From Arenibacter sp. ARW7G5Y1 (GTDB lineage: Bacteria; Bacteroidota; Bacteroidia; Flavobacteriales; Flavobacteriaceae): a stretch of 64,000 nucleotides of DNA. The notes under the pieces were generated by a model. That model did not search any database and was not told where the DNA came from. It saw nothing but the letters and a program-made list of their open reading frames with translations. The stretch spans positions 124,001-188,000 of the forward strand of contig NZ_QJJZ01000005.1 in assembly GCF_003201775.1 (NCBI RefSeq), in the 5' to 3' direction. This document shows positions 1 to 64,000 of the stretch, one piece after another (the first letter of the stretch is position 1; every line of letters starts with the position of its first letter). The translations under genes and the position numbers were made by a program.

Positions 1-364
1 TTTTTTCCCAATTCTGTTTTACTTCTTCTTCATTTTCGACCACAACATCCCCATAAATATGTGGATGCCTATTGATGAGCTTATCACATATATCATTGGC
101 TACGTCCGCTATATCGAAATGCTGGGTTTCACTCCCTATTTTAGCATAAAAAACAATATGAAGGAGTACATCACCCAATTCCTTTTTAATCTCCTCCAAA
201 TCATTGTCCAAAATAGCATCGCCCAATTCATAGGTTTCCTCAATGGTCAGATGCCGTAGCGTTTCCATGGTTTGCTTTTTGTCCCACGGACATTGGGCCC
301 GTAATTCATCCATTATTGTGAGTAGACGATCAAAAGCTTGTAATTGGGCTTCCCGAGAATTCAT
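1..364 (-). CDS. mazG: MazG-like nucleoside triphosphate pyrophosphohydrolase, 3' end cut off by the window
   Basis: About 121 N-terminal residues are visible; the gene runs off the left edge. MazG enzymes hydrolyse NTPs or dNTPs to the monophosphate and pyrophosphate in the cytoplasm, cleaning the nucleotide pool. The sequence has the CPWDKKQT stretch (residues 25-32) typical of the MazG N-terminal domain, then the metal-binding EE-x-x-E (42-46) and E-x-x-D (62-65) pairs within an all-helical region. The ATG at 362-364 is preceded on the minus strand by a Bacteroidota -7 box (TATTTTTG, plus positions 381-388). It is divergent from the DUF3500 gene. The family call is firm; the second MazG domain cannot be seen. 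Confidence 0.9.
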   Translation of the reverse strand, partial: MNSREAQLQAFDRLLTIMDELRAQCPWDKKQTMETLRHLTIEETYELGDAILDNDLEEIKKELGDVLLHIVFYAKIGSETQHFDIADVANDICDKLINRHPHIYGDVVVENEEEVKQNWEK

Positions 365-380
365 AAAGTTGACTTTTAAG

Positions 381-388
381 CAAAAATA
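381..388 (-). promoter_or_regulatory. -7 promoter element of the mazG-like gene
   Basis: On the minus strand this reads TATTTTTG, a full match to the Bacteroidota -7 consensus TAnnTTTG, 16 bases before the ATG. No clear -33 TTTG lies at the expected distance. Seen in sequence; activity inferred. Confidence 0.45.
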
Positions 389-651
389 CAAAGTCTCTAC
401 GGTTCCAACTATCGCATGTTCCGAGTTTTTTAGCTAACTTTAGTTCCTTACTTATCGGATCGAACCAATATGACCCACATAAAATCAATTCTTCCCCCTG
501 CCGTTATTGGCGTTGACCTTATGTCTTGGGTTATAATAAAGGATTTGGAAGGGATGCAACACCATCGTGGATGGTCATGGATCCTTCGTCTTTTATCGAT
601 TGATAATATAATTTAATGAAACCATAGATACTTAAAAATCAAACCAAACAA

Positions 652-1692
652 ATGAAACCTAAAACGAACCTAAAAAAAATAATATCAACTTCTTTGATCC
701 TATTCCTTTTTGGACTGCTACCTGCACAGGATGTATTGCAAAAAGCCAATATTTTTCTTAACAGTTTATCCGAGGAGACAAAGGCCAAAACCCTATTTAC
801 TTTTGAGGATACTGAACGTTTTAATATGAATTACGTACCCATTCCAAGGGAAGGGGCCACCTTCCATGATTTTAACGAGACTCAAAAAAAGGCGGCACTG
901 GACTTGTTAAGGGCCTCTTTGAGCGAAGAAGGGTATCGCAAGTCCCAGGAAATTATGGAACTGGAAAAGGTCCTGAGGATTATAGAAAATAATGATAACG
1001 ATAAAATGCCCGATGGCAGACCAAGACGTGATCCGCTAAATTATCACTTTTGTATTTTTGGCAATCCATCCATGGACCAACCATGGGGGTGGCGCTTTGA
1101 AGGCCACCATCTTTCCTTAAATTTCACTTCCACCCACGGTGCCATTAGTTCTTCTACCCCTACCTTTTTTGGAACTAACCCAGGTATTGTGCGCAGTACG
1201 GAATACAAGGGCAAAGAAGTACTTAAAAAAGAGGCGGAACTTGGTTTTTCCCTTGTCAACTCCATGACACAGGAACAGTTAAAAACTACTTTGTATACAG
1301 ATGTAGCCCCAAGCGATATTATATCATTAACCAAAAGAAAGGCAGCATCTGTGGAGCCTATGGGAATTTCATATTCAGAATTGTCCCAAATCCAGAAGAA
1401 TACTATGATGAAACTAGTGGACCTTTATATTGAGAATTACGAAAGTGATTTTGCAGCCGGTTTTAAGGATAAAATATACAAGGCGGGAATAGAAAATTTA
1501 ACATTTGCCTGGGCTGGAAGCCTACAGCCCGGAAAAGGACATTACTTCCGAATTCAAGGTCCTAGCCTACTCATTGAATATGACAATACCCAGAACAATG
1601 CCAACCATGTACACACAGTAGTTCGCGATCTGACCAATGATTACGGGGAAGACGTATTGAAGGCCCACTATGAAAAAGATCACAAACATTGA
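652..1692 (+). CDS. DUF3500 family exported protein
   Basis: A 346-residue protein with an N-terminal signal peptide (hydrophobic stretch at about residues 13-24, ending near PAQ). The family is recognised from conserved segments: RPRRDPLNYHFCIFG (about 123-137), WGWRFEGHHLSLNFT (about 145-159) and, near the C terminus, FRIQGPSLLIEYDNTQ followed by NHVHTV. DUF3500 proteins have no established reaction; the conserved histidines and acidic residues suggest a metal-dependent or hydrolytic role, but that is inference. It is followed 44 bases later by an SMP-30-like lipoprotein gene on the same strand, so the two are probably co-transcribed. It is the first of eight exported or enzyme genes up to 11419. 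Confidence 0.85.
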   Translation: MKPKTNLKKIISTSLILFLFGLLPAQDVLQKANIFLNSLSEETKAKTLFTFEDTERFNMNYVPIPREGATFHDFNETQKKAALDLLRASLSEEGYRKSQEIMELEKVLRIIENNDNDKMPDGRPRRDPLNYHFCIFGNPSMDQPWGWRFEGHHLSLNFTSTHGAISSSTPTFFGTNPGIVRSTEYKGKEVLKKEAELGFSLVNSMTQEQLKTTLYTDVAPSDIISLTKRKAASVEPMGISYSELSQIQKNTMMKLVDLYIENYESDFAAGFKDKIYKAGIENLTFAWAGSLQPGKGHYFRIQGPSLLIEYDNTQNNANHVHTVVRDLTNDYGEDVLKAHYEKDHKH

Positions 1693-1736
1693 TTTCAGAA
1701 AACATAACCTTACATATTACGGCATATAATAACAAG

Positions 1737-2633
1737 ATGAAAAAAGTTATAAGACTAATTTTGGCATTACCCATTCTGTTTTCCGTATCCTGTAAATCCC
1801 TACAAACCTCTTTGATTGCCAAGGATGCCGAAGTACAATTGGTGGCCACCGACTATACATTTACCGAGGGGCCAGCATTAGCTCCCAACGGTGATGTTTT
1901 TTTTACGGACCAGCCCAATGATCGTATTCTAAGATGGTCTGCAAAGAACAAATCCGTATCTGTATATATGGAGCCTTCAGGAAGGTCCAACGGACTCTAT
2001 TTTGACCACCAAGGAAACCTATTGTCCTGTGCCGATGATAAAAATCAGCTTTGGCAAATAGATCCCCAAAAAAATGTCACAGTCCTAATCGATAATTTTG
2101 AAGGCAAAAAACTAAATGGCCCCAACGACCTTTGGGTGGATCCAAAGGGAGGAGTTTATTTTACGGATCCATTCTACAAACGTCCTTATTGGACGAGAAC
2201 CCAACAAGAGATTGAACAACAGCGGGTATACTACCTTACGCCTGACCATAAGGATATACATATTGTTGCCGAGGACTATGTGAGGCCCAATGGCCTAATT
2301 GGCAATAAGGATGGTAGTCTTTTATATGTTGCGGACATAGGCGACAAAAAGACCTATTCATATACCATAAATCCCGATGGCAGCCTAAGTAACAAGACCC
2401 TATTTGCCGATATGGGCTCGGATGGCATGACCATGGACAACCAGGGCAACGTGTATCTTACCGGTGACGGAGTTACCGTATTTGCTCCAAATGGCAAACA
2501 AATTTTACATATCCCCATAGATCAAAAGTGGACCGCAAATGTGACCTTTGGAGGGAAGAACCAAAAAACCTTATTTATTACGGCCATGACTTCTTTGTAT
2601 ACCCTGAAGATGAACGTATCGGGGATTAGATAA
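1737..2633 (+). CDS. SMP-30/gluconolactonase-like lipoprotein
   Basis: 298 residues from the ATG at 1737. An upstream in-frame TTG at 1689 was rejected because the lipoprotein signal begins at 1737: a charged start, a hydrophobic core and then FSVSCKS, with the lipobox cysteine near residue 19. The remainder has the six-bladed propeller pattern of the SMP-30/Gnl/LRE family: FTEGPALAPNGDVFFTD, LNGPNDLWVDPKGGVYFTDP, RPNGLIGNKDG and ADMGSDGMTMDNQGNVYLT supply the glutamate, asparagine and aspartate usually used to bind the metal. Members hydrolyse sugar lactones; the true substrate here is unknown. The protein is probably anchored in the periplasm or outer membrane. It lies 44 bases after the DUF3500 gene. 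Confidence 0.85.
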   Translation: MKKVIRLILALPILFSVSCKSLQTSLIAKDAEVQLVATDYTFTEGPALAPNGDVFFTDQPNDRILRWSAKNKSVSVYMEPSGRSNGLYFDHQGNLLSCADDKNQLWQIDPQKNVTVLIDNFEGKKLNGPNDLWVDPKGGVYFTDPFYKRPYWTRTQQEIEQQRVYYLTPDHKDIHIVAEDYVRPNGLIGNKDGSLLYVADIGDKKTYSYTINPDGSLSNKTLFADMGSDGMTMDNQGNVYLTGDGVTVFAPNGKQILHIPIDQKWTANVTFGGKNQKTLFITAMTSLYTLKMNVSGIR

Positions 2634-2759
2634 AACCATATTTTAAAGAGATCCTTATTGAAAATTTACAACCTTGCCAATAAAGGGCCATATAGTGAGA
2701 AACTCTATAAAATGGGGAACTTGCGACAAACATTTAAAAAATAATTAATACTTGCCACA

Positions 2760-3083
2760 ATGGAAAAAGGAATGATAAAAGTTAGCGTATTGTATCCCAA
2801 CGGAGAGGGCAAAAATTTTGATATGGATTATTATTGCAACCAACATGTTAGTCTGGTTGGGGAATTATTAGGAGATGCTGTAAAGGCTGCAACCGTTGAA
2901 AAAGGAATTGGTGGAGCTATCCCTGGATCTGCTGCTACTTATGCAGCTATGGGAAATTTATATTTTGCATCGATGGACTCATTTCAGAATTCCTTTGGTC
3001 CCAATGCTGAAAAAATTATGGGCGATCTTCATAATTTCACAAATATTGAACCTATTGTTCAAATTAGTGAAGTAATGCTATGA
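2760..3083 (+). CDS. EthD family protein
   Basis: A 107-residue cytoplasmic protein without signal peptide or membrane segment. The opening IKVSVLYPNGEGKNFDMDYY followed by CNQHVSLV matches the EthD dimeric alpha/beta-barrel family, whose members start with a YP...FD..YY..H pattern. EthD was first linked to ethyl tert-butyl ether breakdown, but most members have no proven activity; some act as small accessory or ring-modifying enzymes. It stands alone, 126 bases after the lactonase-like gene, with no sign of translational coupling. The family is well supported and the function is open. Confidence 0.85.
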   Translation: MEKGMIKVSVLYPNGEGKNFDMDYYCNQHVSLVGELLGDAVKAATVEKGIGGAIPGSAATYAAMGNLYFASMDSFQNSFGPNAEKIMGDLHNFTNIEPIVQISEVML

Positions 3084-3327
3084 TTGGGCTAGGATGGTGC
3101 ACCCTACTAGTTGTTTAATTGAAACAACTGCCCATACTTGATGCTAGTACTATTATTTTAGGAGTCGCCCTACCAAACCGTAAATAAGTAAAGAACACAA
3201 AAAATTGCTATTGGCATGTTGCTACCTATAGCATAGGGCCAGGATAAATGGAGCTTTGGGTATAGCGTTTTTGTCTGTTGAAGTTGGTTTGGAAATCTTA
3301 TCTTTAGGATATCAATCAATTTACAAC

Positions 3328-4578
3328 ATGAAAAATATATTCCATTTACCTACACTTATAATCCTGCTATTATTTCTATGGGGGCCAGCAAAGGCACAAT
3401 CGTCCCCCAATTCCAACCCTAAGGTTACATTAGCGGGTATTGACCGGGAACGACTAAATAGGTACGATGAATTCTTAAAAAACGAAATAGAGGAAGGAAG
3501 GATGCCTGGAGCCGTCTCCTACATAATGCGGAGAGGGGAAATTGTGCACGAAGTGGCTTATGGATACAGCAGTTTAAAAGATAAAACTCCAATTCAAAAA
3601 GATCAATTGTTCCATATTATGTCCATGACAAAGCCCATCGTAACGGTAGCTTTTATGATGTTGTTTGAAGAAGGACATTTCTCCCTAACCGATCCGGTCT
3701 CCAAATATTTACCACAGTTCAAGGACCTAAGGGTAGCCGAGGATGTTGGGCAAGGTGCAAATGGCCAAACCCAACCTGCCAATAAGGAAATTACCATTTC
3801 CCATCTTTTGACACATACGGCCGGCTTTTCACATGGTCTGGGAGGTACAAAATTGGACAACGAGATTGCCAAAGCACTTTACTCAGAATCCCATAAGAAT
3901 ATAGAAAACAGAGTAAACACCATGATAAAAATGCCCTTGGTAGGGCACCCGGGCGAACAATGGTACTACAGTGCATCCCCGGATGTTCTATCGCTACTTA
4001 TTGAACATTTCTCAGGGATGACCACTGCGGGGTTTTTAAAACAAAGGATATTCGACCCCTTGGAAATGGAAGACACTGGGTATAATATATCCAAAGAGAA
4101 TAAGGGAAGATGGATGCCCGTTCACCATATGGACAAGCAAGGAAATCTGATCAATTCCGCTGCACAATTACCTACAGAGGGCAATACTATTTTTGGCGGC
4201 ACCCACGGCCTTTTTTCCAGTGCCCCCGACTATATGAAATTCTGTCAAATGTTGCTTAACAAGGGAGAATACAAAGGCAAACATTTACTGAGTCCCAAAA
4301 CCGTGGATATCATGACCATGAACCAAGTTGACGACCTATACCAGGCGCCAGGGCAAGGTTTTGGGCTAGGGTTTGGGGTAACCACTAATGTGGCAGCCAG
4401 CAAAACCTTAGGTTCCGTTGGTCAATATTATTGGAGCGGTGCTTACTGCACCTACTTCTTTATCGATCCTAAAGAAGAAATGATTGTAATCCTTATGAGT
4501 CAACTACAACCTTACAGTAATTATTACGGGGAAAAAATGAGACAGTTGGTATACCAATCCCTCGTAAGGGAATACTAA
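3328..4578 (+). CDS. Exported serine hydrolase, class C beta-lactamase/esterase family
   Basis: 416 residues from the ATG at 3328; the in-frame TTG at 3256 would place 24 residues before an evident signal peptide (MKNIF... to AKAQ), so it was rejected. The beta-lactamase/transpeptidase-like fold is shown by the SxxK motif SMTK (about residues 99-102), the YxN-like YSA (about 214-216) with a tyrosine general base, and HGLFSSAPDYMKF further on. The domain ends with a GQYYWSGAYCTYFFIDP stretch usual in EstB-type esterases and D-aminopeptidase relatives. It acts in the periplasm or outside the cell, probably as an esterase or peptidase rather than an antibiotic-resistance enzyme. Substrate unknown. 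Confidence 0.87.
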   Translation: MKNIFHLPTLIILLLFLWGPAKAQSSPNSNPKVTLAGIDRERLNRYDEFLKNEIEEGRMPGAVSYIMRRGEIVHEVAYGYSSLKDKTPIQKDQLFHIMSMTKPIVTVAFMMLFEEGHFSLTDPVSKYLPQFKDLRVAEDVGQGANGQTQPANKEITISHLLTHTAGFSHGLGGTKLDNEIAKALYSESHKNIENRVNTMIKMPLVGHPGEQWYYSASPDVLSLLIEHFSGMTTAGFLKQRIFDPLEMEDTGYNISKENKGRWMPVHHMDKQGNLINSAAQLPTEGNTIFGGTHGLFSSAPDYMKFCQMLLNKGEYKGKHLLSPKTVDIMTMNQVDDLYQAPGQGFGLGFGVTTNVAASKTLGSVGQYYWSGAYCTYFFIDPKEEMIVILMSQLQPYSNYYGEKMRQLVYQSLVREY

Positions 4579-4831
4579 CCCATTTGTTAATTAAGAAGAT
4601 TATTTCTATTCTTGGATGTTCTTTGAGGCAACTGTAGCAACGCTGCCTTATGCAAATATTATAGGGATTTACAAGTGGTATGTTCACAATACGTATGGTT
4701 ACATACCATCAAGATTAATACAACACCAACTAATTAGGGATATTCCCGTTAGCGAACAAGCAATGTCCCCGGTCGAAAATTATTTGTCAGGAACAATATT
4801 TATTATAATTTAATCCTTTAATTTAATTGAA

Positions 4832-5476
4832 TTGAAAAAGCTTACTTATTTATTCCTTTCCATAACGCTCCTAAGTTTTGGCCAGAAGTCACCTGCCTTT
4901 CTAAATGAGGTGAAGGACATTCAGAAAAAATATGATTCCATTTGGGATTCTTCAAAGGAAACTATAGTATTTACAGGTAGTTCCAGCATTAGGATGTGGA
5001 AAAACCTGGAATCCATGTTTCCCGACCACCAAATAATCAATTCAGGTTTTGGTGGTTCCCAATCCTCCGATCTGAACCGGTATTATAAAGAACTTATATT
5101 ACAATATAATCCTAAGAAAGTTTTTATCTATGAAGGTGATAATGATATTGCTTCCAAAAAAAGGATCAAAGATATTATAGCGAACACTAGGCAAATTGTA
5201 ACGAAGATCAAGGACAGCAACAAAGCCACACAGGTGGTAATTATTGCAGCAAAACCGAGTATCGCCAGATGGAACCTAAAACGAAGATACCTTAGATTGA
5301 ACAGGGCCTTCGAAAAATTATGTAAGGAGGACAGTGGCATGGAGTTCGCCAATGTATGGGATGTGATGATGGACGGAAAACAAGTAAGAAAGGATATCTT
5401 TATAGGAGACGGACTTCATATGAACAGCAAAGGGTATAACCTTTGGTTCTCGGTCATCAAACCCTATATGAATTGA
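4832..5476 (+). CDS. SGNH/GDSL-type hydrolase, exported
   Basis: 214 residues starting at TTG (4832). No in-frame ATG lies between this codon and the upstream stop at 4811-4813, and the signal peptide begins right at the TTG (KKLTYLFLSITLLSFGQ), so the rare start looks genuine. SGNH blocks are complete: FTGSSSIRMW (nucleophile serine), GFGGSQ, the GDND block (YEGDNDIA) and DGLHMNSKGYNLW with the Asp-x-x-His pair. Enzymes of this type remove acyl or acetyl groups from carbohydrates or lipids. It lies 46 bases before the GH20 gene; deacetylation of a glycan before hexosaminidase attack is a plausible partnership, inferred only. Confidence 0.87.
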   Translation: MKKLTYLFLSITLLSFGQKSPAFLNEVKDIQKKYDSIWDSSKETIVFTGSSSIRMWKNLESMFPDHQIINSGFGGSQSSDLNRYYKELILQYNPKKVFIYEGDNDIASKKRIKDIIANTRQIVTKIKDSNKATQVVIIAAKPSIARWNLKRRYLRLNRAFEKLCKEDSGMEFANVWDVMMDGKQVRKDIFIGDGLHMNSKGYNLWFSVIKPYMN

Positions 5477-5522
5477 CCCTAAGGATAGGAATAACCAAAT
5501 AATACTAATACAATCAAGCTAA

Positions 5523-7142
5523 ATGAAGAAATCAATTCTTATTAAATCACTGGTAGTGTTGATAGTTTTTACTGCTTTCGTTGCCTGTCAACAGGAAAAA
5601 AAGAAGGTAATCAATTTTCCAATGACAGATCTTAGTACGGAAAATCTAATTCCGAGGCCACTTAAGATAACGCCTACCAATAGTGCCTTTGGGTTGGATA
5701 AAAACACAATCATCTATACTTCCCAAAATGCGGCCGGCTTCCCTGAGGTGGGCAAATTTTTATCGGAAAAGATAAAATGGCAGACCGATTTGGACCTGGC
5801 AGTAAATTCAACCACCAAAGCTACCACCCAAAGGATTATTTTTATCAATCAATCGGACAGCACGGAATTTTCATCCAAGGAAGGTTACGATCTCTACATA
5901 AGCCAAGACTCCATAATCCTAAATGCAAAAACTGCCGAGGGTGCCTTTAGGGGCATTCAGACCCTTAGGCAAATTATTCCGGAGGTTAGTAATGACACCC
6001 TTTCCGAAAATAAGATGTGGTTGATCCCCACCGGTAAGATCATTGACTATCCGAATTTTGAATATAGAGGGTCCATGTTGGATGTGGCAAGACACTTCTT
6101 TAGTATAGATGATGTTAAGAAGTATATAGACGTATTGGCCTATTACAAAATAAACACCTTGCACTTACATCTGGCGGATGATCAGGGTTGGAGGATAGAA
6201 ATAAAATCATGGCCCAAGCTAACAGAAATTGGAGGAAGTTCTGAAGTGGGTGGTGGACCAGGTGGATTTTACACCCAAGAGGAATATAAGGACCTTGTTG
6301 CCTACGCAGCTAAACATTTTATCACCATCGTTCCGGAGATAGATATGCCAGGACATACCAATGCGGCATCAGTGGCCTATCCCATACTAAATGGAAATGG
6401 CAAAACACCCAAAATTTATACTGGAACCGAAGTTGGCTTTAGCACTTTTGACACCCGTAAGGATACGGTTTACTCATTTATAGATGATGTAGTAAGGGAA
6501 ATATCGGCCATTACACCTGGCCCGTATTTTCATGCCGGTGGCGATGAAAGCCATGTTACCAAGAAAAAGGATTTCATTTATTTCGTTTCCAAAGTGGACA
6601 AGATTGTAAAAAAATACGGCAAAAGAATGATAGGATGGGATGAAATTGTGCACGCGGACATAGACACCACTGCCATTGCACAGTTTTGGGCCAACGAAGA
6701 CAATGCTAAACTAGCCGTGGAAAAGGGATTAAAAATAATATTATCCCCGGGAAAAAAGGCCTATTTGGATATGCAATATGATACCTTGTCCAAATACGGA
6801 CTGCATTGGGCGGGTTATATATCTGTGGATACCGGATATGTTTGGACCCCTGAAAGATATGTACAGGGAATTAATAAAGAAAATATTTTAGGGGTTGAAG
6901 CCCCGTTATGGTCCGAAACAATAAGCAATATGGACGAATTGGAATATTTGGCATTTCCTAGGATGATTGGTTATTCCGAACTAAGCTGGAGCATTGAAGA
7001 AAACAGAAATTGGGACGATTATAAAGTAAGATTGGGCAACCAGGCGCCCTATTTGGACAAAATGAATGTGAAATACTACCCTTCCAAACTAATAGATTGG
7101 AAAAAGAGCAAGTATACCTACAAAACTATTAATAAGGACTAA
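5523..7142 (+). CDS. GH20 beta-N-acetylhexosaminidase lipoprotein
   Basis: A 539-residue protein with a lipoprotein signal peptide (lipobox FVACQQ, cysteine near residue 21). A GH20b-type N-terminal domain (about 40-165) precedes the catalytic barrel. Key segments are RGSMLDVARHFFS, the NTLHLHLADDQGWRIEI stretch, VPEIDMPGHTNAA and HAGGDESH, in which D341 and E342 are the assisting and acid/base pair of the substrate-assisted GH20 mechanism. The family releases terminal GlcNAc or GalNAc from chitin fragments, glycoproteins or peptidoglycan. The length is usual for Bacteroidota members. It is close to the SGNH gene (46 bases). No SusC/SusD pair is present, so this is not a full polysaccharide utilisation locus. 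Confidence 0.93.
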   Translation: MKKSILIKSLVVLIVFTAFVACQQEKKKVINFPMTDLSTENLIPRPLKITPTNSAFGLDKNTIIYTSQNAAGFPEVGKFLSEKIKWQTDLDLAVNSTTKATTQRIIFINQSDSTEFSSKEGYDLYISQDSIILNAKTAEGAFRGIQTLRQIIPEVSNDTLSENKMWLIPTGKIIDYPNFEYRGSMLDVARHFFSIDDVKKYIDVLAYYKINTLHLHLADDQGWRIEIKSWPKLTEIGGSSEVGGGPGGFYTQEEYKDLVAYAAKHFITIVPEIDMPGHTNAASVAYPILNGNGKTPKIYTGTEVGFSTFDTRKDTVYSFIDDVVREISAITPGPYFHAGGDESHVTKKKDFIYFVSKVDKIVKKYGKRMIGWDEIVHADIDTTAIAQFWANEDNAKLAVEKGLKIILSPGKKAYLDMQYDTLSKYGLHWAGYISVDTGYVWTPERYVQGINKENILGVEAPLWSETISNMDELEYLAFPRMIGYSELSWSIEENRNWDDYKVRLGNQAPYLDKMNVKYYPSKLIDWKKSKYTYKTINKD

Positions 7143-7254
7143 ATATTCACTGAACAATACTAGCGGCTATAATCTATAAATTTAATATATTGTAAGGCCC
7201 TAATTATCAGTGCTTGCCTGTTTAGCTATTTAACCCAACTTAAATACTGAACAT

Positions 7255-8760
7255 ATGAAGGCCCTTATTTTAGTAATTACCCTGCTTTTGGGACAGTTGT
7301 GCTATCCCAATTTTAATAACGATTCAATACCCAAAGCGGAGGTAGCTACAACCATGCAAAGTGTTACCATAAATGGCAGCACCATCTATTTAACGGCAAA
7401 GGCCGGTACTTTTGAGGTAAAGGATGAAACCAACAAGCCTATTGCCTTAATGGGTTTCACCTATTATGCCAAGGATTCCAAAAGAGGATTGGCAACGCAA
7501 AGACGACCAATTGTTTTCGCGTTTAACGGTGGTCCCGGATCTTCCTCTTTTTGGTTGCACATGGGTATTTTGGGGCCCAAAAGAATTGTAGTGGACGACC
7601 CAAAACCAACCCCTGCCGCCCCCTACAAAATTGTTAACAACAACTACTCTATTCTGGATATAGCAGATCTGGTAATGATCGATCCCGTAGGGACCGGTTT
7701 AAGTATTCCAACAGGAAAAGCCAAGTATAAAGATTTTTGGGGGGTGGACCAGGATATCCGTAGCCTTTCTTTGTTCATAACACAGTTTTTAATACACAAT
7801 GACCGCATGAACAGCCCAAAATTTCTATTGGGCGAAAGTTATGGAACCTTTAGAAATGCGGGTCTAATGAATACTTTGCTCAACCAAGGTGTTGCGATGA
7901 ACGGAGTTATCATGGTATCCGCTGTTTTTGACTTGCGTACCCTGTTGTTCCCTCCCAATGACGACCTGCCCTATATTGTTCATTTCCCCACTTATGCAGC
8001 AACAGCTTGGTATCATAACAAAATAGCGGATAAACCAGAGAATGTATACGATTTCCTTGAGACAGTTAGGTCCTTTACCGAAAACGAGTACACTCCCGCC
8101 CTTTTTAAGGGAGACGGACTTTCTGAAAATGAAAAAAGTAATATTGCATCAAAATTGGCCTATTACACTGGTACGGATACCAACTATTGGCTGAAAGCCG
8201 ATCTAAGGGTTACGGCAAGCGAATTTTTTGCTGAATTCTTAAGGGACCAAGGTGAAATAATTGGCCGGTTGGATTCTCGCTTTACTGGAATAAACGAAGA
8301 TCTCTTGGCCCAAGTGGGCAGTCATGACCCACAAAGCCTTGCCATTTCCCCGGCCTATATTAGTGGATTTTTAGATTATTTTTACGGCGACCTAAAAGTA
8401 AACAAAAACCTATTATACTCCATCACTGCCGGCAGAAGGGACGGATTTAAATGGGATTGGTCCCACAAAGGGAATGAAAGATGGGGTACTACGGCCGCAA
8501 TCAACACCGGGATTGACATGGCCACTGCCCTATCCAGAGATCCTAACATGAAGGTCCTGATCTTAAATGGCATCTATGACCTTGCCACTGTTTTTTATGG
8601 TGTAGAACACAGCATCAATCATTTGGGCCTTAAAAAGGAGATCAAGGATAATATAATTATGGAATATTATGAGGCCGGACATATGATGTACACCCACAAA
8701 CCTTCCATGGAAAAATTCAAAAAAGACGTATCCACTTTTATCCTTAACACCTCAAAATAA
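7255..8760 (+). CDS. Exported S10 family serine carboxypeptidase
   Basis: 501 residues with a signal peptide (MKALILVITLLLGQLCYP). The serine carboxypeptidase signature is complete: oxyanion segment NGGPGSSSFW near residue 90, nucleophile S195 in GESYGTFR, D442 in NGIYDLA and H476 in EAGHMMYTH. Family members remove C-terminal residues from peptides at acidic pH; bacterial homologues are exported. It stands 112 bases after the GH20 gene on the same strand and converges with the large hydrolase at 8840, so it probably ends this rightward group of secreted enzymes. Peptide or peptidoglycan-stem turnover is a reasonable role but is not shown by the sequence. Confidence 0.93.
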   Translation: MKALILVITLLLGQLCYPNFNNDSIPKAEVATTMQSVTINGSTIYLTAKAGTFEVKDETNKPIALMGFTYYAKDSKRGLATQRRPIVFAFNGGPGSSSFWLHMGILGPKRIVVDDPKPTPAAPYKIVNNNYSILDIADLVMIDPVGTGLSIPTGKAKYKDFWGVDQDIRSLSLFITQFLIHNDRMNSPKFLLGESYGTFRNAGLMNTLLNQGVAMNGVIMVSAVFDLRTLLFPPNDDLPYIVHFPTYAATAWYHNKIADKPENVYDFLETVRSFTENEYTPALFKGDGLSENEKSNIASKLAYYTGTDTNYWLKADLRVTASEFFAEFLRDQGEIIGRLDSRFTGINEDLLAQVGSHDPQSLAISPAYISGFLDYFYGDLKVNKNLLYSITAGRRDGFKWDWSHKGNERWGTTAAINTGIDMATALSRDPNMKVLILNGIYDLATVFYGVEHSINHLGLKKEIKDNIIMEYYEAGHMMYTHKPSMEKFKKDVSTFILNTSK

Positions 8761-8839
8761 TACTTAGGGAATCGTCCAAATAAAAGGGCCAAAAGATTTT
8801 AAATTAACCTGAAGTCTTATTTACTTGGACGATACCAAC

Positions 8840-11419
8840 CTATTTCCATTCAAAATCCCCTTTTTCAATAGTCCAATCATTTCCAAAGAATCCAGCGCAT
8901 TTTACTGCAGAAGTTCCTTGGGTCAAAACGGTTTCATCAAAAAGCAGCAAATCTGGAAAAGTAGTTCCGTTTACCAAATAATGGTTGGCATAGGCCGCTT
9001 TCATGCCAAGAATTCCCGTTGCAGTTACCACTCCAACACTGGCCACATCACTATCCGCTCTCGGAACTATAAAATACAGTCCCCAGTTGTTACCACTGAT
9101 ACTTCTGCTTCCAAAATTTAATTTATTATTGAATACTTGAACCGGACTATCTTTTAACAATTTGTCCCATGCGTCATTATTGTTTTTATTACCATACACA
9201 ACAACATTTCGGTTAGGATAGTCCTTCAGGGAAAAATCGGTATCCGCAACCAATTCAATATTGCCATTGGCCTTGTACCAAAAGGTATCCGCATCAAATC
9301 TTGCCTTATTGTAATACCAATCATTTTCGGCTTGTGACCCTTTGGTTGCATAAACAAAAACCACGTCGTTTCTAAAGGCATCCTTAAAGCCTCCATATCT
9401 ATGGGGTCCTTTTTCTTTTAAAGTGGGTTTGTCCACTATTTTCCATTCCCCGTCCAATTCCTTAAAAAATGTACTTTTTTTAACAGGAATTTTTACAGCC
9501 AATCCGTTAATTTCAATATTATTGATATCCCCTGGCAATTGGGTAAAATCTATTTCCAACAAGGACACATTTTTGGTATCTACTTTAAGAACGGTATCCC
9601 ATGAGAAATCAAATGAACTAACCTCAAAAGGAATCTGTTGGTGATGGATAGCAATAAAATGTGAGGATGCAGATACCCCCGGAGAACCTGTACTAAACTC
9701 CAATTTTTTAATATCCTTGGCCTGAGGAATGGTCCGTTGTTTAAATAAGTTAAAAATTGGTTCCCAATCCACACTGTGGTCTCCATACCAATGGGTACCA
9801 CCTGGATATTCATAATAGGTGAAATCTGGATGGAATTGCCCCAAACGCTCTCTCATATCACGGGCAATTGAAGTTGGAACCACATTATCCTTTTCACCAT
9901 GCAGCACGTACACCCCATGATGCAGATAATTTCGAATCAATTTTAGGGTTCTACTAGGTGTTCCAGCCCTTTCCACAATATTTTCTACCGCATTAGGAAC
10001 ATATTCTGCCGTCATACGTTCGAACATTTTAGGAGTAATTCCATATCGGTTTCTTTGTTCCTCGGTAAGTTCGGCTATTCTCTCGGACCGTCCTCCTCTG
10101 TACAACAGCAAATCCGGATATCCGGCACAGGGCGCAATTGCAGCAAAGTGATCGGGGTAGGTAGCTCCCAAATACCATGTTCCATGACCGCCCATTGAAT
10201 GCCCGGTCAAATAAATTTTACTATGGTCTGGTTTAAAGAGTCTTTTGCTCTCTGCCAGCACTTCCAAGGCATCCAATCTGCCCCAATCCTCCCAGGCAAA
10301 TCCAAATGGCCGTCTATTGGTTGGGGCAACCAAATTCCCCCAATCTTTTTGTTTATAGGCATTGGCCTGATTTACCGCCTCAACAGAAGCCCCGTGCACT
10401 GAAAGAAAAAGTGCCGTACCCTCCTTATAGCCACTTTTGTTCGGAGCTACACTATAATATTGTACACTTTTATCTATATCACTTATAAAAGTTCTCTTAT
10501 GATGCTTATATTTCGATTTCACATTTAAAGTCAAGGTTTCGGCAGAAACCTGCTGTCCGTTGCCATGTAGCAATTGTAGATCAACATTTACCTTTTCAAG
10601 GTTAGTGTCCAAGGGGGACGAAGGAATGGAAAAAGGGACCTTATAGACCGTGAATGGTGGAATGTCCATAACCTGACTTTTGAGTTCTTTCCCATTCACC
10701 TTGGCCACAATGGCGTGCTTCCTGACCCACTTATCAGAAGCATTTATAATCCTTATGGCGGCCTTATATTCCATATCCTCCTCCAATAAAAGATCGGGAA
10801 CAGTTACATCGCGTGTAGTAAATTGTACCTCGGCTTTAGGCTCCAGTATGCGTGCCCGGATCCTAGGAAAACGACCTACCTTTAAAACAATACTATTAAT
10901 CCCTTTTTTTAACCTCATGGGAATTAGGTTCCAACCAAAATCGTAGTGATCGCCTTCATATGGATATCCGTTAATGGATGCCAAGGAATGTCCGGAAGCT
11001 TCAAATAGAACCGTTTTTTCAGATCCCGAATTATAGGTAAGATATACGTAGCCCGATCTTAGTCCCCTACCCGAAAAACTATTGGTACTATCTACCTTTA
11101 TTGCTGTCCATTTTATTTCATTTCCCGAATAATCAATATCAAACACCTCCCCATCCGAAACTTTTTTCCCAGGGTTCATCAGGAATTGATCAAAAACCGG
11201 ATCCACAGGAAATGTGGACGATTCAAAACCGAAACTGGGTATGGTCAAAGCGAGGGCTTTGCTGAATATATGGACCACCTTTCCTTCATGGATCTCCTCC
11301 ACCTTTTCCTTTCCGAAATACTCCACAATATTTCCTGTTCGTTGTTGCCCGATCAGAAAAAAGGGGAGGACAAGGAGCATTACAAAAACAATAGCACTTT
11401 TCTTATAAAATTTAGCCAT
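8840..11419 (-). CDS. Large exported alpha/beta hydrolase, prolyl oligopeptidase-like
   Basis: 859 residues, with a signal peptide ending near GQQ (residues 24-26). An N-terminal beta-sandwich region (about 40-300) is followed by an alpha/beta-hydrolase domain with the nucleophile elbow TGHSMGGHGT (S408), acid candidate D511 in HGEKDNVVP and base H543 in GGTHWYGDHS. This matches the 'prolyl oligopeptidase family serine peptidase' proteins of Bacteroidota, many of which are esterases or depolymerases rather than peptidases. About 300 further residues follow the catalytic domain and include another beta-rich region. It converges on the S10 gene with 79 bases between stops and may belong to the same secreted degradative set. 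Confidence 0.85.
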   Translation of the reverse strand: MAKFYKKSAIVFVMLLVLPFFLIGQQRTGNIVEYFGKEKVEEIHEGKVVHIFSKALALTIPSFGFESSTFPVDPVFDQFLMNPGKKVSDGEVFDIDYSGNEIKWTAIKVDSTNSFSGRGLRSGYVYLTYNSGSEKTVLFEASGHSLASINGYPYEGDHYDFGWNLIPMRLKKGINSIVLKVGRFPRIRARILEPKAEVQFTTRDVTVPDLLLEEDMEYKAAIRIINASDKWVRKHAIVAKVNGKELKSQVMDIPPFTVYKVPFSIPSSPLDTNLEKVNVDLQLLHGNGQQVSAETLTLNVKSKYKHHKRTFISDIDKSVQYYSVAPNKSGYKEGTALFLSVHGASVEAVNQANAYKQKDWGNLVAPTNRRPFGFAWEDWGRLDALEVLAESKRLFKPDHSKIYLTGHSMGGHGTWYLGATYPDHFAAIAPCAGYPDLLLYRGGRSERIAELTEEQRNRYGITPKMFERMTAEYVPNAVENIVERAGTPSRTLKLIRNYLHHGVYVLHGEKDNVVPTSIARDMRERLGQFHPDFTYYEYPGGTHWYGDHSVDWEPIFNLFKQRTIPQAKDIKKLEFSTGSPGVSASSHFIAIHHQQIPFEVSSFDFSWDTVLKVDTKNVSLLEIDFTQLPGDINNIEINGLAVKIPVKKSTFFKELDGEWKIVDKPTLKEKGPHRYGGFKDAFRNDVVFVYATKGSQAENDWYYNKARFDADTFWYKANGNIELVADTDFSLKDYPNRNVVVYGNKNNNDAWDKLLKDSPVQVFNNKLNFGSRSISGNNWGLYFIVPRADSDVASVGVVTATGILGMKAAYANHYLVNGTTFPDLLLFDETVLTQGTSAVKCAGFFGNDWTIEKGDFEWK

Positions 11420-11586
11420 GATAAAACTTATTAAGGAATTAAAACATTAATTTCCATAATTAGTAGGCCGCTGCCCAACAATTTAGACCAATAACAAATG
11501 CCCGAAGCTAAATGGAGAATAAATGTATAGTCGGGGCTATTGCCCCACTCAATACTGGAGGAAAAAACTAAAATATGGGATATAAA

Positions 11587-11610
11587 AAAACCTTCGTAAA
11601 CGAAGGTTCA
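11587..11610 (-). terminator. Rho-independent terminator after the ruvX-def-DUF5606 group
   Basis: On the minus strand a perfect 9-base stem (AACCTTCGT / ACGAAGGTT, plus positions 11590-11608) is followed by a run of T, about 20 bases after the DUF5606 stop. Confidence 0.7.
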
Positions 11611-11631
11611 ATTCATATAAATATATTAAAT

Positions 11632-12060
11632 CTATTCTGCTTCCTTGGAAGCCTCTTCCTTTTCTTCCTCGTCCGCAAATTCCGTAATTCCATGCTCATG
11701 TAATAAATTATACCACTGAATGATTTTTTTGATATCACTGGCATAAACCCTGTCCTCATCATAGTTGGGCAGCACCTCGAACAAATATTCTTCCAATTTA
11801 ATCTTGTCGTCCTTATGGCTTACCGCTGTTTTTCCTCCCTCTTCCTTTTCTTTAATTTTCTCGAAAACCACTTTTAATGGCACCTCCTCCTCCAAGGTAT
11901 AGATTGCAATCTCAGATAAGACACTTACATTGTTTTTAAAACTTACGGTAACTTTTTTCCCATCCAACAAGGATTCGGCCACAAAACCTGAACGGGTTTG
12001 CGTTAATAATTTAAAAAGTCCCGGCTTACCCGCAATTGATAAAATTTTATTTAAACCCAT
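11632..12060 (-). CDS. DUF5606 family cytoplasmic protein
   Basis: 142 residues, no signal peptide. The opening (GLNKILSIAGKPGLFKLLTQ) and the following SGFVAESLLDGKK segment are those of the DUF5606 family, found mainly in Bacteroidota and functionally uncharacterised. The fold appears to be a small beta-barrel-like N-terminal half (about 1-60) and a helical C-terminal half ending in an acidic, Glu-rich tail (EEEKEEASKEAE). It follows def by 57 bases on the same strand, the commonly seen neighbourhood for this family, hinting at a translation- or RNA-linked role (inference). A near-consensus -7 box (CATATTTG) lies in that gap, so it may also be transcribed separately. Confidence 0.8.
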   Translation of the reverse strand: MGLNKILSIAGKPGLFKLLTQTRSGFVAESLLDGKKVTVSFKNNVSVLSEIAIYTLEEEVPLKVVFEKIKEKEEGGKTAVSHKDDKIKLEEYLFEVLPNYDEDRVYASDIKKIIQWYNLLHEHGITEFADEEEKEEASKEAE

Positions 12061-12117
12061 CTGTTATTTTAGTTTCAGCGGCAAATATGCTACTTTTTGT
12101 TTATAATAGAAATAGTT

Positions 12118-12708
12118 TTAACGTGCTTTTTTTATGTTGGGAAAACGCATTCTATATTCCACCTTTATTTTTCCTTTGGAAATATTGGCCAACCTACCCT
12201 TTAAAAGACGTTTTTTTAAGGACGATAATTTATCGGTAAACAATATACCCTCTATATGGTCATATTCATGTTGGATTACCCTGGCCAAAAGACCATTATA
12301 GGTTTCCTTATAGGATTTAAAATTCTCATCCAAATAGGATATGGTAATGGTATCTTTTCTAGAAACATCTTCCCTGACATCCGGAATACTAAGACAACCT
12401 TCGTTAAAGGCCCATTCCGTACCGGTCTCCTCCTCAATACGCGCATTGATAAAAACTTTCCTAAACCCTTTTAATGCACTTTGTTCTTCTTCCGTAAGAT
12501 CGTCGTCATCCGCAAATGGAGTGGTATCCACTAGGAACAACCTAATCGGCAACCCAATTTGGGGAGCGGCCAAACCTACACCATTGGCATTGTACATAGT
12601 GTCCCACATATTGGCCACCAGTTCTTCAAATCTTGGAAAATCCTTGTCTATATCATCCGCTACCTTCCTTAGTACCGGGTCTCCATAAGCAACTATTGGT
12701 AAAATCAT
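12118..12708 (-). CDS. def: Peptide deformylase
   Basis: 196 residues. Peptide deformylase removes the formyl group from the N-terminal methionine of new proteins, using Fe2+ or another divalent metal. All three motifs are present: GVGLAAPQ (43-50), EGCLSIP with metal ligand C105 (103-109), and HEYDH (147-151) giving two histidine ligands and the catalytic glutamate. Length and order are normal for a type I/II bacterial enzyme. It starts 4 bases after the end of ruvX, so the two are one transcriptional unit. Confidence 0.97.
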   Translation of the reverse strand: MILPIVAYGDPVLRKVADDIDKDFPRFEELVANMWDTMYNANGVGLAAPQIGLPIRLFLVDTTPFADDDDLTEEEQSALKGFRKVFINARIEEETGTEWAFNEGCLSIPDVREDVSRKDTITISYLDENFKSYKETYNGLLARVIQHEYDHIEGILFTDKLSSLKKRLLKGRLANISKGKIKVEYRMRFPNIKKAR

Positions 12709-12712
12709 ACTA

Positions 12713-13123
12713 CTATTTTCTATTTAAATACGCCTGAAGGATAATGGTGGCACTAATTTCATCGACCAAGGCCTTATCCCTTCTTTGCTTTTTATTAAGG
12801 CCACTGTCAATCATGGTCTGAAACGCCATTTTGGAAGTAAAACGCTCGTCCTGACGTTCTACAGGTATCTTTGGAAAGACACCTTCCAAGGTTCTTAAAA
12901 AGGGCTTGATCAATTCCTCGGATTCGGAAGGAAGGTTATTCATTTGCTTTGGTTCCCCGATCACAAATTTTTCAACTTTCTCTTCGCTGACATATTTCCT
13001 TAGAAAATTCAAAAGTTCCTTTGTATCAACGGTAGTCAGGCCAGAAGCGATTAATTGCAACTCGTCCGTAACGGCAATTCCCGTTCGCTGCTTTCCATAA
13101 TCCAATGCTAAAATCCTTCCCAC
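12713..13123 (-). CDS. ruvX: Putative pre-16S rRNA nuclease / Holliday junction resolvase RuvX (YqgF)
   Basis: The RNase H-like YqgF family is clear from GRILALDYGKQRTGIAVTD at the N terminus (first catalytic Asp), VIGEPKQMNN in the middle, and DERFTSKMA and KALVDEISATIILQ at the end. In bacteria the family processes the 5' end of 16S rRNA and was also proposed to resolve Holliday junctions. The open frame can be extended to a TTG at 13136-13138, but that codon lies inside a TATTTTTG -7 box (13136-13143), so it is probably not transcribed; the GTG at 13121-13123 directly before GRILALDYG is chosen, giving 136 residues. It heads the ruvX-def-DUF5606 group and is divergent from dapD. Confidence 0.92.
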   Translation of the reverse strand: MGRILALDYGKQRTGIAVTDELQLIASGLTTVDTKELLNFLRKYVSEEKVEKFVIGEPKQMNNLPSESEELIKPFLRTLEGVFPKIPVERQDERFTSKMAFQTMIDSGLNKKQRRDKALVDEISATIILQAYLNRK

Positions 13124-13135
13124 ACAAATTTTTTG

Positions 13136-13143
13136 CAAAAATA
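13136..13143 (-). promoter_or_regulatory. -7 promoter element of ruvX
   Basis: Minus strand TATTTTTG, full match to TAnnTTTG. It overlaps the more upstream candidate start codon of ruvX and so favours the GTG at 13123, leaving a very short leader. Confidence 0.5.
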
Positions 13144-13196
13144 AGGGATAAATTGTTATAAGTGCAAAAACAAAAGGTTAATTACCAACTAGCCCT

Positions 13197-13204
13197 TATA
13201 TTTG
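13197..13204 (+). promoter_or_regulatory. -7 promoter element of dapD
   Basis: TATATTTG, full match to the Bacteroidota -7 consensus, ending 21 bases before the dapD ATG at 13226. It excludes the TTG at 13202 as a start codon because that codon lies inside the box. Confidence 0.55.
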
Positions 13205-13225
13205 CTAAAATTTGAATTATTAAAG

Positions 13226-14041
13226 ATGAAAGAACTAAGAAAAACAATAGAAACAGCCTGGGAAAATAGGGACCTACTTAAGGACATTCCAACTCAAACC
13301 GCTATACGGAAAGTCATAGATCTTTTGGATAACGGTACCTTGCGTTGTGCAGAACCTATTGCCGACGGTTGGCAAATAAATGAATGGGTAAAAAAGGCAG
13401 TGGTACTATATTTTCCAATACAAAAAATGGAAACCTTGGAAGCGGGTATCTTTGAATATCACGATAAAATGCCACTAAAAAGAGGGTATGCCGAAAAAGG
13501 CATTCGCGTTGTACCCAATGCAGTTGCCAGACATGGATCATATATTTCCGCAGGTACTATTTTAATGCCCAGTTATGTTAATATTGGAGCCTATGTGGAT
13601 GAAGGTACCATGGTAGATACTTGGGCCACCGTTGGTAGTTGTGCCCAAATCGGTAAAAATGTACACCTTAGTGGCGGAGTAGGAATTGGAGGGGTTTTGG
13701 AACCCTTACAGGCGGCCCCGGTAATTATTGAAGATAATGCCTTTATTGGATCCAGATGTATTGTTGTGGAAGGTGTGCGTGTAGAAAAAGAAGCCGTGTT
13801 GGGAGCCAACGTGGTCCTTACCGGCTCCACTAAAATTATAGATGTTACCGGGGACAAACCTATAGAACGTAAAGGATTGGTACCTGCAAGATCGGTCGTT
13901 ATCCCAGGAAGTTATACCAAAACTTTTCCGGCCGGGGACTATCAGGTTCCATGTGCCTTGATCATTGGTACCCGAAAAGAGAGTACCAACAAAAAAACCT
14001 CCCTAAATGATGCGCTAAGGGAATACGACGTTGCTGTTTAA
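13226..14041 (+). CDS. dapD: 2,3,4,5-tetrahydropyridine-2,6-dicarboxylate N-succinyltransferase
   Basis: 271 residues from ATG 13226. DapD transfers succinyl from succinyl-CoA to tetrahydrodipicolinate in the lysine/meso-diaminopimelate pathway, supplying peptidoglycan. The N-terminal helical domain (about 1-95) is followed by a left-handed parallel beta-helix built of hexapeptide repeats, e.g. NIGAYVDEGTMVDTWATVGS and GVGIGGVLEPLQAAPVIIED, with the usual C-terminal extension (GLVPARSVVIPGSY). Length is standard. The pathway partner lysA is at 34073. Only 9 bases separate its stop from the HAD-like gene, so the surface-polymer genes downstream may share the dapD promoter. Confidence 0.96.
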   Translation: MKELRKTIETAWENRDLLKDIPTQTAIRKVIDLLDNGTLRCAEPIADGWQINEWVKKAVVLYFPIQKMETLEAGIFEYHDKMPLKRGYAEKGIRVVPNAVARHGSYISAGTILMPSYVNIGAYVDEGTMVDTWATVGSCAQIGKNVHLSGGVGIGGVLEPLQAAPVIIEDNAFIGSRCIVVEGVRVEKEAVLGANVVLTGSTKIIDVTGDKPIERKGLVPARSVVIPGSYTKTFPAGDYQVPCALIIGTRKESTNKKTSLNDALREYDVAV

Positions 14042-14050
14042 AGCCAGAAA

Positions 14051-14455
14051 ATGAAAACAATTCTTGTAGATGCTTGGAATACCTTTGTTACTGAAAAGGG
14101 AATGGATTACGATCTAAAAAAATTATTGGACACTTATCCCAATCCCAAAATCATCTTGACAAATGCCAGCAAACAGGAATGTATTAGCTTTGGAATTGTA
14201 AATATGCCTTATCAGGTTTTTAGTTTGGATCATAATCCCAACAAGACCGATAAGGCATATTATCTAAAAATGTTAAATTATTTTAAATTAAAACCCAATG
14301 AGGTTGTCTATTTTGAAAATCATGTAGAAGCTATAAATTCTGCCACCTCCGTTGGTATAAAGACCTTTCCTTACAACAAGGAACATAATCTGGATGGACT
14401 CCGAATTTTCCTAAATAACAATTTAGACCAAACATTCCCGCATTATGGCATATAA
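14051..14455 (+). CDS. Small HAD-superfamily-like protein
   Basis: 134 residues, soluble. The HAD fold is suggested by an N-terminal beta strand ending in an Asp (ILVDAWNTF, D7), a strand with threonine (KIILTNAS, motif II), a lysine region (NKTDKAYYLKML, motif III) and VVYFENH in place of the acidic motif IV. The first motif reads DAWNT, not the DxDxT of phosphatases; haloacid dehalogenases have DAYGT, so the general acid/base Asp is replaced by Trp. It may be a dehalogenase-like or non-phosphatase relative. It overlaps the LicD-like gene by 11 bases and follows dapD by 9, so it is translationally tied to the surface-polymer locus. Function unknown. Confidence 0.65.
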   Translation: MKTILVDAWNTFVTEKGMDYDLKKLLDTYPNPKIILTNASKQECISFGIVNMPYQVFSLDHNPNKTDKAYYLKMLNYFKLKPNEVVYFENHVEAINSATSVGIKTFPYNKEHNLDGLRIFLNNNLDQTFPHYGI

Positions 14456-15029
14456 CATAACCCTAGAAGGAAAAAATAAAGTTATAGCCGAAAGAATGCT
14501 CAAAAAAATGGCTACTATTTTCGACCGATGCAATATTGACTATTGGATTGAAGGTGGAACATTATTGGGTATTAAAAGGGAAAACAGATTGTTGCCTTGG
14601 GATAACGACGTGGATATGTCCATGAACCATGACCAATTGGATAAATTGGACTGTTTTTATTCAGAATTAAAAAAGGCTGGTTATAGGACAAGAACAAGGT
14701 ACTTTGATAAAACTTCCGAATTTTTTACCAAGGGCAACATCAGAATGTTAAAAATAAGGGAACGCCGATTTTTTGGATTGATCAAAGGAGCTGTTTGCCT
14801 GGATGTTTTTATTAAGTATGAACATGGGGGGAATAGTTACTGGGAAATTGACAATAAAACAAAATTTGTCCCTAGCAAGTTTTATCGCACCTTTGACCAT
14901 ATTACATTTAAAGGTTTCGATTACAAAATACCAGCACTGACAGAAGAATATCTTAGCTATAGATATGGAGATTGGCAAAAACAGGTGAAAAATTGGGATA
15001 CTTCCAAAGATGACAATGCAATAGCCTAA
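14445..15029 (+). CDS. LicD-family phosphotransferase
   Basis: 194 residues. The LicD family is marked by YWIEGGTLLGIKRENRLLPW and the acidic metal-binding stretch WDNDVDMSM (residues 52-60). LicD proteins of pneumococcus and Haemophilus transfer phosphocholine from CDP-choline to teichoic acid or lipopolysaccharide; relatives act on ribitol phosphate or other phospho-alcohols. This copy is short compared with classical LicD (around 270 residues), but GGTLLG and DxD are intact. It starts inside the HAD-like gene (11-base overlap) and its stop overlaps the stop of the convergent TagD-like gene by 4 bases. LicA (choline kinase) and LicB (choline transporter) homologues are not in the window, so choline cannot be assumed as substrate. 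Confidence 0.85.
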   Translation: MAYNITLEGKNKVIAERMLKKMATIFDRCNIDYWIEGGTLLGIKRENRLLPWDNDVDMSMNHDQLDKLDCFYSELKKAGYRTRTRYFDKTSEFFTKGNIRMLKIRERRFFGLIKGAVCLDVFIKYEHGGNSYWEIDNKTKFVPSKFYRTFDHITFKGFDYKIPALTEEYLSYRYGDWQKQVKNWDTSKDDNAIA

Positions 15030-15664
15030 GTGGCTTGGGGCTGCAATTGTAATGTTTCCTTTAAGATAGTGCTACTAACATTTTCTGTATAGGCAACGTA
15101 TTCCACAGGGCAATTCGTTTTTGGGAATTTGCCCTTCCAATCGTCCCCAACGGAAATAGCGTCTATATTATACTCATCCACTATACGTTGTTTATTTTTA
15201 TCTGTCTGGGGTATAACTTCATCCACATAGTTTATTGCCTGGACTAGTTTTACCCTTTCCGTAAAAGGGATAATAGGCAACCTCCCTTTTTCTTTCAAAA
15301 TAAGTTCATCGGTAGAAACGCCCACAATTAAATGACTGCACATTTGCTTTGACCTTTTGAGAATGTTAAGATGTCCAAAATGAAAAATATCAAAACAACC
15401 GGACGTATACATTTTATTATATTTTTTAACCTTTTTACTGTGCTTTACCTTTATAGCAAGGGTATTACCCTTCTTAAGTTTTATAATGTAATTTTTATTA
15501 TCAAAAAAAACTCCAATATTCTTTACAATCTCCAACATCTCTGACAAAGCGTCATCAATTTCACACTTACAGCTTATATACAACGCTACCTGATCATCCG
15601 GATCAGTAACAAAGTTCCAGTTTGGATATTTCGAAGTAAGAATGTACAGATAAGTTTCAGTCAT
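15026..15664 (-). CDS. TagD-like cytidylyltransferase with an N-terminal extension
   Basis: 212 residues. The C-terminal part (about 84-205) is a nucleotidyltransferase of the glycerol-3-phosphate cytidylyltransferase type: SGCFDIFHFGHLNIL with HxGH at 95-98, GVSTDELI, RVKLVQAINYVDEVIPQ, SVGDDWKGKF (171-180) and VSSTILKETL, corresponding to the ISTT signature loop. TagD makes CDP-glycerol from CTP and glycerol 3-phosphate. Standard TagD is about 130 residues; here some 80 residues precede the core (a conserved-looking PDDQVALYISCKC and a helix EIDDALSEMLEIVKNI), of unknown role. The start is an ATG without a nearer alternative except M85 at the core itself. It is convergent with the LicD-like gene, on the opposite strand from the rest of the locus. 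Confidence 0.83.
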   Translation of the reverse strand: MTETYLYILTSKYPNWNFVTDPDDQVALYISCKCEIDDALSEMLEIVKNIGVFFDNKNYIIKLKKGNTLAIKVKHSKKVKKYNKMYTSGCFDIFHFGHLNILKRSKQMCSHLIVGVSTDELILKEKGRLPIIPFTERVKLVQAINYVDEVIPQTDKNKQRIVDEYNIDAISVGDDWKGKFPKTNCPVEYVAYTENVSSTILKETLQLQPQAT

Positions 15665-16055
15665 TTTTAAATAATCCTATAGTTTGTATATAATGTGTAA
15701 AGGTAATAAACGGTATTGGACAAAATTTATTTTACCTAAGTTATTACATATTGGTCTATCCAACTCCCCTATTTATAAAATTATCCTAACAAAAGCCTCA
15801 ATAAATTACCAACTCCACCAGACCCACATAGCTATGCACTGCCAATGCCCTTGTAGAAAAGTCCAGTTGTTTCAAAGAAATTCCCAGTAACAATTAGCCT
15901 TTTGTTGTTCCATCTTATGTAAACTACTTGTAATTTGATATACTATAATTGTTTTTTTTTTGTTATCTATTGAGTAAGATCATTATGGATTTTAGTGATT
16001 TCAACGCAACTATTTCTAATATTACTATCTAATAAGTGGTACAAATTTCGAATGC
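15665..16055. other. 391-base intergenic region, AT-rich
   Basis: This lies between the divergent TagD-like and GT2 genes. I see only short open frames without recognisable similarity, a homopolymer run of T near 15951-15961 and no clear hairpin. It probably holds promoters for both flanking genes; no full TAnnTTTG box stood out. Confidence 0.5.
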
Positions 16056-16850
16056 ATGATAGATCAGAGGGAAAAAATATCGGCCTTAATAATCACTTAT
16101 AATGAGATGGGATATATTGAAAAATGTATCGATTCCATAGCGTTTGCAGATGAAATTATTGTGGTGGATTCGTATAGTACGGATGGCACCTATGAATATC
16201 TAAACAATCACCCCAAGGTTAGGGTTATCCAACACGAATTTGAAAATTACACTGCCCAAAAATCCTTCGCCCTAAAACAGGCTTCACACGATTGGGTTCT
16301 TTTCCTGGATGCCGATGAAGTTGTTACGGACAAGTTGAGGAAGGAAATAAAATGTAAGGCCAAGAAGGATTCCGAACATTGCGCATATTGGTTCTATAGG
16401 AAATTTATGTTCAAAAACAGCCGCCTGCGCTTTAGTGGATGGCAAACCGATAAGAATTATCGCCTTTTCAGAAAAAGTAAGGCTCAATTCAGTAAGGAAA
16501 AAATAGTGCATGAAACGCTTATTGTAAAGGGTTCCACTGGAATATTGAAACAGAAATTAATGCACTATTGCTACAAGAACTACGAAGATTATAGATATAA
16601 AATGCTAAAATACGGGCGACTAAAAGCTAAGGAAGCCCACCAGAAAGAAAAAAAATTCAACTACCTTCTTTTAATTTTCAAGCCGATTTGGAAATTTTTC
16701 AACCACTACATAATTAGATTGGGAATACTGGATGGAAAAAAAGGTATTACCATATGCTATTTGAATGCCCTGGGCGATTTTGAAAGGTACAGGGAATTAC
16801 AGCGTTTGGGTAAAAAAGAAAAAATGGCCTATTTTTTAGTAGAATCATAA
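16056..16850 (+). CDS. Glycosyltransferase family 2, WaaE/KdtX-like
   Basis: 264 residues. A GT-A domain starts at once: KISALIITYNEMGYIEKC, FADEIIVVDSYSTDGT, then the DxD-type metal site FLDADEVV (about residues 85-92), FSGWQTDKNYRLFR and KIVHETL. This is the pattern of lipopolysaccharide core beta-1,4-glucosyltransferase WaaE and its relatives. A basic C-terminal part (about 190-255) with FFNHYIIRLGILDGKKG may associate with the membrane. It is a close paralogue of the C-terminal domain of the fusion protein at 17854: long identical blocks such as ADEIIVVDSYSTDGT and CYLNALG recur. It probably adds a sugar to a lipid-linked or LPS acceptor on the cytoplasmic face; donor unknown. Confidence 0.88.
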   Translation: MIDQREKISALIITYNEMGYIEKCIDSIAFADEIIVVDSYSTDGTYEYLNNHPKVRVIQHEFENYTAQKSFALKQASHDWVLFLDADEVVTDKLRKEIKCKAKKDSEHCAYWFYRKFMFKNSRLRFSGWQTDKNYRLFRKSKAQFSKEKIVHETLIVKGSTGILKQKLMHYCYKNYEDYRYKMLKYGRLKAKEAHQKEKKFNYLLLIFKPIWKFFNHYIIRLGILDGKKGITICYLNALGDFERYRELQRLGKKEKMAYFLVES

Positions 16851-17170
16851 TTGCATATAGAATTCCTCAGGAGATTATTTCCCCGGATCCACATAAATAT
16901 TCCTCCCATATCAATATCCCTTAATCAAGGCATTGTTCACTTATTCCTTATTTTGATTTACCTTGATCCCGTTGGTTCCTGATCCTATCAATCTGCGGAT
17001 GATCTGTGCCAAGGGTCAAATCCCTTGAAGACTTCCTGCTATCTATCCTTAAAAATTATAAACCATTATTTACATATCTTTGCCCCCACCCTTAACTTTG
17101 CATTAAGTTATAGTTAAAAAGTATAGGACCTGTCTTGTTCTGGACTAGTCATTAAAAAAATATAAAAATC
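16851..17170. other. 320-base intergenic region with a promoter
   Basis: No open frame worth calling. A consensus -7 box lies at 17075-17082. The rest is unstructured to the eye and may include the leader of the LicC-like gene. Confidence 0.5.
17075..17082 (+). promoter_or_regulatory. -7 promoter element of the LicC-like/fusion/tsaC/cca operon
   Basis: TATCTTTG, full match to TAnnTTTG, 89 bases before the ATG at 17171. No good -33 TTTG at 18-20 bases upstream. It would drive a four-gene operon to 21680. Confidence 0.45.
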
Positions 17171-17857
17171 ATGAAAATTGTCATTTTAGCAGCAGGTATT
17201 GGATCAAGACTTGGAAACCCATTTCCTAAACCACTAACCCCTTTAAAAAATGGAAAATGTATCATGGAGATGCAGGTCAACAATCTGGATGATGCTTTCG
17301 ACTTAGATGACATTAACGTTGTAGTTGGTTTTAAAAAAGATTTAATAATGGAACGCTTTCCCGAACTAACCTATATATACAATCCATTTTTTGATCAGAC
17401 CAATACTTCCAAAAGCCTTTTACAGGCTCTAAGAAAAAATAGGGACAAATCCGTGCTTTGGCTTAATGGCGATGTTGTTTTTGACGTAAATCTTTTATCG
17501 ATCCTAAAACCATACATTACTAACAATCAATCGTTTGTTGCCGTAAATACCAGTAAAGTGGCAGAGGAAGAGGTTAAATATACATTAAAGAACAATTATA
17601 TTGAGAAATTGTCCAAGACGGTAAAAAATGGGTTAGGGGAAGCAGTAGGCATCAATTTTATTGCAGCCCAGGATATAAAGAGTTTTATCACCCGGCTTGA
17701 AGAATGCGATGACAATGATTATTTTGAAAGAGGTTTGGAAATAGCCATAGAAAAAGACAATCTTAAAATTAGTGCTGTTGACATTTCCGATTATAATTGT
17801 ATGGAAGTTGATTTTAAAGAAGATTTGGAAAATGCCAATACCCTATTTCAAAAATGA
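17171..17857 (+). CDS. LicC-like sugar-nucleotidyltransferase-family protein (NTP transferase)
   Basis: 228 residues. The nucleotidyltransferase signature ILAAGIGSRLGNPFPKPL (residues 5-21, K20 in the active site) is followed by VVVGFKKDLI, the substrate loop NTSKSLLQAL, WLNGDVVFD (Mg2+-binding Asp) and GLGEAVGINFI. This arrangement resembles LicC (CTP:phosphocholine cytidylyltransferase) and related enzymes that activate phospho-alcohols, more than the glucose-1-phosphate thymidylyltransferases, which are longer. Its stop overlaps the start of the glycerophosphotransferase fusion by 4 bases, so they are translationally coupled and presumably make and use the same nucleotide-activated compound. 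Substrate is inferred, not shown. Confidence 0.8.
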   Translation: MKIVILAAGIGSRLGNPFPKPLTPLKNGKCIMEMQVNNLDDAFDLDDINVVVGFKKDLIMERFPELTYIYNPFFDQTNTSKSLLQALRKNRDKSVLWLNGDVVFDVNLLSILKPYITNNQSFVAVNTSKVAEEEVKYTLKNNYIEKLSKTVKNGLGEAVGINFIAAQDIKSFITRLEECDDNDYFERGLEIAIEKDNLKISAVDISDYNCMEVDFKEDLENANTLFQK

Positions 17858-19677
17858 AAGTAATTTTATTTTGCCAAAATGCATATGCCTTTGGTATCCT
17901 AGCTCCCATTCGGGATGTACTACTGGAACAGGGACACGACTTTCTTTGGTACATTTCCGGGAAACTTTTGGACAATTTTCCGTATAAAAATGAAGATTAT
18001 ACGGTTAGCACATTAGACTTACAACTCTATAAAAGTGATGCCATTTTTGTGCCTGGCAATGAAGTACCTTATTATGTTCGGGGACTTAAAGTCCAGGTTT
18101 TTCATGGTCTTGCCGGTGAAAAAAAAGGGCATTTCAGGATACGGCACTACTTTGATCTCTATCTTACCCAAGGCCCGTATTTCACGGATAAATTCAACGA
18201 GCTAAAAAAAATACACAAGAATTTTGATGTGATTGAGACAGGCTGGCCAAAATTGGATGTATACAGCACGGAAAAAAATAAATACGATTTTGAAAAGAAA
18301 GCCATACTACAGCAATTTAACACGGATAAAATTGTTCTGTATGCCCCTACCTTTTCTCCCAGCCTTACCTCTGCCCCATATCTCATAAAAGAAATAAGAA
18401 ATCTTGCCGAGACCACTGGGTATGTAGTCCTCATAAAGTTCCATGACCTCATGGACCAAAAATGGATAAAGGAGTACAAAAGATTGTCCAATGAAATACA
18501 CAATGTACTTTTCAAAGAGGACAGAAACATAATTAAATCGCTGTTACAGGCAGATATATTGGTTAGCGACACCTCTTCTGTAATATACGAATTCATTCTC
18601 CTGAACAAACCTGTAATATCCTTTAAGAATATTGCCGAGAAGGTATTGTGGGACAACTCAAAAGCATACACCGGGCTTACCGAGAAAGTTTTGGATAATT
18701 TTCACTTTGATCCCCACGCTGCGGAAAGGGCATACATAAACATGCAATTTCACCCTTACCAGGATGGAAATTCGGCACTTCGCATGGTAAATGCGGTAAA
18801 AGAGCATCTAGAAATCCATGGAGTGCCCGAAAAAAGAAAACTATCCCTGGCCAGAAGGATCAAAATAAATTCCATGTTCGGTAAACCAACCAAGAACATC
18901 TATGTTGGTGAAAAAAGAAATAAAATTTCTGCTATTCTCATTACGTATAACGAGGATATCCATATCAATGCCGTTTTGGAAAACGTAAAATTTGCAGATG
19001 AGATTATTGTTGTGGATTCCTATAGTACGGATGGCACTATCGAAAAGATAAAGGAGCATCCGGAGGTAAAATTGATCCAACGTACATTTGTTAATTATAC
19101 AGATCAAAAGTCCTATGCCCTCCAACAGGCAACAAATGACTGGGTACTTTTTCTGGATGCGGATGAAAGGGTTCCGGATCGGCTTAGAAATGAGATATTG
19201 GAAACCGTTAATTCCGGCAAACCAACAGCAGATGCTTATTACTTTTACAGAACCTTTATGTTCAAAAATAAGGTTTTGCGTTTTAGTGGCTGGCAGCGGG
19301 ATAAGAATTATAGACTTTTCAAGAAAAGTAAAGTACACTTTACAGAAGATAGGATAGTACACGAAACATTGGTGGTGGACGGACAATCCGATGTGCTCAA
19401 AAACAAGCTAATTCATTACTCCTATAAGAATTACGAAGACTATAGGGGGAAAATGATAAAGTATGGACAAATGAAGGCAGTGGAGGAACTTAAGAAAGAT
19501 TACGATCCCAACTTTTACCACTTTGTATTCCGCCCATTTTACAAATTTTTTAATCATTATATTTTAAGATTTGGCATCCTTGACGGCAAAAAAGGGATAA
19601 TCATATGCTATCTAAACGCCTTGGGAGTATATTCCCGGTACAAGGAATTAAAGAGATTAAGGAATATAAGACAATAG
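17854..19677 (+). CDS. Fusion: CDP-glycerol glycerophosphotransferase-like domain + GT2 (WaaE-like) domain
   Basis: 607 residues, two enzymes in one chain. Residues 1 to about 345 match the TagB/TagF CDP-glycerol:glycerophosphotransferase family: VFHGLAGEKKG with H84, TGWPKLD, IVLYAPTFSPS, FHDLMDQ and the nucleotide-site motif SDTSSVIYEF (about 238-247). From about 357 to 600 follows a complete GT2 domain (KISAILITYNED, ADEIIVVDSYSTDGT, FLDADERV near 434, FSGWQRDKNYRLF, ending CYLNALG), paralogous to the separate GT2 at 16056. I infer addition of a sugar and of a glycerol-phosphate-type group to the same acceptor. It is translationally coupled to the LicC-like gene and 6 bases before tsaC. 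TagF-like proteins are typical of Gram-positive teichoic acid synthesis, and such a fusion in Bacteroidota is unusual to me. Confidence 0.87.
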   Translation: MKVILFCQNAYAFGILAPIRDVLLEQGHDFLWYISGKLLDNFPYKNEDYTVSTLDLQLYKSDAIFVPGNEVPYYVRGLKVQVFHGLAGEKKGHFRIRHYFDLYLTQGPYFTDKFNELKKIHKNFDVIETGWPKLDVYSTEKNKYDFEKKAILQQFNTDKIVLYAPTFSPSLTSAPYLIKEIRNLAETTGYVVLIKFHDLMDQKWIKEYKRLSNEIHNVLFKEDRNIIKSLLQADILVSDTSSVIYEFILLNKPVISFKNIAEKVLWDNSKAYTGLTEKVLDNFHFDPHAAERAYINMQFHPYQDGNSALRMVNAVKEHLEIHGVPEKRKLSLARRIKINSMFGKPTKNIYVGEKRNKISAILITYNEDIHINAVLENVKFADEIIVVDSYSTDGTIEKIKEHPEVKLIQRTFVNYTDQKSYALQQATNDWVLFLDADERVPDRLRNEILETVNSGKPTADAYYFYRTFMFKNKVLRFSGWQRDKNYRLFKKSKVHFTEDRIVHETLVVDGQSDVLKNKLIHYSYKNYEDYRGKMIKYGQMKAVEELKKDYDPNFYHFVFRPFYKFFNHYILRFGILDGKKGIIICYLNALGVYSRYKELKRLRNIRQ

Positions 19678-19683
19678 ACAATT

Positions 19684-20253
19684 ATGAAAGATTTGCTTTC
19701 CGAAGTAAACCAATGCTGTGATATACTTACAAAGGGAGGTATAATTCTGTACCCCACGGATACCGTTTGGGGTATTGGCTGTGACGCAACAAATGTGGCT
19801 GCCGTAGAAAAAATTTATACCCTAAAGCAAAGAGCCAATTCCAAGACCATGATCTGTTTGGTGGCCAATGATTTTATGTTGGAACAGCATGTTGAAAAAG
19901 TACCGGAGCTGGCCTATGATATTATGGATCTTGCTACCAAACCAACCACCATTGTATATGAATCACCTAAGGGCGTCGCTTCAAATTTAATCGCCAATGA
20001 TAACACTTTGGCCATTAGGGTAGCTTCTGATCAATTTTGTCAGTACCTGATAAAGAAATTTAAAAAACCGATCGTATCCACTTCTGCCAATATAGCGGGG
20101 CAGCCAACCCCCATTTCTTACAAAGAAATATCCGATGGGATTTTAAAAGGTGTGGACTATATAGTAAATTTGGACCGCGATAAAATTAATAGTACCCCAT
20201 CTTCCATTATTATGCTCGGTAATGATGGTACCGTAAAAGTGATCCGAGAATAA
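19684..20253 (+). CDS. tsaC: L-threonylcarbamoyladenylate synthase (TsaC/YrdC type)
   Basis: 189 residues. It makes threonylcarbamoyl-AMP from threonine, bicarbonate and ATP, the first step of the t6A37 tRNA modification. YrdC-fold markers are GGIILYPTDTVWGIGCDA at the N terminus, IYTLKQRANSKTMICLV (the K-R-x-x motif), KPTTIVYES and VSTSANIAGQPTP. It is the short form without the Sua5 C-terminal domain. It starts 6 bases after the fusion gene and ends 2 bases before cca, so two tRNA-maturation genes are the last members of the surface-polymer operon. Confidence 0.93.
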   Translation: MKDLLSEVNQCCDILTKGGIILYPTDTVWGIGCDATNVAAVEKIYTLKQRANSKTMICLVANDFMLEQHVEKVPELAYDIMDLATKPTTIVYESPKGVASNLIANDNTLAIRVASDQFCQYLIKKFKKPIVSTSANIAGQPTPISYKEISDGILKGVDYIVNLDRDKINSTPSSIIMLGNDGTVKVIRE

Positions 20254-20255
20254 GA

Positions 20256-21680
20256 ATGACATATAGACAGCACGAAGAAGCCTTAAACAACCCAGTATTT
20301 TCTATCATTTCCGACGCAGCCAGGGAACTTTCATTGGATTCTTACGTAATCGGAGGCTTTGTTAGGGACTATTTGTTACAAAGGGGAACCCCTAAGGATA
20401 TAGACATTGTTGCTATAGGCAGCGGAATAGAATTGGCAAAATTGGTCGCCAAGAAATTACCCGGAAGTTCGGAAGTTAGCATCTTTAAAAATTTCGGAAC
20501 CGCTATGATCAAATTTAAAGACACCGAAATTGAATTTGTAGGGGCAAGAAAGGAAAGCTACCACAGGGACAGTAGAAAACCTGTTGTTGAAAATGGAAGT
20601 TTGGAAGATGATCAAAAAAGGCGGGATTTCACTATAAATGCCTTGGCCATTTCACTTAACCCTGAGGACTACGGACAACTTTTAGACCCTTTTGACGGAA
20701 TTGGGGATTTAAAAAGACAATTGATAAGAACTCCTTTGGACCCGTCGATCACCTATTCCGATGATCCTTTGCGAATGATGCGCGCCATAAGATTTGCTAC
20801 CCAGCTAAATTTTATTATTCATCCTGAATCCTTACAGGCCATTTTGGATAATAAGGAAAGAATTAAAATTATTTCCAATGAGCGCATCGTGGACGAATTA
20901 CATAAAATTTTGGCCAGTAGCAAACCTTCAATCGGGTTTGCCCTCTTGCACGAAACTGGACTTTTATCTTATATAATGCCCGAATTGGTTGCGCTTCAAG
21001 GCATTGAGGAGATTGAAGGGCAACGGCACAAGGATAACTTTTGGCATACCCTGGAAGTGGTTGACAACATTTCCAAAAATACGGATAATGTGTGGCTACG
21101 TTGGGCTGCCCTATTACATGATATTGGAAAAGCCCCTACCAAAAAATTCGATAAAAAAATTGGATGGACTTTCCATGCACACGAATTTGTAGGGTCCAAA
21201 ATGGTTTACAAATTATTTAAGCGACTTAGGCTTCCTTTGAACGAAAAAATGAAATTCGTACAAAAAATGGTACTTATGAGCTCTAGGCCCATTGTGCTTT
21301 CCGAGGATTTTGTAACCGACTCGGCCGTTCGAAGGCTGATTTTTGATGCAGGTGAGCATGTAGAAGATTTAATGACCCTCTGTGAAGCCGATATCACTAC
21401 CAAGAATCCAAAAAAACAAAAAAGATACAGGAACAATTTTAAGATTGTCCGTCAAAAAATCGAAGAGGTCGAAGAGAGGGATCATATAAGGAATTTTCAA
21501 CCCCCAATTAGTGGGGAGGAAATTATGAAAACTTTTAACCTAAGACCTTCCAAGGAAATAGGAATGATCAAGGAAGCCATAAAGGAAGCTATTTTGGAAG
21601 GTGATATTCCCAACGAATACAATGCAGCCTATACCCTAATGTTGCAAAAAGGAAAGGAAATGGGACTCAAAGCCGAATAA
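20256..21680 (+). CDS. cca: CCA tRNA nucleotidyltransferase with HD domain
   Basis: 474 residues. It adds or repairs the 3'-CCA end of tRNAs. The class II polymerase-beta head shows YVIGGFVRDYLLQRG and the DxD metal pair in PKDIDIVAIG, followed by RRDFTINALAIS and PFDGIGDLKRQLIRTP, and DDPLRMMRAIRFA of the neck. The C-terminal part has an HD phosphohydrolase domain (LLHDIGKAPTKKF, HAHEFVGSKM). It starts 2 bases after tsaC. Some Bacteroidota split CCA- and A-adding activities between two proteins; a single combined enzyme is assumed here. Confidence 0.95.
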   Translation: MTYRQHEEALNNPVFSIISDAARELSLDSYVIGGFVRDYLLQRGTPKDIDIVAIGSGIELAKLVAKKLPGSSEVSIFKNFGTAMIKFKDTEIEFVGARKESYHRDSRKPVVENGSLEDDQKRRDFTINALAISLNPEDYGQLLDPFDGIGDLKRQLIRTPLDPSITYSDDPLRMMRAIRFATQLNFIIHPESLQAILDNKERIKIISNERIVDELHKILASSKPSIGFALLHETGLLSYIMPELVALQGIEEIEGQRHKDNFWHTLEVVDNISKNTDNVWLRWAALLHDIGKAPTKKFDKKIGWTFHAHEFVGSKMVYKLFKRLRLPLNEKMKFVQKMVLMSSRPIVLSEDFVTDSAVRRLIFDAGEHVEDLMTLCEADITTKNPKKQKRYRNNFKIVRQKIEEVEERDHIRNFQPPISGEEIMKTFNLRPSKEIGMIKEAIKEAILEGDIPNEYNAAYTLMLQKGKEMGLKAE

Positions 21681-21913
21681 ACCTTCCAGTGCATTTTACA
21701 TTTATAAAAAACCTGTTCCTCCAGTGAAACGATATTTACCTCTGGGATAAATCCTTGGTTCCTAACCACAGGAAAGGGATATGCGTCTCGGGAAACAACC
21801 AAAATTATGGGGATGGCTCCAGTATCAACTTATAACACAATTACTACTTTTAATATAAGGGCCGTACAAATAAATTCCCCATTGCCTTAGCGGTTTTTTT
21901 AAGAAAAGAGTGG

Positions 21914-21921
21914 TAGTTTTG
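21914..21921 (+). promoter_or_regulatory. -7 promoter element of ctaA
   Basis: TAGTTTTG, full match to TAnnTTTG, 22 bases before the ctaA ATG at 21944. Confidence 0.45.
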
Positions 21922-21943
21922 TAGGACCCTTTGAAAGATCCAA

Positions 21944-22978
21944 ATGCAAATAAAATTTACAAAAATCGCCAAGATCAGTCTAGTTTTGGTCTACTTGGTA
22001 ATTGTGGCCGGCGCAGTGGTAAGAATGACAGGTAGCGGTATGGGATGCCCGGATTGGCCAAAATGTTTTGGTTATTATATTCCCCCTACAGATATATCGG
22101 AATTGCAGTGGCAACCGAAAAAGGAATTTAAAAAAGGACAGGTCATTATTGTAAACGAAGCCTTATGGGTAGCCAAGGGCGACTTCAGTACCTCCTCTAG
22201 TTATAATGCCAATAACTGGGCGCCTTACACTAAGCACGACTACGCTATTTTTAATCCATCCCATACATGGACCGAATTTATCAACAGGCTATTTGGTGCA
22301 CTTGCAGGGCTGGGTACCTTTATAATGGCCATAGCCTCTATAACATATTGGAAGAAAAGGCCCAGTATCACTATACTTTCCTGGGTGGTAGTCTTCGGAA
22401 TGGGTTTCCAAGCGTGGCTTGGCGCCACGGTGGTATATTCTGTTTTAGCTCCGGCCAAAATAACCATCCACATGGTCATGGCGCTGGTCATAGTAGCCCT
22501 TATCCTGTACTTGATCAATGCTACCAGTATTGGGAGGAAGTCTTTAACACCTGAAAAGGTAACGAGAAACCTAATGATCTTTGTTCTTTTAACCACCTTG
22601 GTACAGGTTATTTTGGGCACACAAGTGAGACAGTTTGTAGACGTTCAAACAGACCTTTATGGTGAAGACGCCCCCAACTTATGGCTACATAATGCCACCC
22701 TATCATTTTATATCCACCGTTCATTTTCTATAATCGTAGTCCTTTTGAACTTGGTCCTTGCAATAAGAATCTATAAATTAAACCTTGGCTATTCCAAAAT
22801 AAAATGGGTATTGGTCCTTCTACTCTTGGAGGTTATTTCCGGGATGGCCATGTACTATTTGGATTTTCCTTTTGCCACCCAGCCATTACATCTTGTACTC
22901 GCATCTGTTTTATTCGGATTTCAATTCTATTTGGTTTTGGAAGCTCTAAATGCTTTTAAAACCATCAAAACTTTGTAA
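21944..22978 (+). CDS. ctaA: Heme A synthase, COX15/CtaA family
   Basis: 344 residues, about eight membrane segments. CtaA oxidises the C8 methyl of heme O to give heme A for aa3-type cytochrome oxidase. Characteristic stretches: VYLVIVAGAVVRMTGSGMGC then PDWPKCFG at the N terminus (cysteine pair on the outside loop), the histidines in WTEFINRLFGALAG and KITIHMVMALVI, LGTQVRQFVD, and FYIHRSFSIIVV in the second half. Four conserved histidines for heme ligation are thus present. Its TAA stop is built into the promoter of the next gene. Confidence 0.93.
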   Translation: MQIKFTKIAKISLVLVYLVIVAGAVVRMTGSGMGCPDWPKCFGYYIPPTDISELQWQPKKEFKKGQVIIVNEALWVAKGDFSTSSSYNANNWAPYTKHDYAIFNPSHTWTEFINRLFGALAGLGTFIMAIASITYWKKRPSITILSWVVVFGMGFQAWLGATVVYSVLAPAKITIHMVMALVIVALILYLINATSIGRKSLTPEKVTRNLMIFVLLTTLVQVILGTQVRQFVDVQTDLYGEDAPNLWLHNATLSFYIHRSFSIIVVLLNLVLAIRIYKLNLGYSKIKWVLVLLLLEVISGMAMYYLDFPFATQPLHLVLASVLFGFQFYLVLEALNAFKTIKTL

Positions 22979-22983
22979 CTTTG
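22976..22983 (+). promoter_or_regulatory. -7 promoter element overlapping the ctaA stop codon
   Basis: TAACTTTG, full match to TAnnTTTG. Its first three bases are the stop codon of ctaA, and the box ends 21 bases before the ATG of the pRiA4b ORF-3-like gene at 23005. Confidence 0.5.
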
Positions 22984-23004
22984 CCACCACAAAAAAAGGA
23001 GCCG

Positions 23005-23502
23005 ATGATTTATAAAATAAGGATTATTCTGGATGCAGAGGATGATATTTTTAGGGATATTGAAATTGAGGACAGTAATTCTATGGAAGACCTTCACAAT
23101 GCCATTACCCAAGCTTTTGGCTTTTTAGGAAATGAAATGGCCTCATTTTACACCTGTGATGAGGAATGGAGACAAGATGAGGAAATTGCCTTATTTGATA
23201 TGAGCGAAAATGGCTCCGATGTTCGTTTAATGAACGAGATTGCATTACAGGACATACTTACCGAACATTCTCCCAAGCTTATTTATGTCTATGACTTTTT
23301 AAGTATGTGGACCTTCTTCGTTGAGTTGGCCGATATAGTGGAAAAAGTGGATGCACAGACCTACCCCAATACCCTTTTCAGTTTTGGGGAATTACCTGAC
23401 TCCCCACCAGAAAAAAAGTTTGAAGCAGATGAAGACGAATTTGATTTTGACAATACCCTTGACAATTACGAAGATTTGGATTTTGATGAAAATTGGAACT
23501 AA
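23005..23502 (+). CDS. Plasmid pRiA4b ORF-3-like family protein
   Basis: 165 residues from ATG 23005; an upstream TTG at 22981 falls inside the promoter box and is rejected. The opening MIYKIRIILDAEDDIFRDIE, LHNAITQAFGFL, HLASFY-type EMASFYTCDEEW and LIYVYDFLSMWTFFVEL are the marks of the pRiA4b ORF-3/IS1096 TnpR-like domain. The family is named after mobile-element genes, but chromosomal members are widespread and have no proven function; nothing around it looks like a transposon. The last 35 residues or so are very acidic (many Asp/Glu), a feature of the Bacteroidota members. It is probably monocistronic. Confidence 0.82.
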   Translation: MIYKIRIILDAEDDIFRDIEIEDSNSMEDLHNAITQAFGFLGNEMASFYTCDEEWRQDEEIALFDMSENGSDVRLMNEIALQDILTEHSPKLIYVYDFLSMWTFFVELADIVEKVDAQTYPNTLFSFGELPDSPPEKKFEADEDEFDFDNTLDNYEDLDFDENWN

Positions 23503-23587
23503 TAATTCATGTAGCTGCAGAGAAAGATAGTGGCACATTAGCATCGGCCATTAACACAAATAACCATTAAATATTTCCCATAAATCC

Positions 23588-24646
23588 ATGATCAACTTAT
23601 ATCCTACCCAAATTGAAACTATTTCCATACATCGTGTGGGAAACAAAAATAAAAGCGAAGGTATTTTTCTTTCCGAGGAACCATTCTCGCTTAACGATGA
23701 AACTACAGGGCTGTTAAAGGAGTACTTTTTTAAACCTTTTAGGGAAAAAGAGGAGAATTACTATTGTTTCTCCCATGAATCCGACCTTGAATTTAACGAA
23801 GTCTACAAAATTGTTTCCGACATTTTTGAAGAGCCCAGTAGCCTTCATGCCAATTCAAAAAAAATTGCGACACAATTATTCGACCAATCCAACCATCCAC
23901 ACATTAAAAGCGGTGAGGTTTATGTTGCCTATCTTACAGATTTAATGTTGGACAACGTAAAGGTGAATGCTGTGGGCATATTCAAAAGCGAACTTAAACA
24001 CGATTTTCTACAATTTCAGGAAAAGGGAAACAGTTTGGATATTTTGGTGCAGCAGGGCATCAATATCAATAAATTGGACAAGGGCTGCCTCATTTTCAAT
24101 ACGGATAAGGAAGAAGGCTTTAAAGTACTTTCAGTAGACAGCAATCGATACGATACCAAATACTGGTTGGAAAATTTCTTAGGGGTGGATGCTTTGTCCG
24201 ACGATAATTTTAAGACCAAAAACTACTTGAAATTCTGCCAGAACTTTGCCAAAGATGTAGTTTTACCGGCCGAGGACAAGCAGCAAGAGGTGTTGTTCAT
24301 GAACAGGGCCGTGAATCATTTTGCCAAAAATGACTCTTTTGAAGAGACCAATTTCCTAAACGAGGTTATGGAGAACCCGGAACTGATTCCTGAATTTAAA
24401 CACTACAAAGTGGAAAAAGGGCCCAAGTACAGTATCGAGGATGTCTCTACTTTTGACATTGCCAACAAAGCGGTTTCCGACGCCAGAAAAAAAATTAAAA
24501 ACGTCATTAATCTAGATACCAATATCCAGATAAAACTTGATTTCATCAATCCGGAATCGGCCCAAAAATTTGTAGAAAAAGGCTGGGACGAAGAGCGCCA
24601 AATGTACTACTATCTAGTCTACTTTAACAAAGAACAGAAAAGCTAG
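23588..24646 (+). CDS. Nucleoid-associated protein, NdpA family
   Basis: 352 residues, cytoplasmic. The opening with INLYPTQIETISIHRVGNKN, the SGEVYVAYLTDLMLDN segment, VNAVGIFKSELKHDFLQF, and the central KGCLIFN and YWLENFLGVD match the NdpA/YejK 37-kDa nucleoid-associated family. E. coli YejK associates with DNA and topoisomerase IV; the role in Bacteroidota is not worked out. It lies 85 bases after the pRiA4b ORF-3-like gene. The length matches the family. Confidence 0.87.
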   Translation: MINLYPTQIETISIHRVGNKNKSEGIFLSEEPFSLNDETTGLLKEYFFKPFREKEENYYCFSHESDLEFNEVYKIVSDIFEEPSSLHANSKKIATQLFDQSNHPHIKSGEVYVAYLTDLMLDNVKVNAVGIFKSELKHDFLQFQEKGNSLDILVQQGININKLDKGCLIFNTDKEEGFKVLSVDSNRYDTKYWLENFLGVDALSDDNFKTKNYLKFCQNFAKDVVLPAEDKQQEVLFMNRAVNHFAKNDSFEETNFLNEVMENPELIPEFKHYKVEKGPKYSIEDVSTFDIANKAVSDARKKIKNVINLDTNIQIKLDFINPESAQKFVEKGWDEERQMYYYLVYFNKEQKS

Positions 24647-24697
24647 AAATTTCCAGAAACTATCTGCCCCATATAGTTAAAAGGTATCCAGGGTTAC

Positions 24698-24728
24698 AAA
24701 AAAAGGCCTAAGAAATATGTCTTCGGCC
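24698..24728 (-). terminator. Probable terminator of the kinase-like gene
   Basis: On the minus strand an imperfect stem (GGCC-x-AAGA / TCTT-x-GGCC, plus 24705-24728) is followed by seven T residues. It lies about 53 bases past the stop at 24781. Confidence 0.5.
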
Positions 24729-24780
24729 CTATTCTTTAAAATATATTTAAAGAGGTTATCAAAAAATATGGAGTGTGGAC

Positions 24781-25860
24781 CTATAAATTGATCTTGTTCT
24801 CTATAATTTGTTTCATACTAACATCTTCATAATTTCTCTTAACGAAATCCAATGCAAGTGCCAGGACTTCCCCCATGGTCTTACATTTTTTAAAGTCGAT
24901 ATCCCCTGTAAGATCATAAATGTGCTGTGAAAGGGCCGCAATATTATCGTCATTGGATATATCATCGGTCTTGACAATCGAAATTAATCTCTTAATACGG
25001 TTCCCAGAACTCAGAATTCTTTTGGCCACAATGGAACGCTCCTCTATTTTGTATTGATCAACGGAATTACGTTGTAACTTCTCCTTGACCAACATAACCA
25101 TTTTATAGTTCTCCTTAAAAAATTGGGGCCTGTACACTTTCAATTTTCCCTCGTAACACTGCTGGTCAAAATCTATAGCCCTTATTTTATATACCACATG
25201 ATCAAAATCGTGGGTAGGGACAATAACATAGTTATAGGACCGCATATCCCCTAAAAGACGTATCATACATCGTTCATTGAACTTAACAAATTCCTTGGCC
25301 AACTGTGATTTTTCCGATTCCGTACATTTAGGTAAAAAATCCTTGATAAACACATCACCCGGAATACCGGCAATATGTTCCTCTATCAACGTATCCCCAT
25401 ATACCAAAAAGTTAAGGTTATAGGGCGATAACATATGCTCCAGTTCCAGTCCATAAATCCTGGAGGCATCGGTCCTTTTCACATAGAAATAAGTAAAATT
25501 GTCATTCAGTATATTCCTTACCTTGATCCTAAAGGGCTTGGAATTACCAAAAGTACAGTAGTCTACCGCATCTACATTTAAAAATGGAAAAATGCTATTG
25601 CTTCCATCGGAATGAAGTATGGAATATACTTTCTTAAGACTAATATCAATTTCAGTCCTGTCGAACTCACTGTAATACACCCGCACCCATAGCGTGTCCT
25701 CCTCTTTGGAATCGTAGACCACAATAGACCCTGAAAAGCGCAACAGATCCTCATAAAAAATTGGAATTTCAATTTTTCTGCTATAGTGCTCCAAATAGGC
25801 ATCCAATTTACTATTGACTGGAAAGGCAGGCTTTTTCTTGGACATTAATCTTTCGGACAT
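24781..25860 (-). CDS. Conserved hypothetical protein with a cryptic kinase-like core
   Basis: 359 residues from the ATG at 25860; a longer frame to 25914 was rejected because the extra 18 residues are hydrophobic and poorly placed. I do not recognise a named family. However, the middle reads like an aminoglycoside-phosphotransferase/HipA-type kinase: FYVKRTD (K128, ATP lysine), GLELEHML (E139/E141, helix C), a hinge-like LIEEHIAGIPGDVF (159-171), the catalytic loop LLGDMRSYNYVI with D205 and N210 in D-x4-N spacing, and AIDFDQQ (D230) for metal. The first 120 residues and the C-terminal 100 are unlike anything I know. Soluble, no signal peptide. It is divergent from the ABC transporter pair (77 bases). 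Confidence 0.6.
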   Translation of the reverse strand: MSERLMSKKKPAFPVNSKLDAYLEHYSRKIEIPIFYEDLLRFSGSIVVYDSKEEDTLWVRVYYSEFDRTEIDISLKKVYSILHSDGSNSIFPFLNVDAVDYCTFGNSKPFRIKVRNILNDNFTYFYVKRTDASRIYGLELEHMLSPYNLNFLVYGDTLIEEHIAGIPGDVFIKDFLPKCTESEKSQLAKEFVKFNERCMIRLLGDMRSYNYVIVPTHDFDHVVYKIRAIDFDQQCYEGKLKVYRPQFFKENYKMVMLVKEKLQRNSVDQYKIEERSIVAKRILSSGNRIKRLISIVKTDDISNDDNIAALSQHIYDLTGDIDFKKCKTMGEVLALALDFVKRNYEDVSMKQIIENKINL

Positions 25861-25937
25861 GGAAAAAACTTTAATTTGTAACAAAATAACGATTTCTTCG
25901 ACAAGTAAGTACAAACTATCATAAAAACTATCCCATT

Positions 25938-26837
25938 TTGGAAACTATACTGACCGTAAACCAACTTACCAAAACATTTGGATATCTAACTGCCGTAAAA
26001 AACCTTTCCTTTAGTATTGAAAAAGGCAACGTATATGGCATCTTAGGACCCAATGGTAGTGGAAAATCGACCACCCTGGGAATTGTATTGAATGTAGTGA
26101 ATAGAACCGCTGGTAATTTTTCATGGTTCGGAGGCACTATCTCCACCCACGATGCCCTCAAAAAGGTAGGTGCCATTATTGAACGCCCCAATTTCTATCC
26201 ATATATGACGGCCATCCAAAATCTGAAATTGGTCTGTAAGATCAAAGAGGTACCACAGGATAAAATTGAAGAAAAATTGGAAATGGTCGGACTACTGGAA
26301 AGAAAAAACAGCAAGTTCAGAACTTACTCCCTGGGAATGAAACAACGCTTGGCCATTGCCTCTGCCCTTCTCAACGATCCGGAAATTCTAATTTTGGACG
26401 AACCTACCAATGGTCTGGATCCGCAGGGAATACATCAAATAAGGGAGATCATAAAAAAAATTGCGGCACAAGGCACTACTATTCTTTTGGCATCGCACTT
26501 ATTGGACGAGGTAGAAAAAGTTTGCAGTCATGTAATTATCCTTAGAAAAGGCGAAAAACTCTATTCGGGCCGGGTTGACGAAATGTTGACCAGTTATGGT
26601 TTCTTTGAGCTAAAGGCAACAGATGAACCTGCATTGTTGACCTACTTGCGCAACCAAGGCAGTTTTGGCCCCATTAAACAGGAAAATGGCGTGATTACCG
26701 CAATTTTGAAGGAAGAAATGCAGGCCAGTACCTTAAATCAAGACTTATTTAATAATGGGATTGTGCTATCGCATTTGGTGAAACGCAAAGAAAGTCTTGA
26801 GGAACAATTCCTTAGCTTGACCAACCATAAGGAATAA
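25938..26837 (+). CDS. ABC transporter ATP-binding protein
   Basis: 299 residues, starting at TTG 25938 (no in-frame ATG near; the domain begins at once with ETILTVNQLTKTFG). The ATPase has Walker A GPNGSGKSTT, Q-loop region NFYPYMTAIQNL, signature YSLGMKQRL, Walker B ILILDEPTNGLDPQG and switch LLASHLLDE. The C-terminal about 80 residues are the extension common in ABC-2 exporters of the BcrA/CcmA/NatA type. With the permease 30 bases downstream it forms an export system whose substrate cannot be told. It is not the gliding GldA, which is not encoded next to gldFG here. Confidence 0.92.
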   Translation: METILTVNQLTKTFGYLTAVKNLSFSIEKGNVYGILGPNGSGKSTTLGIVLNVVNRTAGNFSWFGGTISTHDALKKVGAIIERPNFYPYMTAIQNLKLVCKIKEVPQDKIEEKLEMVGLLERKNSKFRTYSLGMKQRLAIASALLNDPEILILDEPTNGLDPQGIHQIREIIKKIAAQGTTILLASHLLDEVEKVCSHVIILRKGEKLYSGRVDEMLTSYGFFELKATDEPALLTYLRNQGSFGPIKQENGVITAILKEEMQASTLNQDLFNNGIVLSHLVKRKESLEEQFLSLTNHKE

Positions 26838-26867
26838 CTGGTATAACACCCTTAAACGCATATAGTT

Positions 26868-27701
26868 ATGTTACGATTATTACAGATAGAATTTATTAAA
26901 TTATGGAACAATAATGCAAGCAGGGTACTTATCATTTCCTATTTTGTCCTTATCCTCTGCATGGCCTTGTTGGCCGCTATAAAATTTGACATTGGCCCCA
27001 TACAGTTCCACGTGGCCGAACAGGGCATTTTCAATTTTCCATATATATGGCATTTGAATACTTGGATTGCAAGTGGATTGAAGCTCTTTTTTGCGATTAT
27101 CATTGTATCCATGATGGCAAATGAATACAGCAATAAAACTTTAAAGCAAAATTTAATAGATGGGTTGAGCAAGAAAGAATTTATTGCCTCTAAATTCTTG
27201 ACCGTTTTTGCCTTTTCGGTTATTTCCACCCTTTTCGTTTTTATAGTTTCATTGGTTTTAGGACTTTTTTATTCCGATTTCACGGAAGTATCCATCATAT
27301 TTTCCGATTTGGAATATTTAGTGGCTTATTTTTTTAAATTATTGGGTTTCTTTTCCTTCTGTCTTTTCCTTGGAATTTTGGTAAAACGATCTGCCTTCGC
27401 CCTGGGCTTTTTAATTATTTGGTTCGCTATTGAAAATTTGGGTATCCGGTTTTTAGTCTGGTGGCTGGCCGGAAAGGAAGCATCCGCTTCCGTAATGAAA
27501 TACCTCCCCTTGGAATCCATGAGCAACCTGATCAAAGAACCCGCCTCAAGGTTTAAAGCAGTACAAAGTATGGTTGAGCAAGTAGGAGAACAATTTAATA
27601 AAGACTATGCCGTACATTCTTATGAAATATTGATTGTGGTTTGTTGGACGGTAATTTTCATATATCTTTCCTATGCCCTGCTTAAAAGACGCGATCTGTA
27701 A
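26868..27701 (+). CDS. ABC-2 type transporter permease
   Basis: 277 residues with six predicted membrane spans (first near 20-38, last near 252-270). A cytoplasmic N terminus (LLQIEFIKLWNNNASRVL) is followed by the membrane core; NEYSNKTLKQNLIDGLSKKEF between spans 2 and 3 is the coupling-helix pattern of ABC-2 permeases. It is the partner of the ATPase at 25938 (30 bases upstream). Substrate unknown; drug, lipid or lantibiotic-type export is typical of the class. Confidence 0.9.
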   Translation: MLRLLQIEFIKLWNNNASRVLIISYFVLILCMALLAAIKFDIGPIQFHVAEQGIFNFPYIWHLNTWIASGLKLFFAIIIVSMMANEYSNKTLKQNLIDGLSKKEFIASKFLTVFAFSVISTLFVFIVSLVLGLFYSDFTEVSIIFSDLEYLVAYFFKLLGFFSFCLFLGILVKRSAFALGFLIIWFAIENLGIRFLVWWLAGKEASASVMKYLPLESMSNLIKEPASRFKAVQSMVEQVGEQFNKDYAVHSYEILIVVCWTVIFIYLSYALLKRRDL

Positions 27702-27900
27702 AGCCTGTAGTGTGAACACAAAGCCCTTTCGGCACTATTTAGTACAATGAACATAACTATGTCCGCAATTAGTTGTAGAAGTACTACCGTATTGCCCACT
27801 ATTTATTAATTTTAGGTCATAAAACGAATATGATTGTTTAGCCTAATCCCTCCAAGGAAAAGATTGGACCAGATCATAGGAATACAAGAATACACTGTAC

Positions 27901-29889
27901 ATGAAATTTAAAGTTGTTTCCGAATTTAAACCTACTGGTGATCAACCCCAGGCCATAAAACAATTAAAAGAGGGGCTTGAGGCCGATGAGCGCTATCAAA
28001 CCCTTCTTGGAGTAACAGGTTCCGGAAAAACTTTTACAGTTGCCAATGTCATAGAGCAGGTACAGCGACCTACCTTGGTATTGGCGCATAATAAAACCTT
28101 AGCCGCTCAATTATACTCTGAATTTAAGCAGTTTTTTCCTGAGAACGCGGTTGAATATTTTGTCTCCTACTATGACTACTATCAACCCGAAGCTTATATT
28201 CCATCAAGCGGCACCTATATAGAAAAGGACCTTTCCATTAATGAAGATATTGAAAAACTGCGCTTGAGTGCCACCTCTTCCCTATTATCGGGTAGAAGGG
28301 ATATTTTGGTAGTGGCCTCGGTTTCCTGTTTATACGGTATAGGAAATCCTGTGGAGTTTCAGAAAAATGTTATAGGAATTGAGAAGGACCAAGTTATTTC
28401 CAGAACTAAATTCCTACATCAATTGGTACAAAGCCTGTACTCGAGAACTACTGCCGATTTTAGAAACGGAAATTTTAGGGTAAAGGGCGATGTAGTGGAC
28501 GTTTTTCCGAGTTATGCCGATCATGCCTTCAGAATTCACTTTTTTGGGGACGAAATTGAAGAAATTGAGGCCTTTGACCCCTACAAGAACAAAATTCTGG
28601 AAAAGTATCAACAACTAAATATTTATCCGGCCAATATGTTCGTAACCTCCCCGGATGTACTACAGAATGCCATTCATCTAATTCAGGAGGATATGGTACT
28701 GCAGGTGGCCTATTTTAAAGAAATCGGGAAACACTTGGAAGCAAAACGCCTGGAAGAGCGTACTAATTTTGACTTGGAGATGATACGGGAATTGGGATAT
28801 TGTTCAGGGATCGAAAACTATTCCAGGTATTTGGATGGCCGCGAACCCGGAACCCGACCCTTTTGTTTGTTGGACTATTTCCCAAAAGATTATTTAATGG
28901 TTGTTGATGAAAGCCACGTTACCATCCCACAGGTACACGCCATGTATGGGGGCGATAGATCAAGAAAGGAGAACTTGGTGGAATACGGCTTCAGGCTACC
29001 AGCAGCCATGGATAACCGCCCTTTAAAATTTGAGGAATTTGAAGCCCTTCAAAATCAAGTTATCTATGTAAGTGCCACCCCCGCCGACTACGAATTGGAA
29101 CTAAGTCAAGGGGTATATGTAGAGCAGGTAATTAGGCCAACAGGTCTATTGGACCCCATAATTGAAGTGCGCCCCAGCTTGAACCAAATTGATGATCTCA
29201 TAGAGGAAATCCACATAAGGGTGGAAAAGGATGAACGTACCTTGGTAACCACCTTGACCAAACGAATGGCTGAAGAATTGGCCAAGTATTTGACAAGAAT
29301 AAATGTGCGCTGTCGTTACATACACAGTGATGTGGATACCTTGGAACGGGTAGAAATAATGCAAGATCTGCGCAAAGGTGTTTTTGACGTACTCATTGGA
29401 GTGAACTTGCTAAGGGAAGGTCTGGATCTTCCAGAGGTCTCCCTAGTGGCCATATTGGATGCCGACAAGGAAGGATTTCTGAGAAGTGCAAGATCCCTCA
29501 CCCAAACCGTTGGGCGTGCAGCCAGAAACCTAAATGGAAAGGCCATAATGTATGCGGATAAGATTACAAACAGCATGCAAAAAACAATAGACGAAACGAA
29601 CTATAGACGTGAAAAACAAAGCACCTATAATCTTGAGAACAATATTACTCCCACGGCCCTAAATAAAAGTTTGGACAGTGTTTTGTCCAAAAATTCCGTT
29701 TCCACCTATCATTTCGAAAAAGAAGAAATGAAGGCAGCAGAACCCGACTTATTATATCTGACCAATCAGCAAAGGGAAAAAATGATAAGGGACAAAAGAA
29801 AGGCTATGGAAAAAGCGGCAAAGGAATTGGATTTTATGCAAGCTGCAAAGTTAAGGGACGAAATTAAATCGCTTCAGGAACAGGAATAA
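27901..29889 (+). CDS. uvrB: UvrABC excision nuclease subunit B
   Basis: 662 residues. UvrB receives damaged DNA from UvrA, verifies the lesion and recruits UvrC in nucleotide excision repair. Present: Walker A GVTGSGKTFT (about 37-46), the beta-hairpin region YYDYYQPEAYIP, DESH, SATPADYE, helicase motifs V and VI (GVNLLREGLDLPEV, QTVGRAARN) and a C-terminal UVR domain (about 625-660) that contacts UvrC. Length is typical. Own upstream region of 199 bases; a strong terminator follows. uvrA and uvrC are not in the window. Confidence 0.98.
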   Translation: MKFKVVSEFKPTGDQPQAIKQLKEGLEADERYQTLLGVTGSGKTFTVANVIEQVQRPTLVLAHNKTLAAQLYSEFKQFFPENAVEYFVSYYDYYQPEAYIPSSGTYIEKDLSINEDIEKLRLSATSSLLSGRRDILVVASVSCLYGIGNPVEFQKNVIGIEKDQVISRTKFLHQLVQSLYSRTTADFRNGNFRVKGDVVDVFPSYADHAFRIHFFGDEIEEIEAFDPYKNKILEKYQQLNIYPANMFVTSPDVLQNAIHLIQEDMVLQVAYFKEIGKHLEAKRLEERTNFDLEMIRELGYCSGIENYSRYLDGREPGTRPFCLLDYFPKDYLMVVDESHVTIPQVHAMYGGDRSRKENLVEYGFRLPAAMDNRPLKFEEFEALQNQVIYVSATPADYELELSQGVYVEQVIRPTGLLDPIIEVRPSLNQIDDLIEEIHIRVEKDERTLVTTLTKRMAEELAKYLTRINVRCRYIHSDVDTLERVEIMQDLRKGVFDVLIGVNLLREGLDLPEVSLVAILDADKEGFLRSARSLTQTVGRAARNLNGKAIMYADKITNSMQKTIDETNYRREKQSTYNLENNITPTALNKSLDSVLSKNSVSTYHFEKEEMKAAEPDLLYLTNQQREKMIRDKRKAMEKAAKELDFMQAAKLRDEIKSLQEQE

Positions 29890-29940
29890 AAATCCATCAC
29901 GACCGTTGAATTGATCTTTCACCTTAATTTTCCACAACAA

Positions 29941-29970
29941 AAAAGCGCTTCGATTTCCCGAAGCGCTTTT
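29941..29970. terminator. Bidirectional terminator between uvrB and hsp20
   Basis: A 12-base stem (AAAAGCGCTTCG / CGAAGCGCTTTT, loop of about 6 bases) sits between convergent genes, with A- and T-runs at its ends so it can work in both directions. Confidence 0.85.
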
Positions 29971-30026
29971 CCAACCAACCAACCAAACTATTGTATGTCA
30001 CACAGGACACACAACTACTTGTAAAC

Positions 30027-30452
30027 TTATGCTATTTCAATTAACCTTTTAGGCTTTGGCAAGGCCTCTTCTTTTTTGGGAAGAACAAATTTTAGGATTC
30101 CATCTTCGTAGGTAGCGTTAATTTTATCCAGGGAAATTGTTTCTGGTAAACTAAACACTCTCTTGAAAGATGAAAAAGTAAATTCCTTCCTGGTATACCC
30201 GTCATCTTCCTTATTTTCCTCATTTTTTACTTCGGAAGAAATTGTTAGGATGTCATTGTCGATTTCCACATTAAAATCTTCCTTCTTCCTACCGGGTATT
30301 GCCAGCTCCAATACATACTCACTATCAGTTTCCTTTACATTGGCGGCAGGTACGCTCTGTTTAAAGTGATCTACCCCACCAAACCAATCTGGTCTTAAAA
30401 ATTCATTAATTAAGGATGGAAACACAACATTATTTCTTTTTACTAGACTCAT
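30027..30452 (-). CDS. Hsp20/alpha-crystallin small heat-shock protein
   Basis: 141 residues. The alpha-crystallin domain (about 35-130) is visible: AANVKETDSEYVLELAIPG, FNVEIDNDILTISSEV and the A-x-x-x-x-G-x-L signature ATYEDGILKFVLPKKE, with a short tail ending in RLIEIA that carries the I-x-I motif. Small heat-shock proteins bind unfolding proteins without ATP and form oligomers. The 5' region is AT-rich; no CIRCE element was seen, so regulation is unclear. Confidence 0.95.
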   Translation of the reverse strand: MSLVKRNNVVFPSLINEFLRPDWFGGVDHFKQSVPAANVKETDSEYVLELAIPGRKKEDFNVEIDNDILTISSEVKNEENKEDDGYTRKEFTFSSFKRVFSLPETISLDKINATYEDGILKFVLPKKEEALPKPKRLIEIA

Positions 30453-30575
30453 GATTTTTATATTTTAAGTTATACTTTAAATTCTCATGAGCTAAAAGGC
30501 AAATGTTGTACCGAATGAATTTTAATGACATTATGTCGTCTTATTGAAGATAAAACAAGTCATTATGTCATCCTA

Positions 30576-30977
30576 TTAATTATTATAAGCCTTGAATATA
30601 TTGATAAGGACGGAGGGCGGGACTACCTTGTCAGGATAATTGTGCATCACCGTAAGAACCTGTTCTATGGCCGCTTGGGGAAGACCAAATCCCAGACCTA
30701 TATTGTGCAGCAGTTCTATTTCGACCAAACGCTGTTCCTGGTCCACATTCATAAGCAGTACCAATCTATGAAACTGAAGGATACGCTCCGCTTCGGATTT
30801 AAGCATAACCTTTTCAACCTTCTTATGAAAGAGGGAATCGAAGGTTTCCTTGTCAACATCCAATTGTTTCGCTACGCCCAGCAAAAAATCATATTCCGAA
30901 TCCTTGATCTCCTTGTCTACCTTTGCAAAAGAAATCATTTGGGAAAGAATGCCCAACTTCTCAAGATACGTACTCAT
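30576..30977 (-). CDS. TerB-like (tellurite-resistance-fold) protein
   Basis: 133 residues, all helical, soluble. The pattern MISFAKVDKEIKDSEYDFL followed by LDVDKETFDSLF and LLMNVDQEQRLVEIELLHNIG resembles the TerB/DjlA metal-binding helical domain, in which Asp/Glu pairs (KVDKEI, NVDQEQ) cap the helices. Other ter genes are missing, so a role in tellurite resistance is unlikely; such stand-alone copies are uncharacterised. Its opposite strand also holds a 160-codon open frame that I judge to be a shadow. Confidence 0.75.
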   Translation of the reverse strand: MSTYLEKLGILSQMISFAKVDKEIKDSEYDFLLGVAKQLDVDKETFDSLFHKKVEKVMLKSEAERILQFHRLVLLMNVDQEQRLVEIELLHNIGLGFGLPQAAIEQVLTVMHNYPDKVVPPSVLINIFKAYNN

Positions 30978-31101
30978 AAATTACAGTTTAACACTAAGTT
31001 ACGTTAAATAGGATGGATTTCTTGTTTTAGTTGCAGGAAAGTACACCCAAACTAGCACCACATCCTATTTTTTTGTAATATCTTGTGAAAAAATTTATTA
31101 T

Positions 31102-31470
31102 ATGACCAATAATGATGTTCTTAAAAAATTAAGGGTTGCCTTAAAATTAAGGGATGATGAAATTGTAGAAATTTTAAAATTAGTCGACTTTAAAATTACT
31201 AAAAGCGAGTTGGGCGCTTTTTTTAGAAAAGAAGATCACCCCAACTATGTGGAATGTGGCGACCAAATTTTACGTAATTTTTTAAATGGGCTGGTCATAC
31301 ATTACCGTGGAACCAGGGAGAATCCAAAAGACCCGAAATTATCTTTGCCCAAACCTAAAAAAGAGCCCATTTTCAAAGCCCATCAAAAACCAGGATTCAA
31401 GGAGCAACAAAAAAAGAAAATAGACCACGACATTACCCCCGTTAAATACAAAAACAAAAAAAAGTCCTGA
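31102..31470 (+). CDS. DUF1456 (YehS-like) family protein
   Basis: 122 residues. Two related helical repeats are visible: NDVLKKLRVALKLRDDEIVE then LGAFFRKEDHPNYVECGDQI and LRNFLNGLVIHYRG. This is the DUF1456/YehS pattern, with no known function. The C-terminal 45 residues are very basic (many Lys), including PKPKKEP and KKKIDHD, perhaps a nucleic acid-binding tail (inference). It converges with sucC across a long terminator hairpin. Confidence 0.87.
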   Translation: MTNNDVLKKLRVALKLRDDEIVEILKLVDFKITKSELGAFFRKEDHPNYVECGDQILRNFLNGLVIHYRGTRENPKDPKLSLPKPKKEPIFKAHQKPGFKEQQKKKIDHDITPVKYKNKKKS

Positions 31471-31630
31471 TCTTCCAAGACTGGGCCGGATAACCTTCCG
31501 TTTTTTTCTCAACTTATAATAATATAAACACAGCTATCATTGGGCATACCATTTAACCTATATTTTTGAAATGGCCACAACCGGCTTGGTACGTTGGACG
31601 CTTATTGAACGATATTTGTAAAACCCTATT

Positions 31631-31673
31631 CAACAAAAAAGGCCGCACTGTTACAGTGCGGCCTTTTTTGTTG
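31631..31673. terminator. Bidirectional terminator with a 20-base perfect stem
   Basis: Arms 31631-31650 and 31654-31673 are perfect reverse complements with a 3-base spacer (TTA). The core GGCCGCACTG is flanked by A6 on one side and T6 on the other, ending both DUF1456 and sucC transcripts. Confidence 0.92.
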
Positions 31674-31693
31674 ATTTCTATGCTTACTGGGCA

Positions 31694-32887
31694 TTAGGCC
31701 AAAACTTCCTTCACCTTATCTGCCGCTTCTTGAAACTGAACCGCGGAATGTACGGCCAAACCAGAATTATCGATAATTTCCTTGGCCAATTCAGCATTGG
31801 TTCCCTGTAATCTTACAATAATAGGCACCTTTATGGCATCTCCCATATTTTTATAGGCATCCACTACTCCTTGCGCTACACGATCGCAACGAACAATACC
31901 TCCAAAAATATTGATCAGGATACATTTAACAGCAGGGTCCTTCAATATAATCCTAAAGGCCTCTTCTACCCTTTTGGCATCTGCGGTTCCACCTACATCC
32001 AAAAAGTTGGCTGGTTCGCCACCGGCCATTTTAATAAGATCCATGGTTGCCATTGCCAATCCTGCACCGTTCACCATACAACCTACATTTCCATCCAAAT
32101 CGACGTAGTTGAGTCCTACGGCCCTTGCCTCTACCTCAATTGGATTTTCCTCTAGCAGATCCCTCATTTCAGCATATTGCTTTCTTCGATAAAGTGCATT
32201 ATCATCAATGGATACTTTTGCATCCACGGCCATGATCTTATCATCGGAAGTCTTGAGAACAGGGTTTATTTCAAATAAACTCGCATCGCTCTCAACATAA
32301 GCCTTATATAAACTTGTAACAAACTTGGTCATTTCTTTAAAAGCCGTACCGGACAACCCCAAGTTAAAAGCTATTTTTCTTGCCTGAAAAGGCAAAAGTC
32401 CGGTAGCCGGATTTATTTCCTCGGTAAAAATTAAGTGGGGCGTTTTCTCTGCCACCTCCTCTATATCCATTCCACCTTCGGTAGAATACATAATCATGTT
32501 TCTCCCTGCGGCCCTGTTCAATAAAACGGACATATAAAATTCACTGGTTTCACTATCTCCAGGATAATAAACATCCTCGGCAACCAAAACCTTATGTACT
32601 TTTTTACCTTCTGCCGAGGTTTGCGGAGTAACTAAATTCATGCCTATGATAGCTCCAGCAATATCTTCTACCTCACGTAAGTTCTTCGCCAATTTAACTC
32701 CTCCTCCTTTTCCCCTGCCACCTGCGTGTACCTGGGCTTTAATTACATGCCAACCGGTTCCGGTTTCCTGGGTCAATTGTTTGGCAGCGTCCACTGCTTC
32801 CTTGGCATTATAAGCCACTAAACCGCGTTGAATGCGTACTCCAAAGCTCGCTAAAATCTCTTTTCCTTGATATTCGTGAAGGTTCAT
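31694..32887 (-). CDS. sucC: Succinate-CoA ligase (ADP/GDP-forming) beta subunit
   Basis: 397 residues. It forms the beta subunit of succinyl-CoA synthetase, which links substrate-level phosphorylation to succinyl-CoA cleavage in the TCA cycle. ATP-grasp domain from residue 1 (MNLHEYQGKEILASFGV, VIKAQVHAGGRGKGGGVKLA), metal/nucleotide residues in SLFEINPVL, and the C-terminal ligase domain with NGAGLAMATMDLI, FLDVGGTA and NIFGGIVRCD. The alpha subunit (sucD) is not adjacent. A consensus -7 box lies just upstream. Confidence 0.97.
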   Translation of the reverse strand: MNLHEYQGKEILASFGVRIQRGLVAYNAKEAVDAAKQLTQETGTGWHVIKAQVHAGGRGKGGGVKLAKNLREVEDIAGAIIGMNLVTPQTSAEGKKVHKVLVAEDVYYPGDSETSEFYMSVLLNRAAGRNMIMYSTEGGMDIEEVAEKTPHLIFTEEINPATGLLPFQARKIAFNLGLSGTAFKEMTKFVTSLYKAYVESDASLFEINPVLKTSDDKIMAVDAKVSIDDNALYRRKQYAEMRDLLEENPIEVEARAVGLNYVDLDGNVGCMVNGAGLAMATMDLIKMAGGEPANFLDVGGTADAKRVEEAFRIILKDPAVKCILINIFGGIVRCDRVAQGVVDAYKNMGDAIKVPIIVRLQGTNAELAKEIIDNSGLAVHSAVQFQEAADKVKEVLA

Positions 32888-33276
32888 AAATTGAAGGTTC
32901 TATTTGTTCAGTTGCAAAAATAGGAAACACAGCGGATTTACCCTAATTAAATAAAACAGAAAAATGCATACCGCCACAGACAAGCAACTTGGACAGTCAG
33001 TTAGATTGAAATGGACAAATAATCAGGTCAGGTGTTTCCAAATTGCAAAGACACAAACTCCAAAACAAACCCTGCCACCCAATTATGGAAAAAGGCCAAG
33101 AGTCAAGGCATCACGCCAAAAACTAAGCCAAAATTACAGCATATCCGTACCTCCATCGCATGTCTATACATTTCTGATTTTGAAACAGGCCATAACAATT
33201 GGATTTTTCCACGAACCTGCAAGAATATAACAGAATAATAAATTTCCAAGAGCAAACCTGGCCATCCGAGATCAAG
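32888..33276. other. 389-base intergenic region upstream of sucC
   Basis: It holds the sucC promoter at its left end. The remainder has only short frames with no similarity I recognise and no strong hairpin. It also separates the Lon-N gene's 3' end, which has no obvious terminator. Confidence 0.5.
32915..32922 (-). promoter_or_regulatory. -7 promoter element of sucC
   Basis: Minus strand TATTTTTG, full match to TAnnTTTG, 27 bases before the sucC ATG. Confidence 0.5.
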
Positions 33277-33915
33277 CTAAATTTTAAAATCCATAAAATC
33301 TATAGGGTCGAAATTTTTAAAATGTCCGTTCATCCCTATCATTTCCTTGGATTGGTTTACCTGTTTCAACACCTGAATGGTATTTGTTAAATGTGCTTTA
33401 ATAAACAAGAGGCGCTCACTAAAATAGGCCATTTTCAAGAGTTTGTATTCCTGTGACAGGGAAAGTCCTATCTTATGAATCAATTGATAAATATTGAAAT
33501 TTTCATCCGTAAGCCCCATGATGGGCACATCCATTAGGCCATAAAGTTCAACGATCAGATCAAGGACGTTTTTCTTTAAACTTGCAACACTGTCGTCAAA
33601 ATAGGGCATATACTCCACCCTACCAGCAGCGTACAATTTGCCGTCCATAACTTTTTGGAAGGTATTTATTTTAAAGGTGCGCCGGCCAATACAAATAATA
33701 TCGAGTTCTCCTGTATCATAGGTTTTTATTATTTCCTTTAATTCCAGTTCCGCTCCGTATTCCATTTCCCCTTCAATATATACTGGAACCCCAAAATTCG
33801 TAGTCGTTTCCCTAACATCCCTTATCAATTGTTTGTAGCGCTCTTCAAAAATGTGAAGGGCCACAATTTCACCCGGAAAAAAAACGGACGGTAAAGGAAA
33901 CATAGGTAGCAGCAT
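33277..33915 (-). CDS. LON peptidase substrate-binding (N-terminal) domain protein
   Basis: 212 residues consisting of a Lon N-terminal domain only: MLPMFPLPSVFFPGEIVALH then IFEERYKQLI, and GAELELKEI, CIGRRTFKI further on. There is no AAA+ or protease part. Such stand-alone proteins are common in bacteria, with unknown role; binding of partly unfolded or specific proteins is assumed from the Lon domain. It is divergent from lysA with 157 bases between them. Confidence 0.9.
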   Translation of the reverse strand: MLLPMFPLPSVFFPGEIVALHIFEERYKQLIRDVRETTTNFGVPVYIEGEMEYGAELELKEIIKTYDTGELDIICIGRRTFKINTFQKVMDGKLYAAGRVEYMPYFDDSVASLKKNVLDLIVELYGLMDVPIMGLTDENFNIYQLIHKIGLSLSQEYKLLKMAYFSERLLFIKAHLTNTIQVLKQVNQSKEMIGMNGHFKNFDPIDFMDFKI

Positions 33916-34024
33916 AAAATTTTATTACAAATTACAAGGGACAACTCAACAATTAATCAAGTACAACTCAAAAAATGTTACATTATTAACAATATGTTAC
34001 ATTTTTCAACTATTGCTATATATT

Positions 34025-34056
34025 TTTGCTCAAAAACAATAAGTAGTCTAGATTTG
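34025..34056 (+). promoter_or_regulatory. Complete promoter of lysA
   Basis: -33 TTTG at 34025-34028 and -7 TAGATTTG at 34049-34056, 20 bases apart, ending 16 bases before the lysA ATG. Both elements match the Bacteroidota consensus. Confidence 0.6.
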
Positions 34057-34072
34057 CATAAAATTTTTAAAA

Positions 34073-35314
34073 ATGCGAAACACTGACTTATTAAAGATAG
34101 CAAAAACTTATGGTGATCCAGTCTATGTATACGATTCTGAAAAAATAATTTCCCAGTTTCATAGATTGACCAATGCATTTAAAGACGTAAAGAAATTACA
34201 ATTAAATTACGCCACAAAGGCACTTTCAAATATAGCCATTTTAAGATTGATGAACAGTTTGGGAAGTGGCTTGGATACAGTTTCCATACAAGAGGTACAA
34301 TTGGGGCTCATGGCCGGTTTTAAACCCGCCTCCATTATTTTTACGCCAAATGGGGTATCCTTGGAAGAGATTGAAGAAGCTGCCAAATTGGGAGTCCGCA
34401 TCAACATTGACAATTTATCCATTTTGGAACAGTTTGGAAGCAAGCATCCGGATATTCCTGTATGCATTAGGATAAATCCACATGTAATGGCCGGAGGAAA
34501 TTCCAAAATCTCCGTAGGTCATATAGATTCCAAATTCGGCATCAGCATTCACCAAATACCCCATTTGCTCCGTATCGTTAACTTGACTAAAATGAAGGTG
34601 AATGGGATACACATGCACACGGGAAGCGATATATTGGATATAGATGTATTCCTTTACGCCTCCGAAATTCTTTTTGAAACGGCCAAAAATTTCCAAGATC
34701 TCGAGTTTATAGACTTCGGAAGTGGATTTAAAGTTCCTTACAAAGAGGGGGATATTGAAACCAATATTGAGGAATTGGGCAAAAAATTAGGAAAACGTTT
34801 CAATTCTTTTTGCAAGGAGTATGGCAGGGAATTGACCTTGGCTTTTGAACCCGGTAAATTTTTGGTAAGTGAGGCCGGTTTCTTCCTGGCAAAAGTTAAT
34901 GTGGTAAAACAAACCACATCAACTGTTTTTGCCAGTATCGACTCTGGATTCAACCATCTTATCCGTCCCATGTTTTATGGAGCCAATCACAGCATTGAAA
35001 ATATTTCCAACCCGGAAGGACGTGAACGCTATTACTCCATTGTAGGCTATATTTGTGAGACGGATACGTTTGCGAGCAATAAACGCATCAGCGAGATTTC
35101 AGAAGGTGACATCCTTTGTTTCAAAAATGCGGGCGCCTACTGTTTCACTATGGCCAGCAATTACAACTCCAGATTTAGACCCCCGGAGGTTTTATGGCAT
35201 AAAGGAAAGGCAATCCTTATAAGGGAAAGGGAATCTTTTGACGACCTTATAAAAAATCAGATCGATGTAAAGGACCTATTCACAGCTGTTAAAGAAAAGG
35301 TAATAGCAAAATAA
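34073..35314 (+). CDS. lysA: Diaminopimelate decarboxylase
   Basis: 413 residues. LysA decarboxylates meso-diaminopimelate to L-lysine with PLP. The alanine-racemase-like barrel has the PLP lysine in LNYATKALSN (about residue 46), HMHTGSDI, DFGSGFKVPY (phosphate-binding glycines) and FEPGKFLVSEAGFFL; the C-terminal barrel carries FKNAGAYCFTMASNYNSR with active-site Cys/Tyr. It shares its pathway with dapD at 13226 but is not clustered with it. A clear promoter lies upstream; the thioredoxin-like gene follows after 54 bases with its own -7 box. Confidence 0.96.
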   Translation: MRNTDLLKIAKTYGDPVYVYDSEKIISQFHRLTNAFKDVKKLQLNYATKALSNIAILRLMNSLGSGLDTVSIQEVQLGLMAGFKPASIIFTPNGVSLEEIEEAAKLGVRINIDNLSILEQFGSKHPDIPVCIRINPHVMAGGNSKISVGHIDSKFGISIHQIPHLLRIVNLTKMKVNGIHMHTGSDILDIDVFLYASEILFETAKNFQDLEFIDFGSGFKVPYKEGDIETNIEELGKKLGKRFNSFCKEYGRELTLAFEPGKFLVSEAGFFLAKVNVVKQTTSTVFASIDSGFNHLIRPMFYGANHSIENISNPEGRERYYSIVGYICETDTFASNKRISEISEGDILCFKNAGAYCFTMASNYNSRFRPPEVLWHKGKAILIRERESFDDLIKNQIDVKDLFTAVKEKVIAK

Positions 35315-35331
35315 AATTGCTGAATTTTCGT

Positions 35332-35339
35332 TAGTTTTG
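35332..35339 (+). promoter_or_regulatory. -7 promoter element of the thioredoxin-like gene
   Basis: TAGTTTTG, full match to TAnnTTTG, 29 bases before the ATG at 35369. Confidence 0.4.
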
Positions 35340-35368
35340 ATGATGTTAACGGACTAATCCTTTAAAAA

Positions 35369-35908
35369 ATGGTCATGAAATCAGTTTCCAATACATTTTT
35401 CAAAATAGTTGTTTTATTTGGCCTAGCCATTTTACCCATCGGTAGCATGGCACAGGAAGTAAAATGGCTTAGTTGGGATGAAGCGGCCAAACTGGCGGAA
35501 ACTGATCAAAATCCAAAGAAAATTTTCATTGACGTCTATACCGATTGGTGCGGTTGGTGCAAAAAAATGGACAAGGACACCTTTCAGAATGCAGAAGTTG
35601 CGGAATATATGTCCAAAAACTACTACATGGTAAAATTGGATGGTGAAGGTAAGGAACCCATAGTCTTTAAGGGCAAAACCTTTAAGTTTGTTCCTTCCGG
35701 CAGAAATGGGTACCACGAATTTGCAGCCGCACTGATGCAAGGTAAAATGAGTTATCCCACAACCATATTTTTAGATGAAAAAATGAATATGCTCTCTCCT
35801 GTTCCGGGCTATCAAAAACCCGAACCTTTCCTGAAAATAGCTAAATATTTTGGTGACAATATACACAAGGAGAAAGATTGGAACACCTATGATAGTGAAA
35901 GCAAATAG
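35369..35908 (+). CDS. Exported thioredoxin-family protein
   Basis: 179 residues with a signal peptide (to about GSMAQ). The thioredoxin fold shows IDVYTDWCGWCKKMDKDTF with the CxxC pair CGWC (about residues 62-65) and the cis-Pro region MSYPTTIFLDE. The family resembles DUF255/SoxW-type periplasmic thiol-disulfide proteins of Bacteroidota. It probably reduces or oxidises disulfides in exported proteins; the partner is unknown. The start could also be the ATG at 35375, two codons in. It is convergent with guaB across a 25-base stem terminator. Confidence 0.9.
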   Translation: MVMKSVSNTFFKIVVLFGLAILPIGSMAQEVKWLSWDEAAKLAETDQNPKKIFIDVYTDWCGWCKKMDKDTFQNAEVAEYMSKNYYMVKLDGEGKEPIVFKGKTFKFVPSGRNGYHEFAAALMQGKMSYPTTIFLDEKMNMLSPVPGYQKPEPFLKIAKYFGDNIHKEKDWNTYDSESK

Positions 35909-35921
35909 TAGGACGAGATAA

Positions 35922-35973
35922 ATATAGATAAATAAAAAAAGCCGGTAAACCGGCTTTTTTTATTTATCTATAT
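35922..35973. terminator. Bidirectional terminator with a 25-base perfect stem
   Basis: Arms 35922-35946 and 35949-35973 are perfect reverse complements separated by AA. The GC core AGCCGG/CCGGCT is flanked by A7/T7. It lies between the converging thioredoxin-like gene and guaB. Confidence 0.92.
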
Positions 35974-35986
35974 ATCCAAGTATAAC

Positions 35987-37459
35987 CTACCTGCTATAGT
36001 TGGGTGATTCCTTGGTAATAGTTACGTCATGTGGATGGCTCTCATTGATGCCACTTGCTGTAATCTTAACAAATCTTCCTGTCTCTTTTAACGTTTCAAT
36101 ATCCTTGGCCCCGCAATATCCCATCCCGGCACGAAGCCCCCCTATAAACTGATGGATACTTTCATAAAGATCTCCTTTATACGGTACCCTACCTACAATT
36201 CCTTCCGGCACCAATTTTTTGATATCATCTTCCACGTCCTGGAAATATCTATCCTTACTACCTTGTTTCATGGCTTCCACAGAACCCATCCCCCTATAGG
36301 ATTTAAACTTACGCCCTTCATAGATAATCGTCTCACCTGGTGACTCTTTTGTCCCTGCCAACAAGGAACCCAACATTACCGTATCGGCGCCAGCGGCGAT
36401 AGCCTTGGGTATATCTCCAGTATATCGTATTCCTCCATCGGCAATCACCGGCACCCCACTTCCCTTAATAGCGGCAGCTACTTCCAAGACCGCCGAAAAT
36501 TGGGGAAAGCCAACTCCTGCTACCACACGAGTGGTACAAATGGAACCGGGACCTATACCGACTTTCACAGCATCGGCTCCCGCCTCTACCAAATACTTCG
36601 CGGCTTCCGCTGTTGCAATGTTACCTACAATAACTTCCAAATCGGGAAATCTCTTTTTTACTTCCTTTAATACCGTTACCACACCCTTGGTATGGCCATG
36701 TGCAGTATCTATCACAACGGCATCTACCCCTGCGTTCACCAAAGCTTCCGCCCTATCAACGGCATCACCGGTAACACCTAATGCCGCAGCCACCCGTAAT
36801 CTTCCATAATGATCTTTATTAGCTATAGGTTTTTGGGTAAGCTTTGTAATATCCCTAAAGGTAATTAATCCAACAAGCTTGTAATCCTTGTCTACAACTG
36901 GTAATTTTTCAATTTTATTTACCTGTAAAATATCCTCTGCCTGCTCTAAGGAGGTCCCTTCCGCTACGGTAACAAGATTTTTGGAAGTCATGACCTCGGA
37001 AATGGGTCGATCATTATTTTTTTCAAAACGCAGATCCCTATTGGTGACAATTCCGATCAATTTACCTTCGCCATCTACAATAGGTATTCCACCTATGCTG
37101 AATTCCTTCATGTTTGCTTTGGCATCCCTGACCTTCGAATTTAAAGGTAAGGTAACCGGGTCTATGATCATACCACTTTCCGCTCGTTTTACCTTGCGTA
37201 CCTTCAGCGCCTGCTGTTCTATGGTCATGTTCTTATGCAATACACCAATTCCACCCTCCTGGGCAATGGCAATGGCCATACGCGATTCGGTAACGGTATC
37301 CATAGCTGCCGAAACGATGGGAACATTGATCGTAATGTTTCTAGTAAATTTTGTTTGAATATTGACTTCCCTGGGAAGTACTTCTGAAAAAGCTGGAACC
37401 AAAAGTACGTCATCGTACGTAAGACCTTCTCCAACAATTTTATTTAGGTGAGCTTGCAT
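35987..37459 (-). CDS. guaB: IMP dehydrogenase
   Basis: 490 residues. It oxidises IMP to XMP with NAD+, the committed step to GMP. The catalytic barrel includes [18 protein letters not shown] at the start, the loop [15 protein letters not shown] with the catalytic cysteine, [19 protein letters not shown] and the flap [14 protein letters not shown] pair (about 95-210) is inserted, as is standard. A -7 box lies at 37483-37490. Confidence 0.98.
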
Positions 37460-37482
37460 AGCAATTAAAGATTAATTGCGTG

Positions 37483-37490
37483 CAAATATA
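37483..37490 (-). promoter_or_regulatory. -7 promoter element of guaB
   Basis: Minus strand TATATTTG, full match to TAnnTTTG, 23 bases before the ATG. Confidence 0.5.
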
Positions 37491-37524
37491 CTACATTTTA
37501 AGGAACTGATAAACAGATATTGTG

Positions 37525-38025
37525 TTAATTGACAATTACCCTTTTCTTACACAATTGATAGACCACCAAGAAGGCAGCAATACTATAGCTGATGGTCATT
37601 ACAATTCCGGAAAGAATAACCACATATTTCATCCACAATAGCCCCGACCACAATAAATAAATGCCTCCAAAAGTTAAAATCACGGATAACAATGGTTCAA
37701 TGGTCAAGAACATTTTAAGTTTATAGGGTATTTTGGTAAGCCAAACGAGACCGCCAAGTAGAAAAAAAATGAGCGACATGGAAAGAATATGGGTATGGAT
37801 TATGGTTAGCATTTCCCGTTTCCCTTTTTTAAACTTCATTACCTCGGCCTGTTCATCGTTCTCATTTCCCAAATAATTTTCCACAATTCCATGGGGTGAG
37901 GTCGTACTTGTTTCGGAAACAAATAACAGGCCGGTATAAAAACCGATGCTCAAAACCAGAACAAAAGTGGCAACAAACCATTTTATTCCCTTGGGCAATG
38001 TCAGTAATAGACCATCATACCCCAT
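37525..38025 (-). CDS. Four-helix membrane protein coupled to the FMN-binding protein
   Basis: 166 residues with four predicted membrane spans (about 14-36, 76-96, 104-129, 132-158). Between spans 1 and 2 is a loop with SPHGIVENYLGNE and KKGKREMLTIIHTHILSMS. The histidines H45, H77 and H79 could serve as heme or metal ligands; this is inference. I do not recognise a named family. Its ATG shares one base with the TAA stop of the FMN-binding gene (TAATG), showing translational coupling. A role in moving electrons from the membrane to the flavoprotein is a reasonable guess. Confidence 0.7.
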   Translation of the reverse strand: MGYDGLLLTLPKGIKWFVATFVLVLSIGFYTGLLFVSETSTTSPHGIVENYLGNENDEQAEVMKFKKGKREMLTIIHTHILSMSLIFFLLGGLVWLTKIPYKLKMFLTIEPLLSVILTFGGIYLLWSGLLWMKYVVILSGIVMTISYSIAAFLVVYQLCKKRVIVN

Positions 38026-38561
38026 TAAAACATCTTTTTTTCTTGCAGGATTCCAACGGTTTGCAAAAGATTATCCAGTGATGTAGTCATGGATCGCACC
38101 GAAATTGTTGCGCCGGCAATACCGTCTATATTGGTTTCATGACTAACCCTATCCTTTCCCGTTTTTCCGGTAAACTGTCCCAGCCATCTTTTACTTCCAA
38201 TTTCCCCACCATATTCCTCTCGATAAATCAAGACTTTTGAGTGGATGATTTCCAAATTGGGATTAAAGATGACCAGATAATCGAACTGCGCCGTTTTACT
38301 GGGGGCCTGATCAACAAAGGCATAACCCAACAAGGTTTTGCCCTGTTTTATTTGAAAGAAATTATCCTGGGTAATTTTGGTTGGAAGTTGTTCGTTAACT
38401 GTCTTTGAAACCGTAACGGGTATGAAGGTATAGTTGGTAGTATCAAATACCCTCTCCACTTCCTTATCCATTTTCTTCTGGACATTTTTCGGGATTCCAA
38501 ACCCAAAAAATACCATTGAAAATATTGTAAAAACAACTGTTATCCGTTTTCGAGAATTCAT
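38025..38561 (-). CDS. FMN-binding domain protein, probably covalently flavinylated
   Basis: 178 residues from the ATG at 38561; a longer frame to 38588 is rejected because the -7 box lies within it. A signal anchor or signal peptide spans about residues 6-22. The FMN_bind domain (about 75-165) ends with DGIAGATISVRSMTTS: the core GAT motif at 150-152 with T152 as the expected site for FMN attachment by ApbE, as in NqrC and RnfG. No ApbE gene is in the window. It follows the porin-like gene by 83 bases and is coupled to the four-helix membrane protein, so the three may form an extracytoplasmic electron-transfer unit. Confidence 0.82.
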   Translation of the reverse strand: MNSRKRITVVFTIFSMVFFGFGIPKNVQKKMDKEVERVFDTTNYTFIPVTVSKTVNEQLPTKITQDNFFQIKQGKTLLGYAFVDQAPSKTAQFDYLVIFNPNLEIIHSKVLIYREEYGGEIGSKRWLGQFTGKTGKDRVSHETNIDGIAGATISVRSMTTSLDNLLQTVGILQEKKMF

Positions 38562-38565
38562 GCCC

Positions 38566-38573
38566 CAAATATA
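38566..38573 (-). promoter_or_regulatory. -7-like element directly before the FMN-binding gene
   Basis: Minus strand TATATTTG, full match to TAnnTTTG, only 4 bases before the ATG. If used, the transcript would be nearly leaderless; it could equally be chance. Confidence 0.3.
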
Positions 38574-38644
38574 CCAATTTAGAATCATTTTTAATAATGT
38601 TGAGGATATTTAGCGAAATGCATCGAAAACCTCTTTTTTCTGAA

Positions 38645-39823
38645 TTAGAACCAAACCCCTATACCAAAATTCAATACATTCTGCAGATCACTATTGTCCA
38701 CTGCGTCGGATCTAAATTGATAATCCCCTTTCAACACAACCCCAGGGGCCAAATGATAGGTAAGACCTGTTGTTACATCCGTTCTGTTATAAGCGTCGTT
38801 CCTTATTAGTCCACCAGCTGTATCGGCATGGGTATCAAATTTTTCATATCTGGCAAAAGCGAACAATTTTTGTTCCTTGCTAGCTGGCAATAGGTTATAG
38901 GCACCTTCCACATACCAACCTTGCAAGGCGCTACCTAAATTTCCACCCGTCAAGGCATTATAATCCTCTGTATCGGAAAGGGAGGCATATATAAATTGCC
39001 CCCTAGCGGTAAAATTCCCCAATGCATATCGTGCATCCAAGCCAACCATTGATATTCCAATATTTGCTCCTGTAAGTTCCTCAACATCATCGGTTGCCTG
39101 GGTTTTTCCAAAATATCCTGAAAGCCCCAAACGCAGGCCGGGGATTCCATAATAATCCAATTTGGTTGAAAGGGTTGGACTATCTACTGTAGATTTGATT
39201 CCCTTTTGTCTTCCGCCCCTTAATCCACTGGAGCCTTTCAATGCTCCACTGATGCCTCCTTCGCCATCCGCTTCGGTAGATTTAAAGCCATTGAATATAT
39301 AGGCTTGATACCCCAAAGAAAGATCGTTTAACCTACCAAAAACACCAACACCAAGCTCCCTCCAGGTGGTGGGGACTATAACATTGTCCATGGCCGGACG
39401 TTCTGTACCGTTAAAAGTTGTGGGTTCATGGTATTCGTTAACGATTCCCATTGGCACCAACATAAGTCCACCTCTTAAATTAACACTATTTCCAAGATTA
39501 TAGTTAACAAAGGCCTGTTCTATGTATACCTCCTCAACGTGCTCAAATTCTATCTCAGTAACAAATTGGGCCTTATCATTGAATCTATATCCCAAAAGCA
39601 GTACCAACCTTTGAACATCCAACTCTCCATTGTCACCTTCAGGCTGATTGTAAAGCATTTCCCCATAAGCCCCTACAGTAACCGCCGACCCATAATTACC
39701 AGAAAGTAAACGTTGGGCCGCATTCAATTGTTTCTGGGGATCTAAGGTGATTGAATCATTAGCGGTTTGAGCAAATACAGCAGTTGCGAATAGTAAACCG
39801 AATAGTAACGAAATTCTTTTCAT
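38645..39823 (-). CDS. Outer-membrane porin-like beta-barrel protein
   Basis: 392 residues with a signal peptide (MKRISLLFGLLFATAVFAQ). The remainder alternates short polar/hydrophobic strands with turns (GAYGEMLYNQ, LLLGYRFNDKAQFVTEIEFE, NLRGGLMLVPMGIVNEYHEP) and ends in an aromatic residue (GIGVWF), the outer-membrane insertion signal. It resembles phosphate-selective or carboxylate-type porins of Bacteroidota but the substrate cannot be told. A complete promoter lies upstream. It precedes the FMN-binding gene on the same strand (83 bases), so it may supply substrate or metal to that module. Confidence 0.8.
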   Translation of the reverse strand: MKRISLLFGLLFATAVFAQTANDSITLDPQKQLNAAQRLLSGNYGSAVTVGAYGEMLYNQPEGDNGELDVQRLVLLLGYRFNDKAQFVTEIEFEHVEEVYIEQAFVNYNLGNSVNLRGGLMLVPMGIVNEYHEPTTFNGTERPAMDNVIVPTTWRELGVGVFGRLNDLSLGYQAYIFNGFKSTEADGEGGISGALKGSSGLRGGRQKGIKSTVDSPTLSTKLDYYGIPGLRLGLSGYFGKTQATDDVEELTGANIGISMVGLDARYALGNFTARGQFIYASLSDTEDYNALTGGNLGSALQGWYVEGAYNLLPASKEQKLFAFARYEKFDTHADTAGGLIRNDAYNRTDVTTGLTYHLAPGVVLKGDYQFRSDAVDNSDLQNVLNFGIGVWF

Positions 39824-39869
39824 TATACGTTTGTTCTTATTTGGATTGGATAAATATAATTTTCGGGTG

Positions 39870-39900
39870 CAAATATAAGTGCCCCGACCAATCTGGCAAA
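39870..39900 (-). promoter_or_regulatory. Complete promoter of the porin/FMN-binding/membrane-protein group
   Basis: On the minus strand -33 TTTG (39897-39900) and -7 TATATTTG (39870-39877) are 19 bases apart, 46 bases before the ATG. Both match the Bacteroidota consensus with ideal spacing. Confidence 0.65.
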
Positions 39901-39990
39901 GTTAATTTATACTAAATCTAAATAAATGAGAAAATTTAACAATTGGCGAAACCCATTGTTGTATGTTTTTTTATCGGGATTAAAGTGAGA

Positions 39991-41571
39991 TTAATTCCAT
40001 TGGAATGCAAAGTATTCGCATGGTTCGGAACCTATATTCTTAATGGCATGGGGTACATTTGAAGGCAAAAAATAAAAGTCGCCCTTATTGGCCCTATAAA
40101 CCTCGTTTCCAATTTCCATTTCGGTTTGCCCACTAATTACCAGCACGACCTCTGCCGCATAGTGGGTATGGGGCTCATGGCTCTTTATATCTGGATTTAA
40201 TGTTGTAACATGCATTTCATAATAAGGACACATGGCCGTGGAACGATGAAAGTAATTCCTAACCCCTCCCTTGTCATGTGCTTTAAATTCCAAAGCAGCA
40301 AAATCAACTATCTGTGATCCACCATCCTTTTTACCCCTTTTCAAATCCAGTTCGGATTTTGATTTATAAATCATCGTATAGTAGGTACTTTTTGGAGTTA
40401 TACTTTTTACAGCACCTTTATCACCGGGCATTATAACTATCACACTGTTTTTGCCCACCATTTTATTTTTGCCCTTGACTTTTACTTGGATTTGCCCTTC
40501 CTTAACAATCAATATCTGCTCCTTATCCCGATGATACACTTTTTGGATATCCAATTTATCTAAGAGTTGTACCATTTTAAATTCCATTTCGGAAAAATGT
40601 ACGGTCTCCCCTTTTACCATTGAATAATCGGTAGCACTGTCCGTAGATTGGTAAACTCCCTCCCTTATCCTTTTGGGAACTACATCACTCCATAGCCAGG
40701 CCAGGGATTCCGGTAAAATTGCGCCTCCATGTTGCCCGTTATGACCTCCCGTACCCCTTTCAAACTTAAAATTGTATCCTTTATACGTCAAGGCCGATTC
40801 CATCTGTAGGTTTGCTAACCACCAATCCCCGTATTGATTGTTCAGATCTTGGGAACCGTCCTGTAAAAAAACTTTGATGTTTTTGGCCTTCTGGGTTCTG
40901 ATCATGGAAGGATAATTGTGTCCACCCCTTATATCCGTGAAACTTCCAATATGGCTCATTACCTTATGAAACGCCTCAGGATAAAACCAGGCAGCCGAAA
41001 AGGCACATATACCCCCTGATGACATTCCTGCAATGGCCCTGGACTCAGGATTCTTGGAAATATTATATTTTTTTTCAATTTCGGGTATCATCTCCTCTAT
41101 CAGAAATTTTCCATAAGTATCCGAAACCGTATCATATTCCAGGCTTCTATTTGAAGATCTCCAAGGGCTTTCCACTTCAGGAGCATCCAAGGCATGTCCA
41201 GGATTTACAAACAGCCCAATGGTCACAGGCATCTTCCCCTGTGCAATAAGATTATCAAAAACTACGGGGACTTTAAATTGGCCCAAGGTGTCCACATAGG
41301 CATGGCCATCCTGAAATATCATTAAAGCTGTTGGCACGTCATTATTGTACTGACTAGGTATATAAAGATAAAAGTCCCTGGAGGTATTGGGATAAATTTT
41401 GCTTTTCCAATTATATTTACTCACCTTACCCTTTGGTATTCCTTCATAGGATTTGGAATTAGGCCCTATTTCATAATTTTCTTGGGAATGGACCAAGGGT
41501 GAAAACAATAATACAAATGGACATAGTATATAAAACAATAAGGAGTGTACTAGAAGATATTGATTTTTCAT
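39991..41571 (-). CDS. Exported esterase fused to a bicupin
   Basis: 526 residues from the ATG at 41571, where the signal peptide starts (to about VHSQ). An esterase D/enterochelin-esterase-like domain (about 40-310) has TALMIFQDGHAYV, the nucleophile elbow AGMSSGGI (S184) and GGHNGQHGG near its end with the catalytic His. Two cupin folds follow: about 330-405, with a degenerate metal site (YHRDKEQ), and about 450-526, with a full one (HEPHTHYAAEV and PSNVPHAI). Bicupins with only the second site intact include ureidoglycine aminohydrolases, but the fold alone does not give the activity. It acts in the periplasm or outside. Isolated upstream of the HMG-CoA lyase-like gene on the same strand. 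Confidence 0.82.
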   Translation of the reverse strand: MKNQYLLVHSLLFYILCPFVLLFSPLVHSQENYEIGPNSKSYEGIPKGKVSKYNWKSKIYPNTSRDFYLYIPSQYNNDVPTALMIFQDGHAYVDTLGQFKVPVVFDNLIAQGKMPVTIGLFVNPGHALDAPEVESPWRSSNRSLEYDTVSDTYGKFLIEEMIPEIEKKYNISKNPESRAIAGMSSGGICAFSAAWFYPEAFHKVMSHIGSFTDIRGGHNYPSMIRTQKAKNIKVFLQDGSQDLNNQYGDWWLANLQMESALTYKGYNFKFERGTGGHNGQHGGAILPESLAWLWSDVVPKRIREGVYQSTDSATDYSMVKGETVHFSEMEFKMVQLLDKLDIQKVYHRDKEQILIVKEGQIQVKVKGKNKMVGKNSVIVIMPGDKGAVKSITPKSTYYTMIYKSKSELDLKRGKKDGGSQIVDFAALEFKAHDKGGVRNYFHRSTAMCPYYEMHVTTLNPDIKSHEPHTHYAAEVVLVISGQTEMEIGNEVYRANKGDFYFLPSNVPHAIKNIGSEPCEYFAFQWN

Positions 41572-41703
41572 TTTGGAGTAGTTAGTATGTTGGTTCTGCA
41601 ACAATATAATCAATATATCGGCATCATATACATATTATACTTTTGACCAATAGGTTGCTACCTGCCCTAATACGACCAGGATCATATTTTTACGATTGTC
41701 TTT

Positions 41704-42567
41704 TCAATACTGGGAGAATAAGTCCGATGCCTTATTATATGCCGCTTCAAAAGCCATCCAATTAACATTGGTGTCGGCCTTGACAGCTGTAAAATAGGAT
41801 AACATTTTTTCTGTGGGCATATTTCCTGTTAGCTCATCCTTTGCCATAGGGCATCCCCCAAAACCTTGTACAGCTCCATCAAATCTGCGACAGCCTGCCT
41901 GATATGCAGCATCGACTTTTTCATGCCATTTTGCCGGTGTAGTATGCAGATGCGCTCCAAATTCAACTTCAGGGAATTTTGGAATCAGGTTGGAAAATAA
42001 ATAGTCGATTACTTCTGGGGTCGAAGATCCCACCGTATCCGAAAGTGATAAAATCTTCACTCCCATTCCTGCCAATTTGGTAGTCCATTCTCCTACTACC
42101 CCAACACTCCACGGATCCCCATAAGGGTTACCGAACCCCATGGAAATATAGGTAACCACTTCCTTGCCTGAGTCATCTGCTATCCTTAATATCTCTTCCA
42201 AGGTAGCTACCGATTGAGCAATGGTCTTGTGTGTATTTCGCATTTGAAAATTCTCCGATATGGAAAAAGGATAACCCAAATAGTCAATGGAACTATGTTC
42301 AGCGGCATCCATTGCTCCCCTCACATTGGCAACTATAGCCAATAGTTTACTGCTGGTCATGGACAGGTCCAATCGGGATAGTACTTCGGCCGTATCCACC
42401 ATTTGTGGAATCGCCCTCGGCGAAACAAAACTCCCAAAATCGATAGTATCAAAACCACAATTCAAAAGGGATTGAATGTACGTTACCTTTTTTTCTGTTG
42501 GAATAAAAGTTTTGATACCCTGCATGGCATCTCTTGGACATTCTATTATTTTAATGGTATTGGACAT
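41704..42567 (-). CDS. Hydroxymethylglutaryl-CoA lyase-like enzyme
   Basis: 287 residues. HMG-CoA lyase splits HMG-CoA to acetyl-CoA and acetoacetate at the end of leucine breakdown. The DRE-TIM-like barrel begins KIIECPRDAMQG (R/D pair of the active site), continues with FGSFVSPRAIPQM, GAHLHTTP (metal histidines) and the cysteine loop VQGFGGCPMAKDELTGNMPT, matching the family. It is not next to other leucine-degradation genes. A LysE exporter gene precedes it by 31 bases, so the two may be co-transcribed. Confidence 0.92.
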   Translation of the reverse strand: MSNTIKIIECPRDAMQGIKTFIPTEKKVTYIQSLLNCGFDTIDFGSFVSPRAIPQMVDTAEVLSRLDLSMTSSKLLAIVANVRGAMDAAEHSSIDYLGYPFSISENFQMRNTHKTIAQSVATLEEILRIADDSGKEVVTYISMGFGNPYGDPWSVGVVGEWTTKLAGMGVKILSLSDTVGSSTPEVIDYLFSNLIPKFPEVEFGAHLHTTPAKWHEKVDAAYQAGCRRFDGAVQGFGGCPMAKDELTGNMPTEKMLSYFTAVKADTNVNWMAFEAAYNKASDLFSQY

Positions 42568-42597
42568 TCCCCTGCTTAAGCTTTATCAAAATTAATA

Positions 42598-43224
42598 TTA
42601 TTTATCAGATATCAACAGATAAACAGCAATACCCAAAAAAACGACAATCTGAAGCCATTTCAAGATTTTCCCCAATTGCCTGTGCTCAGATAAATAATTC
42701 GAAATAGTTCCCGAAAGGATGGCTATTACACTAAAAATAGTAAATGACACCAATATGAATATCCCGGCGAGCACGTAGAATTGCACAACAATATTTAAAT
42801 AATTACTGAACAAAAACCCAGGAAAAAAAGCCAGAAAAAATATTGTAACCTTGGGATTAAGAACGTTCATTATAAATCCTTGTTTATAAAGGGCCCCCAA
42901 TGATTTCCTTTTCACGCCCCTGTCGGATATTTCCAGATGATCACTACTCCTAAATACCTTATACGCCAAAAAGACCAGGTAAATAGCTCCGAACAACTTT
43001 ATGACAAAAAATAAATTTGGATTTTGCTTAATTATAGCGGAAACCCCAAAGGCCAGTAAGGTGGCATGTACCAAACAGCCCGTCATTAGTCCCGCGACCG
43101 TGGCTATTCCATATTTCTTGCCATTGGTCATACTCTGGATCAGCACAAAAATATTGTCCGGCCCCGGGGATATAGCCAACGCTGCCGTAGCCAATACGAA
43201 CGTTAATAAAATATCGTAATTCAA
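42598..43224 (-). CDS. LysE/RhtB family amino-acid exporter
   Basis: 208 residues, six membrane spans. The family motif SPGPDNIFVLIQS lies near residue 20, followed by GIATVAGLMTGCLVHA and, in the middle, FIMNVLNPKVTIFFLAFFPGF. LysE/RhtB transporters export amino acids such as lysine, threonine, homoserine or their analogues. Substrate here unknown. It lies 31 bases before the HMG-CoA lyase-like gene. Confidence 0.93.
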   Translation of the reverse strand: MNYDILLTFVLATAALAISPGPDNIFVLIQSMTNGKKYGIATVAGLMTGCLVHATLLAFGVSAIIKQNPNLFFVIKLFGAIYLVFLAYKVFRSSDHLEISDRGVKRKSLGALYKQGFIMNVLNPKVTIFFLAFFPGFLFSNYLNIVVQFYVLAGIFILVSFTIFSVIAILSGTISNYLSEHRQLGKILKWLQIVVFLGIAVYLLISDK

Positions 43225-43515
43225 TTTGCTGTTATTTTATGAATGGACAAAGGTCTGAAATTATCAATAATTAGTAGTTTTTCATATAAATATATGGCAT
43301 AAATCGCAGGAAAAGACTTGGTCTTCTTAAAGACACCGACTCAAGGACCAGCGGAATCAACCAGAAACCGTACCATAGAAACAGCATCTGTTCCATTATT
43401 GTATTTCTTTAAGCCAATGGCTTTGGACCTACTTCCGTAACCTAAACGGTGGATAAATATCCCACCAACGAACTACCTTATGTATCTTTTTTATATCTTC
43501 CACAAAAATTAAATT

Positions 43516-43938
43516 ATGAAACCAGTTTTTTATACCGCAAGCTTATTGGCTGCAATATTATTAATGAGTTTTAACAGCCCTAATACCTATAATTTGAAAG
43601 AGGATACAAGTATGGAAAATTCCAAAAAACAGGACAGCGTATTACGCCATGTAGTACTTTTTAAATTTAAGGCCAACACCTCCAAAGAGGACATTGCAAA
43701 AGTAGAGGCCGCTTTTAGTGACCTACCTGCTAAAATACCGCAGATAGTAGGTTATGAATGGGGCCTTAACAATAGCCCTGAAGGTTTGGACAAAGGGTTT
43801 ACCCATTGTTTTTTCCTGACTTTCAACAGCGAAGAAGATCGTGCCATATATCTACCCCACCCAGACCATAAGGCTTTTGGCGCTATATTGACTCCACATT
43901 TGGAAGATGTTACCGTGGTGGATTATTGGACCAAGTAA
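43516..43938 (+). CDS. Exported Dabb (stress-responsive alpha/beta barrel) protein
   Basis: 140 residues: an N-terminal signal peptide (about 1-25), then a Dabb domain (about 43-138) with VLRHVVLFKFKANTSKEDI, EWGLNNSPEGLDKGFTHCFF and HPDHKAFGAILTPHLEDV. Dabb proteins form dimeric alpha/beta barrels; some are polyketide cyclases or stress proteins, most unknown. Export is unusual for the wider family but known in Bacteroidota. It is convergent with pyrD across a terminator. Confidence 0.87.
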   Translation: MKPVFYTASLLAAILLMSFNSPNTYNLKEDTSMENSKKQDSVLRHVVLFKFKANTSKEDIAKVEAAFSDLPAKIPQIVGYEWGLNNSPEGLDKGFTHCFFLTFNSEEDRAIYLPHPDHKAFGAILTPHLEDVTVVDYWTK

Positions 43939-43983
43939 TAAAAAAATAGTCGTCATTTATTGAGGCTTCCAAAGAAAAATAGG

Positions 43984-44029
43984 AAATAAAAACAGGCTTG
44001 CCCATTACGGGATAAGCCTGTTTTTATTT
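43984..44029. terminator. Bidirectional terminator between the Dabb gene and pyrD
   Basis: A 16-base perfect outer stem (43984-43999 with 44014-44029) with further partial pairing inside; the A/T flanks allow function on both strands. Confidence 0.88.
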
Positions 44030-44061
44030 TAAAAAAATATAAGGAACAAGAACTATCCCTT

Positions 44062-45105
44062 TCAGTTGATGGACCTTTTAATAATGGCCTTATTGATTCT
44101 CTTTATAAGCGCCGGGCCTTCATAGATAAAACCTGTATATAATTGGACCAAATCAGCACCAGCGTCCAATTTCTCAAGAGCATCTTCCGCTGAATGAATT
44201 CCTCCGACCCCAATAATAGGAAATGCTTTATTGCTTTTTTGGGACAAAAACCGTATAACTTCTGTACTTCTGTTGCCAAGTGGTCGCCCACTTAAACCTC
44301 CGGTTTCTTCTTTTAACAAAATATCGGATTTCAAATTATTGCGGGCAATAGTTGTATTGGTAGCAATGACACCATCTATGTCCGTATCCTGGACAATGCC
44401 TATAATATCCAGTAATTGGTCATTTGTTAGATCGGGCGCTATTTTTAAAAGTATTGGTTTCGGCTTACTGTCCTTTGCTTTTGCCAATTTGGTATTTTCC
44501 TTTTTCAATTCCTTTAACAAAGCCGTCAAAGGTTCCCTATCCTGAAGTTCCCTAAGGCCGGGAGTATTTGGTGAGCTAACATTTACAACAAAATAATCCA
44601 CATGGTCGAACAGGGCATCAAAACATATTAAATAATCCTTTGCTGCAAGTTCATTGGGCGTCACCTTGTTCTTTCCTATATTGCCACCGATCAATACACG
44701 ATGCCTCTTTTTAAGATTTTCAACAGCATCGAAAACACCCTTGTTATTAAACCCCATTCTATTTATGATGGCCTGGTCCTTCTTTAAGCGAAACAAGCGT
44801 TTTTTGGGATTTCCCTCCTGAGGCTTGGGAGTCAAAGTACCTATTTCAATAAAGCCAAATCCAAAGTCGGAAAGTTCATTGTACAACTTGGCATCCTTGT
44901 CGAAACCTGCTGCCAAACCTACTGGATTTTTAAATTTCAACCCAAACAATTCACGTTCCAAACGAGGGTCATTGACCAAATATATGGCCCTAAATATCCC
45001 GGCAAATCCTAAACTGGAAAAAAAGCGAATGGTCTTAAAAATAAAATGGTGAACCCTTTCTGGATCAATTAGAAAAAGGATTGGGCGGATAAGCTGCTTA
45101 TACAT
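44062..45105 (-). CDS. pyrD: Quinone-dependent dihydroorotate dehydrogenase (class 2)
   Basis: 347 residues. It oxidises dihydroorotate to orotate in pyrimidine synthesis, passing electrons to quinone at the inner membrane. N-terminal helices ([20 protein letters not shown]) form the quinone/membrane site of class 2 enzymes. The FMN barrel has [55 protein letters not shown] with the catalytic serine, and [15 protein letters not shown] -7 box (TATTTTTG, plus 45121-45128) lies 15 bases before the ATG. Confidence 0.97.
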
Positions 45106-45120
45106 TTAATTTATTTTCCG

Positions 45121-45128
45121 CAAAAATA
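45121..45128 (-). promoter_or_regulatory. -7 promoter element of pyrD
   Basis: Minus strand TATTTTTG, full match to TAnnTTTG, 15 bases before the pyrD ATG. Confidence 0.5.
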
Positions 45129-45186
45129 CAAACTACCCGAGCTAAACCATCTTAAACACAGGCTTTTTATTAACATTTAGCATAAG

Positions 45187-45603
45187 TTATTCCATTACCA
45201 CCTCTAGTGGCTTCCGGGATACTTCCTGACAAAGCGCAACGTATCTTTGGTATTGTTTTTCATTGAAAAGTGCTAACAGTTTAAGATCGTATTTTTTAAA
45301 AATTTGCTTCATTCTTTCCTCCAGAACCTTATACTTCGCTCCCAAGGCCGTTAAATCCTCAGGCGTACTTTGCGGGTGGGTTTCAAAAAGGTTTTTCCGT
45401 TCTTCGTCCAATAATCGGGTTTCAATTTCCAGTGCCGCCTTAAACTCCTCCAAGTTGGTTATCTGATCATCTTTAAGTTGAAATATCTGTATTATGGTAT
45501 CCGATTCCGTAGCTCCAATGGCCAAACTACATTCCTGTTGCGCCTGTGTAGACATACAAAATCCGACAATAAGAACCAAGGTTGAAAAAACTTTTTTGAA
45601 CAT
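45187..45603 (-). CDS. Small exported protein, hypothetical
   Basis: 138 residues from the ATG at 45603, where a signal peptide starts (MFKKVFSTLVLIVGFCMSTQAQ). A longer frame up to 45738 runs through the intergenic repeats and is rejected. The mature part is helical and charged, with several Glu/Lys-rich helices (EERKNLFE, LEERMKQIFKKYDLKLL, FNEKQYQRYVALCQEV), reminiscent of short periplasmic helical proteins such as Spy/CpxP-like ones, but no LTxxQ motif is visible. Function unknown. Confidence 0.7.
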   Translation of the reverse strand: MFKKVFSTLVLIVGFCMSTQAQQECSLAIGATESDTIIQIFQLKDDQITNLEEFKAALEIETRLLDEERKNLFETHPQSTPEDLTALGAKYKVLEERMKQIFKKYDLKLLALFNEKQYQRYVALCQEVSRKPLEVVME

Positions 45604-45723
45604 AGATTTTTGTGCTGGTTTAAAATACAAATATAAGGTATAAATATAATGACTTGCCGCGCCAAAAGGCATCTTTAAATATAAACAAATTGAAGAATAA
45701 AAGGTATTAAACCTCAGGGCAAT

Positions 45724-45767
45724 CCTGTCTGCCGACATAGGCAGGCCTGTCTGCCGACAAAGGCAGG
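45724..45767. repeat. Two tandem 22-base repeats with internal dyad symmetry
   Basis: Units 45724-45745 and 45746-45767 differ by one base. Each begins CCTGTCTGCCGACA and ends GGCAGG, so CTGCC and GGCAG can pair within a unit. GC-rich in an AT-rich setting. Similar palindromic CTGCCGAC/GGCAG elements are common in Bacteroidota intergenic regions (from memory). Confidence 0.85.
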
Positions 45768-45818
45768 CCCTGAACCCAATAATAGGAACCGACCCAAGGG
45801 TAGAGGTATTGAACCTAG

Positions 45819-45841
45819 ATCCCGCCGAAATAAGGCGGGAT
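45819..45841. repeat. GC-rich hairpin
   Basis: ATCCCGCC (45819-45826) and GGCGGGAT (45834-45841) form a perfect 8-base stem with a 7-base loop. There is no T-run, so it is not a typical terminator. Confidence 0.8.
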
Positions 45842-46019
45842 TAGTTCAACTTGCAATTTTTAGTGCGTCTTACCGACTTCTCAAAATTGAGTTTCACCAA
45901 TAAAATACATAAGTGGAACATTACACTGGCATACCAAATCAGATGGCACCGAGCAATAGGGCCCACCATATAATCCAAGACAGTTGTCACAGCAGGACTA
46001 AATAAAAAATAATAAGCTG

Positions 46020-46027
46020 TATTTTTG
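46020..46027 (+). promoter_or_regulatory. -7 promoter element of pepT
   Basis: TATTTTTG, full match to TAnnTTTG, 16 bases before the pepT ATG. Confidence 0.5.
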
Positions 46028-46043
46028 ATTAAAATTTAGTTTT

Positions 46044-47270
46044 ATGCAACACATTATAGACCGGTTCATTAGTTATATAACCATAGACACCCAAAGCGAC
46101 CCTAACTCCAATACCACTCCTAGTACCGAAAAGCAATGGACACTTGCCCATAAATTAGTGGAGGAACTCAAGCAAATAGGAATGGAGGATGTTGTTATTG
46201 ATGACAAGGCTTACATTATGGCCACATTACCCGGTAATATGGAAAAGGAGGTACCTACAATTGGGTTTATTTCCCATTTTGATACTTCTCCAGATTTCAC
46301 GGCCACTGACGTAAAACCACAAATAATCAAGGATTATAATGGAGGCGATATTGTTCTGAACAAGGCGGAAAATATTATTCTCTCTCCTAGTTATTTCGAT
46401 GACCTGTTGCTGTACAAGGGCAATACCCTTATCACCACAGATGGCACCACATTGTTAGGTGCCGATGATAAGGCCGGAATTACAGAGATCATTACGGCCA
46501 TGGAATATTTAATACAACATCCGGAAATTAAACATGGTACCATTAGAGTAGGTTTTACCCCGGACGAAGAAATTGGCCGCGGCGCACACCATTTTGATGT
46601 TGCAACCTTTGGAGCCGATTGGGCCTATACAATGGATGGCAGCCAAATTGGGGAATTGGAGTATGAAAACTTTAATGCGGCAGGTGCCAAAATAACGATT
46701 AAGGGAAAAAGTGTACATCCTGGGTATGCCAAAGGTAAAATGGTCAATGCCATTTTGATCGCAAACGATTTTATTTCCCAATTACCAGGACATGAAGTTC
46801 CTCAAAAAACTACGGGAAGGGAAGGTTTCTTTCACGTGCACCACATTAAAGGGGAAATTGAGCTTGCCGAAATTGAACTGATCATAAGGGATCACGACCT
46901 TAAAAAATTTAAACAGCGTAAAGAACTATTACATCATATCACGGAAAAATTAAATGCGGAATACGGGGAATTCGTAACGTTGGATATCAAGGACCAATAT
47001 TTTAATATGCGCGAAAAAATTGAACCTGTAATGCATATCGTCGATATCGCCAAAGAGGCTATGGAAAGCTTACATATTAAGCCCATAATCAAACCCATAC
47101 GAGGTGGCACCGACGGTTCACAACTTAGCTACATGGGACTTCCATGCCCCAATATATTTGCAGGCGGACATAATTTCCACGGTAAATATGAGTATGTCCC
47201 AGTGGAAAGCATGCAGAAAGCGGTGGATGTTATCGTAAAAATTTGCGAAATTACAGCCGCAAGGGAGTAA
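46044..47270 (+). CDS. pepT: Peptidase T (tripeptide aminopeptidase)
   Basis: 408 residues. PepT removes the N-terminal residue of tripeptides in the cytoplasm using two Zn2+. M20 family marks: [11 protein letters not shown] (first metal His and Asp), [14 protein letters not shown] (bridging Asp), [14 protein letters not shown] (catalytic Glu pair) and, late, [20 protein letters not shown] then [11 protein letters not shown] with the last metal His. A dimerisation lid domain (about 205-310) is inserted. Length is standard. Confidence 0.97.
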
Positions 47271-47316
47271 GCTATACTGCTCTAAAACCTTGCTTTTAAT
47301 ATCTCTGTAAGGCATC

Positions 47317-47913
47317 ATGAACAATCAGGAAAAGATAGAAGCCTATTATGCAAAAGAACAACCCTTTAAGGAAGCCATAGGGCTTTTGCGGAAATTGACC
47401 CTTAAAACCGAACTTTTGGAAACTTACAAATGGGGTGTTCCGGTATACACCATAGATAAAAAGAATGTTCTTGGTATTTTGGCCTTTAAACATCATTTTG
47501 GAATATGGTTCTATAATGGCGCCTACTTAAAAGACCCAAAAAAAGTACTGGAAAATGCCCAAGAGGGTAAAACAAAGGCCATGAGACATTGGAGGTTCAC
47601 CTCTATAACCGATATAGACAAAGCGGCCGTTTTAACCTATTATCATGAAGCTATTGCCAACCAAAAAAAAGGATTGGTACTAGTTCCCAAAAAAAATATA
47701 CCGATTGCCATACCCTCCTTGTTAAAAAAAGCTATGGAAAGCAACAATGCCTTAAAAACAAATTTTGAAAGCATAACACCCTATAAGCAAAGGGAATACT
47801 GCGAATACATTACGGAGGCCAAACAAGAAAAAACAAAAATCGCGCGCTTGGAAAAAAGTGTCGCACTCCTATTACAAGGGCTGGGGCTGTACGACAAATA
47901 CAGGAAGGGGTAG
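47317..47913 (+). CDS. DUF1801 / YdeI (OmpD-associated)-like protein
   Basis: 198 residues, cytoplasmic. The N-terminal half (about 1-115) matches the DUF1801 fold: PFKEAIGLLRKLTLKTELLE, YKWGVPVYTIDKKNVLGI, AFKHHFGIWFYNGAYLKDP. The C-terminal part contains the bacteriocin-protection YdeI-type end with ALKTNFESITPYKQREYCEY. YdeI of Salmonella and relatives is linked with resistance to cationic peptides, but the mechanism is unproven. It lies 46 bases after pepT on the same strand. Six heptamer repeats follow directly after its stop. Confidence 0.87.
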   Translation: MNNQEKIEAYYAKEQPFKEAIGLLRKLTLKTELLETYKWGVPVYTIDKKNVLGILAFKHHFGIWFYNGAYLKDPKKVLENAQEGKTKAMRHWRFTSITDIDKAAVLTYYHEAIANQKKGLVLVPKKNIPIAIPSLLKKAMESNNALKTNFESITPYKQREYCEYITEAKQEKTKIARLEKSVALLLQGLGLYDKYRKG

Positions 47914-47919
47914 AAAGTG

Positions 47920-47961
47920 GTCAGTAGTCAGTAGTCAGTAGTCAGTAGTCAGTAGTCAGTA
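47920..47961. repeat. Six tandem copies of GTCAGTA
   Basis: 42 bases of exact heptamer repeats, starting 6 bases after the stop of the DUF1801 gene at 47913. No spacers, so it is not a CRISPR. It is a candidate variable-number repeat. Confidence 0.95.
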
Positions 47962-48013
47962 TCAAAAAAATAAATGGAATTGGATATTCCAATCCTGTCC
48001 TGATGTATTTGAT

Positions 48014-49591
48014 TTATTTCGTGGTATTTTCCAATACTATTATTGACGGTCCGTTGGACAGCCATTTTTGGCCCAGGCCAGTCGTATCCCCTAATGGTAA
48101 AAAATACACAAAAGACCCAAGGGCCAAGTCAATATCCCCATCCGCATCCATATCCTCCGCATCCATTACGATCCATCGTCCTTTGAACGATTCCGGAAAG
48201 GAGTAGGCCTCAAATTTCATATTACCCTTATTTTCCAGATATACGAAACTCTCTTCTGGAGTGCTGGCATAGTCAGGAAAAAATGAAATGGCAGCAATAT
48301 CCAAGTCCCCGTCCAAATCATAATCTCTGGGCATTGCTTTATAGGCCCCGTTTAAATGGTAGAAGTAAGATTGCTTAAAATTTAATTCCCCATCGTTAAG
48401 AAATATATAAACACCGTGATAGTCTTTTAAGATGGGGGTTTTATCAGCATTATCCCCACAGACATATAAGATATCATCCAAACCATCGCCATTAAAATCT
48501 ACCAACTCCATATACTGGGAACCGTTGAGAGGAAGAAAAGACAACAATCTTTTGGCCAAAAACGTGCCATCTCCCTGATTTTGATAAAATACAACCCCTT
48601 CATCCCCTTGGGCCATAAGCACAAAAATATCTTGGAGACCATCCCCATTGGCATCCTTTATCACTGCAGTAATGGCACCCGACCTATAGTCTAACTCCCT
48701 CATCGTATATGTATCGCCTCCCATATTTTCGTACCAAACCAGTTTTCCGGTTTCATTGCCGTATTCACAGGCAACCACGTCTTCCAATCCATCGTTATTT
48801 AAATCCCCATATGCCATATTTACCGGCCTTTGCAAATTGGGAATCACCTCATTGGAAGTGTATGAATCTGTTGTTCCCTTGGTAAATATTTTTTGTAAAG
48901 CCCCATCCGACACGTCATTGGGAAAAATGTTTTTCCCTGCAGTTGTCAAATAAATAGTATCATAACTTTCGTAATAATGCACAGGCGCCGTTTTAAGTCC
49001 AAGAACAAAATCCTTTTCAAGATCTTTGGTCAGAAATGTTAGGCTATTTATATTTCGTTTACTATCTGCGAATACCACTCCCCTATTTTCCGGAAGGATT
49101 TTCACCATGGTCGTTAGGGCGGGAATATGGGAAAAAGCAGGCTCCCTGTATTTAAAATGCTCAAGCCCCATTTTAATTTTTTTCGTCTTTTGGGGGGGTA
49201 TAAGGGAGTCAGGTGCACGGTCAAGGTAATAATCCACTATTTTATTCCAATCCGCTTCGGCAATAAGTGGTCTTTCCGGAAATATATTCGCTTTTTTGAC
49301 CACTTCCCCGCTTCTGCCCTTGTCAAAGAGGCTGTCTGGTCTTACATGCCCTTTATAAATTCCCAATCGATGGCCCATTGCAGGAAGTACATCGTTGTGC
49401 CAAACGGACTTTGGCAACAATTCCGGTTTCACCAAAAGATGGCAACTGGAGCAATGAATTTTGGCCAATTGGTTTCCCGAGAGATTAGTGGCGGGAATTT
49501 CCTTGAATTCCGTCTCCTGTAATTCCTTTTTGTTTCCGGAACAGGAAAATAGCAAGCCTATAAGGAGGGCGAGCGAAAAAATATTCTTCAT
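48014..49591 (-). CDS. Lipoprotein with a cytochrome c-type motif and VCBS/FG-GAP repeats
   Basis: 525 residues. The lipoprotein signal ends at LLFSC (cysteine 17). Next comes a CxxCH heme-attachment motif, CSSCH (47-51), with AMGHRLG about 20 residues on as a candidate axial Met. From about residue 230 five or more Asp-rich, Ca2+-loop-like repeats follow, of the FG-GAP/VCBS propeller type (DLNNDGLEDVVAC, DANGDGLQDIFVL, DFNGDGLDDILYV, DYDLDGDLDIAAI, DMDADGDIDLALG). Such chimeras occur on the outer surface of Bacteroidota; a redox role combined with a binding propeller is inferred. It stands alone with the SLC13 gene upstream on the same strand. Confidence 0.87.
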   Translation of the reverse strand: MKNIFSLALLIGLLFSCSGNKKELQETEFKEIPATNLSGNQLAKIHCSSCHLLVKPELLPKSVWHNDVLPAMGHRLGIYKGHVRPDSLFDKGRSGEVVKKANIFPERPLIAEADWNKIVDYYLDRAPDSLIPPQKTKKIKMGLEHFKYREPAFSHIPALTTMVKILPENRGVVFADSKRNINSLTFLTKDLEKDFVLGLKTAPVHYYESYDTIYLTTAGKNIFPNDVSDGALQKIFTKGTTDSYTSNEVIPNLQRPVNMAYGDLNNDGLEDVVACEYGNETGKLVWYENMGGDTYTMRELDYRSGAITAVIKDANGDGLQDIFVLMAQGDEGVVFYQNQGDGTFLAKRLLSFLPLNGSQYMELVDFNGDGLDDILYVCGDNADKTPILKDYHGVYIFLNDGELNFKQSYFYHLNGAYKAMPRDYDLDGDLDIAAISFFPDYASTPEESFVYLENKGNMKFEAYSFPESFKGRWIVMDAEDMDADGDIDLALGSFVYFLPLGDTTGLGQKWLSNGPSIIVLENTTK

Positions 49592-49757
49592 GCGATTTTA
49601 TATAATAAACAGGAATTCGATAAAAAATGTCCTCCCAATATTTCCTAATCTACGAAGATACTGCCGAATTTTCAAGTATGAAGTCAATATCGCGCACTAC
49701 ATTGGTTTTAGAAAGTGTATATTTATGAAAAGGAGAATTAATCTACAGAAAAAAATA

Positions 49758-51575
49758 CTATGCCATTCCTACTAATAGAAAGGTTGCCAGCATCCATAAT
49801 ATAAGGCTTAAAATCCCCCCTATAACGAAGAAATGTTTGAATCTGTAATTACCAATTCCGTAAATCAAGGTATTGGTTTGATAACCTACTGGAGTGAAAA
49901 AACTAAAATTGGCAGCAAACATTACAGCTAGGATAAATGGCTTAACATCCAAATTCAATCCGCTTGCCAATGCCAATGCTATCGGTGTCATTATAATAGC
50001 AGTGGCATTATTGCTAACCACACCGCTCATGACCATGGTGACAAAAAAAAGACTCCCAATAATTATAATTTTGGATTGGCCTACTAGCAGACCCAATAAT
50101 TTTTCCGAAATCCACATATCCGCTCCCGTATTGTGCATGGCGATACCCAAAGGTATCATCCCGGCCAACAAAAAGAAAATTTGCCAATTTACCTTTTTGT
50201 AAACACTTTCCAAATTTAAATTATTCGTCAGCAATAATACCGAAACACCTGCCAGTGCACTGACCATAATAGTTAGTACCCCTGTAGCAGCCAAAACGAC
50301 CACTAAACCAAGAACAACCAGGGATAAAATCCTTCCGAATCGGGAATGGGTCTTCTGGGAATCAAACTGCTGCAAAAGCACAATGTTTTCAATGGCCTCC
50401 AAAGATTTTATATTTTGCCTACTTACATCCACCAGTAAACGGTCACCGGCTTTGAGCATCAATTTATCGGAACTGCTCCTAACCAATCGCTCTTTTATAT
50501 TGATCAAAGTCCTACGCTTTTTAATAGCCACAGGTACAATGTCCTGTTGCATATAGCCCCTTAAATTTCCCAATGTCTTGCCTAAGAGTGCCGCTCCGGG
50601 AAGCATTAAAAGCTCTACAAACACCCGTTCCTCCAATTTGGGAACCTGGTCTTCCGCAGTAGAGTGTTGATCCGTTCCCATCCAATAATTTTGCTCGTTA
50701 AGTTGTAAATTTTGGGAGTCCTTCAATTTGGTTAGACTTAAAATATTGCACATTAATAGTAATTGATCATTTTCCTTTAGGGTAATATATTTTCCAGGTG
50801 AATTGTGAATCCTATTGTCCCTTATCAATTTCAGTATTGATATTTCCGGATTGTTATACAAAAATGTTTCCTCCAACCTTTTGTTTATCAACTTGGAGCC
50901 GGATTTTATCCTGACATTGGTAATATAGTCCGAAACACCATAATCGTTTCCCAATTCCCTTTTCCCGCCCCAAGGCAACCACCTCAACATTAAGCTTAGG
51001 TACACAATGGCCACCGCCAAAAAAAACAGTCCCAAGGTCGTAAATTCGAAAAATCGCAGTGCCGGTGCTCCCAGATTCTGTGCAACAGAATTTACGATAA
51101 GGTTGGTGGAGGTACCCATTAAAGTACAAGAGCCCCCCAAGATTCCTGCAAAAGAAATGGGCAACAATAATTTGGATTTGGAAATATTGAAGCGATCGGA
51201 GAGTTGGTTGATAATTTTAATAAAAACAATGACAACTGCCGTAGTACTTATAAATGCCGATATACCTGCAGTTACAATCATAAAAATAGGCGCTATTACA
51301 AACAATGGGTAACCTTTAATTTTACCCAAACCGGAAGTGAGCCAGGTTATGACCCCATTTTCCTCCATGGCTATGGCCAGGATCATCAAGGCCAAAACCG
51401 CAATAGTAGCACTATTGGAAAATCCGCTTATGGCCTCTTCCGGTTTCACAAGCCCCAATAAGGTTAAAGAAACAATTATAAAAAACGCAATTTTATCTAC
51501 TGGAAAAACTTCCAGTGCAAATAAGATTATGGTTATAAATAAAACCAAAAACACCAATCCCATTTCCAATGTCAT
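49758..51575 (-). CDS. SLC13-family (DASS) transporter with two RCK_C domains
   Basis: 605 residues. N- and C-terminal membrane halves of about five to six spans each are separated by two soluble domains of the TrkA-C (RCK_C) type (about 215-290 and 315-400): e.g. GKYITLKENDQLLLMCN and LMLKAGDRLLVDVS. Membrane motifs are ISTTAVVIVFIKII, GGSCTLMGTSTNLIVNS (SNT-like sodium/anion site) and, in the second half, GVVSNNATAIIMTPIALALA with TPVGYQTN. Members import sulfate, dicarboxylates or similar anions with Na+. The ion cannot be chosen from sequence alone. Confidence 0.92.
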   Translation of the reverse strand: MTLEMGLVFLVLFITIILFALEVFPVDKIAFFIIVSLTLLGLVKPEEAISGFSNSATIAVLALMILAIAMEENGVITWLTSGLGKIKGYPLFVIAPIFMIVTAGISAFISTTAVVIVFIKIINQLSDRFNISKSKLLLPISFAGILGGSCTLMGTSTNLIVNSVAQNLGAPALRFFEFTTLGLFFLAVAIVYLSLMLRWLPWGGKRELGNDYGVSDYITNVRIKSGSKLINKRLEETFLYNNPEISILKLIRDNRIHNSPGKYITLKENDQLLLMCNILSLTKLKDSQNLQLNEQNYWMGTDQHSTAEDQVPKLEERVFVELLMLPGAALLGKTLGNLRGYMQQDIVPVAIKKRRTLINIKERLVRSSSDKLMLKAGDRLLVDVSRQNIKSLEAIENIVLLQQFDSQKTHSRFGRILSLVVLGLVVVLAATGVLTIMVSALAGVSVLLLTNNLNLESVYKKVNWQIFFLLAGMIPLGIAMHNTGADMWISEKLLGLLVGQSKIIIIGSLFFVTMVMSGVVSNNATAIIMTPIALALASGLNLDVKPFILAVMFAANFSFFTPVGYQTNTLIYGIGNYRFKHFFVIGGILSLILWMLATFLLVGMA

Positions 51576-51730
51576 CCCATCATTATTAAACTAAAAACCC
51601 CTTAAAATCCAAAAACAAAAAACACCCCTCCTTACCACAGATAGTATATAACAACCAATACATGCTTTGATTAAGAACTATTTGCAGTTGCAAATCACCT
51701 ACCTCAAGGTGATTTATATCGGGGCCAAAC

Positions 51731-52060
51731 TCAATTTGGAAACATCATATTCACTTTTTGACATTCCTCCATGCATTTCACGCAGGAATTGGCACAATCC
51801 TCGCAATGTTTATGGTCATGCTGAGCACATTGTTCCGCACACCACTGACATACTCTTGCACAGAGGTTACAATAATCCTTGGCATAGGTATTGCCTGCCA
51901 TTAAAAATTGTAATGTAGAGGTACAGGATTCAATACACAATATGCAACAAAGGGGGCAATCATTTTTACTTTCATTTCCAGACATTTGAAGTAAGCAATA
52001 TTGACAATCGGCTATACATTTACGACAAGCCTCTATACAATCCAAATAGGGTGTTTCCAT
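51731..52060 (-). CDS. Cysteine-rich four-helix-bundle copper-binding-type protein
   Basis: 109 residues from the ATG at 52060 (a start at 52084 would add 8 residues). Twenty of these are cysteines, mostly in C-x3-C and C-x2-C spacing along four helices: DCIEACRKCIADCQYC, CPLCCILCIESC, CNLCARVCQWCAEQC and CEDCANSCVKCMEEC. This is the DUF326/Csp pattern: a bundle whose cysteines line the interior and store Cu(I). No signal peptide, so cytoplasmic (Csp3-like). It is divergent from the DUF294 regulator gene. No copper ATPase or CueR-type regulator is nearby. Confidence 0.87.
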   Translation of the reverse strand: METPYLDCIEACRKCIADCQYCLLQMSGNESKNDCPLCCILCIESCTSTLQFLMAGNTYAKDYCNLCARVCQWCAEQCAQHDHKHCEDCANSCVKCMEECQKVNMMFPN

Positions 52061-52347
52061 AGCGCTAACAATTACGGTTACCATAAAATTATATTACCCC
52101 ATTTTAATTTATTAGCCCAATTGGATATTATATGAACCTTATTGACATTTATGGTTTCTGGGCAAAACAATATAAATCACATCAACTTTTCTTTAAATGA
52201 TGCTTTATAAAATTTAACTTTACCCTTATTAATATTTGGTAAGCACCAAAACAAAATAGCTATTGGTCTCCTATTGAATTTCAAAATCTTGAAATGGGAA
52301 GGGAACAATGGTTTTACTATACGCCAAGGATCAACAAATAATATTTG

Positions 52348-54270
52348 ATGAAGAATACCATTTCACACAGAGTAGCCGATTTTTTGAAAAATTTCCCACC
52401 ATTCAATGTTTTGGATCAAAAGGATCTTGAAACACTTGCCGTAGAAATTACGATTGTCTACAAGGAAAAGGACAGTGTTATTTTTGCCGAAAATGACGAA
52501 CCGCACCCCTATTTCTATGTAGTGAACAAGGGTGCCGTGGCCCTTAAAAAAGGAACGGACAAAACCATCATGGATATGTGCGATGAAGGCGATATCTTTG
52601 GACTTAGACCCTTAATGGCCCAAGAGAATTACAAAATGAGTGCAAAAGCACATGAAGAAAGCATTCTATACGCCATTCCCATCGACATATTTAAGCCCTA
52701 CGCCCAACAAAATATAGCGGTTGGTAATTTCTTAATAGAAAGTTTCGCCTCCAATACCAGAAATCCTTATTCAAAAAGTCATCGCGGTAAGCTGTATGAT
52801 GAAGTGAACGATGTAAACCCTATTGCGCCCGACACCCATGTATTGGATTTACAATCTGTGCAGTATTCGAAAAAATTGGTAACCTGTTCCGCAACTACCT
52901 CGGCGAAAACAATTGCCAAGAGAATGACCGAAAAAAAAGTGGGAGCCATGCTAGTGGTCAAGGATAAGGTCCCCATCGGAATCATAACGGACAAAGACCT
53001 GCGAAACAATATTGTAACCGGTAAATATCCCATTACCACCAAGGCCCAGGAAATAATGGTTTCCCCTGTAATCACTTATAACAAACATTTGACCATAACC
53101 CAGGCACAGATGGCCATGATGAAAAGCAATATCAGCCATCTATGTATAACCAAAGACGGCACTCCCAACTCCAAAGCCATTGGAATACTATCCAAGCATG
53201 ATGTTATGGTGGCCTTGGGCAACAATCCGGCAGTATTGATCAAAGCTATAAAGAGGGCCAAAAAAATAAAATCGATAAAACAAATTAGGAAAAGTATTAC
53301 CCAACTTCTACAGGATTATTTGGATCAAAATATTCCCATTAAATTGACCACCAAAATAATATCCGAACTTAACGATGCCTGCGTTAAACAAATTATTAAA
53401 CTTTCATTGGAGGAAATGCCAACAAAGCCTCCTGTAAAATTTGCATGGCTGGCACTTGGTAGCCAAGGGCGTAGTGAACAACTTCTTCAGACCGATCAAG
53501 ACAACGCCATGGTATTTGAAAATGTTCCAGAGGGCAAGCTCATAGAAACAACCGCCTATTTTTTGAAATTGGCCAAACTCATTAACAAAGGATTGTTTGA
53601 TATTGGATACGATTATTGCCCCGCAGAAATGATGGCTTCCAACCCCAATTGGTGTTTAAGCCTGGAGGAATGGAAAAAAACGATTTCCCATTGGATCATA
53701 AATCCAGGGACGGATGAAGTACTGCTTTCCTCCATATTTTTCGATTACAATATTGCCTATGGTGAGGTAAATTTGGTGAACGAATTATCGGAACACATTT
53801 TTGAAACCACCAAAAAGTATCCCATCTTCTATTTACACTTGGCAAGCGGCGCCTTACAAAACCCTTCCCCAACGGGCTTTTTCAGACAACTATTGGTTGA
53901 GGAAGATGGGGAACACAAAGATTCTTTTGATCTTAAAAGAAGGGCGTTGATGCCTCTGACCGATGCTGCCAGGGTATTGATATTATCGCATTCGGTGAAA
54001 TCCATCAACAGTACCGCAGAGCGATTTGAAAAATTGGCGGAGCTGGAACCCAATAACGAGGAAATCTTTATGGCCTGTTCCTATGCCACTAGGGCCCTTT
54101 TGAAGTTCAGAACCAAACAAGGGCTGCTCCATAACGATTCCGGCAGGTATATTGCGATAGATAAATTAACCAAAGAGGAAAGAATTAAATTAAAAAGAAC
54201 ATTTAAGACGATAAAGGAAATACAGGAGTTGGTAAGTGTTAGGTTCAAAGTTTCAAACTTGTTGCGATGA
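52348..54270 (+). CDS. cNMP-binding / CBS / DUF294 nucleotidyltransferase-like regulator
   Basis: 640 residues from the ATG at 52348. Domains in order: a cyclic-nucleotide-binding-like domain (about 10-130; FFYVVNKG-type YFYVVNKGAVALKKG), two CBS repeats (about 170-300; VGAMLVVKDKVPIGIITDKD and SKAIGILSKHDVMVAL), then a DUF294 nucleotidyltransferase domain (about 320-480) with LGSQGRSEQLLQTDQDNAM giving the G-S...D-x-D active site, and a DUF294 C-terminal helical domain. The architecture resembles GlnD-like signal transducers. Its stop overlaps the next start by 4 bases (ATGA), so it is co-translated with a DnaQ-like exonuclease. Target unknown. Confidence 0.92.
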   Translation: MKNTISHRVADFLKNFPPFNVLDQKDLETLAVEITIVYKEKDSVIFAENDEPHPYFYVVNKGAVALKKGTDKTIMDMCDEGDIFGLRPLMAQENYKMSAKAHEESILYAIPIDIFKPYAQQNIAVGNFLIESFASNTRNPYSKSHRGKLYDEVNDVNPIAPDTHVLDLQSVQYSKKLVTCSATTSAKTIAKRMTEKKVGAMLVVKDKVPIGIITDKDLRNNIVTGKYPITTKAQEIMVSPVITYNKHLTITQAQMAMMKSNISHLCITKDGTPNSKAIGILSKHDVMVALGNNPAVLIKAIKRAKKIKSIKQIRKSITQLLQDYLDQNIPIKLTTKIISELNDACVKQIIKLSLEEMPTKPPVKFAWLALGSQGRSEQLLQTDQDNAMVFENVPEGKLIETTAYFLKLAKLINKGLFDIGYDYCPAEMMASNPNWCLSLEEWKKTISHWIINPGTDEVLLSSIFFDYNIAYGEVNLVNELSEHIFETTKKYPIFYLHLASGALQNPSPTGFFRQLLVEEDGEHKDSFDLKRRALMPLTDAARVLILSHSVKSINSTAERFEKLAELEPNNEEIFMACSYATRALLKFRTKQGLLHNDSGRYIAIDKLTKEERIKLKRTFKTIKEIQELVSVRFKVSNLLR

Positions 54271-54932
54271 TAAATTTCTTTAAGAAAAAAGTAAACAACT
54301 ATCCCGACTATTGGCTGGAATACGAGAAATGTTTTAATAAAAAACCGATAGAGGACCTCAGCCTGGTAAGGTTTGTGGTATTGGATACCGAGACTACAGG
54401 TTTCGACTATTTAAACGATAGGATACTTTGTATCGGCGCCCTAAGTTTGGTGGACAAAAATATTGCCCTGAACCAAAGCTTGGAACTTTTTTTAAAACAG
54501 GAACATTACAATGCGGAAACCGCAAAAATTCACGGTATCCTAAAAAATGGTGGGGCCTCCTGCATAAGTGAAAGTGCAGCCCTGGAAGAATTATTGGGAT
54601 TCTTAAAGAATGCGGTAATTGTAGCACACCATGCCATTTTTGACATTACAATGATCAACAGGGCCTTGGAAAGAAACGGACTTCCAAGGTTAAAGAACAA
54701 AGTACTGGACACCTCACATCTTTACAAAAAAACACTTTTAAACTCAAATGTGTTCAAAAAGAAAGAGCACTATTCTCTGGATGAACTGGCCGAAAAGTTC
54801 GATATTTCCAAAAAAGATAGGCATACCGCATTGGGAGATGCCTACATTACTGCCATTGCCTTCCTGAAAATTAAGAGTCGATTGAAGGGCAAGGGGCTAC
54901 TACGATTAAAGGACCTCCTAAAAATGGGTTAA
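54267..54932 (+). CDS. DnaQ-like 3'-5' exonuclease (DEDDh)
   Basis: 221 residues. The exonuclease motifs are present: FVVLDTETTGFDYLNDRI (Exo I, DxE), AHHAIFDITMINRAL (Exo II) and DRHTALGDAYITAIAF (Exo III, H-x4-D), giving a DEDDh nuclease of the DNA polymerase III epsilon family. A short N-terminal piece of about 35 residues precedes it. It overlaps the DUF294 gene by 4 bases. The pair DUF294 regulator + DnaQ-like exonuclease recurs in bacteria, often beside acetate metabolism genes (from memory); none is here, so its role in this pair is open. Confidence 0.92.
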   Translation: MINFFKKKVNNYPDYWLEYEKCFNKKPIEDLSLVRFVVLDTETTGFDYLNDRILCIGALSLVDKNIALNQSLELFLKQEHYNAETAKIHGILKNGGASCISESAALEELLGFLKNAVIVAHHAIFDITMINRALERNGLPRLKNKVLDTSHLYKKTLLNSNVFKKKEHYSLDELAEKFDISKKDRHTALGDAYITAIAFLKIKSRLKGKGLLRLKDLLKMG

Positions 54933-55889
54933 TTATTTAAGGGAGGACAGATACCCCAAAACATTTTTCTCAATTCTGGACTGTATATCCGAAATGTCGG
55001 CCTTGATAAATTTTTCACCGGTAATATTTTCATAGAGCTCAATGTATCGTTCAGAGACCGTTTGTATATAATCATCGGTCATCTCCGGTACGACCTGTCC
55101 CTTTAAGCCTTGAAAGTTATTGCTGATCAACCATTGGCGAACAAATTCCTTGGACAGTTGCTTCTGGGCCTCTCCCCTATTTTGACGTTCCCCGTAACCA
55201 TCGGCATAAAAATAACGGGAAGAATCAGGGGTGTGGATCTCATCAATTAGTACAATCTTACCGTCCTTGGTTTTCCCAAATTCGTATTTGGTATCCACTA
55301 AGATCAATCCCCTTTTAGCAGCAATCTCCGTCCCTCTTTGGAATAGTGCTTTGGTATATTTTTCAAGAACTAGGTAATCTTCCTCGCTTACTATTCCCCT
55401 TTCCAAAATAGCTTCCCTCGAAATATCCTCATCATGGTCTCCCATTTCGGCCTTGGTAGCAGGAGTTATAATGGGAGAGGGAAACTTATCGTTTTCCGTC
55501 ATCCCTTGCGGCATGGCAACACCGCATAGCATTCTTTTCCCCAGCTTGTATTCCCTTGCTGCATGTCCGGATAAATATCCCCTAATCACCATTTCCACCT
55601 TAAATGGCTCGCAGGCAAACCCCACTGCAACATTGGGGTCCGGCGTTGCCATTAACCAATTGGGAACAATATCGGCCGTATCGGCCATCATCTTAGTGGC
55701 AATCTGGTTCAGTATTTGTCCTTTATACGGAATTCCTTTTGGCATAACCACATCAAAGGCAGAAAGTCTATCAGTAGCCACCATTACCAATATATTGTTT
55801 TCAAGCTGATATACTTCCCTAACCTTTCCCTTATAAAGGCTCTTTTGCCCTGGAAAATGAAAATTCGTATCAATTATTGTATTACCCAT
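54933..55889 (-). CDS. purC: Phosphoribosylaminoimidazole-succinocarboxamide synthase
   Basis: 318 residues from the ATG at 55889. A TTG start at 55916 is possible in frame but overlaps phoH and is rejected. It joins CAIR and aspartate with ATP to SAICAR in purine synthesis. ATP-binding part: [20 protein letters not shown] and the [18 protein letters not shown] loop. Substrate part: [20 protein letters not shown] and [20 protein letters not shown]. It follows phoH by 10 bases on the same strand and meets the DnaQ-like gene convergently (stops abut). Confidence 0.96.
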
Positions 55890-55899
55890 GTTGCTACTA

Positions 55900-56853
55900 T
55901 CAATTGTTATGCTCAATTCCTTTATAGGCCTCTATAACCTTTTTAACCAATTTATGCCTAATCACATCCTTATCGTCCAAGTAAATAACCTCAATCCCTT
56001 CTATATTTTGCAGTACCAGTAAGGCCTCTTTCAATCCTGAAATCAGACGTCTTGGCAAATCAATCTGGCCAGGATCCCCATTGATTAAAAATTTGGCGTT
56101 TTTACCCATTCTGGTAAGAAACATTTTCATTTGGGCATGGGTGGTATTCTGGGCCTCGTCCAAAATCACAAATGCATTGTCCAAAGTCCTACCCCGCATA
56201 AAGGCCATAGGGGCTATCTGTATGGTACCATTCTCAATATAATGGGCCAATTTTTCCGGTGCTATCATATCCCGTAGGGCATCGTATAGAGGTTGCATAT
56301 AAGGATCCAGCTTTTCTTTAAGGTCTCCTGGTAAAAATCCCAAATTCTCTCCGGCCTCCACAGCTGGCCTCGTCAATATGATGCGCTTAACCTGTTTCTC
56401 CTTCAGCGCTTTTACGGCCAAGGCCACTCCCGTATATGTTTTTCCTGTACCCGCGGGGCCTACGGCAAATACCATATCATTGTTCCTAGCGGCATCGACC
56501 AGCCTGCGCTGATTTACCGTTTGTGCCTTGATAAGTCTACCGCTTACGCCATGGACCAAAACTTCACCACTGATTTCGGAAGACTCGTATACTTCCTGTC
56601 CATTGCCGGCAAGGAGTCGCTCAATACTGTTTTCATCCAACTTATTATACTTGGCATAGTGGGCGGTTAGCAGGTCGAACCTTCTGTCGAATTCGTCCAA
56701 AAGGTCTTCATCACCATATACTTTGATTTTACTTCCCCGGGCCACAATTTTAAGCTTGGGGAAATGCTTTTTCAATAAATCAATGTTCTCATTATTCTGT
56801 CCAAAAAATTCCCTTGGGCTAATGTCAGTAAGTTCAATTATAAGTTCGTTCAA
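55900..56853 (-). CDS. phoH: PhoH family P-loop ATPase
   Basis: 317 residues. N-terminal KH-like part (about 20-90; [20 protein letters not shown]), then the ATPase with Walker [16 protein letters not shown] (about 133-147), [20 protein letters not shown], Walker [16 protein letters not shown] and the [14 protein letters not shown] sensor region. PhoH proteins are predicted RNA helicase/nuclease-linked ATPases involved in RNA handling. Length is normal for the PhoH/YbeZ type. purC follows after 10 bases. Confidence 0.94.
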
Positions 56854-56894
56854 AGAAGAGAGGTATTATAAAGGATTAGATATGAAATATATAT

Positions 56895-56924
56895 TTTGGT
56901 TCGCTAATTTTTTGTGTAATTTTG
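56895..56924 (+). promoter_or_regulatory. Complete promoter of the SAM-hydrolase/gldFG operon
   Basis: -33 TTTG (56895-56898) and -7 TAATTTTG (56917-56924) separated by 18 bases, about 59 bases before the ATG at 56984. Both match the Bacteroidota consensus. Confidence 0.6.
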
Positions 56925-56983
56925 TTTAACAAACTTAAGTAAAAAAACAACTTACCAAACCAAAAACATATCAACAGTCCTCT

Positions 56984-57814
56984 ATGGCGATAATTACTTT
57001 AACTACTGATTTTGGACATAAAGACCATTTTGTAGGTGCCATTAAAGGGACAATTTACAAGGAATTGTCTGATGCAAGGATTGTTGATATTTCACATTCC
57101 ATAGCACCTTTCAATATTCAGGAATGCGCCTACATACTAAAAAATTCCTATAAAAACTTTCCTGATGGCAGTATCCATATAGTAGGGGTGGACTCGGAAT
57201 TGACACCAGAAAACCAACATATTGCCGTTTTGGTGGACAACCACTATTTCATAATGGCCAACAATGGGGTCATAGGACTTATTATTTCTGAAATAGTTCC
57301 AGAAAAAGTGGTAGAAATTCAATTGCCGAATACCATTGACAGTTCGTTTCCTGAAATGGATGTTTTTGTTAAGGCGGCAAGCCATATTGCAAGAGGTGGT
57401 AAATTGGAAGTAATAGGCAGGCCGTTTAAAGACCTCAAGGACCTTAGGGAGTTCAACCCAAGAATTTCCGATGACGGCAAGACCATATCCGGAAGTGTCA
57501 TTTATATAGACAACTACGGTAATGTAGTAACCAACATTCAAGAGAACATTTTTAAAACAATTGGCAAGGGCAGACCTTTTGAACTACATGCCCGAAATAA
57601 AAAAATAAAAAATATCCATAAAAAATATAGCGACATCATAAATTACGACCTGGATAAAAGTCAACGTAAATCCCCTGGCGAATTACTGGCGCTATTTAAT
57701 TCTTCAGGCTATGTGGAAATCGCTATCTATAAAAGCGACCTAAATACCGTGGGAGGGGCCTCTACCCTTTTGGGGCTCGACTATAGGGACACTGTAATAA
57801 TTAGTTTTACTTAA
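56984..57814 (+). CDS. SAM hydroxide adenosyltransferase (DUF62 family)
   Basis: 276 residues. The DUF62/SAM hydrolase-fluorinase fold is clear: ITLTTDFGHKDHFVGAIKGT with the catalytic Asp near residue 8, VDISHSIAPFNIQECAYIL, HIVGVDSELTPENQH and DNYGNVVTNIQE. Non-fluorinase members split S-adenosylmethionine to adenosine and methionine with water. The biological purpose of this reaction in bacteria is not known. It starts a tight operon: 13 bases to the ABM gene, then 5 to gldF, then gldG. Confidence 0.92.
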   Translation: MAIITLTTDFGHKDHFVGAIKGTIYKELSDARIVDISHSIAPFNIQECAYILKNSYKNFPDGSIHIVGVDSELTPENQHIAVLVDNHYFIMANNGVIGLIISEIVPEKVVEIQLPNTIDSSFPEMDVFVKAASHIARGGKLEVIGRPFKDLKDLREFNPRISDDGKTISGSVIYIDNYGNVVTNIQENIFKTIGKGRPFELHARNKKIKNIHKKYSDIINYDLDKSQRKSPGELLALFNSSGYVEIAIYKSDLNTVGGASTLLGLDYRDTVIISFT

Positions 57815-57827
57815 ATACGGGGAACAA

Positions 57828-58124
57828 ATGTTGGTAAGAATTGTAAAATTAACCTTCAAAAAAGAAAATATTACTAGTTTTGAGACCATCTTTAAAAATA
57901 ATAAGCAGAAAATCCGACAAGCGGACGGCTGTACTTTTTTAGAACTGTTACAAAGTGAGGAGGATAAGAACATATTCTTCACCTACAGTCACTGGAATAG
58001 TGCTACAGATTTGGAAAACTATAAAAATTCGGAATTTTTTAAGAGTGTCTGGCAAAAGACCAAACTATTATTCGAGGCCAAACCAGAAGCCTGGAGTCTA
58101 ACAAAGAAGGAAACCATTAACTAG
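57828..58124 (+). CDS. Antibiotic biosynthesis monooxygenase (ABM)-fold protein
   Basis: 98 residues of a single ABM domain: LVRIVKLTFKKENITSFETI, GCTFLELLQSEEDKNIFFTY and SHWNSATDLENYKNSEFFKS. ABM-fold proteins are dimeric ferredoxin-like barrels; besides monooxygenases they include heme-degrading and unknown members. Which of these applies here cannot be told. It sits between the SAM-hydrolase gene (13 bases) and gldF (5 bases). Confidence 0.9.
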   Translation: MLVRIVKLTFKKENITSFETIFKNNKQKIRQADGCTFLELLQSEEDKNIFFTYSHWNSATDLENYKNSEFFKSVWQKTKLLFEAKPEAWSLTKKETIN

Positions 58125-58129
58125 TATAC

Positions 58130-58861
58130 ATGATTGCCATATTTAAAAGAGAAATACAATCATTTTTCACCTCGCCCATAGGCTATTTGGTCGTAGGATT
58201 ATTTTTGGTGCTCAACGGATTGTTTCTGTGGGTATTTAAGGGGCCCTTTAATATTTTTGAATACGGTTTTGCCGATCTTGGCAATTTCTTTCTTCTTGCC
58301 CCATGGGTCTTTCTTTTTCTGATCCCTGCCATTACCATGAAAAGTTTTTCCGAGGAAAAAAAACTAGGCACTTTGGAACTTCTTTTTATAAAGCCCATCT
58401 CCCTATGGGAAACGGTTATTGGAAAATTTCTGGGTACCTTTTGTTTGGCTTTGATCGCTATATTGCCCACACTGCTCTATGTGTATACCATTTCCCAATT
58501 GGGGGTAACCATAGGCAATTTGGATATGGGTATGGTGCTGGGTTCTTATTTTGGGCTCTTATTTTTAATCGCTAGCTATACCGCCATTGGATTATTTGCC
58601 TCTACCCTGTCCGAAAACCAGATAGTAGCCTTTATTATCGGTATGGTTCTGTGCTTCGTTATGTTGTACGGATTCGAAAGTTTGTCCACCATATTGCCCT
58701 CAGGCCCCATGATACTTTTTGTGGAACAGTTAGGAATGAAGGCCCATTTTGAAAGTATTGCCAGAGGCGTCTTGGATACGAGGGATATTATTTATTTTAC
58801 CGGCTTAACCCTGTTCTTTCTCTACCTGACCATTATTCAACTAAAAAATATAAATAGATAA
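58130..58861 (+). CDS. gldF: Gliding-motility ABC transporter permease GldF
   Basis: 243 residues with six membrane spans. ABC-2-type permease pattern: AIFKREIQSFFTSPIGYLVV at the start, PAITMKSFSEEKKLGTLELL as coupling region, and a hydrophobic C-terminal half. In Flavobacterium johnsoniae GldF with GldA and GldG forms an ABC transporter needed for gliding. The GldA ATPase is not next to it here. Its stop overlaps the gldG start by one base (TAATG). Confidence 0.92.
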   Translation: MIAIFKREIQSFFTSPIGYLVVGLFLVLNGLFLWVFKGPFNIFEYGFADLGNFFLLAPWVFLFLIPAITMKSFSEEKKLGTLELLFIKPISLWETVIGKFLGTFCLALIAILPTLLYVYTISQLGVTIGNLDMGMVLGSYFGLLFLIASYTAIGLFASTLSENQIVAFIIGMVLCFVMLYGFESLSTILPSGPMILFVEQLGMKAHFESIARGVLDTRDIIYFTGLTLFFLYLTIIQLKNINR

Positions 58862-60525
58862 TGAAAAAAAGATTATTATCTATAACCAAGGCACTTGCAC
58901 TGCTGGTACTCGCAAATATACTGGCCAGTTTTTTCTACACAAGATTAGATCTTACGGAAGACGGTAGATATACACTATCCCAGGCATCCATAAATTCTGT
59001 TGGAGCGTTTAGCGCCCCTGTGATAATCGATATATTACTGGATGGAAATCTTCCTCCCGAATTTATAAAGTTGAAGTTGGAAACCCGGCAGTTGTTGGAG
59101 GAATTTGCATCAAAAAACAATAATATAAAGTTCAATTTTGTTAATCCACTTGAAGGGGCATCACAAATTGATGGGGTTATCACAGATTTACAAGGTTTGG
59201 GCCTTACCCCTACCAACGTTACCATTGAACAGAATGGCAAAGTTTCCCAGGAGATTATTTTTCCCTGGGCCATGGTCAATTACAACAATAGTACCGTAAA
59301 GGTTCCCTTATTAAAGAATAAACTTGGTGCCTCCACGGAAGAGAGGGTAAACAATTCTGTCCAACATTTGGAATACGCCTTTGCAGACGCCTTTACAAAA
59401 TTGAATATCCAGGAAAAGAAAAAAATAGCCATCATTAAGGGCAATGGTGAATTGGGCGATATTTTCATGGCCGATTATTTGACCTCCATAAGGGATTATT
59501 ACAATATAGGTGCCATTACCTTGGACTCGGTGGCCACCAATCCGGAAAAGGTCCTGGAACAATTAAAGGGGTTTGATCTTGCCCTTATTGCTAAACCTAC
59601 AGAGACCTTTACCGATGAAGAGAAATTTATTTTAGATCAGTACATTACCGGAGGAGGCAAGTCGCTTTGGCTCATAGACCAAGTGGCCATGGAACTGGAT
59701 AGCCTTTTCAATGAAACTGGCTCCGCCATGGCCATGCCACGGAATCTTAACCTAAACGATTTTTTCTTTAAATACGGGGTTCGGTTAAATACCGACTTGG
59801 TGAACGACCTATATTTTACGCAAATAGTTTTGGCGACCGGAGAGGGAAACAGTTCCCAATACAACCCTGTTCCATGGTACTACAATCCAATGGTATTTTC
59901 CAAAAACGACCATTCCATAAATAACAATTTGGAAGCGGTCAGATTCCAGTTCACAGGAAGTTTGGATACCCTTGCCGGCAAGTATAGTAAACAGATCCTG
60001 CTCAGTAGCTCGCCCTTATCCAAAACCGAAGGAGTTCCCAAACAGATTCAACTGGACGTTATTAATACACCGCCGGATAAAGACTTATATAATGATGGCA
60101 ACAAGATATTGGGAGTATTAATAGAAGGAGCCTTTCAATCCACCTTCCTGAACCGGGTAAAACCACTTAAGCTGAACAAAATAGTGGATCAAGGTCCTGA
60201 AAACAAAATGATAGTGCTTTCGGACGGGGATCTTATCAGAAACCAAGTACGTAATGGGAGACCTTTGGAATTGGGTTATGATAAATGGACAAACAACTTT
60301 TTTGGCAACAAAGAATTTCTCATAAATTGCCTTAATTACCTATTGGACGATACCGGACTTATAAACATTCGCAACAAGAAAGTATCCATTCCTTTCTTGG
60401 ATGAAGAAAAAATTAACGACCAAAAAACCAAATGGCAGTTGATAAATATTGGCCTACCACTGTGTTTGACCCTTATTTTTGGATTCCTAATTAACGCCAT
60501 TCGCAAGAAAAAATATGGGGTATAA
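58861..60525 (+). CDS. gldG: Gliding-motility ABC transporter auxiliary component GldG
   Basis: 554 residues: a membrane span at about 10-28, a large periplasmic GldG/ABC_transp_aux domain (LTEDGRYTLSQASINSVGAF with PVIIDILLDGNLPPEF, then LIAKPTETFTDEEKFILDQY and GGGKSLWLIDQVAME) and a second C-terminal span (about 525-545, followed by RKKKYGV). The length matches F. johnsoniae GldG. It is translationally coupled to gldF. dnaN follows 146 bases later with its own promoter. Confidence 0.94.
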   Translation: MKKRLLSITKALALLVLANILASFFYTRLDLTEDGRYTLSQASINSVGAFSAPVIIDILLDGNLPPEFIKLKLETRQLLEEFASKNNNIKFNFVNPLEGASQIDGVITDLQGLGLTPTNVTIEQNGKVSQEIIFPWAMVNYNNSTVKVPLLKNKLGASTEERVNNSVQHLEYAFADAFTKLNIQEKKKIAIIKGNGELGDIFMADYLTSIRDYYNIGAITLDSVATNPEKVLEQLKGFDLALIAKPTETFTDEEKFILDQYITGGGKSLWLIDQVAMELDSLFNETGSAMAMPRNLNLNDFFFKYGVRLNTDLVNDLYFTQIVLATGEGNSSQYNPVPWYYNPMVFSKNDHSINNNLEAVRFQFTGSLDTLAGKYSKQILLSSSPLSKTEGVPKQIQLDVINTPPDKDLYNDGNKILGVLIEGAFQSTFLNRVKPLKLNKIVDQGPENKMIVLSDGDLIRNQVRNGRPLELGYDKWTNNFFGNKEFLINCLNYLLDDTGLINIRNKKVSIPFLDEEKINDQKTKWQLINIGLPLCLTLIFGFLINAIRKKKYGV

Positions 60526-60564
60526 GTGTTGATAAGTTTGTTTCCTTAAAAAGGACATTTAAAA

Positions 60565-60572
60565 TATCTTTG
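60565..60572 (+). promoter_or_regulatory. -7 promoter element of dnaN
   Basis: TATCTTTG, full match to TAnnTTTG, about 100 bases before the ATG at 60672. A TTTG at 60537-60540 lies 24 bases upstream, somewhat too far for a -33 box. Confidence 0.45.
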
Positions 60573-60671
60573 TTTTGACCGTAATCGAAGGAATATTGCG
60601 GATTCAAACAGATAATTATACACTGTTTTAGGTTGTACAATAATGTAGATTCCTTAAAAAAAATTAAACCA

Positions 60672-61790
60672 ATGAAATTTATAGTATCTAGCACTTATTT
60701 ACTAAAACAACTCCAAGTTTTAGGTGGGGTCATCAATAACAGTAATACCTTACCTATTCTAGACAATTTTCTCTTCGATTTAAATCAAAAAGAACTCACT
60801 GTTTCCGCTTCCGATTTGGAAACCACCATGAGTTCTGTATTAGAGGTCGATTCTGACAATGAGGGAACCATTGCCGTTCCCGCAAAACTGTTATTGGAAA
60901 TTTTAAAAACCTTTCCTGAACAGCCCTTAACTTTCGTTGTTGAGGATAACAATACTGTTGAAATCAGCTCTAACCACGGTAAATATGCATTGGCCTACGC
61001 AGATGGGGCGGAATTTCCAAAATCGGTTGAATTATCAAATCCAAGCTCTACCACCATACTTGGGGATATATTGGCTACTGCCATCAACAAAACTATTTTT
61101 GCGGCAGGAAACGATGATCTACGACCTGTGATGAGCGGCGTCTTTTTTCAATTTTCCCCAGAGAGTTTAACCTTTGTGGCCACTGATGCCCATAAATTGG
61201 TAAAATACCAACGTACCGATATTACCGCTTCCAAAGTAGCCGAATTTATCATGCCCAAAAAACCTCTGAATTTATTAAAGGGGATCTTGGCCGGTAGCGA
61301 AACGGAAGTACTTATTGAATACAATGAAAGTAACGCCAAATTCAGTTTTGAAAATACCATCCTGATCTGTAGATTGATCGATGGTAAATACCCAAATTAC
61401 GAGGCGGTAATCCCTAAGGAAAATCCAAATAAACTTTCGATTGCCAGAACGCAACTCTTAAGTTCCGTTAGAAGGGTTTCCATATTCTCCAATAAGACCA
61501 CTCACCAAATTCGATTAAAAATTGCAGGCGCGGAACTTAATATTTCCGCTGAGGATATAGACTACAGCAATAAGGCGGAAGAACGGTTGACCTGTTCCTA
61601 TCAGGGCGACGACATGCAGATAGGATTTAACTCCAGATTCCTGGTGGAAATGCTGAACAACCTTACTTCGGATGACGTACAATTGGAAATGAGCCTCCCC
61701 AACAGAGCTGGTATCCTTACCCCTATCGACGGTTTGGACGAAGGTGAAAATGTCACCATGTTGGTAATGCCAGTAATGCTGAACAGTTAG
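60672..61790 (+). CDS. dnaN: DNA polymerase III beta sliding clamp
   Basis: 372 residues from the ATG at 60672; an upstream in-frame start at 60633 would add 13 residues unlike the family. The clamp encircles DNA and tethers DNA polymerases. Three clamp domains are visible, with MKFIVSSTYLLKQLQVLGGV at the start, VMSGVFFQFSPESLTFVATD and HKLVKYQRTDI in the middle, SIFSNKTTHQIRLKI, and the usual ending DEGENVTMLVMPVML. dnaA is not adjacent, so this is not an obvious replication origin. Confidence 0.97.
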   Translation: MKFIVSSTYLLKQLQVLGGVINNSNTLPILDNFLFDLNQKELTVSASDLETTMSSVLEVDSDNEGTIAVPAKLLLEILKTFPEQPLTFVVEDNNTVEISSNHGKYALAYADGAEFPKSVELSNPSSTTILGDILATAINKTIFAAGNDDLRPVMSGVFFQFSPESLTFVATDAHKLVKYQRTDITASKVAEFIMPKKPLNLLKGILAGSETEVLIEYNESNAKFSFENTILICRLIDGKYPNYEAVIPKENPNKLSIARTQLLSSVRRVSIFSNKTTHQIRLKIAGAELNISAEDIDYSNKAEERLTCSYQGDDMQIGFNSRFLVEMLNNLTSDDVQLEMSLPNRAGILTPIDGLDEGENVTMLVMPVMLNS

Positions 61791-61846
61791 AAATAAATAT
61801 TCGACCCAACAGTTGAATTAAAAATACACCCCACTTTTTTTATATA

Positions 61847-61882
61847 AAAAAAGCCGTATTTCAAATGAAATACGGCTTTTTT
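61847..61882. terminator. Bidirectional terminator after dnaN
   Basis: A 17-base perfect stem (61847-61863 with 61866-61882), core GCCGTATTTCA, A- and T-runs at the ends, between dnaN and the convergent DUF4870 gene. Confidence 0.92.
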
Positions 61883-61905
61883 GTCCTAAACAAAAATGTT
61901 TTTGG

Positions 61906-62244
61906 CTACACAAATTTTATGCTCAGCGGATAATGAGGTTTTTCGCCATTGGACACCTTTATGGCATTGACAATAGGATACACGAAACAAAGCACTGCTA
62001 CCGCAATTATCCCTAATATTCCAATGCCAAGGAGTAATATCAACGGGATACAAAGTAGTATATATATGAACATGCTGATCTGAAAATTAATAATCGATTT
62101 TCCGTTTTCATCCATGTTCATTATGGCATCCCTTTGTGTTAGCCACAAGACCAAAGGAACTATAAACCCACCAAATCCTGTAACTATATCCAATAATTGA
62201 CTCAAATGGGTCCACACCAACAATTGTCTATTCTCTACCTTCAT
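61906..62244 (-). CDS. DUF4870 domain membrane protein
   Basis: 112 residues. The N-terminal part WTHLSQLLDIVTGFGGFIVP precedes LVLWLTQRDAIMNMDENGKS and two or three more hydrophobic segments, the pattern of DUF4870 (Tic20-like) membrane proteins. Role unknown. It converges with dnaN across a strong terminator. Confidence 0.87.
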   Translation of the reverse strand: MKVENRQLLVWTHLSQLLDIVTGFGGFIVPLVLWLTQRDAIMNMDENGKSIINFQISMFIYILLCIPLILLLGIGILGIIAVAVLCFVYPIVNAIKVSNGEKPHYPLSIKFV

Positions 62245-62396
62245 CTGTTACTTTTAATACGTTGTTATAGGTTGAAAAATTTTACTGAGATACTATGTCT
62301 TAGTAATATAATTTAGTTTCCATAATCATAGGACGAATAAACTCTCCATTTGTTACATATCCCAGTATACCGTATTTACAAATCCTAATGGGCCTA

Positions 62397-62849
62397 CTAT
62401 TGTTTGCGCCCCAATCTGTCCAATTTCTCTTTGTCTTTTTGAATGCCCTTCTCCAATTTGTCGATCTTCAGGTTCAATTTCTCTATGGCCAAAGGGGATA
62501 ATTTTCCCTTTTCTTGGTCCTTGGTCATTTTCTCCTGAAGCTTTTCTATTTTTCTTGTATCCTTGGCAATAGACCTTTTCTTGGAATCTATGTCGGAAGT
62601 TAGTTTTTCCCTTTTTTTAAGTTTCTTTTCTGCCTTCTTTTGTGCTTTTTCTGCCTTCATGGCATCCCTTTCGGCCTTATCTATCCTCTTTTGAACTTCC
62701 TTGGCCTCCTTGGCTTCCTCTAAAATTTTGGCCTGCTCCATCTGTTCCGTATTTCCCACAGGAATAACCGGAACAGAGGTTTCCTGTGCCATGGTGATTT
62801 GGCAGAAAAAAACCGCTGCACATAAGGTAATAACTCTAATCATTTTCAT
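62397..62849 (-). CDS. Exported coiled-coil protein, hypothetical
   Basis: 150 residues from the ATG at 62849; the longer frame to 63038 precedes a clear signal peptide (KMIRVITLCAAVFFCQITMAQ) and is rejected. After the signal, most of the chain (about 35-150) is a Lys/Glu-rich coiled coil (EEAKEAKEVQKRIDKAERDA, KKAEKKLKKREKL, KIEKLQEKMTKDQEKGK). No family recognised. Probably periplasmic and elongated; function not inferable. Confidence 0.7.
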   Translation of the reverse strand: MKMIRVITLCAAVFFCQITMAQETSVPVIPVGNTEQMEQAKILEEAKEAKEVQKRIDKAERDAMKAEKAQKKAEKKLKKREKLTSDIDSKKRSIAKDTRKIEKLQEKMTKDQEKGKLSPLAIEKLNLKIDKLEKGIQKDKEKLDRLGRKQ

Positions 62850-63204
62850 AGGCAGTATTAAATTGAATGACCTAAAACCCCTGGATACCCAAACGTTATA
62901 AGGTTCTTTTACGTTGTTTTTGATCACCATCGAAATTACGCAATTTATCCTACAATTATCATGATTAAAATCATTGTATTGGACTTTAAAGCGTGGATTC
63001 GAAATAAGGCAAATCCCGAATAACGGATTATCAATCAATTAAAGTTACTCTGGCCTTTAGCCCGCCTTGTCGGCATAGAGGTATTCTTGGGGATACAACA
63101 TTCCCATAACAACCCATAAACAATTAAAAATCGATAGGGCCTAAGGGTAATTAAGAAATGGTTTGAAAATTTTATATTGTATTTTTACCATCAATTTTAA
63201 TGCT
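62850..63204. other. 355-base intergenic region between the coiled-coil gene and mnmE
   Basis: No gene, hairpin or full consensus promoter seen. A short stretch at 63061-63075 (CCCGCCTTGTCGGCA) is GC-rich and loosely recalls the 45724 repeats. Confidence 0.45.
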
Positions 63205-64000
63205 ATGACTACCAACGACAACATCATTGCCTTGGCTACCCCCTCAGGGGCCGGTGCCATAGCAGTAATCCGTATTTCTGGGAAAGATGCCATTGCCCTG
63301 GCAGATCCCTTCTTCAAATCGATTAGAGGCAAGGATTTAAAAAAACAAAGGAGCCATACTATTCATTTGGGACATATAACGGAAAATGACAAGATGTTGG
63401 ATGAAGTCCTATTATCACTTTTTAAAGGTCCACACTCTTATACAGGTGAAGATGTTGTGGAAATCTCCTGTCATGGCTCCCCTTATATACAACAACAAAT
63501 TATTCAGTTGTTCCTAAGAAACGGTTGCCGTATGGCTACTGCAGGAGAATTTACCCTACGCGCCTTTTTGAATGGTAAAATGGACTTGAGTCAGGCCGAG
63601 GCCGTCGCGGATCTAATTGCCTCGGACAACGAATCAAGCCACCAAATCGCCATTCAGCAAATGAGGGGTGGATTTAGCAATGAAATAAAAAAATTGAGGG
63701 ACCAGTTATTAAACTTTGCCTCGTTAATGGAACTGGAACTGGACTTTGCAGAGGAGGACGTAGAATTTGCGGATCGGACCCAGTTTAAGAAACTACTCGT
63801 TAAGATACAGCGAATCTTAAAGCGTTTGATCGATTCCTTCGCAGTAGGCAACGTAATAAAGAACGGGATTCCCATCGCCATTGTTGGGGAACCCAATGTG
63901 GGAAAATCTACCTTGCTCAATGCCCTCTTAAATGAGGAACGGGCCATTGTAAGCGATATTGCGGGAACCACCAGGGATACCATAGAGGATGAGATCGTGA
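63205..64000 (+). CDS. mnmE: tRNA modification GTPase MnmE, 3' end cut off by the window
   Basis: About 265 residues are visible from the ATG at 63205; the gene runs off the right edge. MnmE with MnmG makes the cmnm5U34 modification of tRNA wobble uridines. N-terminal tetrahydrofolate-binding part: [40 protein letters not shown] and [20 protein letters not shown]. The GTPase begins with the P-loop GEPNVGKST (about residues 227-235), followed by switch motif [15 protein letters not shown]. No window feature suggests an altered function. Confidence 0.97.

Follow-up and report, generated by a model that had tools for sequence, protein, structure and literature searches.

The six-gene cluster at positions 14051..19677 of the window probably comprises two independent modules that attach phosphodiester-linked small groups to a surface glycan, most likely the LOS/LPS core; we give this reading a probability of roughly 0.6. 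The window is the whole stretch of DNA analysed, 64,000 nucleotides of Arenibacter sp. ARW7G5Y1 (assembly GCF_003201775.1, contig NZ_QJJZ01000005.1, positions 124,001-188,000 of the forward strand); its genome is labelled G000 in the comparisons. The locus splits into a LicC-like gene with a TagF-like domain (module 1), and a LicD-like with a TagD-like gene, often accompanied by a HAD-like gene (module 2). In module 1, the LicC-like protein would make a CDP-alcohol from CTP and the phosphate of a housekeeping alcohol or polyol, with sn-glycerol 3-phosphate as our first guess; the TagF-like domain would then transfer the alcohol phosphate, singly rather than as a polymer, to a sugar that is probably added by the GT2 fused to it. 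In module 2, the TagD-like enzyme would produce a second nucleotide-activated alcohol phosphate, for transfer by LicD.

If true, this ties a so far unassigned gene pair of about one tenth of the sampled Flavobacteriaceae genomes (27/299) to a concrete kind of surface chemistry, one known best from teichoic acids and capsules, and gives TagF-like enzymes a partner of the LicC fold where a TagD would be expected. We found no description of the LicC-TagF pair in the open-access literature, judged mainly by titles and the starts of abstracts.

The dapD-sua5 slot

All six genes proposed in the first-pass annotation were found as open reading frames, and all except the HAD-like gene pass their Pfam cut-offs (Table 1).

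Table 1. Features of the locus in window coordinates.
Feature	Position	Strand	Evidence
dapD	13202..14041	+	left border of variable glycan slot; ORF map
HAD-like gene (short), module 2	14051..14455	+	PF13419, 17.7 bits, under cut-off of 23.8
LicD-like phosphotransferase, module 2	14445..15029	+	PF04991, 55 bits (cut-off 22.6)
TagD-like nucleotidyltransferase, module 2	15026..15664	-	CTP_transf_like PF01467, 73.4 bits (cut-off 21)
GT2 glycosyltransferase	16056..16850	+	PF00535, 76.3 bits (cut-off 23.3)
Intergenic stretch	16851..17170	.	gene maps, Pfam, blastn
LicC-like nucleotidyltransferase, module 1	17171..17857	+	NTP_transf_3 PF12804, 55.3 bits (cut-off 27)
TagF-GT2 fusion, whole ORF	17854..19677	+	607 aa
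TagF-like domain of fusion, module 1	17854..18888	+	PF04464, 74.0 bits (cut-off 22.1)
GT2 domain of fusion	18889..19677	+	PF00535, 54.9 bits (cut-off 23.3)
sua5, then cca	19684..20253 (sua5)	+	right border of slot; ORF map

The position between dapD and sua5 is a spot where relatives swap surface-sugar genes. In all 25 other LicC loci with sufficient flanking sequence (the 23 loci L147-L169, plus G009 and G024), dapD is located upstream of LicC and in the same orientation, and sua5 or cca lies downstream in 19 of those 23. The region equivalent to the intergenic stretch holds a GT2 gene in four Arenibacter relatives, together with a TupA ATP-grasp gene in three of them. The separate GT2 and the GT2 domain of the fusion are paralogues with 61% identity. 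WaaE was absent among the matches listed for the GT2 in domain-model and profile searches, which leaves the first-pass label 'WaaE-type' unconfirmed. Pfam scans of slot genes in the window and in relatives picked up no wzx/wzy, ligase or tagGH.

Co-inheritance of LicC and TagF, and TagF decay

We searched 299 Flavobacteriaceae genomes for LicC (E<=1e-40) and for close TagF homologues (E<=1e-115). LicC was present in 27 genomes and TagF in exactly the same 27; across many genera, TagF directly follows LicC (26 of 26 other loci). The full-length fusion occurs in 17 of the 18 genomes of the genus, including that of the window; with the LicC-TagF adjacency, this speaks against a chance grouping of the genes. 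TagF stands without a fused GT2 in 18 of the 26 other LicC loci. The smallest locus, L169, consists of dapD-LicC-TagF-cca, with no glycosyltransferase gene. LicC and TagF distances remained correlated once DapD distance was removed (0.73; none of 999 permutations as high) over 20 of the 28 loci (27 retrieved loci and the window); the remaining eight, in which one of the four genes was missing or no TagF score exceeded 380 bits, were left out.

By profile, the nearest solved structures to the LicC-like protein are 6pd1, the CTP:2-aminoethylphosphonate cytidylyltransferase PntC (E 1.2e-5), and 1jyk, LicC (E 3e-5, spanning residues 2-82 only); the single sequence gave no match to solved structures at 1e-3. 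Sugar-1-phosphate nucleotidylyltransferase models also match (TIGR03992, E 1.7e-12), all with scores far under the curated cut-offs, and database names include "phosphocholine cytidylyltransferase family protein". The protein is a remote member of its fold, and a CDP-alcohol is thus a candidate product. The TagF-domain profile matches TarL (E 1.5e-17) and Cps3D (E 5.4e-12). Searching for counterparts of TagF H444 and H584, we found two proposed catalytic residues, His84, assigned by motif alone, and His197, which aligns with histidines at row position 612 (Cps3D chain) and 433 (TarL chain); both are invariant in 17 LicC-linked rows. These rows carry an FHG motif, versus the WHG of known glycerol-phosphate polymerases.

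Two species of the genus, A. certesii (G007) and A. latericius (G001), keep the TagF-GT2 fusion; searched genome-wide at E<=1e-5, neither yields a LicC match. Both have lost the two histidines (H84N; H197K/Q), and 34 and 31, respectively, of 118 otherwise invariant TagF positions are changed, while for the fused GT2 the counts are 1 and 2 of 101 (leave-one-out maxima: 5/123 for TagF, 3/104 for GT2). Most of the TagF changes are common to the two species and probably arose in a single event. Selection on the decayed domain is still purifying (dN/dS about 0.10, versus 0.04-0.05 in the three comparison TagF pairs where it was computable, with dS near saturation), so the domain may have been repurposed. 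The genome G037 also lacks LicC, and there TagD, GT2 and TagF are consecutive on one strand; its TagD keeps Arg113, and its TagF has both histidines and 83 of 89 invariant positions. LicC is thus the most likely maker of the TagF donor, in view of the strict co-inheritance and of the decayed TagF active site in the two LicC-less species. Glycerol 3-phosphate is the first guess for the LicC substrate; choline and aminoethylphosphonate are disfavoured.

With respect to the TagF domain, A. certesii looks like a naturally occurring active-site mutant. The backbone of its LOS was determined in 2005, as cited in reviews, and its core carries a phosphodiester-linked monosaccharide according to a review. 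Since in this species TagF looks dead and LicC is absent, module 1 as described would not be the maker of that phosphodiester. Most relatives have an intact LicC-TagF pair, and comparing LOS cores within the genus would thus offer a functional contrast without genetics.

Independent inheritance of module 2

Module 2 comes and goes separately from module 1. LicD and a close TagD are both present in 12 of the 18 genomes of the genus and both missing in 6, and the 26 LicC loci contain LicD and TagD in 11 cases, LicD alone in 2 and neither in 13. Of the 15 LicC genomes whose slot lacks TagD, 13 have no TagD-like match at E<=1e-8, and two (G116, and G233 weakly) have one elsewhere. The minus-strand genes of about 200 aa found at the TagD place in L159, L160 and L161, and also in L152, were considered as hidden TagD genes and rejected, as they are YrbL-family (PF10707) or relatives. 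Because the modules are inherited independently, and TagF is retained in genomes that yielded no TagD homologue, two distinct activated donors are well supported, in agreement with what the first-pass annotation had proposed from the two nucleotidyltransferases.

The LicD-like protein matches FKRP by profile (E 6.2e-9), and its GTLLG and PWDxDxD residues, as well as the acidic Asp53, Asp55 and Asp57, are invariant in 16 rows. The HAD-like gene occurs, in the 26 LicC loci read, only alongside LicD and TagD; its motif I is DAWNT, lacking the usual second Asp of this motif, and its activity is doubtful. The TagD-like protein has an N-terminal extension of about 75 residues, its best match among solved structures is GCT (1coz, E 2.3e-26), and HxGH is kept as HFGH or HYGH. 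It scores 97.7 bits against the NCBI equivalog TIGR01518, well under the cut-off of 165.4, and the equivalent of Arg113 (RTxGISTT) is Tyr in all 13 LicD-linked rows aligned and Arg only in G037 (L068). Since this arginine is described as essential in GCT (accessible text of PMC8262930), plain CDP-glycerol synthesis by the TagD-like protein is doubtful, and it does not qualify as a clean GCT.

With a threshold of E<=0.001, choline kinase relatives (PF01633) turned up in 10 of 26 LicC genomes, 3 of which have a match over the cut-off. All ten are among the 11 LicC genomes with LicD and TagD, and in each, one match belongs to a single orthologue group of APH kinases. The 15 searched LicC genomes that have no TagD in the slot all lack a match at this threshold, contrary to what choline as the LicC substrate would predict. 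As for licA, described earlier as absent, the genome of the window has one PF01633 match, under the cut-off, which is an APH-family kinase adjoining an NTP transferase. Searched for directly, the APH-kinase orthologue is present in 11/11 LicC genomes with LicD and TagD and 0/15 others, in 8 of 14 other searched family genomes without LicC, and in 18/18 genomes of the genus; these include the 6 without LicD or TagD, and the kinase was rejected as a partner of module 2 on that ground. Shared ancestry likely lies behind the pattern, and there may be a one-way dependence. Three further PF01633 matches (G122, G191, G202; L183, L185, L188) were seen, two of them over the cut-off. Aminoethylphosphonate was likewise rejected for LicC, PEP mutase being over the cut-off in only 2 of 26 LicC genomes and weak in 2 more.

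Surface target, alternatives and known systems

Among 25 LicC loci from other genomes (L147-L170 and L067), 17 contain relatives of a Kdo/WaaP-family kinase gene, and three of the four such genes scanned pass the PF06293 cut-off. Their presence in the slot of relatives points to the LPS/LOS core, slightly strengthening our preferred reading and slightly weakening a polymer. The window and the named Arenibacter loci yielded no such gene, so the hint derives from other genera; against heptosyltransferase models, GT9 scores were under cut-offs. In the portions of the literature available to us on Riemerella LPS mutants (PMC4193840, PMC4976936, PMC6142336) and C. canimorsus LOS (PMC5156936), nothing linked them to the dapD-sua5 slot. 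The earlier proposal of a phospho-alcohol on an LPS core or other surface glycan stands to the extent that a phosphodiester is plausible and a core favoured as the candidate acceptor.

Among the alternatives, it is unlikely, though worth serious consideration, that LicC activates an ordinary sugar phosphate, the TagF-like domain being a GT-B sugar or hexose-phosphate transferase. The TIGR03992 match, the A. certesii core monosaccharide and the existence of hexose-phosphate transferases among TagF-like enzymes (PMC8262930, accessible text) agree with it; on the other side are the low model scores, PntC and LicC as the best structural matches, and the aromatic residue before HG, which resembles the WHG of glycerol-phosphate polymerases (PMC11666461, accessible text) and not the hexose-phosphate QHG. 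A polymer reading on the A. pleuropneumoniae model, with the fusion as a small polymerase that builds a poly(glycosyl-polyol phosphate) capsule or a chain resembling teichoic acid, seems rather improbable to us. The TagF profile does match Cps3D, and the TagD, LicD and TagF-GT fusion classes are shared with Cps3/7B-D (PMC11666461, PMC8262930, accessible text). However, all CpsD homologues analysed combine TPR and catalytic modules in one enzyme (PMC11666461, accessible text), whereas the 607-aa fusion showed no TPR region in the Pfam scan; moreover, L169 has no glycosyltransferase gene, and KpsC/S (PF05159), matched in the E. coli positive control, is absent from the genome of the window and present in 3 of 26 LicC genomes.

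Slightly less probable again is a single pathway with one donor, in which LicC and TagD are redundant CDP-glycerol synthases. The GCT match and the gene order of G037, with a same-strand TagD ahead of TagF and no LicC, would fit, but the modules are inherited independently and the LicD-linked TagD-like rows have replaced Arg113. We consider it very improbable that module 1 adds phosphocholine, phosphoethanolamine or aminoethylphosphonate by a lic or phosphonate route: database names and the two nearest structures suggest it, while the PF01633 and PEP mutase distributions argue against it, and no PF04464 enzyme is known to transfer choline. Within the preferred decoration reading, a tentative and more specific possibility is that the LicC-like family represents a so far overlooked cytidylyltransferase for glycerol 3-phosphate, or for another housekeeping polyol phosphate, that uses CTP, has no relation to TagD and has taken its place as dedicated maker of the TagF donor. 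The pair would then be a portable two-gene cassette in Flavobacteriaceae placing teichoic-acid-type phosphodiesters on the LOS core, with a second cassette, carrying a redesigned TagD, adding another group.

With respect to known systems, PntC is, by profile, the solved structure nearest to the LicC-like protein, although a remote one, and 24 of 26 LicC genomes have no PEP mutase over the cut-off. As in the lic pathway (LicA-B-C-D), LicC-fold and LicD-family genes share a locus; here, however, LicC is inherited with TagF rather than LicD, with no choline kinase association. Like Gram-positive TagD/TagF and TarL, the locus has a PF04464 domain with two key histidines and a nucleotidyltransferase partner, but the domain is about 345 aa, FHG replaces WHG, and the partner is LicC-like. 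Teichoic acid and lic do not exhaust the comparators. The closest known set is Gram-negative, the A. pleuropneumoniae serotype 3/7 capsule system of CpsA (PF04464), CpsB (GCT/TagD), CpsC (LicD family) and CpsD (TagF-GT fusion) (PMC11666461, PMC8262930, accessible text). Both combine TagD-like, LicD and TagF-like-glycosyltransferase fusion genes in one locus of a Gram-negative host, with CDP-polyol chemistry that is presumed here. Unlike that capsule system, the Arenibacter genome has no KpsC/S match and no reported TPR region, its fused glycosyltransferase is GT2 rather than GT-B, its TagD-like protein lacks Arg113, and its cluster occupies the dapD-sua5 slot and adds a LicC-like gene tied to TagF.

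Coupling of LicC and TagF at a conserved position

All six genes that the first-pass annotation had described as sitting together (HAD-like, LicD, TagD-like, GT2, LicC-like and a TagF-GT2 fusion) were recovered in the window by ORF calling and Pfam, bordered by dapD on one side and by sua5-cca on the other. We read the locus as a core-type glycan slot containing two modules for activation and transfer that are independent of each other: the LicC-like nucleotidyltransferase with the TagF-like domain (PF04464), and LicD with the TagD-like protein, often accompanied by the HAD gene. The LicC and fusion genes share four bases, as do the convergent LicD and TagD-like genes, and HAD and LicD also overlap. 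HAD, LicD, TagD and LicC have a G+C content of 0.33-0.35, below the window's 0.392, which hints weakly at a foreign origin. The window (contig 5, 124001-188000, of genome G000) belongs to an Arenibacter genome, its fusion protein sharing 94% identity with those of A. palladensis and A. algicola. The conserved bases ahead of LicC (see table) suggest a promoter of its own; at the equivalent place, four loci (L031, L035, L037 and L039) carry a GT2 gene and sometimes also a TupA gene.

We searched 299 evenly drawn Flavobacteriaceae genomes from 236 genera. LicC was present (E<=1e-40) in 27 genomes from 23 genera, and TagF (E<=1e-115) in exactly these 27; three further genomes had distant TagF-like matches only (33-34% identity, E 1e-41 to 1e-44). 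An order-wide sample contained LicC (E<=1e-20) in 7 of 395 genomes, one of them (G349) outside the family. In all 26 LicC loci outside the window, LicC is followed by TagF on the same strand, with a gap of at most ~105 bases; TagF is fused to GT2 in eight of these loci and unfused in 18. Upstream, dapD lies on the same strand in 25/25 loci with sufficient flank (the contig of the 26th, in genome G152, is too short to show it), and sua5 or cca is found downstream in 19 of the 23 loci L147-L169. Once the DapD distance was removed, LicC and TagF distances had a correlation of 0.73 over the 20 of 28 loci used, and none of 999 permutations reached as high a value. The LicC-TagF module is tightly coupled. 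We did not find a description of the pair in the open-access literature, judged mainly from titles and the starts of abstracts.

The variable slot and its GT2 domain

In relatives, the dapD-sua5 interval holds a shifting set of glycan genes (GT2, GT4, GT9, GT-D, TupA ATP-grasp, methyltransferase), along with other PF04464-like proteins, of which one scores under the Pfam cut-off. Two loci, L152 and L158, have Stealth-family genes, each above the PF11380 cut-off; this family makes sugar phosphodiesters. Among the 25 LicC loci checked in other genomes (L147-L170 and L067), 17 contain relatives of a gene of ~250 aa; none was found in the window or at the named Arenibacter loci. Three of the four members scanned passed the cut-off of PF06293 (Kdo/WaaP lipopolysaccharide kinase; 24.5-32.4 vs 21.3 bits), the fourth having no match to it, and both members run against NCBIfam scored to a Kdo kinase model, well under its cut-off. 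The GT9 gene in the A. certesii slot had its best scores with LPS heptosyltransferase models, all under cut-offs; the GT9 and methyltransferase genes left of the fusion could be matched to the published core of this species. We infer that the slot is an LPS-core-type locus with varying outer groups.

The GT2 domain, joined to TagF in the window, is found as a GT9-GT2 fusion in five LicC loci (L164-L168) and in G034 (L076, G034:C6), as a GT4-GT2 fusion in L072 (G011:C23), and in the reversed order GT2-TagF in L071 (G017:C127), where we saw no dapD. Judged from these arrangements, GT2 looks like a hub domain combined with swappable transferases.

Coordinates of features in the window and in loci (L) fetched from the compared genomes (G)
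Feature	Location	Observation
TagD-like gene	window 15026-15664	N-terminal extension of ~75 residues, poorly conserved
Gap ahead of LicC	window 16851-17170	final ~140 bases conserved in seven Arenibacter loci (79-90% identity, or 75% over 310 bases)
YrbL-family (PF10707) and Stealth-family (PF11380) genes	L152:9642-11252, L158:11494-12432, L159:5431-6030, L161:6676-7269	adjoin LicC-TagF
~250-aa gene	L152, L153, L155, L156, L158-L162, L164-L168, L170, L067 and others	
GT9 heptosyltransferase-like and methyltransferase genes, A. certesii	L043:7809-9236	left of fusion
GT9 heptosyltransferase-like and methyltransferase genes, A. latericius	L048:5929-7638	left of fusion
TagD-query and PEP mutase matches	G122:C35:17461-18792	adjacent, overlapping, within a 445-codon frame
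NTP transferase and APH-family kinase pair	L176:5155-7131 (G000:C10, about 117.1-119.1 kb)	

Absence of LicC in two species and the nature of its substrate

Within Arenibacter the fusion is present in 17 of 18 genomes and LicC in 15; the fusion occurs without LicC in A. certesii (G007) and A. latericius (G001). Both species have lost both proposed catalytic histidines of the TagF domain, with H84N common to the two and H197 changed to K or Q; the DTSS motif, too, lacks its second Ser in both. H84 and H197 are the proposed counterparts of TagF H444, described as the probable base, and H584, which contacts pyrophosphate; H444N is the mutant crystallised with CDP-glycerol (PMC11666461). Among positions constant across the other 26 fusions, 34 and 31 of 118 are changed in the TagF part of A. 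certesii and A. latericius, and 1 and 2 of 101 in the GT2 part; in a leave-one-out control over the 26, the maxima were 5/123 for TagF and 3/104 for GT2. Identity to the window is 59-60% for TagF vs 81-82% for GT2. Most TagF changes are common to both species, and therefore probably reflect one event. In the simplest interpretation, TagF is left with no donor when LicC is missing. The decayed domain continues to evolve under purifying selection, with a dN/dS of about 0.10 and synonymous sites near saturation, and may therefore have a new role. The A. certesii core is reported to contain GalA (PMC4052302) and a monosaccharide attached via a phosphodiester (PMC3210612); since module 1 looks dead in this species, that phosphodiester is not made by module 1 as described.

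LicC has an NTP_transf_3 fold (Pfam), and the top solved structures for a 22-sequence LicC profile were PntC (1.2e-5), LicC (3e-5) and glucose-1-phosphate cytidylyltransferase (2.6e-4). Neither choline or ethanolamine kinase nor PEP mutase was associated with LicC. A PEP mutase-nucleotidyltransferase fusion is suggested by the matches in G122. The smallest locus consists of dapD-LicC-TagF-cca (L169); therefore substrate synthesis requires no other gene at this spot, which points to a housekeeping phosphate. Should TagF draw on a common donor here and in G037, a genome in which we found no LicC, that donor would be CDP-glycerol, and LicC would be a separate, unrelated way of making it. In G037, TagD, GT2 and TagF follow one another on one strand (TagD and GT2 overlapping by one base, TagF ~113 bases on), and the TagF there retains both histidines, together with 83 of the 89 invariant positions. 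LicD is present in G037 as well, however, so its TagD may serve LicD. Two known glycerol-phosphate cytidylyltransferases are of LicC/MobA type. Both are reported to lie outside the TagD family (PMC8262930).

LicD, TagD-like and comparison with known systems

LicD and a close TagD occur together in 12 of the 18 Arenibacter genomes, and both are missing in the other six. Counting the window, 26 LicC loci have flanking sequence: 11 with LicD and TagD, two with LicD alone and 13 with neither. No TagD was seen in a locus lacking LicD, and HAD was seen only where both are present. Of 15 genomes that have LicC but no TagD in the slot, 13 had no TagD-like match (E<=1e-8) genome-wide, the exceptions being G116 and, with a weak match, G233; likewise there was none in three Arenibacter genomes with LicC that lack LicD and TagD (G004, G010 and G012). 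The TagF donor is therefore independent of the TagD of module 2. This TagD-like protein keeps HxGH, but all 13 aligned rows linked to LicD carry Tyr in place of Arg113; Arg113, described as essential in B. subtilis TagD (PMC8262930), is retained only in the row of G037, whose TagD also lacks the N-terminal extension. An APH-family kinase is present in 11/11 LicC genomes with LicD and TagD and in 0/15 others, and also in Arenibacter genomes without LicD/TagD.

The nearest known system is the A. pleuropneumoniae serovar 3/7 capsule set, in which CpsA (PF04464) is reported to attach glycerol phosphate to a Kdo acceptor; extension is by CpsC (LicD family) and polymerisation by CpsD (TagF-GT), with CpsB (GCT) as the supplier (PMC11666461, PMC8262930). 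In contrast to that set, the G000 genome, to which the window belongs, has no KpsC/S match, Pfam reported no TPR region, and LicC is additional here. The enzyme families at the locus are known ones; their combination is unusual and well structured.
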